From Tannerella forsythia (GTDB taxonomy: Bacteria > Bacteroidota > Bacteroidia > Bacteroidales > Tannerellaceae): a DNA stretch of 41,934 nucleotides. The notes under the pieces are model-generated. The model made no database searches. It worked only from the letters and a program-made list of their open reading frames with translations, and was not told the DNA's origin. The position numbers were made by a program, and so were the translations under genes. Shown piece after piece: positions 1-41,934 of the stretch. Numbering within the stretch: position 1 is the first letter of the stretch; each line of letters begins with the position of its first letter. The stretch lies in assembly GCF_003860135.1 (NCBI RefSeq), contig NZ_RQYN01000036.1, positions 1-41,934 on the forward strand, read 5' to 3'.

Positions 1-81
1 TATGCTTCCACATCTTGGACAATCCATAGTTTTTTTCAGCAAAGATAATAGTACTATATGAATTTAACAATACCATTAATT

Positions 82-173
82 TTTGCTCTTTTTCCTTGGA
101 GATCATACATCATACTTGGAATAATTAGTGAAATTTTTCTTCCAAGATAATGATTTTCAAGGAAATGAGCAAA
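82..173. repeat. Long interrupted inverted repeat (stem-loop)
   Basis: An AT-rich imperfect hairpin made of nested arms: TTTGCTC 82-88 with GAGCAAA 167-173, CCTTG 94-98 with CAAGG 158-162, ATCAT 102-106 with ATGAT 150-154, and CTTGGAA 115-121 with TTCCAAG 140-146. Four collinear paired blocks are unlikely to arise by chance. No reading frame is evident. It could be a structured RNA, a terminator for a gene left of the window, or a remnant of a small palindromic mobile element. Together with the second hairpin at 265-339 it is all that I see in the 480-base stretch before the first gene. Confidence 0.45.
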
Positions 174-258
174 GAAAATAACGCTTATTTTACTGATTAT
201 AAGCAAATTAAATTAACATTGAATTGAGAGTTTTCAACTCTGGATTCGCATTCATAAT

Positions 259-339
259 TAAAAAACAGCCCTGCAAGGGTACATTTATTCACCCTAATGC
301 GAAGCGTTGGGAGAATGAATGTACCCCGATAAGGGCTGT
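259..339 (-). terminator. Large hairpin with T-run, likely terminator of the beta-propeller gene at 481-1566
   Basis: The arms ACAGCCCT (265-272) and AGGGCTGT (332-339) enclose a second long stem, 277-290 with 313-326 (one mismatch), and a third (CCCTAATGC against GCGTTGGG) closed by a GAA loop. Almost the whole 75 nt folds on itself. On the minus strand the structure is followed directly by a run of six T (259-264 region), and it lies downstream of the minus-strand gene ending at 481. That fits a Rho-independent terminator, although the stem is far longer than usual. Confidence 0.6.
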
Positions 340-480
340 AAGCCTGATATAATACTTGTTTCAATCTGAAAATATGATTGAAATTGTCTGATTTATACCA
401 GATACATCTAAGCTCTTTTTATATACGGTTTGTGCTGTTATATTTAATGGAGTAAATCAGTCGTTTTACAGAAGAAGGCA

Positions 481-1566
481 TTAATCCAGTTTGAATTTGA
501 CTAATTTGATCCCCTCTTCTTTTTTATCTCCCATGATTGCGTAGCCGTACTTATCGTTATTTTCGATAACGAAATCATACAGATCTTCGTCAAAATGCAG
601 CATTTCGGCTGGATTTCCTTCCCAGTCGAAGACAGCAATCAGGGGACCGGATTTTTTATAGCGACTATCGTCCGTGTACTTAGCATAGATGCAAGCGTCA
701 GTACATGCCATTCCCCAAATTCCGTTTACGACGTTTTCGGCACATTGAACAAAAGGATATTTTACGTTCTTTTTCGTTACTTTGTATTCAGGCTCAAAGA
801 AACGTTTTGTAACCGAAGGCCGGATTGTTTCGTTACAGTCGAAAATTTCGAGGATACATCCGCTCCATGTGGCATGGACGAATTTTTTGCCGTCGGGCTT
901 TACGGCTAATCGCCCCATGTAGGAGAAATAGGCATGTTCGACCGCTATAAATTCGTCCGGTTCGTTTAAACGGGGATATTCGTTACACGTACTGACCGTA
1001 TCGATGGAGGCTGTTTTGATAAACCGGTAAGAATTCCCGAAGAAACTGCTATAGGCTGTGATAAACTGACCGTTTCCGATCGAAAAACACATATCGCCTC
1101 TGGTGTTCTTTGTTTCGGGAGGCAACATACATTCATTAGCTTCGATGATAATCTCGCCGTTGTGGTTACGAATAGCGTATTCCACCATCTTGGTTTGCAT
1201 TTCATCGTAGCAGTACACTTTGCTTTCTTTCCGATCGGTCGAGTATCCCATAACAGGCCATAAGATTTCGCCGGGCCCCTGTCCGATGGTTCCGAAACTT
1301 TTTATATAGGCCCCGCTGTTTTTCGAAAACAAGTGAAAGACATAGTCATTCATATCTGTCTTTCCGGAGCAGATAAGCAATGTGTCGAGTTGATCGATGC
1401 TCCCGACATCGAAAATAAACGAATCGTTCAGGCATTCGACGGTTATCTCCTTTGTTTCGGGAAATACGGGAGCAGCATAGCCTTCATCTACCGATTCTGC
1501 AGATTTCTTGCACTGAACGAAGGCAAAGCAGGCAAGAAACAGAAAAAATACATGTTTCTTTTTCAT
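481..1566 (-). CDS. 6-bladed beta-propeller lipoprotein (copy 1)
   Basis: A 361-residue predicted lipoprotein: hydrophobic signal from residue 6 and a lipobox ending in Cys19 (FVQC). The mature part carries two signatures shared with the three genes upstream: GQGPGE at residues 95-100 and an FDWEGNP motif near the C-terminus. Both are typical of the Bacteroidales 6-bladed beta-propeller family (DUF5128/TolB-like). The family is surface or periplasmic, and its biochemical role is not established; ligand or peptide binding is a guess. Unlike its paralogs, this gene has its own canonical promoter at 1589-1620, so it may be transcribed independently. A strong hairpin terminator follows. Start chosen because the signal peptide begins directly at this ATG. 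Confidence 0.85.
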   Translation of the reverse strand: MKKKHVFFLFLACFAFVQCKKSAESVDEGYAAPVFPETKEITVECLNDSFIFDVGSIDQLDTLLICSGKTDMNDYVFHLFSKNSGAYIKSFGTIGQGPGEILWPVMGYSTDRKESKVYCYDEMQTKMVEYAIRNHNGEIIIEANECMLPPETKNTRGDMCFSIGNGQFITAYSSFFGNSYRFIKTASIDTVSTCNEYPRLNEPDEFIAVEHAYFSYMGRLAVKPDGKKFVHATWSGCILEIFDCNETIRPSVTKRFFEPEYKVTKKNVKYPFVQCAENVVNGIWGMACTDACIYAKYTDDSRYKKSGPLIAVFDWEGNPAEMLHFDEDLYDFVIENNDKYGYAIMGDKKEEGIKLVKFKLD

Positions 1567-1588
1567 ATCTTATTTATATTTAGTGCGG

Positions 1589-1620
1589 CAAACTTACGAT
1601 TTTTTCGTAATATAGACAAA
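1589..1620 (-). promoter_or_regulatory. Bacteroides-type promoter of the 481-1566 gene
   Basis: Read on the minus strand, TTTG (1620-1617), a 20-nt spacer and TAAGTTTG (1596-1589) followed by C. This matches the TTTG / TAnnTTTG consensus of the Bacteroides primary sigma factor exactly and lies 22 bases before the start codon. Confidence 0.75.
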
Positions 1621-1707
1621 AATAGCGTGCTGTTTTTTGCCGTATTACCGAATAGATTTCATAAAACGTTCTTATTCGGTTTCCGAAAAAGACATATAGA
1701 GGAGCAA

Positions 1708-2799
1708 TTATAGTTCATACTCTACCCATATTCCTTCGGGGTTATAGGCAATTCCATAGATGGAGTGATTTTGGGGATTATACCTCATGGAGAAGAGAGG
1801 AATGTCTAATAGATAGCATTTCACCGGGTTTCCGTCCCAGTCGTATACGAGCAAATTGTCGCAATGATGATTTAAAAGTCCCGACTGATTGAATGTTTTG
1901 CCCGAATACAGCACATAAACGTATTGATCGTCGCAATCTACGGCACAAAATCCTGCTTTATTGTCCTTTGAAAGAGCGACAATTCCTCTCTCCCGAATTT
2001 GAAACAGCGGCGCATAGTAACATAACCGCTTGTACTCTTTCACGTCGTTTTCACGGATATGACAAAAAGAAAGAACACCGTGATTTTGCGTGGCCGCAAT
2101 CATTTTTTTATTGTCGGGAGAATGAGCCATCAAAGTGCTGATATATAATATGGAAAGTTGGGTCTTCGGAATGTCTTTTGTTTCTTCAAATATCGGAAAG
2201 TCGACGGTTGAAATGACTTCTCCCTGTTTGTTTATAAGCGCCAACCAGTAATCGTTGAAGATACCTGTCGCCATATAGTTCGTATCTACGCAGTTCACCA
2301 TAAACAACCGATTCGGCGACTTAATCTTCTCTACTTCTTGTATTTTTAACTGTGTGGAAGTGTCTGATGAAAGTAGAATTTCATTGATTCTCTTTTGCGA
2401 TATGTCGAAGAATACGATTTTATCGTTTTTGTATTGAAAACTGCCGGGCATCTCGACATCGTGAGGCCCGGAACCTCTTTCTCCTCCTTTTCTTACGTTG
2501 CGCGATAAAGGATCGACGAGGTTAAATATATCCTTCAATTGATCATCGTAGATGAAACAATGACTACCGACTTGGATGGCATCGACCGGTTTTAATATCT
2601 CGTACTCTTCTAATTGAATAATCCTTGTGGGTTTGACTTCTATGACTTCTTTTCCGTTGAAATGAGCAACAGGATCGTCGACCTTGTTTGCACAAGAGAA
2701 GCAAACAGAAAGACACAGCAAATGCAAAATGTATGTTGCTTTACATAATTTCGTGATTTTCTTTTTCACTCTGTTTGTCTGAGGATACATAAAGCCCAA
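1708..2799 (-). CDS. 6-bladed beta-propeller lipoprotein (copy 2)
   Basis: A 363-residue paralog of its neighbours. The N-terminus is longer than in the others, with a basic stretch (residues 10-20) before the hydrophobic core and a lipobox at Cys36 (CFSC); an internal Met4 start is possible. The GxGPxE signature is degenerate here (GSGPHDVE, residues 109-116), while the C-terminal YDWDGNP motif is intact. It lies 51 bases downstream of the next copy with no recognisable promoter between them, so the two are probably co-transcribed. Function unknown; probably an exported ligand-binding propeller. Confidence 0.82.
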   Translation of the reverse strand: MGFMYPQTNRVKKKITKLCKATYILHLLCLSVCFSCANKVDDPVAHFNGKEVIEVKPTRIIQLEEYEILKPVDAIQVGSHCFIYDDQLKDIFNLVDPLSRNVRKGGERGSGPHDVEMPGSFQYKNDKIVFFDISQKRINEILLSSDTSTQLKIQEVEKIKSPNRLFMVNCVDTNYMATGIFNDYWLALINKQGEVISTVDFPIFEETKDIPKTQLSILYISTLMAHSPDNKKMIAATQNHGVLSFCHIRENDVKEYKRLCYYAPLFQIRERGIVALSKDNKAGFCAVDCDDQYVYVLYSGKTFNQSGLLNHHCDNLLVYDWDGNPVKCYLLDIPLFSMRYNPQNHSIYGIAYNPEGIWVEYEL

Positions 2800-2850
2800 T
2801 CACCCTTATTCGTCTTTTCTTTTTGCTTTATTGTGCTATTTACAAACTGC

Positions 2851-3957
2851 TTACTGCCCGATTTTTGTCAGTATCTCGCTGATATCGTATTTGTGAAGGA
2901 CTTCATCCTCAAGATCGAACGTGTAAAGCGTACGGTTGCGGAGATCAATATCGAATGTCGTGATAAAATGTTGTAATTTTAGCTCGGCTAAAGGCTTACC
3001 TTCCCAATCGAACAAATAAATGCAGGGTAATTTTTTTCTGCCGGTTTCATATGTCTTTTCATCTTCACCAATGTAAAAAACTCCCCAAAAATCAGGAAAA
3101 GCTCTTATGTCGCCAAACGTATAAATTCTTTCCCATCGCTTTTTGTCTTGAATATCTTCGATATCATCTACCTTATTGCCGACACAGAGGGTTCGGGTAA
3201 ACGTTCCGTCGAGCGAATACATGTTGATATAATTTAGTATGACAGGCATTTCTATGACGATGTTGCGATCCGGATTGAATTTGGTGATGGTCGACAAGAT
3301 GTTGATATCTTGCATTTCTTCAAGTTTAATGCAATTCAATGAATCAAAAACAGCCGGATGCAGTTGTTTGTCTCCTTCGATAAGATATCTGGTCTGCTGA
3401 GTCTGCTGATGGTTGGGTTCTCTGCAAAAATAACGCGCGGAATCGATGATAAAGAAATTGAACAGAAAAGGCGGCAATGAATCGCGCATAAGACGCATGT
3501 CGAGCTTTCCGGTCTTAAGCGTTTGCGTTATATTGGCATTGAATACTCTCCCTCTTTGAAAGTCGTAGATGCCGGCATGCAACTCATCCCGCTCGTTGAA
3601 AAAAGTAGCCGAACTTACCCAAGGAGCCTGAATAAATTCATTCGGCCCGTTTCCTTTCGTTAGCAGGCTACCCAAGTAATCGTATCCAGGCAAGGAATAA
3701 CAAGCCCAAAGATTCTTTTGTCCTTTTCCGGAAAAAATAATCATCGTATCGCAAATCTGAATATCCTGTATACCGATGATGTCGATATCGGGAACCGTCT
3801 CGCCCGAAAGGGTAAACGTCTGAGGAAATTCTTTTACATAAACGATCCGATCTTTGAACCCCATAAAGGAATTGGGAGCAATGTCGTGCGAAATTTGACA
3901 ACTTGAGAACATGGAAAAAACCATGATAACGAAGCATAAAAATACGTTTTGTCTCAT
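2851..3957 (-). CDS. 6-bladed beta-propeller lipoprotein (copy 3)
   Basis: A 368-residue lipoprotein with a short signal peptide and lipobox Cys20 (FSSC). It carries the family motif as GNGPNEF at residues 102-108 and FDWEGKP near the C-terminus. It sits 45 bases after copy 4 and 51 bases before copy 2 on the same strand, consistent with a tandem-duplicated operon. The paralogs are clearly divergent at the protein level, so the duplications are old. No enzymatic motif is visible. Confidence 0.83.
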   Translation of the reverse strand: MRQNVFLCFVIMVFSMFSSCQISHDIAPNSFMGFKDRIVYVKEFPQTFTLSGETVPDIDIIGIQDIQICDTMIIFSGKGQKNLWACYSLPGYDYLGSLLTKGNGPNEFIQAPWVSSATFFNERDELHAGIYDFQRGRVFNANITQTLKTGKLDMRLMRDSLPPFLFNFFIIDSARYFCREPNHQQTQQTRYLIEGDKQLHPAVFDSLNCIKLEEMQDINILSTITKFNPDRNIVIEMPVILNYINMYSLDGTFTRTLCVGNKVDDIEDIQDKKRWERIYTFGDIRAFPDFWGVFYIGEDEKTYETGRKKLPCIYLFDWEGKPLAELKLQHFITTFDIDLRNRTLYTFDLEDEVLHKYDISEILTKIGQ

Positions 3958-4002
3958 CTGTTTCAGGATTTAATTTATCGTGAAGTGTGTGTATGATGTT
4001 AG

Positions 4003-5040
4003 TTAATCCAACAATCCGTTTAAGTCGAGGTATGCGAATTGAATCTCATCGTCTAACGACATGATGATCCGGTTATGGTCTTTGTCGTAACACATGTCGG
4101 ATATGCGATAATTTATTCCCAATGTTTTGAGGTGGTTACCTTTCCAATCAAAGACGACGAGTTTTGTTGGGAAATATTCGTCGGTAAGTCTGTCTCCACC
4201 TGAATATGAGGCTATGATTCTATTTTTGCATAAAACGACATTTCCATAATGTTGAAGTTCGTTTTCCTCCCTGCTTCCCCAATTATTCCCATAGATATTG
4301 AACTTTAGATTGCCGTCCAAATCTAAGACCGTTATCAAGTCGCGATTATGAAAAGCTTCTGCATAGATATTATCTTCAATCGATACGTCTAATGTAATGC
4401 GTCTTTTCCCCACTTTAGGATGGGAATAGTTCATCGGTTTTATCTCTCCCGTTTGCATGTTCCATTTTGCGGCAAGCTCATTGAATTTGCTTACTCCCTC
4501 AGGGACAATAATCCTTGCATAACATAGCGTATCATTGATATATTGATATTCAGATGGAAATTGTGTTTTATTCATTTTTAGTTTAACAAACGGCATATAA
4601 TTCGGATTTTGGAAGATGCTGTCGAGATCGTATCCGAAGATTTTTTGTTTGCCGTGATCGGAAACAAAAATCTTCCGGTTCTTTTCATCGATACCGATAT
4701 GTCCGATATTGGCAATCTCTCCCGGTCCCTGTCCACGAAAGGCCGTACTCGTCAAGTATTTGTATGTTTGCTTGTCGAACAGTAAAACCTGCTCTAAGTT
4801 AGACATGTGATCTGCTATGATTAAGTACTTGTCGGAAGTGTATAATCGAGCTGAAGAACTGATGAGTACATCTTCTTCGGGAATGTGAATTTCTTTGACC
4901 CGATCATGCACATTGACAACATGATCGTTGACGTTATAATATTTCTCGGTTACTTCATCCTGTACGCAGCGAGAAAATGTAAAGATTAATCCCAGACACA
5001 AGGTAAATGCGAATGTTTTCTTGAAAAAGTTTGTTTTCAT
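4003..5040 (-). CDS. 6-bladed beta-propeller lipoprotein (copy 4)
   Basis: A 345-residue lipoprotein (Cys25, FSRC) with GQGPGE at residues 103-108 and FDWKGNH close to the C-terminus. It is the first intact gene of the tandem array. Immediately upstream (5053-5274) lies the decayed 3' end of a fifth copy whose last residues closely match this protein's C-terminus, so copy 4 and the remnant are the closest pair. I find no good promoter between this gene and the tldE gene, so transcription may read through from upstream or use an atypical promoter. Confidence 0.84.
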   Translation of the reverse strand: MKTNFFKKTFAFTLCLGLIFTFSRCVQDEVTEKYYNVNDHVVNVHDRVKEIHIPEEDVLISSSARLYTSDKYLIIADHMSNLEQVLLFDKQTYKYLTSTAFRGQGPGEIANIGHIGIDEKNRKIFVSDHGKQKIFGYDLDSIFQNPNYMPFVKLKMNKTQFPSEYQYINDTLCYARIIVPEGVSKFNELAAKWNMQTGEIKPMNYSHPKVGKRRITLDVSIEDNIYAEAFHNRDLITVLDLDGNLKFNIYGNNWGSREENELQHYGNVVLCKNRIIASYSGGDRLTDEYFPTKLVVFDWKGNHLKTLGINYRISDMCYDKDHNRIIMSLDDEIQFAYLDLNGLLD

Positions 5041-5052
5041 TGTATTTTATTT

Positions 5053-5274
5053 TTAATCTAATAATCCTTCCAAGTTGAGGTATGCAAACCGAATATCTTC
5101 GTTTAAAGATATAATGAGCCGGTTATTGTCTTTGTTTCACGAGAATTTAATGATGCGATGATGGCTCTCCATGTTTTGAGACAATTGCTTTCTTGCTCGA
5201 ATACAATAAGTTCGGCTGAGTCATTTGACTCTTCCTCAAAAGGCCACGTTTCCATCATGCTGAATGAACGATGC
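5053..5274 (-). pseudogene. 3' remnant of a fifth beta-propeller lipoprotein gene
   Basis: Reading the minus strand, the last 19 residues before the stop at 5053-5055 (ISLNEDIRFAYLNLEGLLD) align almost position for position with the C-terminus of the intact gene at 4003-5040 (IMSLDDEIQFAYLDLNGLLD). Further upstream, ELIVFEQESNCLKTW corresponds to KLVVFDWKGNHLKTL of that gene, but in another frame, and a TGA interrupts the frame near 5144. So the fragment has at least one frameshift and one stop and lacks the first three quarters of the gene. It abuts the tldE stop codon, which suggests a deletion joined the two regions. Confidence 0.75.
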
Positions 5275-6594
5275 TCAGATACCGCTGAAGTCTACCCCCT
5301 CGAAGAGCAGCGAGGGGATACGCCAGCTTGACGAGAGGCGCGGGTCGTTGCCTATCTCGGCCAGACTCGACCAGAGCGTGAGCATGTTGCCCGTGATGTT
5401 CATCTCGTTGACCGGCTGCGTGAGTTGCCCTTTCTCGATCAGGAATCCTTCGATGCCGTAGGAGAAATCGCCCGTTGTCGTGTTGCAGTTGCCCCCGTTG
5501 AAACCGGTAACGAGAATGCCCTTGTCGACCGATGCGACGAGTCCGTTCATATCCTTCGTACCGAGCGGCATGGTCAGAATCGAGGGAGAGTTGACGGTTG
5601 GCTGTGTGCCCAGCTTATTGGCATAGTACGTATCGATGTAGTACGTCTGCAAGGTCCCTTGATCGAAGACTTTCCGTTGCTGCGTGGCGATGCCTTCATT
5701 GTCGAAGTAACGCGCGCCGGAAGATCGCAACAGATGCGGCTCGTCCGTAAGCGTCATTTTTTCGCCGAGCGCCTTTTGGTTAAGTTTGTCTAACAAGAAC
5801 GAATTTTTCTGCTGGATGGATGATCCGTAGAGCGCGCTGATGACGGGCGAGAGCAGACGGGCAGAGCTTAAAAAGTCCACGACCATCGGCATACGTGCCG
5901 AAGCGACTTTGCGTTGCCCGAGTTTGCGGCGCACACGTTCCAGCGCTTTCGTGCCGATGCCTTCCTTGATCAGCGTATCGTAATAAAGCGAGGCATCGTA
6001 CCAAAACGATTCGGGGCGCGCATCGCCTTCCCCTTTGATGCTTGCTCTGCCGCTGAGCGAGAAGAAGGAGTTGGAAGACTCTCCCTCGAAGCCATTGCTG
6101 GCCACCATGTAACGAAAGTTATCCCCATCGTTGTAAGATGACCCGGCCGAGAGAACACGTTCGTCCTTACCCATGATCTCGTCGCAAACTTTCATCGCTA
6201 ATGTGACTTTATCGTCCGGACGAACAGATTCGAATTTTACATCGTAAAGTTGCAGGTCGGCTCCTCCTCCCTTGTAATACAGGGACGGATCGGGCAAGAT
6301 ACGCGCCTTGTCTTCGGCCAGATAACGTATCGAATCGATACCGTTACGGATAAACGTCTCCAGATCCTTCCGGTCTAACCGGTTCGTCGAAAACGAGCCG
6401 TAACGACCGTCGACGAAAAGATGGATCGACATGCCGTTTTCCGAAGCCTGCTGTAACTGGTCGATCTTCATATCGCGGATATCGAACGAGGTGTTCGAGT
6501 TGTTGTAAAGCGAAACGCGAGCGGCCTGACAGCCGTTTTTCAGGGCGTATTCCATAGCCCATCGCGCCAATTCTTTCTGAGTGTTCGTAATCAT
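5275..6594 (-). CDS. tldE: TldE/PmbA-like subunit of the TldD/TldE protease
   Basis: A 439-residue member of the TldD/PmbA (U62) family. In the Escherichia coli complex TldE pairs with TldD to form a heterodimeric metalloprotease that degrades unfolded or modified peptides; the TldE subunit lacks the zinc motif. Consistent with this, no HExxxH is present here, but the family's C-terminal region (GNCNTTTGDFSYGIEGFLIE, then a TQPVNEMNITGN stretch) is clear. No signal peptide is evident, whereas the partner has one, an asymmetry worth noting. It starts one base after the tldD stop, so the two are almost certainly translationally coupled. Confidence 0.9.
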   Translation of the reverse strand: MITNTQKELARWAMEYALKNGCQAARVSLYNNSNTSFDIRDMKIDQLQQASENGMSIHLFVDGRYGSFSTNRLDRKDLETFIRNGIDSIRYLAEDKARILPDPSLYYKGGGADLQLYDVKFESVRPDDKVTLAMKVCDEIMGKDERVLSAGSSYNDGDNFRYMVASNGFEGESSNSFFSLSGRASIKGEGDARPESFWYDASLYYDTLIKEGIGTKALERVRRKLGQRKVASARMPMVVDFLSSARLLSPVISALYGSSIQQKNSFLLDKLNQKALGEKMTLTDEPHLLRSSGARYFDNEGIATQQRKVFDQGTLQTYYIDTYYANKLGTQPTVNSPSILTMPLGTKDMNGLVASVDKGILVTGFNGGNCNTTTGDFSYGIEGFLIEKGQLTQPVNEMNITGNMLTLWSSLAEIGNDPRLSSSWRIPSLLFEGVDFSGI

Positions 6595-6595
6595 A

Positions 6596-8134
6596 TCAAC
6601 TTTCTCCTCCTACCGTTAATTTACTGACTAAGGCCGACGGCATCCCGACCGTCACGGGGCATGACTGTCCGTCCTTGCCGCACGTCCACGTTCCGTCGTC
6701 CGTCTTGAAATTGGAACCGACCATCGTAATATCGGCCAGTGCTTTCGGGCCGTTACCGATGATGTTGATGTCTTTGATCGGCTGTGTCAGTTTTCCGTCT
6801 TCGATCAGGTAACCGCTCTTGACGAAGAACGTAAAGTCGCCGGCGCCGATCTGTACCTGTCCGTTCGTGAAGTTCGACACGTACACGCCTTTCTTCACAG
6901 CCGCGATGATTTCTTCTTCGCTGTATTTGCCCGCCTCCATGTAAGTGGAGCGCATGCGCGGAAGCGGAACGTTGCGGAACGATTCACGCCGTCCGTTACC
7001 CGTCGGGGTCACCTGATAATGTTTCGCGCTGATGCGGTCGTGCAGATAGCTTGTCAGCACACCGTTGCGCACGATGTATGTTTTCTGTCCTTCCGTCCCT
7101 TCGTCGTCAATATTAACGGCTCCACGATTAAACGGCAATGTGCCGTCGTCTACGATATTGATGTTATCGTCGCACACTTTCTTATTCAGTTTGTCCGAGA
7201 AGATCGATGTCTGTTTACGGTTGAAATCGGCCTCGAATGTATGTCCGATCGCTTCATGCAGCAGAATGCCCGAACCTCCGGCACCCATCACGACCGGCAT
7301 CTCACCGCCTTTGGGTTTGATGGATTGAAAGAGAATCGAGGTTCGCTCGATTGCTTCTTTGGCCAATGTTTCGATGACGTCGTCCGTCAGAAATTCAGCC
7401 CCCATGCGGAACGATCTCGAGGCGTAATTGCTTTCGATCTTGTCGCCCTCCTGCATGATACATAGCGCCGAGAGGCTGACCATCGGCCGATAATCGTAAT
7501 ACATCTGTCCTTCCGAGTTGCAGAACAAGATGTGTGAGGTCGTATCACTTAATCCTGCCGACACCTTCGTCACACGCGAATCGAGCGCAAAGATACGGTC
7601 GTTAAGTTGTTGGACATGGGGCATCTTTTCTTTGACGATCATCTCCTCCCACGACTTTTGTACGGCATAGTAGTTATGCTTGATCGACATGTCTGTCAGA
7701 GCTGCCGGCTCTTTCGGGATAGCACTCTCGGCGATGCGGGCAGCCGTGCGGGCGGCTTTCAGCATCTCATCGAGCGTGATGTTCTCAACATAAGCGTAGC
7801 CGGTCTGATCGCCGGAGAGTACGCGCACGCCCATCCCAAAGTCGATGTTCGAGGCAACCCGGTTGACTGCTCCGTCCTGAAGCCCGATACTGTTTGAATA
7901 CGAATACTCGAAAAACAGGTCGGCATAGTCTCCTCCTTTTTCCAGCGCGGCGGTTAAGACTTGCCCGAGCTGTTGCTCCGTGACTCCGAACAGGTTCATC
8001 GCGAACGACAGCGTTCCCGAACTCTTAGCCACCGAAGCATTCAGGTCGCAGGCGGATAGGAGAGAAGGAGCAGCGATCGAACTCAACATCGCCCATCCTC
8101 CCGCTTTGATAAATTCACGTCGATTGATTGGCAT
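6596..8134 (-). CDS. tldD: TldD-like zinc protease subunit, Tat-signal/lipoprotein type
   Basis: A 512-residue TldD-family metalloprotease. The zinc motif HEAIGH is at residues 293-298 (His293, Glu294, His298), as in E. coli TldD. A family-typical GAGDFTFFVKSGYLIEDG segment and a Cys-Gly-Lys-Asp-Gly-Gln region near the C-terminus (third zinc ligand area) are present. The N-terminus has a twin-arginine motif (NRREFIK, Arg5-Arg6), a hydrophobic core and a possible lipobox ending at Cys29, so the protein is probably exported by Tat, as seen for many Bacteroidota homologs. It precedes tldE in an operon. The likely role is turnover of peptides. Confidence 0.92.
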   Translation of the reverse strand: MPINRREFIKAGGWAMLSSIAAPSLLSACDLNASVAKSSGTLSFAMNLFGVTEQQLGQVLTAALEKGGDYADLFFEYSYSNSIGLQDGAVNRVASNIDFGMGVRVLSGDQTGYAYVENITLDEMLKAARTAARIAESAIPKEPAALTDMSIKHNYYAVQKSWEEMIVKEKMPHVQQLNDRIFALDSRVTKVSAGLSDTTSHILFCNSEGQMYYDYRPMVSLSALCIMQEGDKIESNYASRSFRMGAEFLTDDVIETLAKEAIERTSILFQSIKPKGGEMPVVMGAGGSGILLHEAIGHTFEADFNRKQTSIFSDKLNKKVCDDNINIVDDGTLPFNRGAVNIDDEGTEGQKTYIVRNGVLTSYLHDRISAKHYQVTPTGNGRRESFRNVPLPRMRSTYMEAGKYSEEEIIAAVKKGVYVSNFTNGQVQIGAGDFTFFVKSGYLIEDGKLTQPIKDINIIGNGPKALADITMVGSNFKTDDGTWTCGKDGQSCPVTVGMPSALVSKLTVGGES

Positions 8135-8162
8135 AAATAGATCTTTTTTGGGTTCATGTGTG

Positions 8163-8170
8163 CAAAGGTA
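8163..8170 (-). promoter_or_regulatory. -7 promoter element of tldD-tldE
   Basis: Minus-strand TACCTTTG followed by C matches TAnnTTTG and lies about 28 bases before the tldD start. No clear TTTG -33 element is found at the right distance. Confidence 0.5.
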
Positions 8171-8278
8171 GAAAAGAAAAAGAAAAAATATAGGGTAGAG
8201 AATGTTAAAGATTCATCTTCGTCTGAAAACGGAATATACCCAACCGCTCTTTTTTCTCGATAAGAAGCCCTTGGTCCG

Positions 8279-8310
8279 TTTGGCATTCTGCCGGAGTTCG
8301 CTTATCTTTG
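8279..8310 (+). promoter_or_regulatory. Bacteroides-type promoter of the DUF3332-galactosidase operon
   Basis: TTTG at 8279-8282, a 20-nt spacer, then TATCTTTG at 8303-8310 followed by C: an exact match to the Bacteroides consensus, 25 bases before the DUF3332 start codon. It diverges from the tldD promoter. Confidence 0.75.
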
Positions 8311-8335
8311 CCCAAACAAAAAACAGAAAAACATT

Positions 8336-8893
8336 ATGAACAGAAAAAACGTAATTATGCCCGTCGCAGCATTGTTGGCCGGAAGCCTTTTATTCTCTTC
8401 GTGTATCGGCTCCTTTAAGCTGACGAACGGACTGTTGAGCTGGAATCGCAGCCTCGACAATAAATTTGTAAACGAACTCGTCTTTGTCGCATTCTGCATC
8501 GTTCCTGTGTATGGCGTTACGATTCTGGCCGATGCGCTCGTGCTGAACTCCATTGAATTCTGGAGTGGAGACAATCCGATCGCCTCGATTCCCGAAACGC
8601 AAACCGTCGAATCCGAAAACGGACGATACACTATTCGCACCCAACCCGATGGCTACCACATCCAAAAAGAAGGTGAAACCGAAGGTATCGACCTTGTGTT
8701 CGACAAGGCTAACCGTACTTGGAGCGTGGTGAGCGGCGATCAATCGCATCGACTCTTCCGCTTCACCGATAAGCGTGATGAAGTGGTGATGTACCTGCCC
8801 GACGGCAGGGAGATAAACGTTGAACTGAGTCGTGCCGGGACACTCGCTTTCCGTCAGGCCGTAGAAAAACAGACTTATTTTGCAGCAAATTAA
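8336..8893 (+). CDS. DUF3332 family lipoprotein
   Basis: A 185-residue protein with a signal peptide, lipobox at Cys23 (LLFSSC) and the family's conserved early segment (tethered region with LTNGLLSWNRSLDNKFVNEL) followed by a hydrophobic stretch around residues 48-70 that looks like one membrane helix. The C-terminal half is a hydrophilic beta-rich domain. DUF3332 proteins are common in Bacteroidota and proteobacteria and have no established function. The gene is 21 bases upstream of a beta-galactosidase and shares its promoter; whether that linkage is functional is unclear. Confidence 0.82.
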   Translation: MNRKNVIMPVAALLAGSLLFSSCIGSFKLTNGLLSWNRSLDNKFVNELVFVAFCIVPVYGVTILADALVLNSIEFWSGDNPIASIPETQTVESENGRYTIRTQPDGYHIQKEGETEGIDLVFDKANRTWSVVSGDQSHRLFRFTDKRDEVVMYLPDGREINVELSRAGTLAFRQAVEKQTYFAAN

Positions 8894-12280
<3,387 letters not shown>

Positions 12281-12373
12281 TCCCGTTTAAGCAAGAGGTA
12301 TTAAAGTTATCCGTATTTTAGGTCGCATTATTCAATAAGATTGTGCGCCTTGCTTATAACAATGAGTGAAGCA

Positions 12374-12414
12374 AAGCCCCGTCGTAACCCTCCCGGTCTG
12401 GTTATGCGGGGCTT
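12374..12414. terminator. Hairpin, possible terminator after the GH2 gene
   Basis: AAGCCCCG (12374-12381) pairs with CGGGGCTT (12407-12414), extended inside by GTAACC with GGTTAT. There is no long T-run on either strand, so terminator activity is uncertain. It lies 94 bases after the galactosidase stop and also directly after the stop of a decayed minus-strand frame (12416). Confidence 0.45.
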
Positions 12415-12415
12415 C

Positions 12416-12546
12416 TCAATATAATGCTTCCACCGAGAGAGCGTACTCACCTGTATCGTCACTGAAAGTTTCCTTGCGAGTAACGCGGGGAATGCTGTCG
12501 AGTATCGCAAAATCAAGAGTTCTTGGGATGGGTTTTTTCGCGCAAA
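12416..12546 (-). pseudogene. Short decayed coding fragment, 3' end of an unknown gene
   Basis: Between the TGA at 12416-12418 and an upstream in-frame stop near 12560, the minus strand encodes about 42 residues with protein-like composition (including IPRTLDFAILDSIPRVTR, then ETFSDDTGEYALSVEALY). There is no start codon, and a hairpin follows the stop as after a real gene. I do not recognise the family. It may be the end of a deleted gene. The rest of the 527-base gap (12281-12807) holds nothing I can call except a nested inverted repeat: AAGAACA 12701-12707 and TGTTGTT 12709-12715 against AACAACA 12739-12745 and TTGTTCTT 12755-12762. Confidence 0.3.
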
Positions 12547-12807
12547 GTGAATATTAATCGGACACCGTAGGTAGCTCTTAACCGCGGTGTTCTATCATAT
12601 AGCGGAATGCAGATTGGCAAAGGGGCAAACGTATCGGAGGTCATAAAGAAGATGTTGAGAAATGAATAGAGACTTGTTATTTCTTGTATGAAAAGCGTAT
12701 AAGAACACTGTTGTTAATTTTGAAAAGAATATTCAATCAACAACAACTACACATTTGTTCTTGATTCATTTTGTGCTTTTATAGACTGCGCAGATAAGGC
12801 AAATCTA

Positions 12808-12906
12808 TTATAAAAAACAGAAAACGTCATATCTCATCTTGTCGTCGTCGGGAGATTCCGCGTTGGGATGGTCTTTGATGATAAAAAAGCCTTTTTCAAA
12901 AACGCC
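12808..12906 (-). other. In-frame continuation of the DUF4221 gene beyond a TAG stop
   Basis: After the TAG at 12907-12909 the same frame stays open for 32 sense codons to a TAA at 12808-12810. The encoded tail (GVFEKGFFIIKDHPNAESP, then a DDDKMRYDVFCFL end) looks like the closing beta strands of a propeller: a hydrophobic strand, a turn with acidic residues, and a final strand. The most direct reading is that the TAG is a nonsense mutation in a gene originally encoding about 378 residues. Confidence 0.65.
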
Positions 12907-13944
12907 CTATCCTCCGTTCAGATTGTACGTATCATTCGATAGCGGAAACTCATCTATCACGTTAAAGTCCTGATCGAAGACCGTCAGAAATAGTTGCTTC
13001 TTAAAAAACTGCTTGTCTATCGGCATTCCGGTGGTGAAATCGATTCCGTTTACATGAAGCCTGTAATAACGTTTCTTGTACGGGTCGTAATTGACCTCGT
13101 AGAAGTGCACGTTTTCGATCAAATGCCGGTACCAGTCTTCCATCGTGGTCGAATGCGTTTCCGACGCCGTATTACGCGTATAGCGGCTGTCTGCTCCGTA
13201 GCTTTTCACGATACCGCTATGCAGGTCGATGGTGTACACATTCGAGTTGAAAGGAAAATTGTAGATGACCAGCGGAAAATGGTAAGTGACGTTGAGATGT
13301 TGCATCCATCCGTACAAATGTCCGACTCCTTGCTCGGCACCGGTATAGGGAAGGACTGTTTTTTTGTGTTTCCTCTGCCGTAAATCGGCCTCATTGATGT
13401 AAAATATAGATTCGTCTCCCATTTTAACGGTAACATAATACATGGATCGGCTGTGTGTGTCGAAATATAATTGGATCGAAGCGTTCGAATAGTTCGATGT
13501 ATTGATGATGTATTCTCCTTCGTCGACCGTTAATTCGTGTTTTTCGTGTATGATGCCGGTCGTGTCGAGCAAGTAAACGGTTTTGTCGGCCAAAATCCAG
13601 ATCGAATCCGGCGATGTGGCGTATAATCCGTTTATTTCGCCGGCAACCGCTTGTCTTCCTTCGCGGTAGATTCTTATATCGCGAACCACCTTGTTCGTAA
13701 AATCAAAAACGTCTAAAGCATGCGTTTGATCGTTATAACCGATTAAATAATCGTTCGTATTCAGGCTGAATGCCGTTAGGGTAGGATAGTGGGGTAATGA
13801 CGTATCGTCAAGGTCGATAGACAATGTATCCCGCTCCATTCCGATGATGGTTTGCGGGCTTTTCTTTCTCTCGATCACTTTCTTTTCGTGCGAACACGCG
13901 AGTGCCATCAACACGCCGGCAAGGATTAAACAGAACTGTTTCAT
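12907..13944 (-). CDS. DUF4221-like propeller lipoprotein, probably truncated by an in-frame TAG
   Basis: A 345-residue lipoprotein (lipobox Cys17, LMALAC). Sequence features such as the central YEVNYDPYKKRYYRLH segment and the following FLTVFDQDFNVIDEFPL strand resemble DUF4221 proteins of Bacteroidales, which are exported and of unknown function. It is not close to the four beta-propeller lipoproteins at 481-5040, as it lacks GxGPxE and FDWxGxP. The reading frame stops at a TAG just after a Gly-Gly pair, but continues open and protein-like for another 32 codons. If the stop is real, the last propeller strands are lost and the product may be unstable. Confidence 0.75.
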   Translation of the reverse strand: MKQFCLILAGVLMALACSHEKKVIERKKSPQTIIGMERDTLSIDLDDTSLPHYPTLTAFSLNTNDYLIGYNDQTHALDVFDFTNKVVRDIRIYREGRQAVAGEINGLYATSPDSIWILADKTVYLLDTTGIIHEKHELTVDEGEYIINTSNYSNASIQLYFDTHSRSMYYVTVKMGDESIFYINEADLRQRKHKKTVLPYTGAEQGVGHLYGWMQHLNVTYHFPLVIYNFPFNSNVYTIDLHSGIVKSYGADSRYTRNTASETHSTTMEDWYRHLIENVHFYEVNYDPYKKRYYRLHVNGIDFTTGMPIDKQFFKKQLFLTVFDQDFNVIDEFPLSNDTYNLNGG

Positions 13945-14012
13945 TTCGTTTTATTTATACGTATGTCTTTTATTGTAGGGGTTGTACCGTGTGCCGCTTG
14001 CTTTCGGCGCGT

Positions 14013-14020
14013 CAAAGATA
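14013..14020 (-). promoter_or_regulatory. -7 element of the DUF4221 gene, overlapping a palindrome
   Basis: Minus-strand TATCTTTG matches TAnnTTTG and would give a leader of about 60 nt. The perfect palindrome GATACGTATC (14017-14026) overlaps it and could be an operator. No good TTTG -33 element is seen. Nothing else was found in the 279-base gap 13945-14223 apart from the terminator at 14161-14192. Confidence 0.4.
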
Positions 14021-14160
14021 CGTATCAAAAACGTTTTGCGTATCGCTATGGAGATATTATTCTGTCGCTTGTCGATGATGTGACCGCTCTCTTTGTCGAC
14101 AGGCGCTCCAGCTTCTCTCTTTAGCGTGTTGTTTTTCAATCCTTCCTCTATATATCGAAA

Positions 14161-14192
14161 GGGTGTGCCCGAAACGTTTTTTCGGCACACCC
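14161..14192 (-). terminator. Terminator of the blaI-blaR1-like operon
   Basis: GGGTGTGCCCGAAA (14161-14174) pairs with TTTCGGCACACCC (14180-14192), with one bulged base. It lies about 30 bases beyond the stop codon of the minus-strand M56 gene. The T-tail on the minus strand is short. Confidence 0.6.
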
Positions 14193-14223
14193 TTTTGAAA
14201 TCGATCGCTTAGTAATCTAAGAA

Positions 14224-16089
14224 TTAATTATATTTATTCTTAATTGCTTCGTTTTGGGCGCATTCCTCGACTGTCGCGTTCGATGTGGTGACGATGATAA
14301 CTTTCGGATCGTTTTTCCCGCTATCTTTCATCTGCCGGCTCTCCGCGTTCAATACGTGTATGTTTTCAATCTCTGCGGGAGGAATGCTTTTCATCCGTTC
14401 GGCGGAAATTTCTTTGCCGTTCAGATAGTACTTGATAGCCTTGTCGTTGTGATTGGTCTGCCGCGCCGGATCGTTCTTTATGGAGCATACGGCTCCTTTG
14501 GTTAAGCGGAAGTTAATCGGTACGGTATATTCGACCGATACGGGTTTGCCGCGTTGCTTTCCGGGTTTCCAGCGGGGCATCTCTTCGATGAGGCGGATCG
14601 CTTCTTTGTCTAACGACGGATCGACGCCCTGAACCACCTCTACATCGGACGTATTTCCCTGTTTGTCGATGATGAACTGACAAACAACGCGTCCCTGAAT
14701 GCCGTTTTCCTGCGCGATCGCCGGATATTTGATATTCTGGGCGATGTATTGCATCAAAGCGCCTTGTCCGCCCGGAAATTGAGGCATCTCTTCCACAACG
14801 ACAAAGAGCGATTCGCCTTCCGATTTAGTCGAGGGCCGGCGGTCGTTTGGCTTGTTTTTCTCGGAGGAGGCATATCCTACCACGACGACTTCGTCGAGGT
14901 TTTGTTTTTTACGCTTCATCTCGATTTTCCCGACATCGCCCGAAGTCTTCGGCACAAGAACCGCGGACGCCATCCCGACATACGAAAAGTTCAGCGTATC
15001 TCCGGCCTGCATGCGAATCTGAAATCGTCCGTTCTCGTCGCTGATCGTGCCGCTGTGTGTCCCTCTGACGACGATGCTCACGCCGTGCAGCGCTCCCCGC
15101 CCGTCGACTACGGTACCCGATACGACAAGGGTATCTCCTTTGTTCGTGTCGGACGGGTTTTCGGCATATCCCTGCAACATGGGCAGAGAAGCGTCGAGCA
15201 ACCCGGACACGCGCTCGGTCATCGCGCCCGCGTTATTGGCTACGAGCAGCAACAAGGCCAAGGGCAGCACTAAGGTGTAGGCCACCAGCTTCACTTTGGG
15301 CGATTGCTTGGCGTTAAGCATCCGGATGCGCTTTTTCAGCGGCGAGGTGTTGAACTGATTGGCGAGCGCGGCCTGCACGGGCTGATGCGCCATGCGCAAT
15401 AAATGATATTGGTAGCTGCGGGCGTCGGCGCCGTCCTTCACCACGCGATGGTCGACGAGAAATTCGAGGTTGCTGTGAATTTCTTTCTTGAGCATCCATG
15501 CCATCGGATTAAACCAGCAGACGGCACAGAACAACTCGGCCAGCAAGATGTCGAACGAATGGTGCTGACAGACATGTACCCGTTCGTGTGCCAAGATCTC
15601 TTTCAGCTCTTCTTCCCTGTGCATCTCGGGATGTATAAAAATCCAGTTGAAAAACGAGAAAGGAGTAGCCGGCCGCTGCAATCGACTGACGCGTGCGCCC
15701 TCCATCTCTATCTGTGGACTGCGCCACCGTAACCATACGAGCTGCGTCAGACGAACCATCAGCCGCAACAACAGCAATCCCGTCACCGCAAGATACAGCC
15801 ATAGCGCGTAATCTCCCAGTGAATAGGTCGCGGGAGCTTCGACCGACGGCGTCACCGTCAGTTCCGGCATATATTGCGTATATGTAAATGCCGCTTCGGT
15901 CAGTGTGTGGCTATGCACAAACCATTTCGAGAAGTCGGTAAACGGATATACGACCGACAAGAATAAGATGCCTTGAAGCAAATACCGTCGCAAGGTAAAA
16001 AACGTGTCATTCCGATAACACCATCTGTATACCATATAAAACACGGCGATTGCCGCGTTCACCTTCAATAAATAAGTCCATGTTTCCAT
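14224..16089 (-). CDS. BlaR1-like M56 sensor protease fused to CarboxypepD_reg and TonB C-terminal domains
   Basis: A 621-residue inner-membrane protein. The N-terminal third has membrane helices and an M56 zinc site: HERVH at residues 168-172 followed by an EFLVDH segment. BlaR1/MecR1 proteins sense a cell-envelope signal and inactivate their BlaI repressor. The rest is periplasmic: a carboxypeptidase-regulatory-like beta sandwich (about 323-390), a stretch LDEVVVVGYASSEKN near 395-405 that resembles the TonB box of SusC receptors, a TonB C-terminal domain (about 435-535; FPGGQGALMQYI through VEYTVPINFRL) and a tail with YLNGKEISAERM and VIIVTTS, recalling a receptor plug domain. It starts 6 bases after blaI. 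The true signal is unknown; no beta-lactamase gene is adjacent. Confidence 0.88.
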   Translation of the reverse strand: METWTYLLKVNAAIAVFYMVYRWCYRNDTFFTLRRYLLQGILFLSVVYPFTDFSKWFVHSHTLTEAAFTYTQYMPELTVTPSVEAPATYSLGDYALWLYLAVTGLLLLRLMVRLTQLVWLRWRSPQIEMEGARVSRLQRPATPFSFFNWIFIHPEMHREEELKEILAHERVHVCQHHSFDILLAELFCAVCWFNPMAWMLKKEIHSNLEFLVDHRVVKDGADARSYQYHLLRMAHQPVQAALANQFNTSPLKKRIRMLNAKQSPKVKLVAYTLVLPLALLLLVANNAGAMTERVSGLLDASLPMLQGYAENPSDTNKGDTLVVSGTVVDGRGALHGVSIVVRGTHSGTISDENGRFQIRMQAGDTLNFSYVGMASAVLVPKTSGDVGKIEMKRKKQNLDEVVVVGYASSEKNKPNDRRPSTKSEGESLFVVVEEMPQFPGGQGALMQYIAQNIKYPAIAQENGIQGRVVCQFIIDKQGNTSDVEVVQGVDPSLDKEAIRLIEEMPRWKPGKQRGKPVSVEYTVPINFRLTKGAVCSIKNDPARQTNHNDKAIKYYLNGKEISAERMKSIPPAEIENIHVLNAESRQMKDSGKNDPKVIIVTTSNATVEECAQNEAIKNKYN

Positions 16090-16095
16090 TGTTTT

Positions 16096-16455
16096 CTATT
16101 TTTGTTTTTCAATAATACGGATAATTTCTTTCAAATCATCGGCCGAAATCTTTTCTTCGCGAGCGAAGAACGAGACCATTTCTTTGTACGAGTTCTGAAA
16201 ATAATCGCGAATAAATCCCGACATGAATTTACGTTTGTATTCTTTCTCCGAAATCAGCGGTTTGCACAAGTTCGTCGTTCCTACACGCCGCATCTTCAAA
16301 TATTTCTTGCGATCCAAGTTTTTAATGATGGACGCAAAGGTCGTATAAGGCATCAACGGCTTCCCGCTTTGCTCGTGATAGCTGCGAATCGTGCCTTCTC
16401 CCTGTTGCCATACAATCAACATGGCTTCTTCTTCCTGCTGTGTTAATTTTTCCAT
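16096..16455 (-). CDS. BlaI/MecI/CopY family transcriptional repressor
   Basis: A 119-residue protein with the family's winged helix at the N-terminus (LTQQEEEAMLIVWQQGEGTI; recognition region TTFASIIKNLDRKKYL) and a helical dimerisation tail (residues 75-119). The family length is about 120, so it is complete. Members bind palindromic operators as dimers and are inactivated when the partner M56 protease is triggered. The M56 gene follows after 6 bases in the same operon. A perfect palindrome on the promoter upstream is the obvious autoregulatory operator. Confidence 0.92.
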   Translation of the reverse strand: MEKLTQQEEEAMLIVWQQGEGTIRSYHEQSGKPLMPYTTFASIIKNLDRKKYLKMRRVGTTNLCKPLISEKEYKRKFMSGFIRDYFQNSYKEMVSFFAREEKISADDLKEIIRIIEKQK

Positions 16456-16486
16456 GATTACAATTGTTTTATATTACTAATCGACC

Positions 16487-16508
16487 GCAAATATACGAAA
16501 GTTTCGTA
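16487..16508 (-). promoter_or_regulatory. Promoter and palindromic operator of the blaI-blaR1-like operon
   Basis: Minus-strand TATATTTG followed by C (16495-16487) is a perfect -7 element. A perfect 7+1+7 palindrome, TACGAAA-G-TTTCGTA on the plus strand (16494-16508), overlaps its upstream edge and fills the -7/-33 spacer, where a bound dimer would block RNA polymerase. A TTTCG lies about 22 bases upstream of the -7 element as a weak -33. Confidence 0.65.
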
Positions 16509-16577
16509 GTGTTGGCGCGAAAGTAGTGTTAAAAGATGTTGTAGGCCGATCTTTTCTTCGTATCGCCCGTGAAGAAG

Positions 16578-17363
16578 CTATGAGATGACAGGTAATGTTT
16601 CGATAAATTCGCGGAATGTTCCGAACGGTACTTTTCGTTTCCGGAAGAAACCGATCAACTTATCCAAACGTACTTCGGCATTATTTCCGGCATTGTGCGT
16701 GACTGTGTACGGTAGTCCTTTGATTTGCTGTATGGGCATGAATTCCCACGGATGGAAGTAGGTGAGCAGGTAGCCATCGTGTTTGTATGTCCGAAGCGCC
16801 AGTCGTCGGTAGAGGGCACCGGGCAGATGATGAAAAGACAGCCAGAAAAGCGGGAAACGTATATTCGGTGTCGTTGAAGCAGGTAGCTGGAGCAGCCCGT
16901 TCTGCCAAAACCACGTGCGAGGTTCGTGCCAATGATTGTATCGTCCGGGCAAGTAAGTGGGGTTGAGGGAAGAGTTGTAGCGGTAGCCGGCCTCGAAAAG
17001 CGCGGCATCCGAGACGTTGGCCATGCGGGGCATGCGGAATCCTTCGACACGTTGGCCTGTGAGCGTCTCCAAAAAGTCTTTCGAACGTTTCAGGTGTGCT
17101 TCTTCAAAGGCGCTGTGCTCGTAACCGTGCGAGGCGATTTCGTGCCCGCTCTCACCGATCTCACGGATCAGCTCGGGAGCGTTCTCCGCGAATCGCGCGG
17201 TGCAGAAAAACGTCGCTTTTACCTCGTGGCGAGAAAGACAATTCAAAATCTTCCGGCAACCTTCGGACGAGATGCGGATCTGTTCTTCCCACGAAAGGGA
17301 CAACCCGTATTCAAACGGCATGTCGAACTCTTCGATGTCAAAACTAAGCAGTATCATATACAA
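16578..17363 (-). CDS. Polysaccharide deacetylase (NodB-type, carbohydrate esterase 4-like)
   Basis: A 261-residue protein with the NodB homology fold. The catalytic Asp region is SFDIEEFD (Asp9 at the end of strand one), the metal-binding motif is SHGYEH (His79 and His83) and FRMPR matches motif 3. The first motif has Ile-Glu instead of the usual second Asp, as in the DUF3473/PuuE-like branch that often acts on lipid-linked or surface glycans. No signal peptide is apparent, so it is probably cytoplasmic. It lies 26 bases downstream of a membrane glycosyltransferase gene, which suggests joint work on a cell-surface glycan. Exact substrate unknown. Confidence 0.85.
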   Translation of the reverse strand: MYMILLSFDIEEFDMPFEYGLSLSWEEQIRISSEGCRKILNCLSRHEVKATFFCTARFAENAPELIREIGESGHEIASHGYEHSAFEEAHLKRSKDFLETLTGQRVEGFRMPRMANVSDAALFEAGYRYNSSLNPTYLPGRYNHWHEPRTWFWQNGLLQLPASTTPNIRFPLFWLSFHHLPGALYRRLALRTYKHDGYLLTYFHPWEFMPIQQIKGLPYTVTHNAGNNAEVRLDKLIGFFRKRKVPFGTFREFIETLPVIS

Positions 17364-17389
17364 TAAAATGGCATGTTATTTCGAAAGTC

Positions 17390-18595
17390 TCATGATTTGC
17401 GGACCGAAGGATTGAACTCGGGCACCCGCTCGTCTTTCGCGGCATAATCGCGGGTCATCATCTCATAGATCAGCTTGAACCAGATCAGCACGCACGGCAA
17501 AGCTTTCAGCGCGTAGGGCTGAACGTAAGGCCGATAGAGAAACGCGGGAAAGAGGTCGGACGGTGACATGCTGGTCAGGATAAAGGCAAAAATAAGCAAT
17601 GCGATGTCTCCTTTCGAACGCTTCCACAGAACTCCCCAGAACCAAATAGCTACGCCTGTCAGGGCGATAATGTAACTGCTCGACTCGCTACCGGTACTGA
17701 ACAGGACAACGAACAGCATGACGGAGACTAAAAACATCCGTCGGAAGGCCGGAAAGGCATATTGCTTGATGCGCAGATAGGGCAGGGCGAAAAGAATCAG
17801 TCCGGGGATGATCAACCACATGTCGGAGTAGTCCGGATTGCCTGATATTTTCCGAACGATGCCCAATAACGAGATATTTTGGGCGCGAGCGAAATGATTG
17901 ACGGCATTTTTGGCGATTAAGTCCGGCAACCATTCGCCGTATTGATTGAGGATGTATTCGGGGGAAGAATATAACATGGGTAAGGCAAAAAATACGATGC
18001 TCCATCCGATCAGGGAGAGGATAAATTTTGTTTTGTGGCGCGAGAAAAAGAAAAATGCCAGTCCCACAATGCCGTAGATCTTAACCAATGTACCGACAAC
18101 GATCAATAAAGCGGCCCATACGTCTTTCTCTTTTTCGATACAGACGAAGACAAGAATGAGCATGGCGCCAATGACAATATTGAACTGCGCCAAACTAAGC
18201 GCCGTGTACAGTTCGTTGGCACAAAACCACATCGTAAACAGAATCTTTTTTCTCTCGAAGGGAAGTGAGCGTACAGCCATAAACAGCAAAGCACTCATGG
18301 CGGCAAGCCACAGCAGATATCCGAATTTCACGGGGAAGATGGCAAACGGCGCGACAATGAAACTGAACGACGGCCCATAATGATTGACGTCGTGGTACAA
18401 TTCCGGATACTCGGCATAGAGCGGTAATTGTTCTAATACATGCCAAAATACGTTTCGGAAGATGATGAAATTGTTGTTGGGATGTTTGAGCAGCCACGCG
18501 GCCAGCACTGCCAAGCCCCATACCACGCCAACAGTCGTGTAGCGGTCGAAAACAGGATGGCGAAATACGTTCTTGATGCTTTCTCTCCAATTCAT
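17390..18595 (-). CDS. GT87-like (DUF2029) polyprenyl-phosphate mannosyltransferase-type membrane protein
   Basis: A 401-residue integral membrane protein with about nine to ten hydrophobic helices. The early motif NHYGPSFSFIVAPFAIFP fits the GT-C fold glycosyltransferase family GT87/DUF2029, in which an acidic or polar loop after the first helix faces a polyprenyl-phosphate sugar donor. The hydrophilic C-terminal tail (about 25 residues, charged) is cytoplasmic. It is first in an operon with the polysaccharide deacetylase. The donor and acceptor cannot be read from the sequence. Confidence 0.75.
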   Translation of the reverse strand: MNWRESIKNVFRHPVFDRYTTVGVVWGLAVLAAWLLKHPNNNFIIFRNVFWHVLEQLPLYAEYPELYHDVNHYGPSFSFIVAPFAIFPVKFGYLLWLAAMSALLFMAVRSLPFERKKILFTMWFCANELYTALSLAQFNIVIGAMLILVFVCIEKEKDVWAALLIVVGTLVKIYGIVGLAFFFFSRHKTKFILSLIGWSIVFFALPMLYSSPEYILNQYGEWLPDLIAKNAVNHFARAQNISLLGIVRKISGNPDYSDMWLIIPGLILFALPYLRIKQYAFPAFRRMFLVSVMLFVVLFSTGSESSSYIIALTGVAIWFWGVLWKRSKGDIALLIFAFILTSMSPSDLFPAFLYRPYVQPYALKALPCVLIWFKLIYEMMTRDYAAKDERVPEFNPSVRKS

Positions 18596-18660
18596 GAGTA
18601 CATTCTCTCTTTTCGTTTGATAGAAAATAGTTCTTTTTGAATATCCGTTGACTGATGCGA

Positions 18661-18668
18661 CAAATATA
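18661..18668 (-). promoter_or_regulatory. -7 element of the glycosyltransferase-deacetylase operon
   Basis: Minus-strand TATATTTG is an exact TAnnTTTG match, 65 bases before the start codon. The -33 region (AACAACGG) is poor. The 348-base gap 18596-18943 holds this and the divergent promoter at 18885-18915 and nothing else I can call. Confidence 0.45.
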
Positions 18669-18884
18669 GCCGTTTTTATATCGGCGTCCGTTGTTTTTAC
18701 ATAAATTATGTTTTGTTTATCTTGCAGGGGAAGGGGAGGTGTGATTTTGTTCCTTTTGTTTATTAGGTGTTTACCTTGTTTGATGTTCCCGACTAAAACG
18801 ATTACTTATCGAATGTGGTGCTATGCTGTTTGATGGTCTGATAAAATCGGATAGAAAGGCCGGATAAGAGAGCCAAAAGCGAAT

Positions 18885-18915
18885 CTTGAGATATCGAAAA
18901 AACACAGTACATTTG
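18885..18915 (+). promoter_or_regulatory. Promoter of the SusR-like regulator
   Basis: CTTG (18885-18888), a 19-nt spacer and TACATTTG (18908-18915) followed by C. The -7 box is an exact match, the -33 box is off by one base, and the start codon follows 28 bases later. Confidence 0.6.
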
Positions 18916-18943
18916 CATTGCTTAAAAAAACTTACAGGGGAGC

Positions 18944-20629
18944 ATGTTTTCAAAACGTAATTCAAAATATAAATACATGCTGTTTTTCGTAAAAAATCGA
19001 CCGACGGGCAGCTTTCGTAAGTGGATGGGAATGATTTTGTGTTGGATGATCTGTTTATCGGTCTTTCCTCATGACAAGAATAATAGCTGTCAGATTCAGG
19101 AACTACTTGATAAGGCTGAAGAGATGTTAAATGCCGATCCCTCTAAGGCGATATATTATTCGAGTCTGGCTATTACTGAAGCGCAGAAGATTGGAAATAT
19201 AGGCTGTAAAACGATGGGACAAGCCATATTGGGTGAAGCTTATATGAATCAGGGCGATTTTAATATAGGTTTTGAAATATTGACTCATGCGATGGAGGCT
19301 TGTCCGTCGGATAGTCTGCATTTGAAAGCTTGCATATTTCTTCACCTGTCCGGAGCATACTTGAAACTGAAAGATTTGCATAAGGCTTTTATGTATGTGG
19401 ACAAAGCAGCCGATATTTACCGGGCACAGAATGATTCGCTTCATTTGGCCCGTTGCTACAATGCACGAGGCTTAGTTTATATCCAGAAACCGGATAATGT
19501 TCGTGCCGAAGAAAATTTTAAGGCAGCTTTGAGCATTAATCGCAAGATGAACAATCTCTCATCGCTTGCAGCCAACTTGAATAACCTTTGTTTGTATGAG
19601 GGAAACAGTGCTGAAAAAGTCGCCTTATTAAACGAAGCGATTACGATAAATCGTTCATTGGGGAAGATTTGGTCTTTAGGTGAAAATTACAATAATCTCG
19701 GGACACAATATTTTTATGCGCACGATTACGATCAGGCTTTGTCTGCTTTGGATACGGCTATGAGCCATGCCACAAAGATCAATGCAAAAGAACTGATTGC
19801 AGACAACTATCGTTATCGGTCGTGGGTTTATGAAGCTCAGCGAGATTACAAAAAAGCTTATACATACTTATTCTTACTTTACGAGGCGGAAAAAGATTTG
19901 TTGATGATGAATGAGATGAGACAAATCGAATTAAATATCGTGCAAAAACATCTCCATGATAAGGAGCAACAGATGATTATGCAGGAACAAGCGTATCAAA
20001 TCGACTTCCTTCGTTTGTGGGTATCTATCGCTGTATTAGTTGTAATTGTCCTTATGCTCGCACTCTCTTATGCGGTATATCACTATCGGCAGAAAAAGAA
20101 ACTGGTGTTGCTCGAAGCATCCAGACAACTCGAGAATCATGAAAAAGAACTTATGGTGCTGAAGTTAAAACAGTCAGAAAGTGAAGCTCAAGCCGTACAG
20201 CAAGAACTTGAACACCGCCGGAAAGAGTTGACCAATCTTGCTTTTTTTATTCGTAGCCGGAATGATCTATTGGCACAGATACAGGAAAAAATAAGAGCGG
20301 GATATAAACTTTCTCCTACCGAAAGTGAACGTCATTTACGCAGTATTTATACGTATATCTCACAATTCAGCGCTCGTGATACGGAAACAGGTGTTTTAAT
20401 AGACGATATAAATCGCCAGTTTATCGAACGTCTCTCACAGCTTCACCCTAATCTTTCCGGAAACGAGAAACGTTTATCTTCTTTACTGCGTGTCGGATTA
20501 TCGACGAAAGAAATCGCCTCCATCATTCATTCTACACCTAAAACGGTCAACATGGCACGTTATCGTTTGCGAAAACACTTGAATCTCGAAACAGATGACA
20601 GTCTTACCGAGTATATGAAGCAGATATAA
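18944..20629 (+). CDS. SusR-like membrane regulator: TPR sensor domain, one TM helix, coiled coil, LuxR-type HTH
   Basis: A 561-residue protein. After an N-terminal hydrophobic signal/anchor (about residues 25-42) comes a set of tetratricopeptide repeats (about 50-330) that would lie in the periplasm, a transmembrane helix (about 356-380), a charged coiled coil (about 385-450) and a C-terminal LuxR-type helix-turn-helix (about 510-550; LSTKEIASIIHSTPKTV). This is the architecture of SusR and related one-component regulators of Bacteroidota utilisation loci: sugar binding outside drives transcription inside. The gene precedes susC by 264 bases on the same strand, so it likely controls the downstream genes. 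A start further in (Met12) is also possible. Confidence 0.85.
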   Translation: MFSKRNSKYKYMLFFVKNRPTGSFRKWMGMILCWMICLSVFPHDKNNSCQIQELLDKAEEMLNADPSKAIYYSSLAITEAQKIGNIGCKTMGQAILGEAYMNQGDFNIGFEILTHAMEACPSDSLHLKACIFLHLSGAYLKLKDLHKAFMYVDKAADIYRAQNDSLHLARCYNARGLVYIQKPDNVRAEENFKAALSINRKMNNLSSLAANLNNLCLYEGNSAEKVALLNEAITINRSLGKIWSLGENYNNLGTQYFYAHDYDQALSALDTAMSHATKINAKELIADNYRYRSWVYEAQRDYKKAYTYLFLLYEAEKDLLMMNEMRQIELNIVQKHLHDKEQQMIMQEQAYQIDFLRLWVSIAVLVVIVLMLALSYAVYHYRQKKKLVLLEASRQLENHEKELMVLKLKQSESEAQAVQQELEHRRKELTNLAFFIRSRNDLLAQIQEKIRAGYKLSPTESERHLRSIYTYISQFSARDTETGVLIDDINRQFIERLSQLHPNLSGNEKRLSSLLRVGLSTKEIASIIHSTPKTVNMARYRLRKHLNLETDDSLTEYMKQI

Positions 20630-20776
20630 ATGACCTCATTCATCTGTAAAAACTGATTACCAATTTGAATATGTTTTTAAGTATAGATAGATGTTTTTTT
20701 GAATCTATATAAAAGATCATAATGTAGTATATGTTATAATGATTATGTATTTGATAACAAGTTCTTTATTTTTTAT

Positions 20777-20822
20777 TTTGTAGATATAAATATTTGCTTT
20801 TAGTGAACTTTGTAGATATAAA
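20777..20822 (+). promoter_or_regulatory. Two 14-bp direct repeats upstream of susC, candidate activator site
   Basis: TTTGTAGATATAAA occurs exactly at 20777-20790 and again at 20809-20822. The start-to-start distance of 32 bp is close to three helical turns, as expected for two protomers of a regulator bound to one DNA face. The site lies 72-117 bases before the susC start and is the only notable structure in the 264-base gap. The neighbouring SusR-like protein is the natural candidate ligand. Confidence 0.5.
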
Positions 20823-20893
20823 ATAGGATTGAGAAAACTTGACAAATGAACCTTAAATATCTAATCTTGTCAAAAATTTTAATTTGAAATACT

Positions 20894-23800
20894 ATGATAT
20901 TAACGCAAAGTCAGAATCGGTTATGTATTGGTTTAAATTTTAAAGCAATGCTTGTAGGACTGTGTTTTCTCTTCTTGCCTTCGTGGAGTATTGCACAGCA
21001 AGCCTTCATTAAAGGAGTGGTGTATGATGATCAGAATGTGCCGGCTATCGGTGTAAATGTGGTCAAGAAAGGAAGTACTGAAGGAGTGATAACAGATTTG
21101 AATGGACAATTTGAAATTAGGGCTTCACAAGGCGATGTACTTATTTTTTCGTATATTGGCTTTGCCACACAGGAGATAACTTGTGATGGGCAGTCAAATA
21201 TCGTTGTTCGGTTAAAAGAAGATACCGAGGTTTTGGAAGAGGTTGTTGTTGTCGGTTATGGAACAATGAAAAAGAGTGATCTTACGGGCGCAATTTCTTC
21301 GGTGAATGTGGAGGAACTGTCTGGCCGTGCGACAACCAATCCGGCTGAGGCGTTGCAGGGTAAAATTTCGGGTGTGAATATTCGTAAGTCAGGAGGAAAT
21401 GCAGGAGCCGGAGTATCGGTTAAAATCCGTGGTGTGAAATCTTTCGGAGATAATGAGCCTCTGTATATTATCGATGGTTTTCCCGGAAATATCAATAATA
21501 TCAATCCGCAGGATATTGCTTCCATGGAGGTGCTTAAAGACGGTGCCGCTGCCGCTATCTACGGTTCAACGGCTGCTAATGGAGTGATTATCGTAACAAC
21601 CAAGAATGGGAAAAAAGGAGAGTTGAAGGTCGATTTTAATACATGGCTTAGTAGGGTGCATGTCGCCAATCGCTTGTCGATGCTTGATGCCAAGGGATAC
21701 GTGCAGGTACATAGGCAGATGTATGAAAATTACAATCTGCAATTTCCCGGCAAAGCCATCGAATTACCTGAGTATATAACGAATCCCGGAGATTCGGATA
21801 CGAACTGGCAGGATGAACTGTTTCGTACCGGTCTCTCACAACATTACATGGTCGGTCTGCGCGGAGGAAGTGAACTTGCTCGTTATGCCGTTTCCTTCAG
21901 TCATGCCGATGATAAGGGGGTATTATTAGGTAATCGGTTTAAACAGGAAAATGCACGGATGAAACTGTCGGCACGCAAAAATATCTTCGAAGTTGAAGCC
22001 AACATCGGTCTTCGTGCAACTCGGAGTTTACAGCCTCAATATTCATTGAAAGAGGCGTATATGATTTCACCCTTAGTGCCGGTTTATGATGAATCAGAAC
22101 GTTATGGATATGGATTGACAAATAAGAAAGGACTACCGAGCAATCGGAATGTTCTGGCAGATCATCATTTCCGGAAAGCTGTTACGAACAGGTATCATAT
22201 AACAGCAAACGCTTCGGTTACAGCTCATTTTACAGAATGGCTTAATTTTCGTTCTTCTTATTCCTATCGTGGAGATCATCAGCGGTATAGCTATCATATG
22301 CCTCCGTATGTCTCAGATGTCAAATCACCGACAGAATATCCGTTACATACCGAATCTTCTTCTTATTGGCAAGAACAAGTGATCGATCATATCCTGACAT
22401 TCAATAAGACGTTCGGTGCTCATTCGTTTAATGCGATGGCTGGAAATTCGGTTACTTTGCAGGATTATACTTGGAATAGTGTCTCGGTAGAGGGTAAGAC
22501 GCTGGTACATGAAGTGAAGAACGGAAAACTTGTCACTCATGAGAAACCGGGCGGTTTTCTTGATCCTTATTTCGAGACCATTAATGCCGGAAAAGGGGGC
22601 ACATATACAGGTGAAGGTTCTCTTTATGCATATCGCAGGGTGTCTTTTTTCGGACGACTAAACTATGCCTATGACAGTAAGTATATGTTGCAGTTGACAT
22701 TCCGTCAGGATGGTTCTTCCAAATTTGGTCGTGACAGCCGTTGGGGATTCTTTCCTTCGGTCGCATTGGGATGGCGTATTTCGGAAGAGGGCTTTTTCCC
22801 GAAGGATGGTATGTTTAGTCATCTCAAGTTACGTGCTAGCTGGGGACGTCTTGGCAATGAACAAGCTTTAGGGTATTATGATTTTCAGGCATTGATTTCT
22901 ACCTATAATAATTTGTACGGAGGTTATGTACAGGGTTCAGGGGCGACACCTTGGCCGGGCAGTACAGCGAGAGGTTTGGCTAACCGTAACTTACAGTGGG
23001 AAACGACCGATACGAAAAATATAGGATTCGACTTCGGGCTGTTTAACGGGAAACTATCCGGCTCAGCCAATTATTATTACAATCGGACGGAAGATATGCT
23101 GATTACTAAAAAACTTGCCCCTTCGGTTGGATTATTTGATCCCATCATGAATGTCGGGAAGATACGCAACTCCGGTATTGAGTTGGAACTGAACTGGCAG
23201 GATAAAATCGGGGCTCTGCAATATCATACAAGTTTTAACTTAACGACTACGGCCAATAAAGTTGTTGAGTTGTCGGATCCGAAGCAAGCTCTATACGGTG
23301 ATGGGCTGAAATGGGGAACGGAACATTTTCCGACACAGACAAGAGTGGGACATCCGATTGCAGGGTTCTATTTATATCGTACCGAAGGTATATTTCAAAG
23401 TGATACCGAGGCGGAAGCCTATAAAAACGATAAGGGAGAACGCTTACAGCCGAATGCGAAGGGCGGAGATATCCGTTTTGCCGATATAAATGGAGATGGT
23501 GTGATCAACGAGGACGACAAAGAATTTTGTGGGGCTGCTATTCCTAAAGTCGAAGCGAATCTAACATTCGGCGTTGACTATAAAGGATGGGACTGCTCGT
23601 TCTTGCTTAGTGGCGGCTGGGGCGGTAAGTTATACAATGCGAACCGTTATTTTTACGAAGGAATGAGTTCCGGCTCTAACTTCCTCGAAGCAACACTGAA
23701 TGCTTGGACACCTGAGAATAAGCAAACGAATATTCCTCGTGCGGTATTGCAAGATATGAACGGGAATGCGCGTGAATCTGACCGTTTTCTCGAAACAGGC

Positions 23801-24058
23801 AATTATATTCGTATGCGTCAATTACAACTTGGATACACGTTCTCGCCATCCGTATTGCGTAAACTACGGATGGAAAATCTGCGCCTCTATACCAGTGTAG
23901 AAAATCTCTTTACAATTACCCCTTATACGGGAATTGATCCCGAATTTTCACGTAAGAGTGCTGCCAATCCGACATCGGATGTTCTGAACGCCGGAGTGGA
24001 TACACATATCTATCCATTTACGCGATCATATGTCGTGGGGTTACAACTTTCATTTTAA
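20894..24058 (+). CDS. susC: SusC/RagA-family TonB-linked outer-membrane transporter
   Basis: A 1054-residue TonB-dependent transporter: signal sequence, carboxypeptidase-regulatory-like N-terminal extension (about 36-115), TonB box (EEVVVVGYG near residue 118), plug domain (DLTGAISSVNV through VIIVTTKNG) and a beta-barrel ending in Phe (GLQLSF). It imports oligosaccharides across the outer membrane together with the SusD partner encoded 23 bases downstream. The first 18 residues before Met19 are hydrophilic, so the true start may be at 20948, where a clean signal peptide begins. Length and ending are those of a complete family member. Confidence 0.95.
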   Translation: MILTQSQNRLCIGLNFKAMLVGLCFLFLPSWSIAQQAFIKGVVYDDQNVPAIGVNVVKKGSTEGVITDLNGQFEIRASQGDVLIFSYIGFATQEITCDGQSNIVVRLKEDTEVLEEVVVVGYGTMKKSDLTGAISSVNVEELSGRATTNPAEALQGKISGVNIRKSGGNAGAGVSVKIRGVKSFGDNEPLYIIDGFPGNINNINPQDIASMEVLKDGAAAAIYGSTAANGVIIVTTKNGKKGELKVDFNTWLSRVHVANRLSMLDAKGYVQVHRQMYENYNLQFPGKAIELPEYITNPGDSDTNWQDELFRTGLSQHYMVGLRGGSELARYAVSFSHADDKGVLLGNRFKQENARMKLSARKNIFEVEANIGLRATRSLQPQYSLKEAYMISPLVPVYDESERYGYGLTNKKGLPSNRNVLADHHFRKAVTNRYHITANASVTAHFTEWLNFRSSYSYRGDHQRYSYHMPPYVSDVKSPTEYPLHTESSSYWQEQVIDHILTFNKTFGAHSFNAMAGNSVTLQDYTWNSVSVEGKTLVHEVKNGKLVTHEKPGGFLDPYFETINAGKGGTYTGEGSLYAYRRVSFFGRLNYAYDSKYMLQLTFRQDGSSKFGRDSRWGFFPSVALGWRISEEGFFPKDGMFSHLKLRASWGRLGNEQALGYYDFQALISTYNNLYGGYVQGSGATPWPGSTARGLANRNLQWETTDTKNIGFDFGLFNGKLSGSANYYYNRTEDMLITKKLAPSVGLFDPIMNVGKIRNSGIELELNWQDKIGALQYHTSFNLTTTANKVVELSDPKQALYGDGLKWGTEHFPTQTRVGHPIAGFYLYRTEGIFQSDTEAEAYKNDKGERLQPNAKGGDIRFADINGDGVINEDDKEFCGAAIPKVEANLTFGVDYKGWDCSFLLSGGWGGKLYNANRYFYEGMSSGSNFLEATLNAWTPENKQTNIPRAVLQDMNGNARESDRFLETGNYIRMRQLQLGYTFSPSVLRKLRMENLRLYTSVENLFTITPYTGIDPEFSRKSAANPTSDVLNAGVDTHIYPFTRSYVVGLQLSF

Positions 24059-24081
24059 TAATTCCTTAATACATAATAGTC

Positions 24082-25593
24082 ATGATACAAATTAGATATA
24101 TAATATTGGTTCTTTTATTGTCCGGTACCTTTACGGGCTGTGATGATTTTTTGACAGTTAGTTCTCCCGACGAGTTAACATCTGAGTTGTTCTGGAGAAA
24201 TAAGTCGGATGCAGAAGCCGGATTAGCCGCTGCATATTCGAAGTTGGAAGCTTCTACCGATACTTGGGAATTCCCTGAGGTTTTCTTCCCCGTAGAAGCT
24301 TATCGCGAAGATATTATCAAACCGGGAGCGGATGCATATAATTATCCGAATTGGATCGAATTGGCAAATTTTAATTACACTAACGGTAATTCTCAATTCT
24401 CGGCCTATTGGCGTGATAATTACTATGGTATCAATTATTGTAACCAAGTAATTGAAAATCTACCTCATATACCGGCTGATAAAATAACAGACACCGATCG
24501 TGCGATGATACAGAACGAGGCTTATTTTCTACGGGGATATTACCATATGAAATTGTTATTGAATTGGGAGCAGATCGTTATTCGAGACAAATATATTTCT
24601 TCGGTAGCCGAGCTGGATAGACCGTTGTCTACTCGTGCCGAAGCATGGGATTTTATTATCGATAATTTTAAAAAAGCAACAGCATTACCGGCCAATCGAA
24701 CTTCCGAAACGATTGGACGAGCTACGCAGGGAGCGGCTTACGCGTATCTCGGATGGGCATATTTGACAAGAGCATACGAGGACGCAGGCCAGAAAGATGC
24801 GTCGCTAAATGCAGCAGTTGAAGCATTGAACCGGGTGACGGGATACGAGTTGGTGAAAGAGTTGCGTACCTTATTCGATGGCACAAATAAAAATTCGAAG
24901 GAGAGTATTTTTGAGATACAACTTACATTAAGTACGGCCAATGGAGCACGTTACCGCACACAGCTTCACCGATTTATCGGCTGTTCAGAATTACAGGGCT
25001 GGGATGAAGTGCTCCCGACAGATCTGTTGATACAAGCCTATCAAAAAGAAGGAAAGACGGCGACAGACGGTCGTTATGACGGTCGCTTGTACGAAACGAT
25101 CTTTTTTAAGGATGAATATTTTAACGATCCTACCGCAAAACGCGTGTATGACAAGACTTATGACGAATGGTTTCAAGGTGCCGATAAACCGGCATTCCGC
25201 AAATATATGCCGGCGGATGCAGCCGGTTTGAGTGCTGCATATTTTGCTCCGAATATTGTTTTGATGCGCTATGCGAATGTTTTGCTTATGAAGGCGGAAG
25301 CTTTGAACGAACTTGGCCGTACCTCTGAAGCGATCCCACTTGTCAACGAGGTGCGTAAACGTGCGGGTATGCCTGCAATGAAGGGGGGGACTCGTGAGGC
25401 TGTGCGCGCACAGATTGAGCATGAACGTATGTTGGAATTTCCTCTGGAAAATATGCGTTTCTACGATCTCCGTCGTTGGGGAAAAACGAAAGAAGTATTG
25501 CATGCGGCAGGACGCTCGAACTTTGATCCGTCCAAGCACAATTTTTATCCGATTCCGATTCAGGAAATCAATTCGAACAATGCAATAAATTGA
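24082..25593 (+). CDS. susD: SusD/RagB-family surface glycan-binding lipoprotein
   Basis: A 503-residue lipoprotein (lipobox Cys20, TFTGC followed by Asp-Asp, an acidic surface-export signal) with the SusD fold: TPR-like helices in the N-terminal half (RGYYHMKLLLNW region) and the family-typical C-terminus (RMLEFPLENMRFYDLRRWG, then FYPIPIQEIN). It forms the lid of the SusC channel and captures the glycan. It sits 23 bases after susC and 34 bases before the galactosidase, in one operon. Confidence 0.95.
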   Translation: MIQIRYIILVLLLSGTFTGCDDFLTVSSPDELTSELFWRNKSDAEAGLAAAYSKLEASTDTWEFPEVFFPVEAYREDIIKPGADAYNYPNWIELANFNYTNGNSQFSAYWRDNYYGINYCNQVIENLPHIPADKITDTDRAMIQNEAYFLRGYYHMKLLLNWEQIVIRDKYISSVAELDRPLSTRAEAWDFIIDNFKKATALPANRTSETIGRATQGAAYAYLGWAYLTRAYEDAGQKDASLNAAVEALNRVTGYELVKELRTLFDGTNKNSKESIFEIQLTLSTANGARYRTQLHRFIGCSELQGWDEVLPTDLLIQAYQKEGKTATDGRYDGRLYETIFFKDEYFNDPTAKRVYDKTYDEWFQGADKPAFRKYMPADAAGLSAAYFAPNIVLMRYANVLLMKAEALNELGRTSEAIPLVNEVRKRAGMPAMKGGTREAVRAQIEHERMLEFPLENMRFYDLRRWGKTKEVLHAAGRSNFDPSKHNFYPIPIQEINSNNAIN

Positions 25594-25600
25594 TTGATAA

Positions 25601-28762
<3,162 letters not shown>

Positions 28763-28778
28763 AATAGCGAAAAATTAT

Positions 28779-29051
28779 ATGTTTGTTGTTATAGGAATTA
28801 TGTTCAGCGGAATCGCTTTAGGGTATCTGTTTCGAAAGAAGACGATACTTCAGCGGTTCAGTAACCTGATTGGTTGGACGGTCTATTTGTTGCTTTTTTC
28901 TCTCGGAATTTCAGTAGGGAATAATCGTGAGATTATTTGTAATCTCCCGGCATTGGGCGGACAAGCCTTATGGCTGGCTTTTGCCGGTACGTTGGGAAGT
29001 GTTTGGGGGGCTTGGATCGTTTATCGGAATTTCTTCAAAAACAAATCATAG
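28779..29051 (+). CDS. LysO-like lysine exporter, N-terminal part (DUF340)
   Basis: A 90-residue membrane protein with three hydrophobic helices, containing the family segment YLLLFSLGISVGNN. It corresponds to the first third of LysO (YbjE, DUF340), which in E. coli is a single protein of about 299 residues. With the next gene the total is 298 residues, so both parts together reconstitute one transporter. Both reading frames have clean starts and stops, arguing for a genuine two-gene form rather than a fresh frameshift. It follows the GH2 gene by 16 bases. Confidence 0.8.
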   Translation: MFVVIGIMFSGIALGYLFRKKTILQRFSNLIGWTVYLLLFSLGISVGNNREIICNLPALGGQALWLAFAGTLGSVWGAWIVYRNFFKNKS

Positions 29052-29077
29052 TCTGATTTATATATTTTTGATAGCAG

Positions 29078-29704
29078 ATGAAGGGAAGCCTTATTGTTGT
29101 TGCTTTTTTTGTAGCCGGATGCCTGACGGGTTGGGCACTCGATGCTTACAATATTCGTATCGAGGATGATCCGACACGTTATATTCTCTATTTTCTGATG
29201 CTTCAAGTTGGATTAAGCGTAGGAAGTGATAAACATATCATACAAATACTGAAGACGGTACGTTTGCAATTACTACTGGTGCCAATCGCTACGATAATAG
29301 GCACCCTTCTTTTTTCAACTTTAGCGGCTTTTTGTATTTCCAAATGGAGCGTTTATGACTGCTTAGCCGTAGCGAGTGGTTTTGCCTATTATTCTTTATC
29401 GTCTGTGATGATTACTGATCTGAAATCCGTTTCATTGGGGGTACAATCAGCTGCGGAACTGGGTACGATTGCTCTCATAACTAATATTATTCGAGAAATG
29501 ATGGCGCTTTTGGGGGCTCCTTTATTCGTTCGATTCTTTGGCCCTCTCGCACCGATCTGTGCCGGTGGTGCGACAACGATGGATACAACTCTGCCAGTCA
29601 TTACGAAATATTCAGGAAAAGATTTTGTCTTTATAGCCGTCCTGCATGGTATACTCGTTGATTTGACCGTTCCATTTGCGGTGAGTCTCTTTTGTGTGTT
29701 GTAA
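29078..29704 (+). CDS. LysO-like lysine exporter, C-terminal part
   Basis: A 208-residue membrane protein with about six helices. It repeats the helix motif MLQVGLSVGSD (compare SLGISVGN in the partner) and has the conserved region GFAYYSLSSVMITDL and a final segment with GATTMDTTLPVITKYSG. It matches the last two thirds of LysO, which exports lysine and confers resistance to the toxic analogue thialysine. It starts 26 bases after the first part. Both parts are needed for a full transporter. Confidence 0.85.
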   Translation: MKGSLIVVAFFVAGCLTGWALDAYNIRIEDDPTRYILYFLMLQVGLSVGSDKHIIQILKTVRLQLLLVPIATIIGTLLFSTLAAFCISKWSVYDCLAVASGFAYYSLSSVMITDLKSVSLGVQSAAELGTIALITNIIREMMALLGAPLFVRFFGPLAPICAGGATTMDTTLPVITKYSGKDFVFIAVLHGILVDLTVPFAVSLFCVL

Positions 29705-29890
29705 ACGCTTATGGGTGATAATGTTCTAGGTGTTGTTGAATCTCTATAGTTTTATTGTCATTGCCGATAAAAAACTATTGTCGTCCGGTAAAACTCAATA
29801 TAAAAAGCCGTAAAAACGCGTTCGGGGAGCGAAGGTATTGATATACTTGATTTTCATATCCTCATTCGATCAAATTGTCCCCTTGTAGCT

Positions 29891-29910
29891 CCCTCCCACG
29901 GATAGGAGGG
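29891..29910. other. Short GC-rich hairpin between the lysO genes and the repeat region
   Basis: CCCTCC (29891-29896) pairs with GGAGGG (29905-29910) with an 8-nt loop, in a poly-purine/poly-pyrimidine stretch (a G-run follows at 29925-29932). No T-run, so a weak terminator at best. From 29705 to 29966 I see no other feature. Confidence 0.25.
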
Positions 29911-29966
29911 TTACTCTCACACAGAGGGGGGGATTGCATTAAATAGTCACTCCTTAGCAATTGATT

Positions 29967-30074
29967 TCAGTGAAAAATAGAATACAAAAGATTTTCCTTA
30001 ATCTTTTCCGGCATTTTCTTTAGATTCCAAGCTGTTGCTGCCATGTAGGCATTAATATGTATCCCTTTTTCGCC
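29967..30074 (-). pseudogene. Remnant of a transposase C-terminus
   Basis: The minus strand, open from 30074 to a TGA at 29967-29969, encodes INAYMAATAWNLKKMPEKIK followed by about ten residues. The AxTAWNLKKM pattern is like the C-terminal helix of IS5/IS1182/IS4-type transposases. An upstream stop in this frame (30075-30077) and related-looking sequence in another frame show it is decayed. Family assignment is by motif memory only. Confidence 0.4.
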
Positions 30075-30143
30075 TCACAGATAGTTCTGTTCCATACGGA
30101 AGTTTTTTCAGGACAGGACAAACCCAAAGATAATTCTATTTTG

Positions 30144-30542
30144 CCGCGAAAACCTCAATTTCCACCACGGAAACTTTTGTCTCTGCCACGGAAACCTCAG
30201 TCTCTGCCACGGAAGCCTCAGTCTCTGCCACGGAAACTTTTGTCTCTACTGCGGAAACCTCAGTTTCTGTCATGGAAACCTCAGTTTCTGCCGCGGAAAC
30301 CTCAGTCTTTGCCGCGGAAACCTCAGTCTCTGCCACGGAAGCCTCAGTCTCTGCCGCGGAAACTTTTGTTTCTGCCGCGGAAACTTTTGTTTTTGCCACG
30401 GAAACTTTTGTTTCTGCCATGGAAACTTTTATTTCCGCCACGGAAACTTTTGTTTCTGCCATGGAAACTTTTGTTTCCGCCACGGAAACCTCAGTTTCTG
30501 CCACGGAAACTTTTGTTTCCGCCACGGAAACTTTTGTTTCCG
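30144..30542. repeat. Tandem array of nineteen 21-bp units
   Basis: Nineteen head-to-tail units of exactly 21 bp fill this segment. The plus-strand unit is CC(A/G)CGGAAAC followed by either TTTTGT or CTCAGT and then a TTTCTG-like end; the two central versions alternate irregularly along the array. As 21 is divisible by three, any frame without a stop in the unit stays open. Frames are open on both strands, so open length is not evidence for coding. On the minus strand (open frame 30136-30675) the unit encodes the heptad AETKVSV or AETEVSV, a coiled-coil-like pattern in which Lys or Glu alternates. Confidence 0.85.
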
Positions 30543-30675
30543 TGACTGCGAGCATTGTTAAAATTCCGGAACGACAACGGTCCAATATCTCATCGCAATA
30601 CTCATAGAAAGTGGCTGCAAGGACATTGAAGAGGTGAAATCCGGCTTCTTCCGCTTTGTTGTACCAACGATCCAT
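30543..30675 (-). pseudogene. Transposase-like fragment fused in frame to the heptad repeats
   Basis: The first 44 or so residues of the minus-strand frame ending at 30136 (start MDRWYNKAEEAGFHLF, then FYEYCDEILDRC) resemble the segment just before the conserved NRSTNASAESFNAK motif of Bacteroidales transposases of the ISL3-like type. The conserved motif itself is missing and the frame enters the 21-bp repeats instead. So either the repeats expanded inside a transposase remnant or the frame was recruited to a new short coiled-coil protein. The former is more likely. Confidence 0.4.
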
Positions 30676-30776
30676 GGAGAGCCCGGCTACGTCTTTAATA
30701 GAACATTAGTGGAAAATAATGTAAACTACAAAACCGCAAAAAAAAGAATTTATAGAGGAAATATAGAAATAATACT

Positions 30777-30784
30777 TAATTTTG
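30777..30784 (+). promoter_or_regulatory. -7 promoter element of the first B12 riboswitch transcript
   Basis: TAATTTTG followed by C is an exact TAnnTTTG match and lies 5 bases before the first paired base of the riboswitch (30789), precisely where a transcription start for the aptamer is expected. No convincing -33 TTTG is seen. Confidence 0.6.
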
Positions 30785-30788
30785 CAGC

Positions 30789-30960
30789 CGTTTTGGTGAT
30801 GCGTCGGTCATTCTGCCGTTCGCATAAAAGGGAATCCGGTCAAAATCCGGAACAGTGCCCGCTACTGTGGAACCCGTAAAAAGAAAAAGCAAACTTACAC
30901 CACTGTCGTTATTGACGGGAAGGTCGCTTTTTGGGGTGTAGTCAGGAAACCTGCCAAGCG
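30789..30960 (+). promoter_or_regulatory. Cobalamin (B12) riboswitch 1
   Basis: Clear cobalamin aptamer. The core GGGAATCCGGT...AATCCGGAAC..GTGCCCGC lies at about 30830-30865, and the B12 box AGTCAGGAAACCTGCC lies near 30940-30955. The terminal stem is formed by CGTTTTGG (30789-30796) and CCAAGCG (30954-30960). The RNA should fold with adenosylcobalamin and shut off the downstream TonB receptor when B12 is plentiful. Confidence 0.93.
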
Positions 30961-31043
30961 TAAAAGGACGAGTCTGTTCTCGGGGGCAAGAACAGCGTGA
31001 TTGGAATCGAATGATGATTTAGTTTCGGTTATAAGGCGAGAAG

Positions 31044-31072
31044 CCTGCAAGCGGTCATACCCGTTTCGCAGG
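31044..31072 (+). promoter_or_regulatory. Hairpin before the receptor start, possible riboswitch expression platform
   Basis: CCTGC-A-AGCGG (31044-31054) pairs with CCGTTTCGCAGG (31061-31072), a stable stem ending just before an ATG at 31074. Such a hairpin could mask the ribosome-binding area, in line with translational control by B12 riboswitches. No T-run follows, which argues against a terminator. Confidence 0.5.
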
Positions 31073-31103
31073 TATGTTTAGGTTATTGTTTATCGATTTT
31101 ATA

Positions 31104-33458
31104 ATGAGGATCCTCTTATTTACATTATATATATGTCTGTTCGGTGCGGAAGCGGTGGCGCAGAACAAATATGTGTTGTCCGGAACCGTCACCGATGCCA
31201 CAGGACATCCTGTCTCGATGGCGACCGTCGCGATTGAGCATACTTCGCAGGGAGCGTTTACCGACGACAAGGGACATTATACCTTGGAACTCTTGGCCGG
31301 GAAGCATATCGTTGTCGTATCTTCGGTCGGATATAAAACAGAGAGGAAGGAATTGAACATCCGAAAAAACACGAAGCAGGATTTTACGCTCGAAGAAAAT
31401 ACTGTGGTTCTGAAAGCCGTGGAGGTCTACGGCAAGACACAGGCCCAACAGGTCCGAGAGGGAGTCTATGCCGCCAATGCGCTTGATGTGAAGCCGCTTA
31501 CCAATACGATTCACAACCTGAATACGCTGGTCAACCGTACCACGGGCGTCAAAGTGCGCGAAGAGGGCGGGGTAGGGTCCGATTTCGAGCTGTCGGTCAA
31601 CGGTCTTTCGGGTAACTCCGTGCGGTATTTTATCGACGGAGTACCGATGAGCGCCAAAGGGCGCGGCATATCGCTGGCTAATTTGCCGGTCAATATCATC
31701 GACCGGGTAGAGATATACAAAGGAGTGGTGCCTTCGCATCTGGGAGGCGATGCCTTGGGGGGCGCGATTAACGTCATCACTCGAAAGGAGCGAAAAAACT
31801 ACCTCGACGTGTCGTACGGTGTGGGATCGTTTCATACGCATAAGGCCGATTTGTTCGGGCAATATGTGATGCCGAAGAGCGGTATTGTGATCCGTCCCGT
31901 CGTCGGGATGAATTATTCCAAGAACGATTACCTGATGAAAGGCGTCGAGTTGTGGGACGAGACCGAGCGACGCTTCCGGCCGTTCGACCGCAAGCGCTTC
32001 CATGACGATTATTTCTCGGTGCTGACACAGCTCGAAGCCGGGGTTACGCATCGCCCGTGGGCCGATGAATTTTTCCTTTCGGGATCGTTCTCGTCCGTAC
32101 ACAAGCAGTTGCAGACCGGTTCGATTCAAAGCATCGTATACGGCAAGGCCGAGCGCGAATCGGAAGCATGGAACGTCTCGGCACGGTATATGAAGAACGA
32201 TTTTCTGTTGCCCGGTCTCAATGCCAACCTTTCCGTATCGCACACGTGGGACCATGCGCTGACGACCGACACGGCATTCCGCAAATACAACTGGGACGGC
32301 ACCTATATCGAATCGTCGCGCAACGAAATCACGGGGCGTGACCGTACACGCCGGCATAACAAACGGCCGCTGACGACCGTGCGCGCCGGGTTCGATTACC
32401 GCATCGACGCGCGTCATGGTCTTAATCTGAATTATTTGATGAACCGCACGGGCAATGAACGATACGACGAGATCGATACCGACTTCGAACCGTCGAACGA
32501 TATTTTTACGAAGCATATTTTGGGGCTTTCGTATAATCAGCGCCTCCTGAACGATCGTTGGCAAAACTCGTTCTTCGTGAAGAACTATACGAATTATTTG
32601 AATGTCACCCAGCAGGATTTGCCGTGGATTACCGGCTCGCGCGAGAAACAGGGCGCTTCGACAAAAAACTATACGGGCTACGGACTGGCCACGCGCTATG
32701 GTTTCGGCGAAGGCTTGTCGCTCAAGGCTTCGTACGAACACAGCATGCGTCTGCCGTTGGCACGCGAATTGCTGGGCAACGGCACGACCGTCTATGCCAA
32801 CTTGCAGCTAAAGCCCGAGAGCAGCGACAATTACAACCTCGGACTGTTCGGCACGCTGAATCCCGCGCCCGGTCATCAGCTGTTTTACGAAGTGAACGGC
32901 TTTTTCCGCGACGTGAAAGACTATATCCGCGCCGTAATTTCCGAGGCCGAAGGACTGAGCCAGTACGACAATGTGGCCAGCGTGGCCATTAAAGGCATTG
33001 AGAGCGAAGTAAGATATACGTACGACGACTGGTTGCAGGTGATTGCCAACGGCAGCTACGAAGACGCCCGAAGCATGACGCGCTATTACCCCGACGGCAA
33101 GGAGATGATTACGTACAAAAACCGTGTGCCGAATCGGCCGTGGCTGTTCGGCAACGCGGAGGTGAACGTGAAGAAGCGCGACTTTCTGCTGAAAAAGAGT
33201 ACGCTGCGCGCAGGCTATCACTTCGAGTATGTGCATTGGTTTTTCCTGACGTGGGAAGGATACGGCAGCCTTGCGAGCAAGTCGCGTATCCCGTCGCAAT
33301 ATTTGCACAACGTGTCGCTTTCGATGTCGTTCGATAACGACAAATACAACGTGTCTGTTACCTGTAACAACCTGTTCGATCGTTTGGCTTACGATAACTT
33401 TAAGTTGCAGAAGCCCGGCCGGTCGTTCTTTTGCAAATTCAGAATATTTATCAACTAA
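31104..33458 (+). CDS. B12-riboswitch-controlled TonB-dependent receptor 1 (BtuB/XusA-like)
   Basis: A 784-residue outer-membrane receptor: signal peptide (MRILLFTLYICLFGAEAVAQ), carboxypeptidase-regulatory-like domain (about 22-105), plug domain (NGLSGNSVRYFIDGVPMS, then DRVEIYKGVVPSHLGGDALGGAINVITRK) and a beta-barrel ending in KFRIFIN. An upstream in-frame ATG at 31074 adds ten residues; I prefer 31104 because it starts a clean signal peptide. Control by a cobalamin riboswitch points to a corrinoid or cobalt-chelate substrate, yet the next genes (DUF4374, PepSY) look like a siderophore system. No btuFCD or corrinoid-binding BtuG gene is nearby. Confidence 0.9.
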   Translation: MRILLFTLYICLFGAEAVAQNKYVLSGTVTDATGHPVSMATVAIEHTSQGAFTDDKGHYTLELLAGKHIVVVSSVGYKTERKELNIRKNTKQDFTLEENTVVLKAVEVYGKTQAQQVREGVYAANALDVKPLTNTIHNLNTLVNRTTGVKVREEGGVGSDFELSVNGLSGNSVRYFIDGVPMSAKGRGISLANLPVNIIDRVEIYKGVVPSHLGGDALGGAINVITRKERKNYLDVSYGVGSFHTHKADLFGQYVMPKSGIVIRPVVGMNYSKNDYLMKGVELWDETERRFRPFDRKRFHDDYFSVLTQLEAGVTHRPWADEFFLSGSFSSVHKQLQTGSIQSIVYGKAERESEAWNVSARYMKNDFLLPGLNANLSVSHTWDHALTTDTAFRKYNWDGTYIESSRNEITGRDRTRRHNKRPLTTVRAGFDYRIDARHGLNLNYLMNRTGNERYDEIDTDFEPSNDIFTKHILGLSYNQRLLNDRWQNSFFVKNYTNYLNVTQQDLPWITGSREKQGASTKNYTGYGLATRYGFGEGLSLKASYEHSMRLPLARELLGNGTTVYANLQLKPESSDNYNLGLFGTLNPAPGHQLFYEVNGFFRDVKDYIRAVISEAEGLSQYDNVASVAIKGIESEVRYTYDDWLQVIANGSYEDARSMTRYYPDGKEMITYKNRVPNRPWLFGNAEVNVKKRDFLLKKSTLRAGYHFEYVHWFFLTWEGYGSLASKSRIPSQYLHNVSLSMSFDNDKYNVSVTCNNLFDRLAYDNFKLQKPGRSFFCKFRIFIN

Positions 33459-33485
33459 TTATAATTTTACATTGAACAAAACAGA

Positions 33486-34763
33486 ATGAAAACAATTCGA
33501 TTTTATGTATGGATGCTGTTCGCAGCATTGACAAGCGTAACTTTTACGGCGTGTGAGGACGATAAACCTGCGCCGAAACCCGAACCCGATCCACTGTTGG
33601 AATCTCATTTCGATATTTGGGTATCGATTGGTGAGAATGCCGGGATGGGCTCTGCCGGAACTTTATTGGTGCAAAACACGAAATCGCTCGACGCCAAGGA
33701 GCAGATTAATTTTGTGAATACCGGAGCCGATGTAACGGCTAAACTGTATCAGGAAGCCATTATCAAAGGTGCTTATTATTATCAGGTTCCTAAAGAAAAA
33801 AATCGTTTCGGGAAATATCAGATTGTAGGCAGCAAAGTGAAAACCATTGCGGAGTTTCCGTTTCAGAAGAATACGTTGAAAGACCGCCGTTATACGCATG
33901 CGTGGGTCGATGATCATACGCTGGTGTTGATGGCTGCTAACGGAAAAGCCGATAAGGTGATCTGGATCAAGGTAAATACGGACCAGATGAAGATTATTGC
34001 CGAAGGCGAACTGAATCTGCCGAAATTGCAGGGAAAAGCCGGTAAACCGGGCAAATTCAGCACATCGGGAATTGCCAGCTTCAGAAAGAGTGACGGAAAA
34101 ATCCTGTATTCATATCTGGATAACAACGATAAGGTACGTTTCTACATGGCTTTTATTAATCCGGCCGATATGTCGGTAGAGAAGACCGTGATGGAAGACC
34201 GTGCCGAGTTTATGGCCGGAACGGCTTACGGCGAACTTTTACAGAGAAAGAGTTTCTTTACGCCCGAAGGCGATTACTACCTGGCTTGCAACACCGTACT
34301 GAAAGGGGCAAAGAGCTACACCCAACAATATGGTTCATTGTTACGTATTAAGAAAGGAGCGACCGATTTCGACAAGAGCTACAAAGGATATAATTATCCG
34401 AAAGGAAAAATCGTAACCGTCGATTATATGGGCAATGAAAAGGCACTGCTTTACATTCAGGATCCCGAACATACAGGAGTAGAAAACTGGGGAGATGACT
34501 ATAACTGCTACTACGCCGTCCTCGATTTGAAGACCGACAAAGTAGAAGAGATCAAGCATGATGGTAAAGTGTTGCCTTACAGCAGCGGTACGTTCTCGCA
34601 GCGTTCAATCGTGTTGGGCGACAAAGCGTATATTGGTGTGAATCCGAAAAACGAGCAGCCTTGTGTATATATCTACGATATCAAAACGGGTAAGGTAACG
34701 AAAGGCTTGACGATTGCCAAAGGGTATCTGTTCGGTCGTATCGTGGCATTGAAAGATAAATAA
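33486..34763 (+). CDS. DUF4374 surface lipoprotein (XusB-like propeller)
   Basis: A 425-residue lipoprotein: lipobox Cys23 followed by Glu-Asp-Asp, the acidic signal for surface export in Bacteroidota, then a Pro-rich linker and a beta-propeller-like body. DUF4374 includes, as I recall, XusB of Bacteroides thetaiotaomicron, a cell-surface lipoprotein that binds siderophores for the receptor XusA. Here it follows the receptor by 27 bases and precedes a PepSY protein, the same three-gene order type as Xus. It probably captures the ligand (metal chelate or corrinoid) and hands it to receptor 1. Confidence 0.82.
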   Translation: MKTIRFYVWMLFAALTSVTFTACEDDKPAPKPEPDPLLESHFDIWVSIGENAGMGSAGTLLVQNTKSLDAKEQINFVNTGADVTAKLYQEAIIKGAYYYQVPKEKNRFGKYQIVGSKVKTIAEFPFQKNTLKDRRYTHAWVDDHTLVLMAANGKADKVIWIKVNTDQMKIIAEGELNLPKLQGKAGKPGKFSTSGIASFRKSDGKILYSYLDNNDKVRFYMAFINPADMSVEKTVMEDRAEFMAGTAYGELLQRKSFFTPEGDYYLACNTVLKGAKSYTQQYGSLLRIKKGATDFDKSYKGYNYPKGKIVTVDYMGNEKALLYIQDPEHTGVENWGDDYNCYYAVLDLKTDKVEEIKHDGKVLPYSSGTFSQRSIVLGDKAYIGVNPKNEQPCVYIYDIKTGKVTKGLTIAKGYLFGRIVALKDK

Positions 34764-34822
34764 GAGTTCATATCCATGTAGCAAGTAGTAATGTATCAAA
34801 GAGGCAACGTATTCTTTACACG

Positions 34823-34864
34823 CTACTTTGACTACTTTGACTACTTTAACTACTTTGACTACTT
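34823..34864 (+). repeat. 9-bp tandem repeat before the first PepSY gene
   Basis: CTACTTTGA units at 34823, 34832, 34841 (as CTACTTTAA), 34850 and a partial one at 34859. It lies 17 bases before the PepSY start codon within the 118-base gap, so changes in copy number would alter the leader of that gene but not its frame. Confidence 0.8.
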
Positions 34865-34881
34865 AATAAAACTGTATCGAA

Positions 34882-36345
34882 ATGAAGAAGGTAAAGGCGT
34901 TTTTCTTTTCCGTTCACCGGATATTCGGGACAATAGTCTGCGTATTCTTTTTTATGTGGTTCGTGTCGGGGCTGGTATTGATTTACCATCCGTTCCCGAA
35001 CGTGACCGGGCAACAGTTGCGCGAACGGATGGAGCCGTTGCCTTCTTCATTGCCCGATGTGGAGGCCGTGTTAGCGCGTCTGCCCGAGCCCGCCTCGAAT
35101 GTCGAGGCGGTCAGTGTGCGTCAGTTTCAGGGGCAGACGCTCTTCACCATCGAGACGGAAGACAGCACTTATGTGCGTTGCGCCGACACGTTGCAGACAG
35201 TTAGGCCCGTTACGCGTGAAACGATCGACGCCGTCGCACGACGGTGGGTCGATGCCGAGCCTGTGCGTGTCGACACGTTGCATAAACGCGACATCTGGAT
35301 CATGTACTCGCGCTACCTGAGCGAGATGCCGATCTGCAAATTTTATTACGACGATGCCGAGAAGCATGAGCTGTACATCGCTTCCCGCACGGGAGAAGTG
35401 TTGCAGTTTACCACCGCCCGTCAGCGGTTCTGGGCGTTTCTCGGAGCCATCCCGCATAAGTTTTACCTGCCTGTGCTTCGCCAACATACCGACGCATGGG
35501 TCTGGTCGCTCACCATTGGTGGGATTATTGCGCTCATTGCCGCTCTGTCCGGGTTATATGCGGGCATATACATTTTATATAAGCGTTACAAGTCACGCGG
35601 CAAATTCGGCAGTCCGTATAAGAAACACTGGTATAAGTGGCATCATATCAGCGGACTGATTTTCGGCGTTTTTCTTGTTACGTTCGCTTTCAGCGGCGCG
35701 ATGGCTTTGCAGCGCATTCCGCAGTGGGTCATCAAGACGCATGGCGACTATCGCGTCAGCGACGCGAAGTTTCGGGGGCGTCCGCTTCCGGTCGAACGTT
35801 ATGCGCTCGATTACCGCCTTCTCGCGAAGGCTTATCCCGAGCTGAAAACGGTTGAATGGTCGCATTTCCGCGATGTCCCCGTCTATGACGTGGAAACGGC
35901 CGATCGTACGGTCAGCATCGATGCTTCGGGCACTGACGTGAAAGAGTTGAACCTGACCGACAAGCAGATTGCAAAGGCTGTGCGCCATATTCACGGTGAA
36001 GAGTCGGCGCTTACGGTTTCGCTTATCGACACGTACGAAGAGTATTACCTCTCGCGAAGCGGTCGATTACCTTTGCCTGCGTATAAGGTGGAGGTCGATA
36101 ATGCGGATCGCAGCCTCTATTATGTCGATCCGGCTACGGGCGAGTTTCGTTATTTGAACCGTGCTCGCAAAGCCAAAAAATGGGTGTTCAGCGGGTTGCA
36201 CTACCTGAATATTCATTGGTTAGTGGAACGTCCGGTCTTGTGGACAATCGCTATTTGGACGTTGTGCCTTGGTGGAGCGTATGTGTCGCTGTCCGGTATC
36301 TGGCTGGGCATCAAATATCTTCGGCGAAAGATGAGGAGAATTTAA
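34882..36345 (+). CDS. PepSY-domain inner-membrane protein 1 (XusC-like)
   Basis: A 487-residue PepSY-associated transmembrane protein with four main hydrophobic segments: one at the N-terminus with a conserved His (SVHRIFGTIVCVFFFMWFVSG), a pair around 205-275 (with KWHHISGLIFGVFLVTFAFSG) and one near the C-terminus (LWTIAIWTLCLGGAYVSLSG). Periplasmic PepSY domains lie between them. Conserved His residues in the helices suggest haem b binding and trans-membrane electron transfer, as proposed for PepSY reductases of siderophore systems. It likely reduces the incoming metal chelate in the periplasm. A paralog at 40218-41690 follows receptor 2. Confidence 0.87.
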   Translation: MKKVKAFFFSVHRIFGTIVCVFFFMWFVSGLVLIYHPFPNVTGQQLRERMEPLPSSLPDVEAVLARLPEPASNVEAVSVRQFQGQTLFTIETEDSTYVRCADTLQTVRPVTRETIDAVARRWVDAEPVRVDTLHKRDIWIMYSRYLSEMPICKFYYDDAEKHELYIASRTGEVLQFTTARQRFWAFLGAIPHKFYLPVLRQHTDAWVWSLTIGGIIALIAALSGLYAGIYILYKRYKSRGKFGSPYKKHWYKWHHISGLIFGVFLVTFAFSGAMALQRIPQWVIKTHGDYRVSDAKFRGRPLPVERYALDYRLLAKAYPELKTVEWSHFRDVPVYDVETADRTVSIDASGTDVKELNLTDKQIAKAVRHIHGEESALTVSLIDTYEEYYLSRSGRLPLPAYKVEVDNADRSLYYVDPATGEFRYLNRARKAKKWVFSGLHYLNIHWLVERPVLWTIAIWTLCLGGAYVSLSGIWLGIKYLRRKMRRI

Positions 36346-36406
36346 TTGTTTATTGTCAAGGGTTGATGGTTAAGGCTTTGCTTTTTATTTTTCGTTCTTA
36401 ACTATT

Positions 36407-36460
36407 AATTTTTCACTTTTCACTTTTAATTTTTCACTTTTCACTTTTAGTTTTTCACTT
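36407..36460 (+). repeat. 21-bp direct repeat before the cbiK-like gene
   Basis: A pyrimidine-rich 21-bp unit (AATTTTTCACTTTTCACTTTT) occurs at 36407-36427 and 36428-36448, with a partial third copy to 36460. It fills much of the 131-base gap between PepSY 1 and cbiK. Low-complexity repeats of this type are common in intergenic DNA of Bacteroidales; no function is evident. Confidence 0.75.
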
Positions 36461-36476
36461 ATAAATAAGAAAGATA

Positions 36477-37412
36477 ATGAAAACGTATTTATTGATGGGT
36501 ATGCTTATGGTAATGAGTATATGCAAGGCGCATGAGGGAAGGAACTTCGTTCATTCCGACATGCTGAAAACGATGTCGGAAAACGACAAGGCGGCGATCG
36601 TAATGGTTTATTTCGGTACGACGCACGATGACACACGCGCTCTGACGATCGATCGTTTGACGGCACAAGTGCAGGAAACGTTTCCCGATTTTAAGGTGCG
36701 CGAAGCGTATACGTCGCGCACGGTGATTCAACGTCTCGCCAAAAGAGACATTGCGAAAAAGACACCGCTCCAAGAGCTCGACTGGTTGAAAAGACACGGC
36801 TACACGCATGTGATCGTACAGCCTACGACGCTGATCGAAGGCGTTGAAATGGAAGCCTTGCGTCGCGAGGTAGCCGGCGTATCGGGCGATTTTAAGGATA
36901 TCCGCGTAGGGACGCCGTTGTTGTACGCTCCCGATGACTACCGGACAGTAGCAGCCACGCTCGGCGGCTCCGAGTCGGAGAAGGGTCGGGCTGTCGTATG
37001 GGTCGGTCACGGAACGTATATGCCCGCCACGGCACAATATGCCATGCTGGGCGATGTGATGAAGGCCGAAGGAAACGAGCATCATTTCGTCGTGACGCTC
37101 GAAGGCTACCCGATGCTTTCCGATACCGAAGCGCGGATCAAGAAGAGCGGGGCCGAACGTGTGCTATTATGTCCGCTCATGTTCGTAGCCGGCGACCATG
37201 CGAAGAACGATATAGCCGGCGATATGAAAGAAGAACTTGAAGCCAAAGGCTATCAGGTAGAAACAATACTGAAAGGATTGGGAGAATATGACGGTATTCG
37301 TGCCGTATTTATCGATCATATCCGCTTCAGTCTGCATCATAAGATGACGGATATCGTAGAAAGAAAAAAGATCTATGCGACGCCCGGGTACGAATACCGG
37401 CACGACGAATAG
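36477..37412 (+). CDS. cbiK: Exported CbiK-type sirohydrochlorin cobaltochelatase
   Basis: A 311-residue protein of the CbiK chelatase family (anaerobic B12 pathway; inserts Co2+ into sirohydrochlorin). The metal ligands are recognisable: His178 (VGHGTYMP), Glu209 (VTLEGYP) and His241 (AGDHAKND), matching the His/Glu/His set of Salmonella CbiK. An N-terminal signal peptide (about residues 1-18, ending CKA) indicates export to the periplasm, as known for CbiKP of Desulfovibrio. Tetrapyrrole synthesis is cytoplasmic, so an exported chelatase presumably binds, loads or unloads a metal or tetrapyrrole arriving through the outer membrane. It lies between two receptor/PepSY sets and 17 bases before a second B12 riboswitch. 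Confidence 0.9.
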   Translation: MKTYLLMGMLMVMSICKAHEGRNFVHSDMLKTMSENDKAAIVMVYFGTTHDDTRALTIDRLTAQVQETFPDFKVREAYTSRTVIQRLAKRDIAKKTPLQELDWLKRHGYTHVIVQPTTLIEGVEMEALRREVAGVSGDFKDIRVGTPLLYAPDDYRTVAATLGGSESEKGRAVVWVGHGTYMPATAQYAMLGDVMKAEGNEHHFVVTLEGYPMLSDTEARIKKSGAERVLLCPLMFVAGDHAKNDIAGDMKEELEAKGYQVETILKGLGEYDGIRAVFIDHIRFSLHHKMTDIVERKKIYATPGYEYRHDE

Positions 37413-37428
37413 AGAGCCTATAAAACCG

Positions 37429-37593
37429 TTTGTATCGGTGCAAGTAATTGCTTAAAAGGGAATCCGGTGTGAATCCGGAGCTGTCCCCGCAGCTGTAAGT
37501 TCCATGAGCAACGAAAACGAAGGATACCACTGGCACGCCATAAAGCCGGGAAGGTTCGTTTTCGGGAACAAGTCAGAAGACCTGCCGTACAAA
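37429..37593 (+). promoter_or_regulatory. Cobalamin (B12) riboswitch 2
   Basis: A textbook cobalamin aptamer: AAAGGGAATCCGGTGTGAAT then CCGGAGCTGTCCCCGCAGC from about 37455, and the B12 box AGTCAGAAGACCTGCCG at 37571-37587. The terminal stem is TTTGTA (37429-37434) with TACAAA (37588-37593). I find no Bacteroides promoter in the 16 bases between cbiK and the aptamer, so it may regulate an internal part of the transcript from riboswitch 1. From 37594 to 37757 no gene or clear hairpin platform was identified. Confidence 0.94.
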
Positions 37594-37757
37594 TAGATAA
37601 CATCAGATAGCTTTCGGGTAGAAAAGCGAATGAGGAAAAAATGCGTCCGTAGCGTATGCCGGACCACACTTCATATTCTTCACCATTCGACGCCACACGC
37701 CGAAGCTATGCTATGCAGAATAAAAGAAAACAGTTATTTTAATAGTATTAGTTTTTT

Positions 37758-40100
37758 ATGAGAATCAAAAGTATTACGTTATGTGCTGTGCTTTTCGGTG
37801 CGTTATGTACCGCGCAGGCACAGGACCAGAAAGGTTACACGAACTTTCAGGACACCACCTTTCATCTCGACGAAGTTTCGATAACGGGGGCTCAGCAAAA
37901 GAAAGTATCCGTGATGAAACTCGACGTGCCGGCGTCGTTTCTGCCGGTATCGACCAACAGCTTGCCTTCGAAGGTGCTCGAACACCGCGGTATCCGTAAC
38001 ATTCAGGACGCTGTGCGTTTCTTGCCCGGCGTACGTGTACAAACCTCGTACGGGGCGTTTCAACAGATTTCGATCCGTGGGTTCGACCACTCCATCGTGA
38101 TGGTCGACGGGGTACGTGATGAACGTTCGTCGATCAACAACTCCTACCCGTTCATGGATCTCTCGTCGATCGAGAGCATCGAACTCCTCAAAGGGCCGGC
38201 ATCGGTGCTTTACGGACAGTCGGCCGTGGGCGGTGTACTCAACATCGTCCGTAAGGCGCCTTCTGAAAAGCAAAAAGTCGATGCGCGCATCGCTTACGGA
38301 AGTTATTACAATCTGGAGACGACGCTCGGTTTCGGAGGCAAACTTGCAGGGCCGCTCAATTATTTCGCGAACTTCAATTATCAGACGCAGGAAGGCTGGC
38401 GCGATAATGCCATGAGACGTTTGTCGGGGTATGTAGCCTTGGGAGGCAAGCTGACCCAGGCCGATGAGCTGGATATCCGTATCGCTGCTCACCGCGATTA
38501 TTATCCGACCGAAATCGGTCTCCCCGATGTGATGGCTGCCGATATTTACAACACGGCCGATAACTCGAAGTACCTCAGCAAAGGGGATATGTTGCCCGGG
38601 TTAGACCGAAAGGCCCGTTATAACAGCGAATCGGATTTTATGTATAACCGTAATTTCAACGCTTCGCTTATGTGGAAACATACGTTTAGCGATGCCGCCA
38701 AACTGATGAATAAGTTTTCGTACACGAACGACGATATCGACTATTTCGGTACCGAAGACCTGGCCTATCTGACGAGCGAAGAACCGATCTATTCCCACTA
38801 TTATATGAAAGGAAAGAAGAAAGTATATATTTCGCTCGATTCGCTTCGTTATGATTTCCCGTTGCGCTTTTCGCACATGGCGCAGACATACAACAATCAG
38901 TTGGAGCTGAACGGAAAGTTTTCGACCGGAAACATGAAGCACAATTATCTGGCGGGATATTCGCTGATTGCCCTGATTCGTGATTCATACAGCGGTTATG
39001 ACTTGGGAAAGAATGTCTATGGACCCGGTCTGACCGGACGAGGTACCGTTCGTAATCCGCACAGTATCGGCTGGATGGAAACCAATTTCGGTAAAGTCTC
39101 CGTTCAACGTACCCAAATGCACGGGTTCTACCTGCAAGACTTGGTTGAATTCAGCGATAAGCTGAAAGTGTTGCTCGCGGCACGTTACGACTTGTACAGC
39201 TATAAGCGCGTAGCCGGTGTGCCGACCATCAACGGGCAACGCAGCTACGAGATGCCGGCCGATACGCTTTTCAGTCGTGTAACGACCGGAGCGTTCACGT
39301 ATCGTATCGGTGCCGTTTATTTGCCTGTCGAGCAGCTTTCGCTCTATGCTTCGATCGGTTCGTACTTCAAACCGATTGTCAGCTTTTATCGCGACGATGT
39401 ACGCTACTTCGACCGTCACGGTAAAGAATTTTTCCCTACGAAAAACGGCAAAGTATTCGATCCCGAGCAGGGTTTCCAGATCGAAGCAGGCGCACGCTAC
39501 ACACTGGCCGAGAAGCTCGAAGCCAATGTCAGTCTGTTTTATATCAACAAAAACAATATCCAATATACGTTGGGAAACAAAGGCGATATCGTCAAAGGCG
39601 ATACGTTGGGGAAAGCGATTTTGGGGCAGGTAGGCCGTATGGACTCGAAAGGATTTGATGTCGAGCTGACGTACAAGCCGATCGTCGGAATGTCGCTGAC
39701 AGCCGGATACGGTTATACCGACGCGCGTGTGCGCGAGGTCGCCGACAATCCGTACCTCGAAAGCTACCGTCTGAAAGGAAAACAATATGCCCGCATTCCC
39801 AAACATACATTCTATATCTATGGAGACTATGAAGTGGCCGACGGGATATTGAAAGGTTGGGGAGCAAACTTCGACGTGACCTATCAGGATAAGGTCTTCC
39901 GTAATGCCGACAATACGACATCGTTCGATGCTTATTGGTTGGCTAATGCCGGCCTTTCGTACCAGATGAAGAATAACGTTCGTTTGGGATTGAATGTAAA
40001 CAACTTGTTCGATCAGGATTATTTCAATCAGTCGCTCGGTAACCAGTTTGTGCCCAGCATGCCGCGTAACTTCTTACTTTCGGCTTCGTATTCGTTTTAA
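37758..40100 (+). CDS. B12-riboswitch-controlled TonB-dependent receptor 2 (siderophore-receptor-like)
   Basis: A 780-residue receptor with signal peptide (to about residue 21, ending AQAQ), no carboxypeptidase-like extension, a plug domain (KVLEHRGIRNIQDAVRFLPGVRV, SIRGFDHSIVMVDGVRD, SIESIELLKGPASVLYGQSAVGGVLNIVRKAP) and a barrel ending in ASYSF. The plug is closest in pattern to ferric siderophore receptors of the FhuA/FpvA type, rather than BtuB. It is preceded by a B12 riboswitch and followed by the second PepSY gene. The probable substrate is a cobalt-containing chelate, by inference from regulation. Confidence 0.9.
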   Translation: MRIKSITLCAVLFGALCTAQAQDQKGYTNFQDTTFHLDEVSITGAQQKKVSVMKLDVPASFLPVSTNSLPSKVLEHRGIRNIQDAVRFLPGVRVQTSYGAFQQISIRGFDHSIVMVDGVRDERSSINNSYPFMDLSSIESIELLKGPASVLYGQSAVGGVLNIVRKAPSEKQKVDARIAYGSYYNLETTLGFGGKLAGPLNYFANFNYQTQEGWRDNAMRRLSGYVALGGKLTQADELDIRIAAHRDYYPTEIGLPDVMAADIYNTADNSKYLSKGDMLPGLDRKARYNSESDFMYNRNFNASLMWKHTFSDAAKLMNKFSYTNDDIDYFGTEDLAYLTSEEPIYSHYYMKGKKKVYISLDSLRYDFPLRFSHMAQTYNNQLELNGKFSTGNMKHNYLAGYSLIALIRDSYSGYDLGKNVYGPGLTGRGTVRNPHSIGWMETNFGKVSVQRTQMHGFYLQDLVEFSDKLKVLLAARYDLYSYKRVAGVPTINGQRSYEMPADTLFSRVTTGAFTYRIGAVYLPVEQLSLYASIGSYFKPIVSFYRDDVRYFDRHGKEFFPTKNGKVFDPEQGFQIEAGARYTLAEKLEANVSLFYINKNNIQYTLGNKGDIVKGDTLGKAILGQVGRMDSKGFDVELTYKPIVGMSLTAGYGYTDARVREVADNPYLESYRLKGKQYARIPKHTFYIYGDYEVADGILKGWGANFDVTYQDKVFRNADNTTSFDAYWLANAGLSYQMKNNVRLGLNVNNLFDQDYFNQSLGNQFVPSMPRNFLLSASYSF

Positions 40101-40217
40101 ATGGACAACGTAAAACGCATAACCCATTCTTTACTCTGAAGAGAGGTGGCGGTATCGGAGTTTTCGGCACTGCCGCTTCTTCTTCTTTTGTTTCATTCAT
40201 ATCATAATTCAAACACC

Positions 40218-41690
40218 ATGTTTTCACGTATCATGTTTACCATTCACCGGGTGCTGGGCACGTTGCTCAGCGTCCTGTTTCTCGTGTGGTTTGTGTCGGG
40301 CATCGTGATGATATATCACGGATTTCCGTCGGCCGATCGCGACGAGAAAGCGGCCAAATTGGAGCCGCTCGGTACCGATCTTCCATCAGTCGATGAGCTG
40401 GCGCGACGCTTGCCCGACACTTGTACGATCGACGGATTGTCGGTCAGCCGTTATCTCGGACAGACTGTCTACGAGATTCGCAGCGGCAAAGAAACGTTTC
40501 GTCTGCCGGCCGACAGCGCCGAGGAGCTGCCTGTCATCGACGGAGCATATATCGCTCGTGTAGCGGCGCTCTGGTGCAGTACTCCCGTCAGCCGGATCGA
40601 TTCGCTTCGCGCCTTAGACCAGTGGATACCCTTCGGACGGTTGAAGGAAGAGTTCCCGATTTATAAGTTTCATTTTGCCGATGACAACGGCACCGAGCTG
40701 TACATCTCGTCGCGCAGCGGTGAGGTGTTGCAATATACGACACGCTCCGAACGACTCTGGGCGTGGGTCGGAGCGGTCCCTCACTGGGTTTACTTTACCT
40801 TGCTGAGGCAAGATCGCGAATTGTGGATCAAAACCGTTATTTGGCTTTCGGGTATCGGATCTATCATGGTCATAGCCGGTCTTTATGTAGGCATTTACGT
40901 CAGTGTGAAGTCGCGCCGGCGGAAAAAGAAATGGTTCCCGTATAAGAAGAAATGGTATTACTGGCATCATGTGACGGGGATCGTCTTCGGTCTCTTCGCG
41001 CTGACGTGGGCATTCAGCGGGATGATGTCACTCACCGATCCGCCCGAATGGCTCGTGAAGGAGCATCAAAAATATCCTGTTCGTCAGACGATGGAAGCTC
41101 TGGCTCCGTCTCCTACTGCTTATCCGTTCGATTACAAAGCGCTGATCAGTCAGTACGACGGACGTCTGACCGAGATACGCTGGTCACACTTTTTCGGCTT
41201 ACCTACGTATGAAATCGTGCTCTCCGGAGCCGAACGGCTGACCATCGACGCTACGACCGCCCAACCACTTGCCTTGAAGGAAGCGCAGGCTACCGAGGCG
41301 GTGCGCAGGATTCACGGCGATGACGCCGTCATCCGCACCGAACAGCTTAATGAGTACGACACGTACTACCTTGATCGGAAACGTCGGTTGGAGCTGCCTG
41401 TCTGGAAAGTCAGCGTTGAGAACGCCGATGGAACATGCTACTATATTACTCCGTCCGACGGTCGTTTGCGCGAATATAACACGCGTCGTCGTACACGTTT
41501 CTGGATGTATTCCGCTCTGCATGCGCTGCGCTTCAAATTCTTGACAGAAAATCCCGTACTCTGGACGACGGTGATGTGGACACTGCTGCTTGGCGGCACA
41601 TTCGTATCATTGAGTGGCGTGGTGCTGGGAGTAAAATATATCGTGCGTCTCTTTCGGCGTAAAGCAAGGCATACTGCCGGTCATAAGTAG
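40218..41690 (+). CDS. PepSY-domain inner-membrane protein 2
   Basis: A 490-residue paralog of the protein at 34882-36345 with the same layout: first helix with His (FTIHRVLGTLLSVLFLVWFVSG), central pair (with YWHHVTGIVFGLFALTWAFSG) and a final helix (VLWTTVMWTLLLGGTFVSLSG). The frame is open from 40146, but the extra 24 residues do not resemble the paralog; 40218 gives the matching N-terminus. It follows receptor 2 by 117 bases. The role is probably reduction of the metal chelate imported by receptor 2. Confidence 0.88.
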   Translation: MFSRIMFTIHRVLGTLLSVLFLVWFVSGIVMIYHGFPSADRDEKAAKLEPLGTDLPSVDELARRLPDTCTIDGLSVSRYLGQTVYEIRSGKETFRLPADSAEELPVIDGAYIARVAALWCSTPVSRIDSLRALDQWIPFGRLKEEFPIYKFHFADDNGTELYISSRSGEVLQYTTRSERLWAWVGAVPHWVYFTLLRQDRELWIKTVIWLSGIGSIMVIAGLYVGIYVSVKSRRRKKKWFPYKKKWYYWHHVTGIVFGLFALTWAFSGMMSLTDPPEWLVKEHQKYPVRQTMEALAPSPTAYPFDYKALISQYDGRLTEIRWSHFFGLPTYEIVLSGAERLTIDATTAQPLALKEAQATEAVRRIHGDDAVIRTEQLNEYDTYYLDRKRRLELPVWKVSVENADGTCYYITPSDGRLREYNTRRRTRFWMYSALHALRFKFLTENPVLWTTVMWTLLLGGTFVSLSGVVLGVKYIVRLFRRKARHTAGHK

Positions 41691-41790
41691 CGCTGTGAAG
41701 ACGCCAGTAAAAGAATTCGTTAATGAAAAGAAAGGCGGTGTGTCATAACGGGCAAACTGTTTCGTCGCTTGCGGAATGCGAGCTTGTTCA

Positions 41791-41804
41791 CATACTTTAG
41801 TATG
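41791..41804. other. Perfect short palindrome after the last gene
   Basis: CATACT-TT-AGTATG, a 6+2+6 inverted repeat in the 244 bases after the PepSY 2 stop. Too short and without a T-run to be called a terminator. Nothing else is recognised between 41691 and the end. Confidence 0.3.
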
Positions 41805-41934
41805 CTCCCTTGTTCTTATTCTTAATATATTGAATTTCAATAATTTTATATGCCTAAAGAGTCGTTCCTTATAAAATCAACTTATGCCACAAAATATATT
41901 TTATGCTTCCGAAAAAACCAACCGAAAATAAAAT

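Follow-up and report, generated by a model that had tools for sequence, protein, structure and literature searches.

Gene content of the cluster

The window, that is, the whole 41,934-nucleotide stretch of DNA from the oral bacterium Tannerella forsythia that was analysed, contains a cluster of six genes in the order receptor, lipoprotein, PepSY protein, exported CbiK, receptor and PepSY protein, with a cobalamin riboswitch aptamer ahead of each receptor. The features are:

30777..30972, + strand: cobalamin riboswitch aptamer 1, preceding TBDR1 (RF00174, 82.8 bits, E 4.5e-19)
31074..33458, alternative start 31104, + strand: TBDR1, XusA-type TonB-dependent receptor (PF00593/PF07715; 9gbc_A)
33486..34763, + strand: XusB-like lipoprotein (phmmer XusB 9hqe, E 2e-8; family profile, E 4e-13)
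34882..36345, + strand: PepSY1, PepSY_TM inner-membrane protein (PF03929, 2e-17)
36477..37412, + strand: CbiK-type class II chelatase with signal peptide (PF06180, 5e-73)
37418..37603, + strand: cobalamin riboswitch aptamer 2, preceding TBDR2 (RF00174, 116.1 bits, E 1.3e-28)
37758..40100, + strand: TBDR2, siderophore/metallophore-type TonB-dependent receptor, candidate cobalt-chelate receptor (TIGR01783 over cut-off)
40218..41690, + strand: PepSY2, PepSY_TM protein, candidate metal-chelate reductase (PF03929, 7e-12)

For PepSY2 the ATG at 40218 is a better start than the mechanically called GTG at 40146. The first-pass annotation had placed a cobalamin aptamer before each TonB-dependent receptor and had given this gene order with an exported CbiK; the covariance model, the Pfam matches and inspection of the signal sequence bear it out. 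Both aptamers, two of the six cobalamin aptamers of the genome, score above the RF00174 gathering score of 31.5 bits. Their position agrees with the B12 control that had been proposed, and B12 would be expected to repress through both. In T. forsythia ATCC 43037 (locus L008) aptamer 2 is missing.

The siderophore-like build was also upheld, since all of the Xus-type parts were matched: a XusA-type receptor, a XusB/DUF4374 lipoprotein and two PepSY (XusC) reductase-like proteins with PF03929 over cut-off. TBDR1 aligns with the XusA-type receptor 9gbc_A over residues 12-783 of 784 (E 2.1e-122). The lipoprotein, in which FTAC is followed by acidic residues, is probably located on the cell surface; its AlphaFold model (pLDDT 80) has beta strands all through. 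Its earlier assignment to DUF4374 has no backing in Pfam, where nothing but a sub-threshold DUF6841 match appeared at E<=10, but it is favored by phmmer and by the family profile, which retrieves XusB together with four chains annotated as DUF4374. PepSY1 has an invariant His in alignment A2; a search with the PepSY profile gave no match to a solved structure at E<=0.01. Orthologues of TBDR1 with 44-54% identity adjoin CbiK in four genomes (G277, G328, G189 and G343), and one at 52% precedes cobJ in G290.

The exported chelatase

The window CbiK scores 246 bits with PF06180, for which the curated cut-off is 26.2, and 171.5 bits with the NCBIfam equivalog NF047852, below the cut-off of 400. By inspection and hydrophobicity, its N-terminus is a hydrophobic signal sequence, and no lipobox is present. 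It is thus predicted to be exported, which departs from the cytoplasmic location of the classical biosynthetic CbiK. All 15 aligned orthologues have the N-terminal hydrophobic stretch, and all 15 keep the His/Glu/His active-site positions H178, E209 and H241, which we take to be catalytic. The model has a TM-score of 0.89 (target length) to both the periplasmic CbiK of Desulfovibrio vulgaris and the CbiK of S. Typhimurium; among solved proteins, FetB of Porphyromonas gingivalis comes third in closeness. A histidine at the mature N-terminus was considered as a metal brace; it follows the likely cleavage site in only 10 of the 15 orthologues and is lacking at L051, L054, L055, L056 and L057, so the brace was dropped as a general feature.

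The ring enzymes that act downstream of cobalt insertion are cytoplasmic by family, and the window protein is the only PF06180/PF01903 (CbiK/CbiX) match over cut-off in the host genome. Both points favor a chelatase that is active inside the cell, as a result of an internal start or poor export, on a ring imported unmetallated. We consider this highly unlikely, given the hydrophobic N-terminus in every aligned orthologue as against the forms without one in the HemC-positive genomes G087 and G143.

A second alternative is an iron system, for haem or xenosiderophores, that is now under B12 control. TBDR1, the XusB-like lipoprotein and PepSY1 would then make up a standard Xus system, and CbiK would bind haem or exchange metal in the manner of FetB. 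The homology to XusA and XusB and the structural proximity of FetB speak for it, as does the production of Mn-protoporphyrin reported for FetB in the available part of one paper (PMC13402209). We nevertheless judge it improbable. In the tree, window-type CbiK proteins are one clade (support 100/100), without a lipobox, and FetB-type proteins form a separate clade with starred support. The position matching D. vulgaris residue 96, presumably the haem-ligand His, is E, K or T and never His in the 15 CbiK rows, although FetB likewise has no His there. An hmuYRS-like operon sits elsewhere in the host genome. Finally, the operon with window-type CbiK has a B12 aptamer upstream in all ten genomes in which it occurs, and cobJ lies downstream on the same strand in seven of them.

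Corrin synthesis in the host genome

The host genome, which is 99.98% complete, encodes the anaerobic corrin-ring enzymes CbiD, CbiJ, CbiG, CbiF, CbiE, CbiT, CbiH, CbiC and CbiL, the last at 142.5 bits, below its cut-off of 163 yet as the best match. HemC is absent from the genome. SUMT had no match over cut-off, and the four weaker ones are corrin and RsmI-type methylases. Judged on HemC and SUMT only, the host has the gene content of a tetrapyrrole precursor salvager. The sole CobN-like protein was rejected as a true chelatase; it was taken for HmuS on account of its place after hmuY- and hmuR-like genes and of its scores, which fall short of the CobN cut-offs.

By Pfam and the gene calls in the window, the cluster has no BtuB-BtuG importer parts, neither a BtuG lipoprotein nor BtuFCD. 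The earlier statement that an ABC importer and a BtuG-like gene are absent therefore holds for the cluster and not for the genome, in which one aptamer-led operon carries a BtuB-like receptor, a propeller and a periplasmic-binding protein (L045) and another aptamer leads btuFCD-like genes (L046).

These loci bear on a further alternative, in which the receptors import complete or damaged corrinoids that BtuB refuses and CbiK restores lost cobalt. Damaged corrinoids were among the options of the first-pass annotation, the receptors are under B12 control, and the accessible portion of one paper speculates that Chlorobaculum chelatases beside a cobalamin receptor load cobalt into acquired cobalamin (PMC8620254). 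Against this, separate BtuB-like and BtuFCD-like loci are present, and an importer of corrinoids should not be limited to ring-makers, yet all 12 genomes with TBDR2 have CbiD, as against 26 of 393 overall. Both receptors also fall far below the TIGR01779 B12-receptor cut-off of 599.7 bits (TBDR1, 86.9; TBDR2, 79.2), which is weak evidence in this group, since the genome's own BtuB-like protein scores just 70.0. We regard corrinoid repair as very improbable.

Distribution in the order

From a larger group, 393 genomes of the order were sampled, of which 326 are at least 90% complete. HemC is missing in 325 of the 393. The absence of HemC was therefore rejected as a striking property alone, and only the comparison inside the 26 CbiD-positive genomes is informative; G018, with a CbiD match below cut-off, was left out of that set.

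Counted at E<1e-70, window-type CbiK occurs in 10 of the 393 genomes, every one CbiD-positive and HemC-negative, and SUMT over cut-off is missing in nine of them. G277 has kept SUMT despite missing HemC, and in G165 a SUMT-like protein is just under the cut-off (160.7 vs 185 bits). Non-exported CbiK or CbiX was found in none of the 14 HemC-negative genomes with CbiD and in 9 of the 12 HemC-positive ones. With genomes treated as independent, which they are not, Fisher tests gave 2e-4 for window-type CbiK vs HemC, 7e-5 for non-exported chelatase vs HemC and 4e-16 for TBDR2 vs CbiD. The single origin of the CbiK clade and the common loss of HemC make these statistics softer than they appear.

Individual genomes add detail, and the states of G377, G105, G029, G335, G379 and G087, like the SUMT-type proteins of G277 and G165, count against the module proposed below. 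G377 (CbiK E 4e-53, CbiD- and HemC-negative) was left out of the count by the E<1e-70 line, and the tree places its CbiK in the window-type clade. G105 has CbiD, lacks HemC and gave no CbiK or CbiX match whatever. Only exported CbiK-type proteins were found in the HemC-positive G029, G335 and G379. In genus g90 the CbiK-type protein of HemC-positive G087 is signal-less and the forms of HemC-negative G189 and G343 are exported; the G087 protein groups with the FetB type, so this pair of states is no simple switch. The chelatase matches of G082, G186 and G275 are signal-less CbiX types, the second copies of G059 and G106 are lipoproteins, and what remains in G281 is a truncated piece of the C-terminus. 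In G219 the start was placed at the inner ATG that immediately precedes the CbiX core; a possible start further upstream in the frame would add a hydrophobic stretch. CbiM-type cobalt importers, confirmed with Pfam, adjoin CbiX in four HemC-positive corrin loci, and the CbiM motif was in none of the HemC-negative stretches read.

TBDR2 orthologues (E<=1e-90) were found in 12 of the 393 genomes, five HemC-positive and seven HemC-negative; the two best candidates per genome were scored, so more distant copies may be missed. Apart from the host, 11 genomes have TBDR2; in 10 of them a PepSY gene adjoins it, the exception being G087, and in four of the five HemC-positive genomes the two form an aptamer-led pair without an adjacent CbiK. 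The restriction of TBDR2 to CbiD-positive genomes, including five with HemC that need the metal and not the ring, links it to cobalt for B12.

To that extent the earlier proposal of cobalt acquisition when B12 is short stands; it had missed the HemC/SUMT gap. It had also seen CbiK as receiving cobalt. HemC and SUMT are missing from the host, and the clade of exported CbiK follows this gap; CbiK therefore most likely has a scavenged ring as its substrate and modifies it outside the cytoplasm. Plain cobalt acquisition, in which both receptors import cobalt chelates, PepSY reduces, exported CbiK holds cobalt in the periplasm and the ring comes by another route, would suit the siderophore/metallophore type of TBDR2, its occurrence with CbiD irrespective of HemC and the aptamer-led TBDR2-PepSY pair of HemC-positive genomes. 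We think it rather unlikely, as it leaves unexplained the restriction of window-type exported CbiK to HemC-negative genomes, offers no ring source for a genome without HemC and SUMT and does not account for the intact catalytic positions of CbiK.

A proposed route for cobalt insertion

We see about an even chance that the cluster is a B12-repressed module that performs, outside the cytoplasm, the cobalt loading needed for corrin synthesis. The scheme builds on what is read directly in the genomes: the gene set, aptamers, export signal, catalytic residues, ring enzymes, HemC and SUMT gaps and co-distributions. Substrates, direction of transport, periplasmic catalysis and the inner-membrane carrier are predictions from these. 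When B12 is short, the aptamers would permit expression of the cluster genes. A cobalt chelate would cross the outer membrane via TBDR2, and PepSY2, perhaps with PepSY1, would help to free the metal, probably by reduction. A sirohydrochlorin-type ring precursor from other organisms may enter via TBDR1 and the XusB-like lipoprotein, which is the least certain step. Exported CbiK would put cobalt into the scavenged ring in the periplasm. The cobalt-tetrapyrrole would then move inward, perhaps via the B12-controlled BtuFCD-like transporter, to be processed inside by CbiL, CbiHC, CbiGF, CbiET and CbiJD. No report of sirohydrochlorin import was found in the literature, and no paper describing this gene set was found in the open-licence literature, which does not prove its absence from print.

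The resemblance of TBDR1-XusB to true siderophore systems counts against the module. In the Xus system of Bacteroides (XusA, XusB, XusC), as here, receptor, lipoprotein and PepSY inner-membrane protein share one operon. The window version differs in having a B12 aptamer before it and an exported CbiK and second receptor after it, and in some relatives the window-type operon runs into corrin genes. The periplasmic CbiK of D. vulgaris (2xvx, 2xvz; 33% identity) is likewise an exported class II cobaltochelatase; unlike it, the window CbiK is the only CbiK/CbiX match over cut-off in a HemC-less genome and does not have His at the residue-96 place. FetB/IhtB of P. gingivalis (9b86) is also an exported CbiK-type protein, and similar lipoproteins adjoin TonB-dependent receptors in several loci of the order. 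In contrast to window-type CbiK, FetB types mostly have a lipobox-like start and occur in both HemC-positive and HemC-negative genomes.

Tetrapyrrole precursor salvagers share with the host a corrin-ring pathway without early tetrapyrrole genes; the available part of that study names no receptor or chelatase, and a B12-controlled candidate set is proposed here (Shelton et al., 2018, PMC6461909). It also states, citing earlier work, that P. gingivalis is without the steps to precorrin-2, an old puzzle on which the cluster bears. Six B12-requiring strains, including four Bacteroidales species, have the full set of counted B12 genes, according to the accessible part of Rodionov (2019). If the scheme is true, it would solve how genomes with a corrin pathway and without precorrin-2 synthesis make B12. 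Such species would be neither plain producers nor plain auxotrophs and would finish the rings of their neighbours; the cluster described here supplies the genes on which to test this. A 2021 review, in the portion available, describes a cobalt-specific outer-membrane receptor as not yet confirmed (PMC7689651); TBDR2 is a concrete candidate, and the present reading would, if true, supply one.

The broader proposal is that a group of Bacteroidales has shifted the cobalt insertion of B12 synthesis out of the cytoplasm, with cobalt and an unfinished ring taken up by separate B12-controlled receptors, joined by exported CbiK in the periplasm and the product imported. We hold this to be a serious possibility, somewhat short of an even chance. 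In other genomes an HmuR-like receptor occupies the place of TBDR1.

Organization of the cluster

The window corresponds to contig C156 in a genome of 3.3 Mb and 99.98% completeness. The gene order given in the first-pass annotation is correct: an aptamer precedes a TonB-dependent receptor (TBDR1), a XusB-like lipoprotein, a PepSY protein (PepSY1) and CbiK, and a further aptamer precedes a second receptor (TBDR2) and PepSY protein (PepSY2). Both aptamers were recognized by Rfam:

30777-30972, cobalamin aptamer 1 (82.8 bits)
37418-37603, cobalamin aptamer 2 (116.1 bits)

The intergenic gaps are, in cluster order, 27, 118, 131, 345 and 117 bases, with aptamer 2 inside the 345-base gap between CbiK and TBDR2. 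TBDR1 is homologous across nearly its full length to the XusA-type receptor 9gbc_A (E 2e-122), and the lipoprotein is a distant homologue of XusB. TBDR2 groups with siderophore and metallophore receptors (TIGR01783), and its matches include the enantio-pyochelin, FhuA, FoxA and CntO receptors. Histidines 10, 189, 250 and 435 are invariant in a 15-row alignment of the PepSY proteins, a pattern expected for haem-bearing PepSY reductases. Structures of XusB and the action of PepSY as a reductase are described in PMC13142918.

Aptamer 2 is missing from T. forsythia ATCC 43037. Both ends of the window's intergenic stretch (37413-37757) match that strain's stretch L008 (9934-9998) and join there directly, with nothing between, like a clean deletion. 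In this strain an additional open frame of 160 residues (L008 12384-12863) also separates TBDR2 from PepSY2, where the window has its 117-base gap.

Corrin synthesis in the host

The host encodes CbiL, CbiJ-CbiD, CbiG-CbiF, CbiE-CbiT and CbiH-CbiC, as well as CbiB and CbiP; the best match of CbiL is its NCBIfam model, at 142.5 against a cut-off of 163. HemC, an early tetrapyrrole enzyme, was not found in the genome, and no host protein reaches the SUMT cut-off. With CbiL and the enzymes that follow it but neither HemC nor SUMT, the host must acquire its ring as precorrin-2/sirohydrochlorin or at a later stage. For P. gingivalis, the original paper is reportedly that of Roper in 2000. This species is without the steps to precorrin-2, as cited in the article that defined tetrapyrrole precursor salvagers (Shelton 2018, PMC6461909). 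Six strains that require B12, including four Bacteroidales species, had the full counted B12 gene set, and missing precorrin-2 genes were proposed as a reason for their requirement (Rodionov 2019, PMC6593275).

The four other aptamers of the host lead a BtuB-like/propeller/binding-protein operon, btuFCD-like genes, an anaerobic ribonucleotide reductase (stretch L047) and an operon (stretch L048, 4377-6311) whose first protein, of the HpaB family, we take for 4-hydroxybutyryl-CoA dehydratase. Given the first two loci, the host appears already to have B12 uptake, and the window cluster would be something else; the last two are possibly B12-independent substitutes. An aptamer ahead of 4-hydroxybutyryl-CoA dehydratase is reported among Tannerella transcripts raised in periodontitis (PMC7160235).

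The exported chelatase

The window CbiK is the only CbiK/CbiX protein over cut-off in the host; the single CobN-like protein comes after hmuY- and hmuR-like genes. The closest named relatives of CbiK are in Tannerella sp. S17M_Sa_42 (97%) and T. forsythia ATCC 43037 (93%). Its predicted model (pLDDT 87) aligns structurally with both the periplasmic D. vulgaris CbiK and the S. Typhimurium CbiK (TM 0.89, target length). H178, E209 and H241 are conserved in 15 of 15 orthologues, and the hydrophobic N-terminal export signal is found in all 15 aligned. All three solved relatives have a QSLH motif, whereas the window type has Thr, Asn or Ser for the His. The window CbiK also lacks a His at the position equivalent to D. 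vulgaris residue 96. This exported protein is the host's sole class II chelatase; most simply, scavenged ring and cobalt would meet in the periplasm, where CbiK would insert the metal. In Chlorobaculum, chelatases near a cobalamin receptor have been speculated to put cobalt into acquired cobalamin (PMC8620254).

Chelatases and HemC in Bacteroidales

Among 393 genomes of the order, the CbiK query at E<=1e-10 matched 23, CbiD was over cut-off in 26 and HemC in 68; HemC is present in 12 of the CbiD genomes and missing from 14. All 10 genomes that have window-type CbiK (E<1e-70) possess CbiD and lack HemC. In a tree of 36 CbiK-type proteins the window type forms a single clade (100/100), whose 11 members from surveyed genomes, G377 among them, all come from HemC-less genomes; it may have arisen a single time, in a HemC-less lineage.

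SUMT and PF06180 were searched in 28 genomes, the 26 with CbiD plus G238 and G377. SUMT was over cut-off in 14, namely all 13 with HemC and the HemC-less G277 (316 bits, G277:C16:26342-27055), which may therefore scavenge uroporphyrinogen III. In G165, also HemC-less, a SUMT-like protein slightly below cut-off (L149 4106-4846) adjoins a TonB-dependent-receptor-like frame. G105 (L136), of the same family, has corrin genes and no HemC, SUMT over cut-off or CbiK match.

Unlike the host, most HemC-containing genomes keep chelatases non-exported. N-termini showed at least one form without an export signal in 9 of the 12 with CbiD, of CbiX type in G015, G064, G082, G132, G186, G219 and G275 and of CbiK type in G087 and G143; G029, G335 and G379 have exported forms only. 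None of the 14 HemC-less CbiD genomes has a complete non-exported CbiK or CbiX, G281 having an exported CbiK and one truncated piece. A CbiM-type cobalt importer adjoins the non-exported chelatase in G015, G064, G132 and G219; the CbiM motif gave four matches in 347 kb of stretches from HemC-containing genomes and none in 477 kb (summed, partly overlapping) from the 14 HemC-less ones. Genus g90 is mixed in HemC and export states (G087 versus G189 and G343), and the signal-less chelatase of G087 falls on the FetB-type side of the tree.

A second exported chelatase, FetB-like, lies within corrin operons of three genomes: G189 (L139 2916-11589) and G343 (L140 8663-15504) have a FetB-like lipoprotein and HmuR-like receptor after cobI and other corrin genes, and in G059 (L137 5001-9953) two FetB-like genes adjoin cobI.

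Gene neighborhoods and receptors

An aptamer lies upstream of the operon in all ten window-type CbiK loci. In seven (G133, G372, G165, G106, G277, G328, G343) cobJ follows on the same strand, no more than about 0.8 kb away, with one intervening frame in G106. TBDR2-PepSY2 adjoins CbiK in six (G000, the host, and G133, G372, G165, G290, G106) and TBDR1-XusB in five (G000, G277, G328, G189, G343). In G290 TBDR1-XusB stands before cobJ with its own aptamer, and in the remaining four (G133, G372, G165, G106) an HmuR-like receptor is ahead of CbiK. Thus, in the stretches read, each of these genomes has one of two receptor types in this position, TBDR1-XusB in six and HmuR-like in four. Hmu-like operons led by a B12 aptamer are described in B. 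fragilis (PMC10100974).

Named relatives agree with this layout in part. Butyricimonas (L010) has an aptamer, HmuR-like receptor, CbiK, PepSY and cobJ, together with an aptamer-TBDR2-PepSY2 set in divergent orientation; in Parabacteroides (L009) the order is aptamer, CbiK, cobJ. In Bacteroides caecigallinarum (L011) CbiK is close to btuFCD-like and corrin genes, and no aptamer reaches gathering score in the stretch examined.

TBDR2 (E<=1e-90) was found in 12 of the 393 genomes, seven without HemC and five with it, and is not universal, being absent at this threshold from 14 of the 26 CbiD genomes. In four of the five HemC-containing genomes aptamer-TBDR2-PepSY is free-standing; in the fifth, G087, neither aptamer nor PepSY lies in the stretch read. 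The TBDR2-PepSY pair of HemC-less G277 has no aptamer at gathering score. The restriction of TBDR2 to ring-makers, with or without precursor synthesis, points to cobalt as the cargo, which both would need. The first-pass annotation had the cluster acquiring cobalt or a cobalt chelate when B12 is short, with CbiK receiving cobalt. That interpretation is about half right. Cobalt uptake is supported for the TBDR2 half, all 12 TBDR2 genomes having CbiD regardless of HemC; CbiK would be more than a receiver of cobalt. A review notes for Novosphingobium a TonB receptor that adjoins cobalt genes under a B12 aptamer, and states that confirmation is lacking for any cobalt-specific outer-membrane receptor (PMC7689651).

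Taken as a whole, the cluster very probably has a role in corrin synthesis. TBDR2-PepSY2 is a good candidate for cobalt uptake, and we lean slightly towards periplasmic metallation of a scavenged ring. That TBDR1-XusB is the ring receptor is a tentative and rather doubtful assignment. These gradings are judgements, not calculations.

Two arrays of a 21-base repeat with a common CCACGGAAA core, of about 18 and 20 copies, lie at 30165-30540 in the window and 3662-4088 in L048. Both stop 240-290 bases upstream of a B12 aptamer, so that two of the six aptamers in the genome are concerned.
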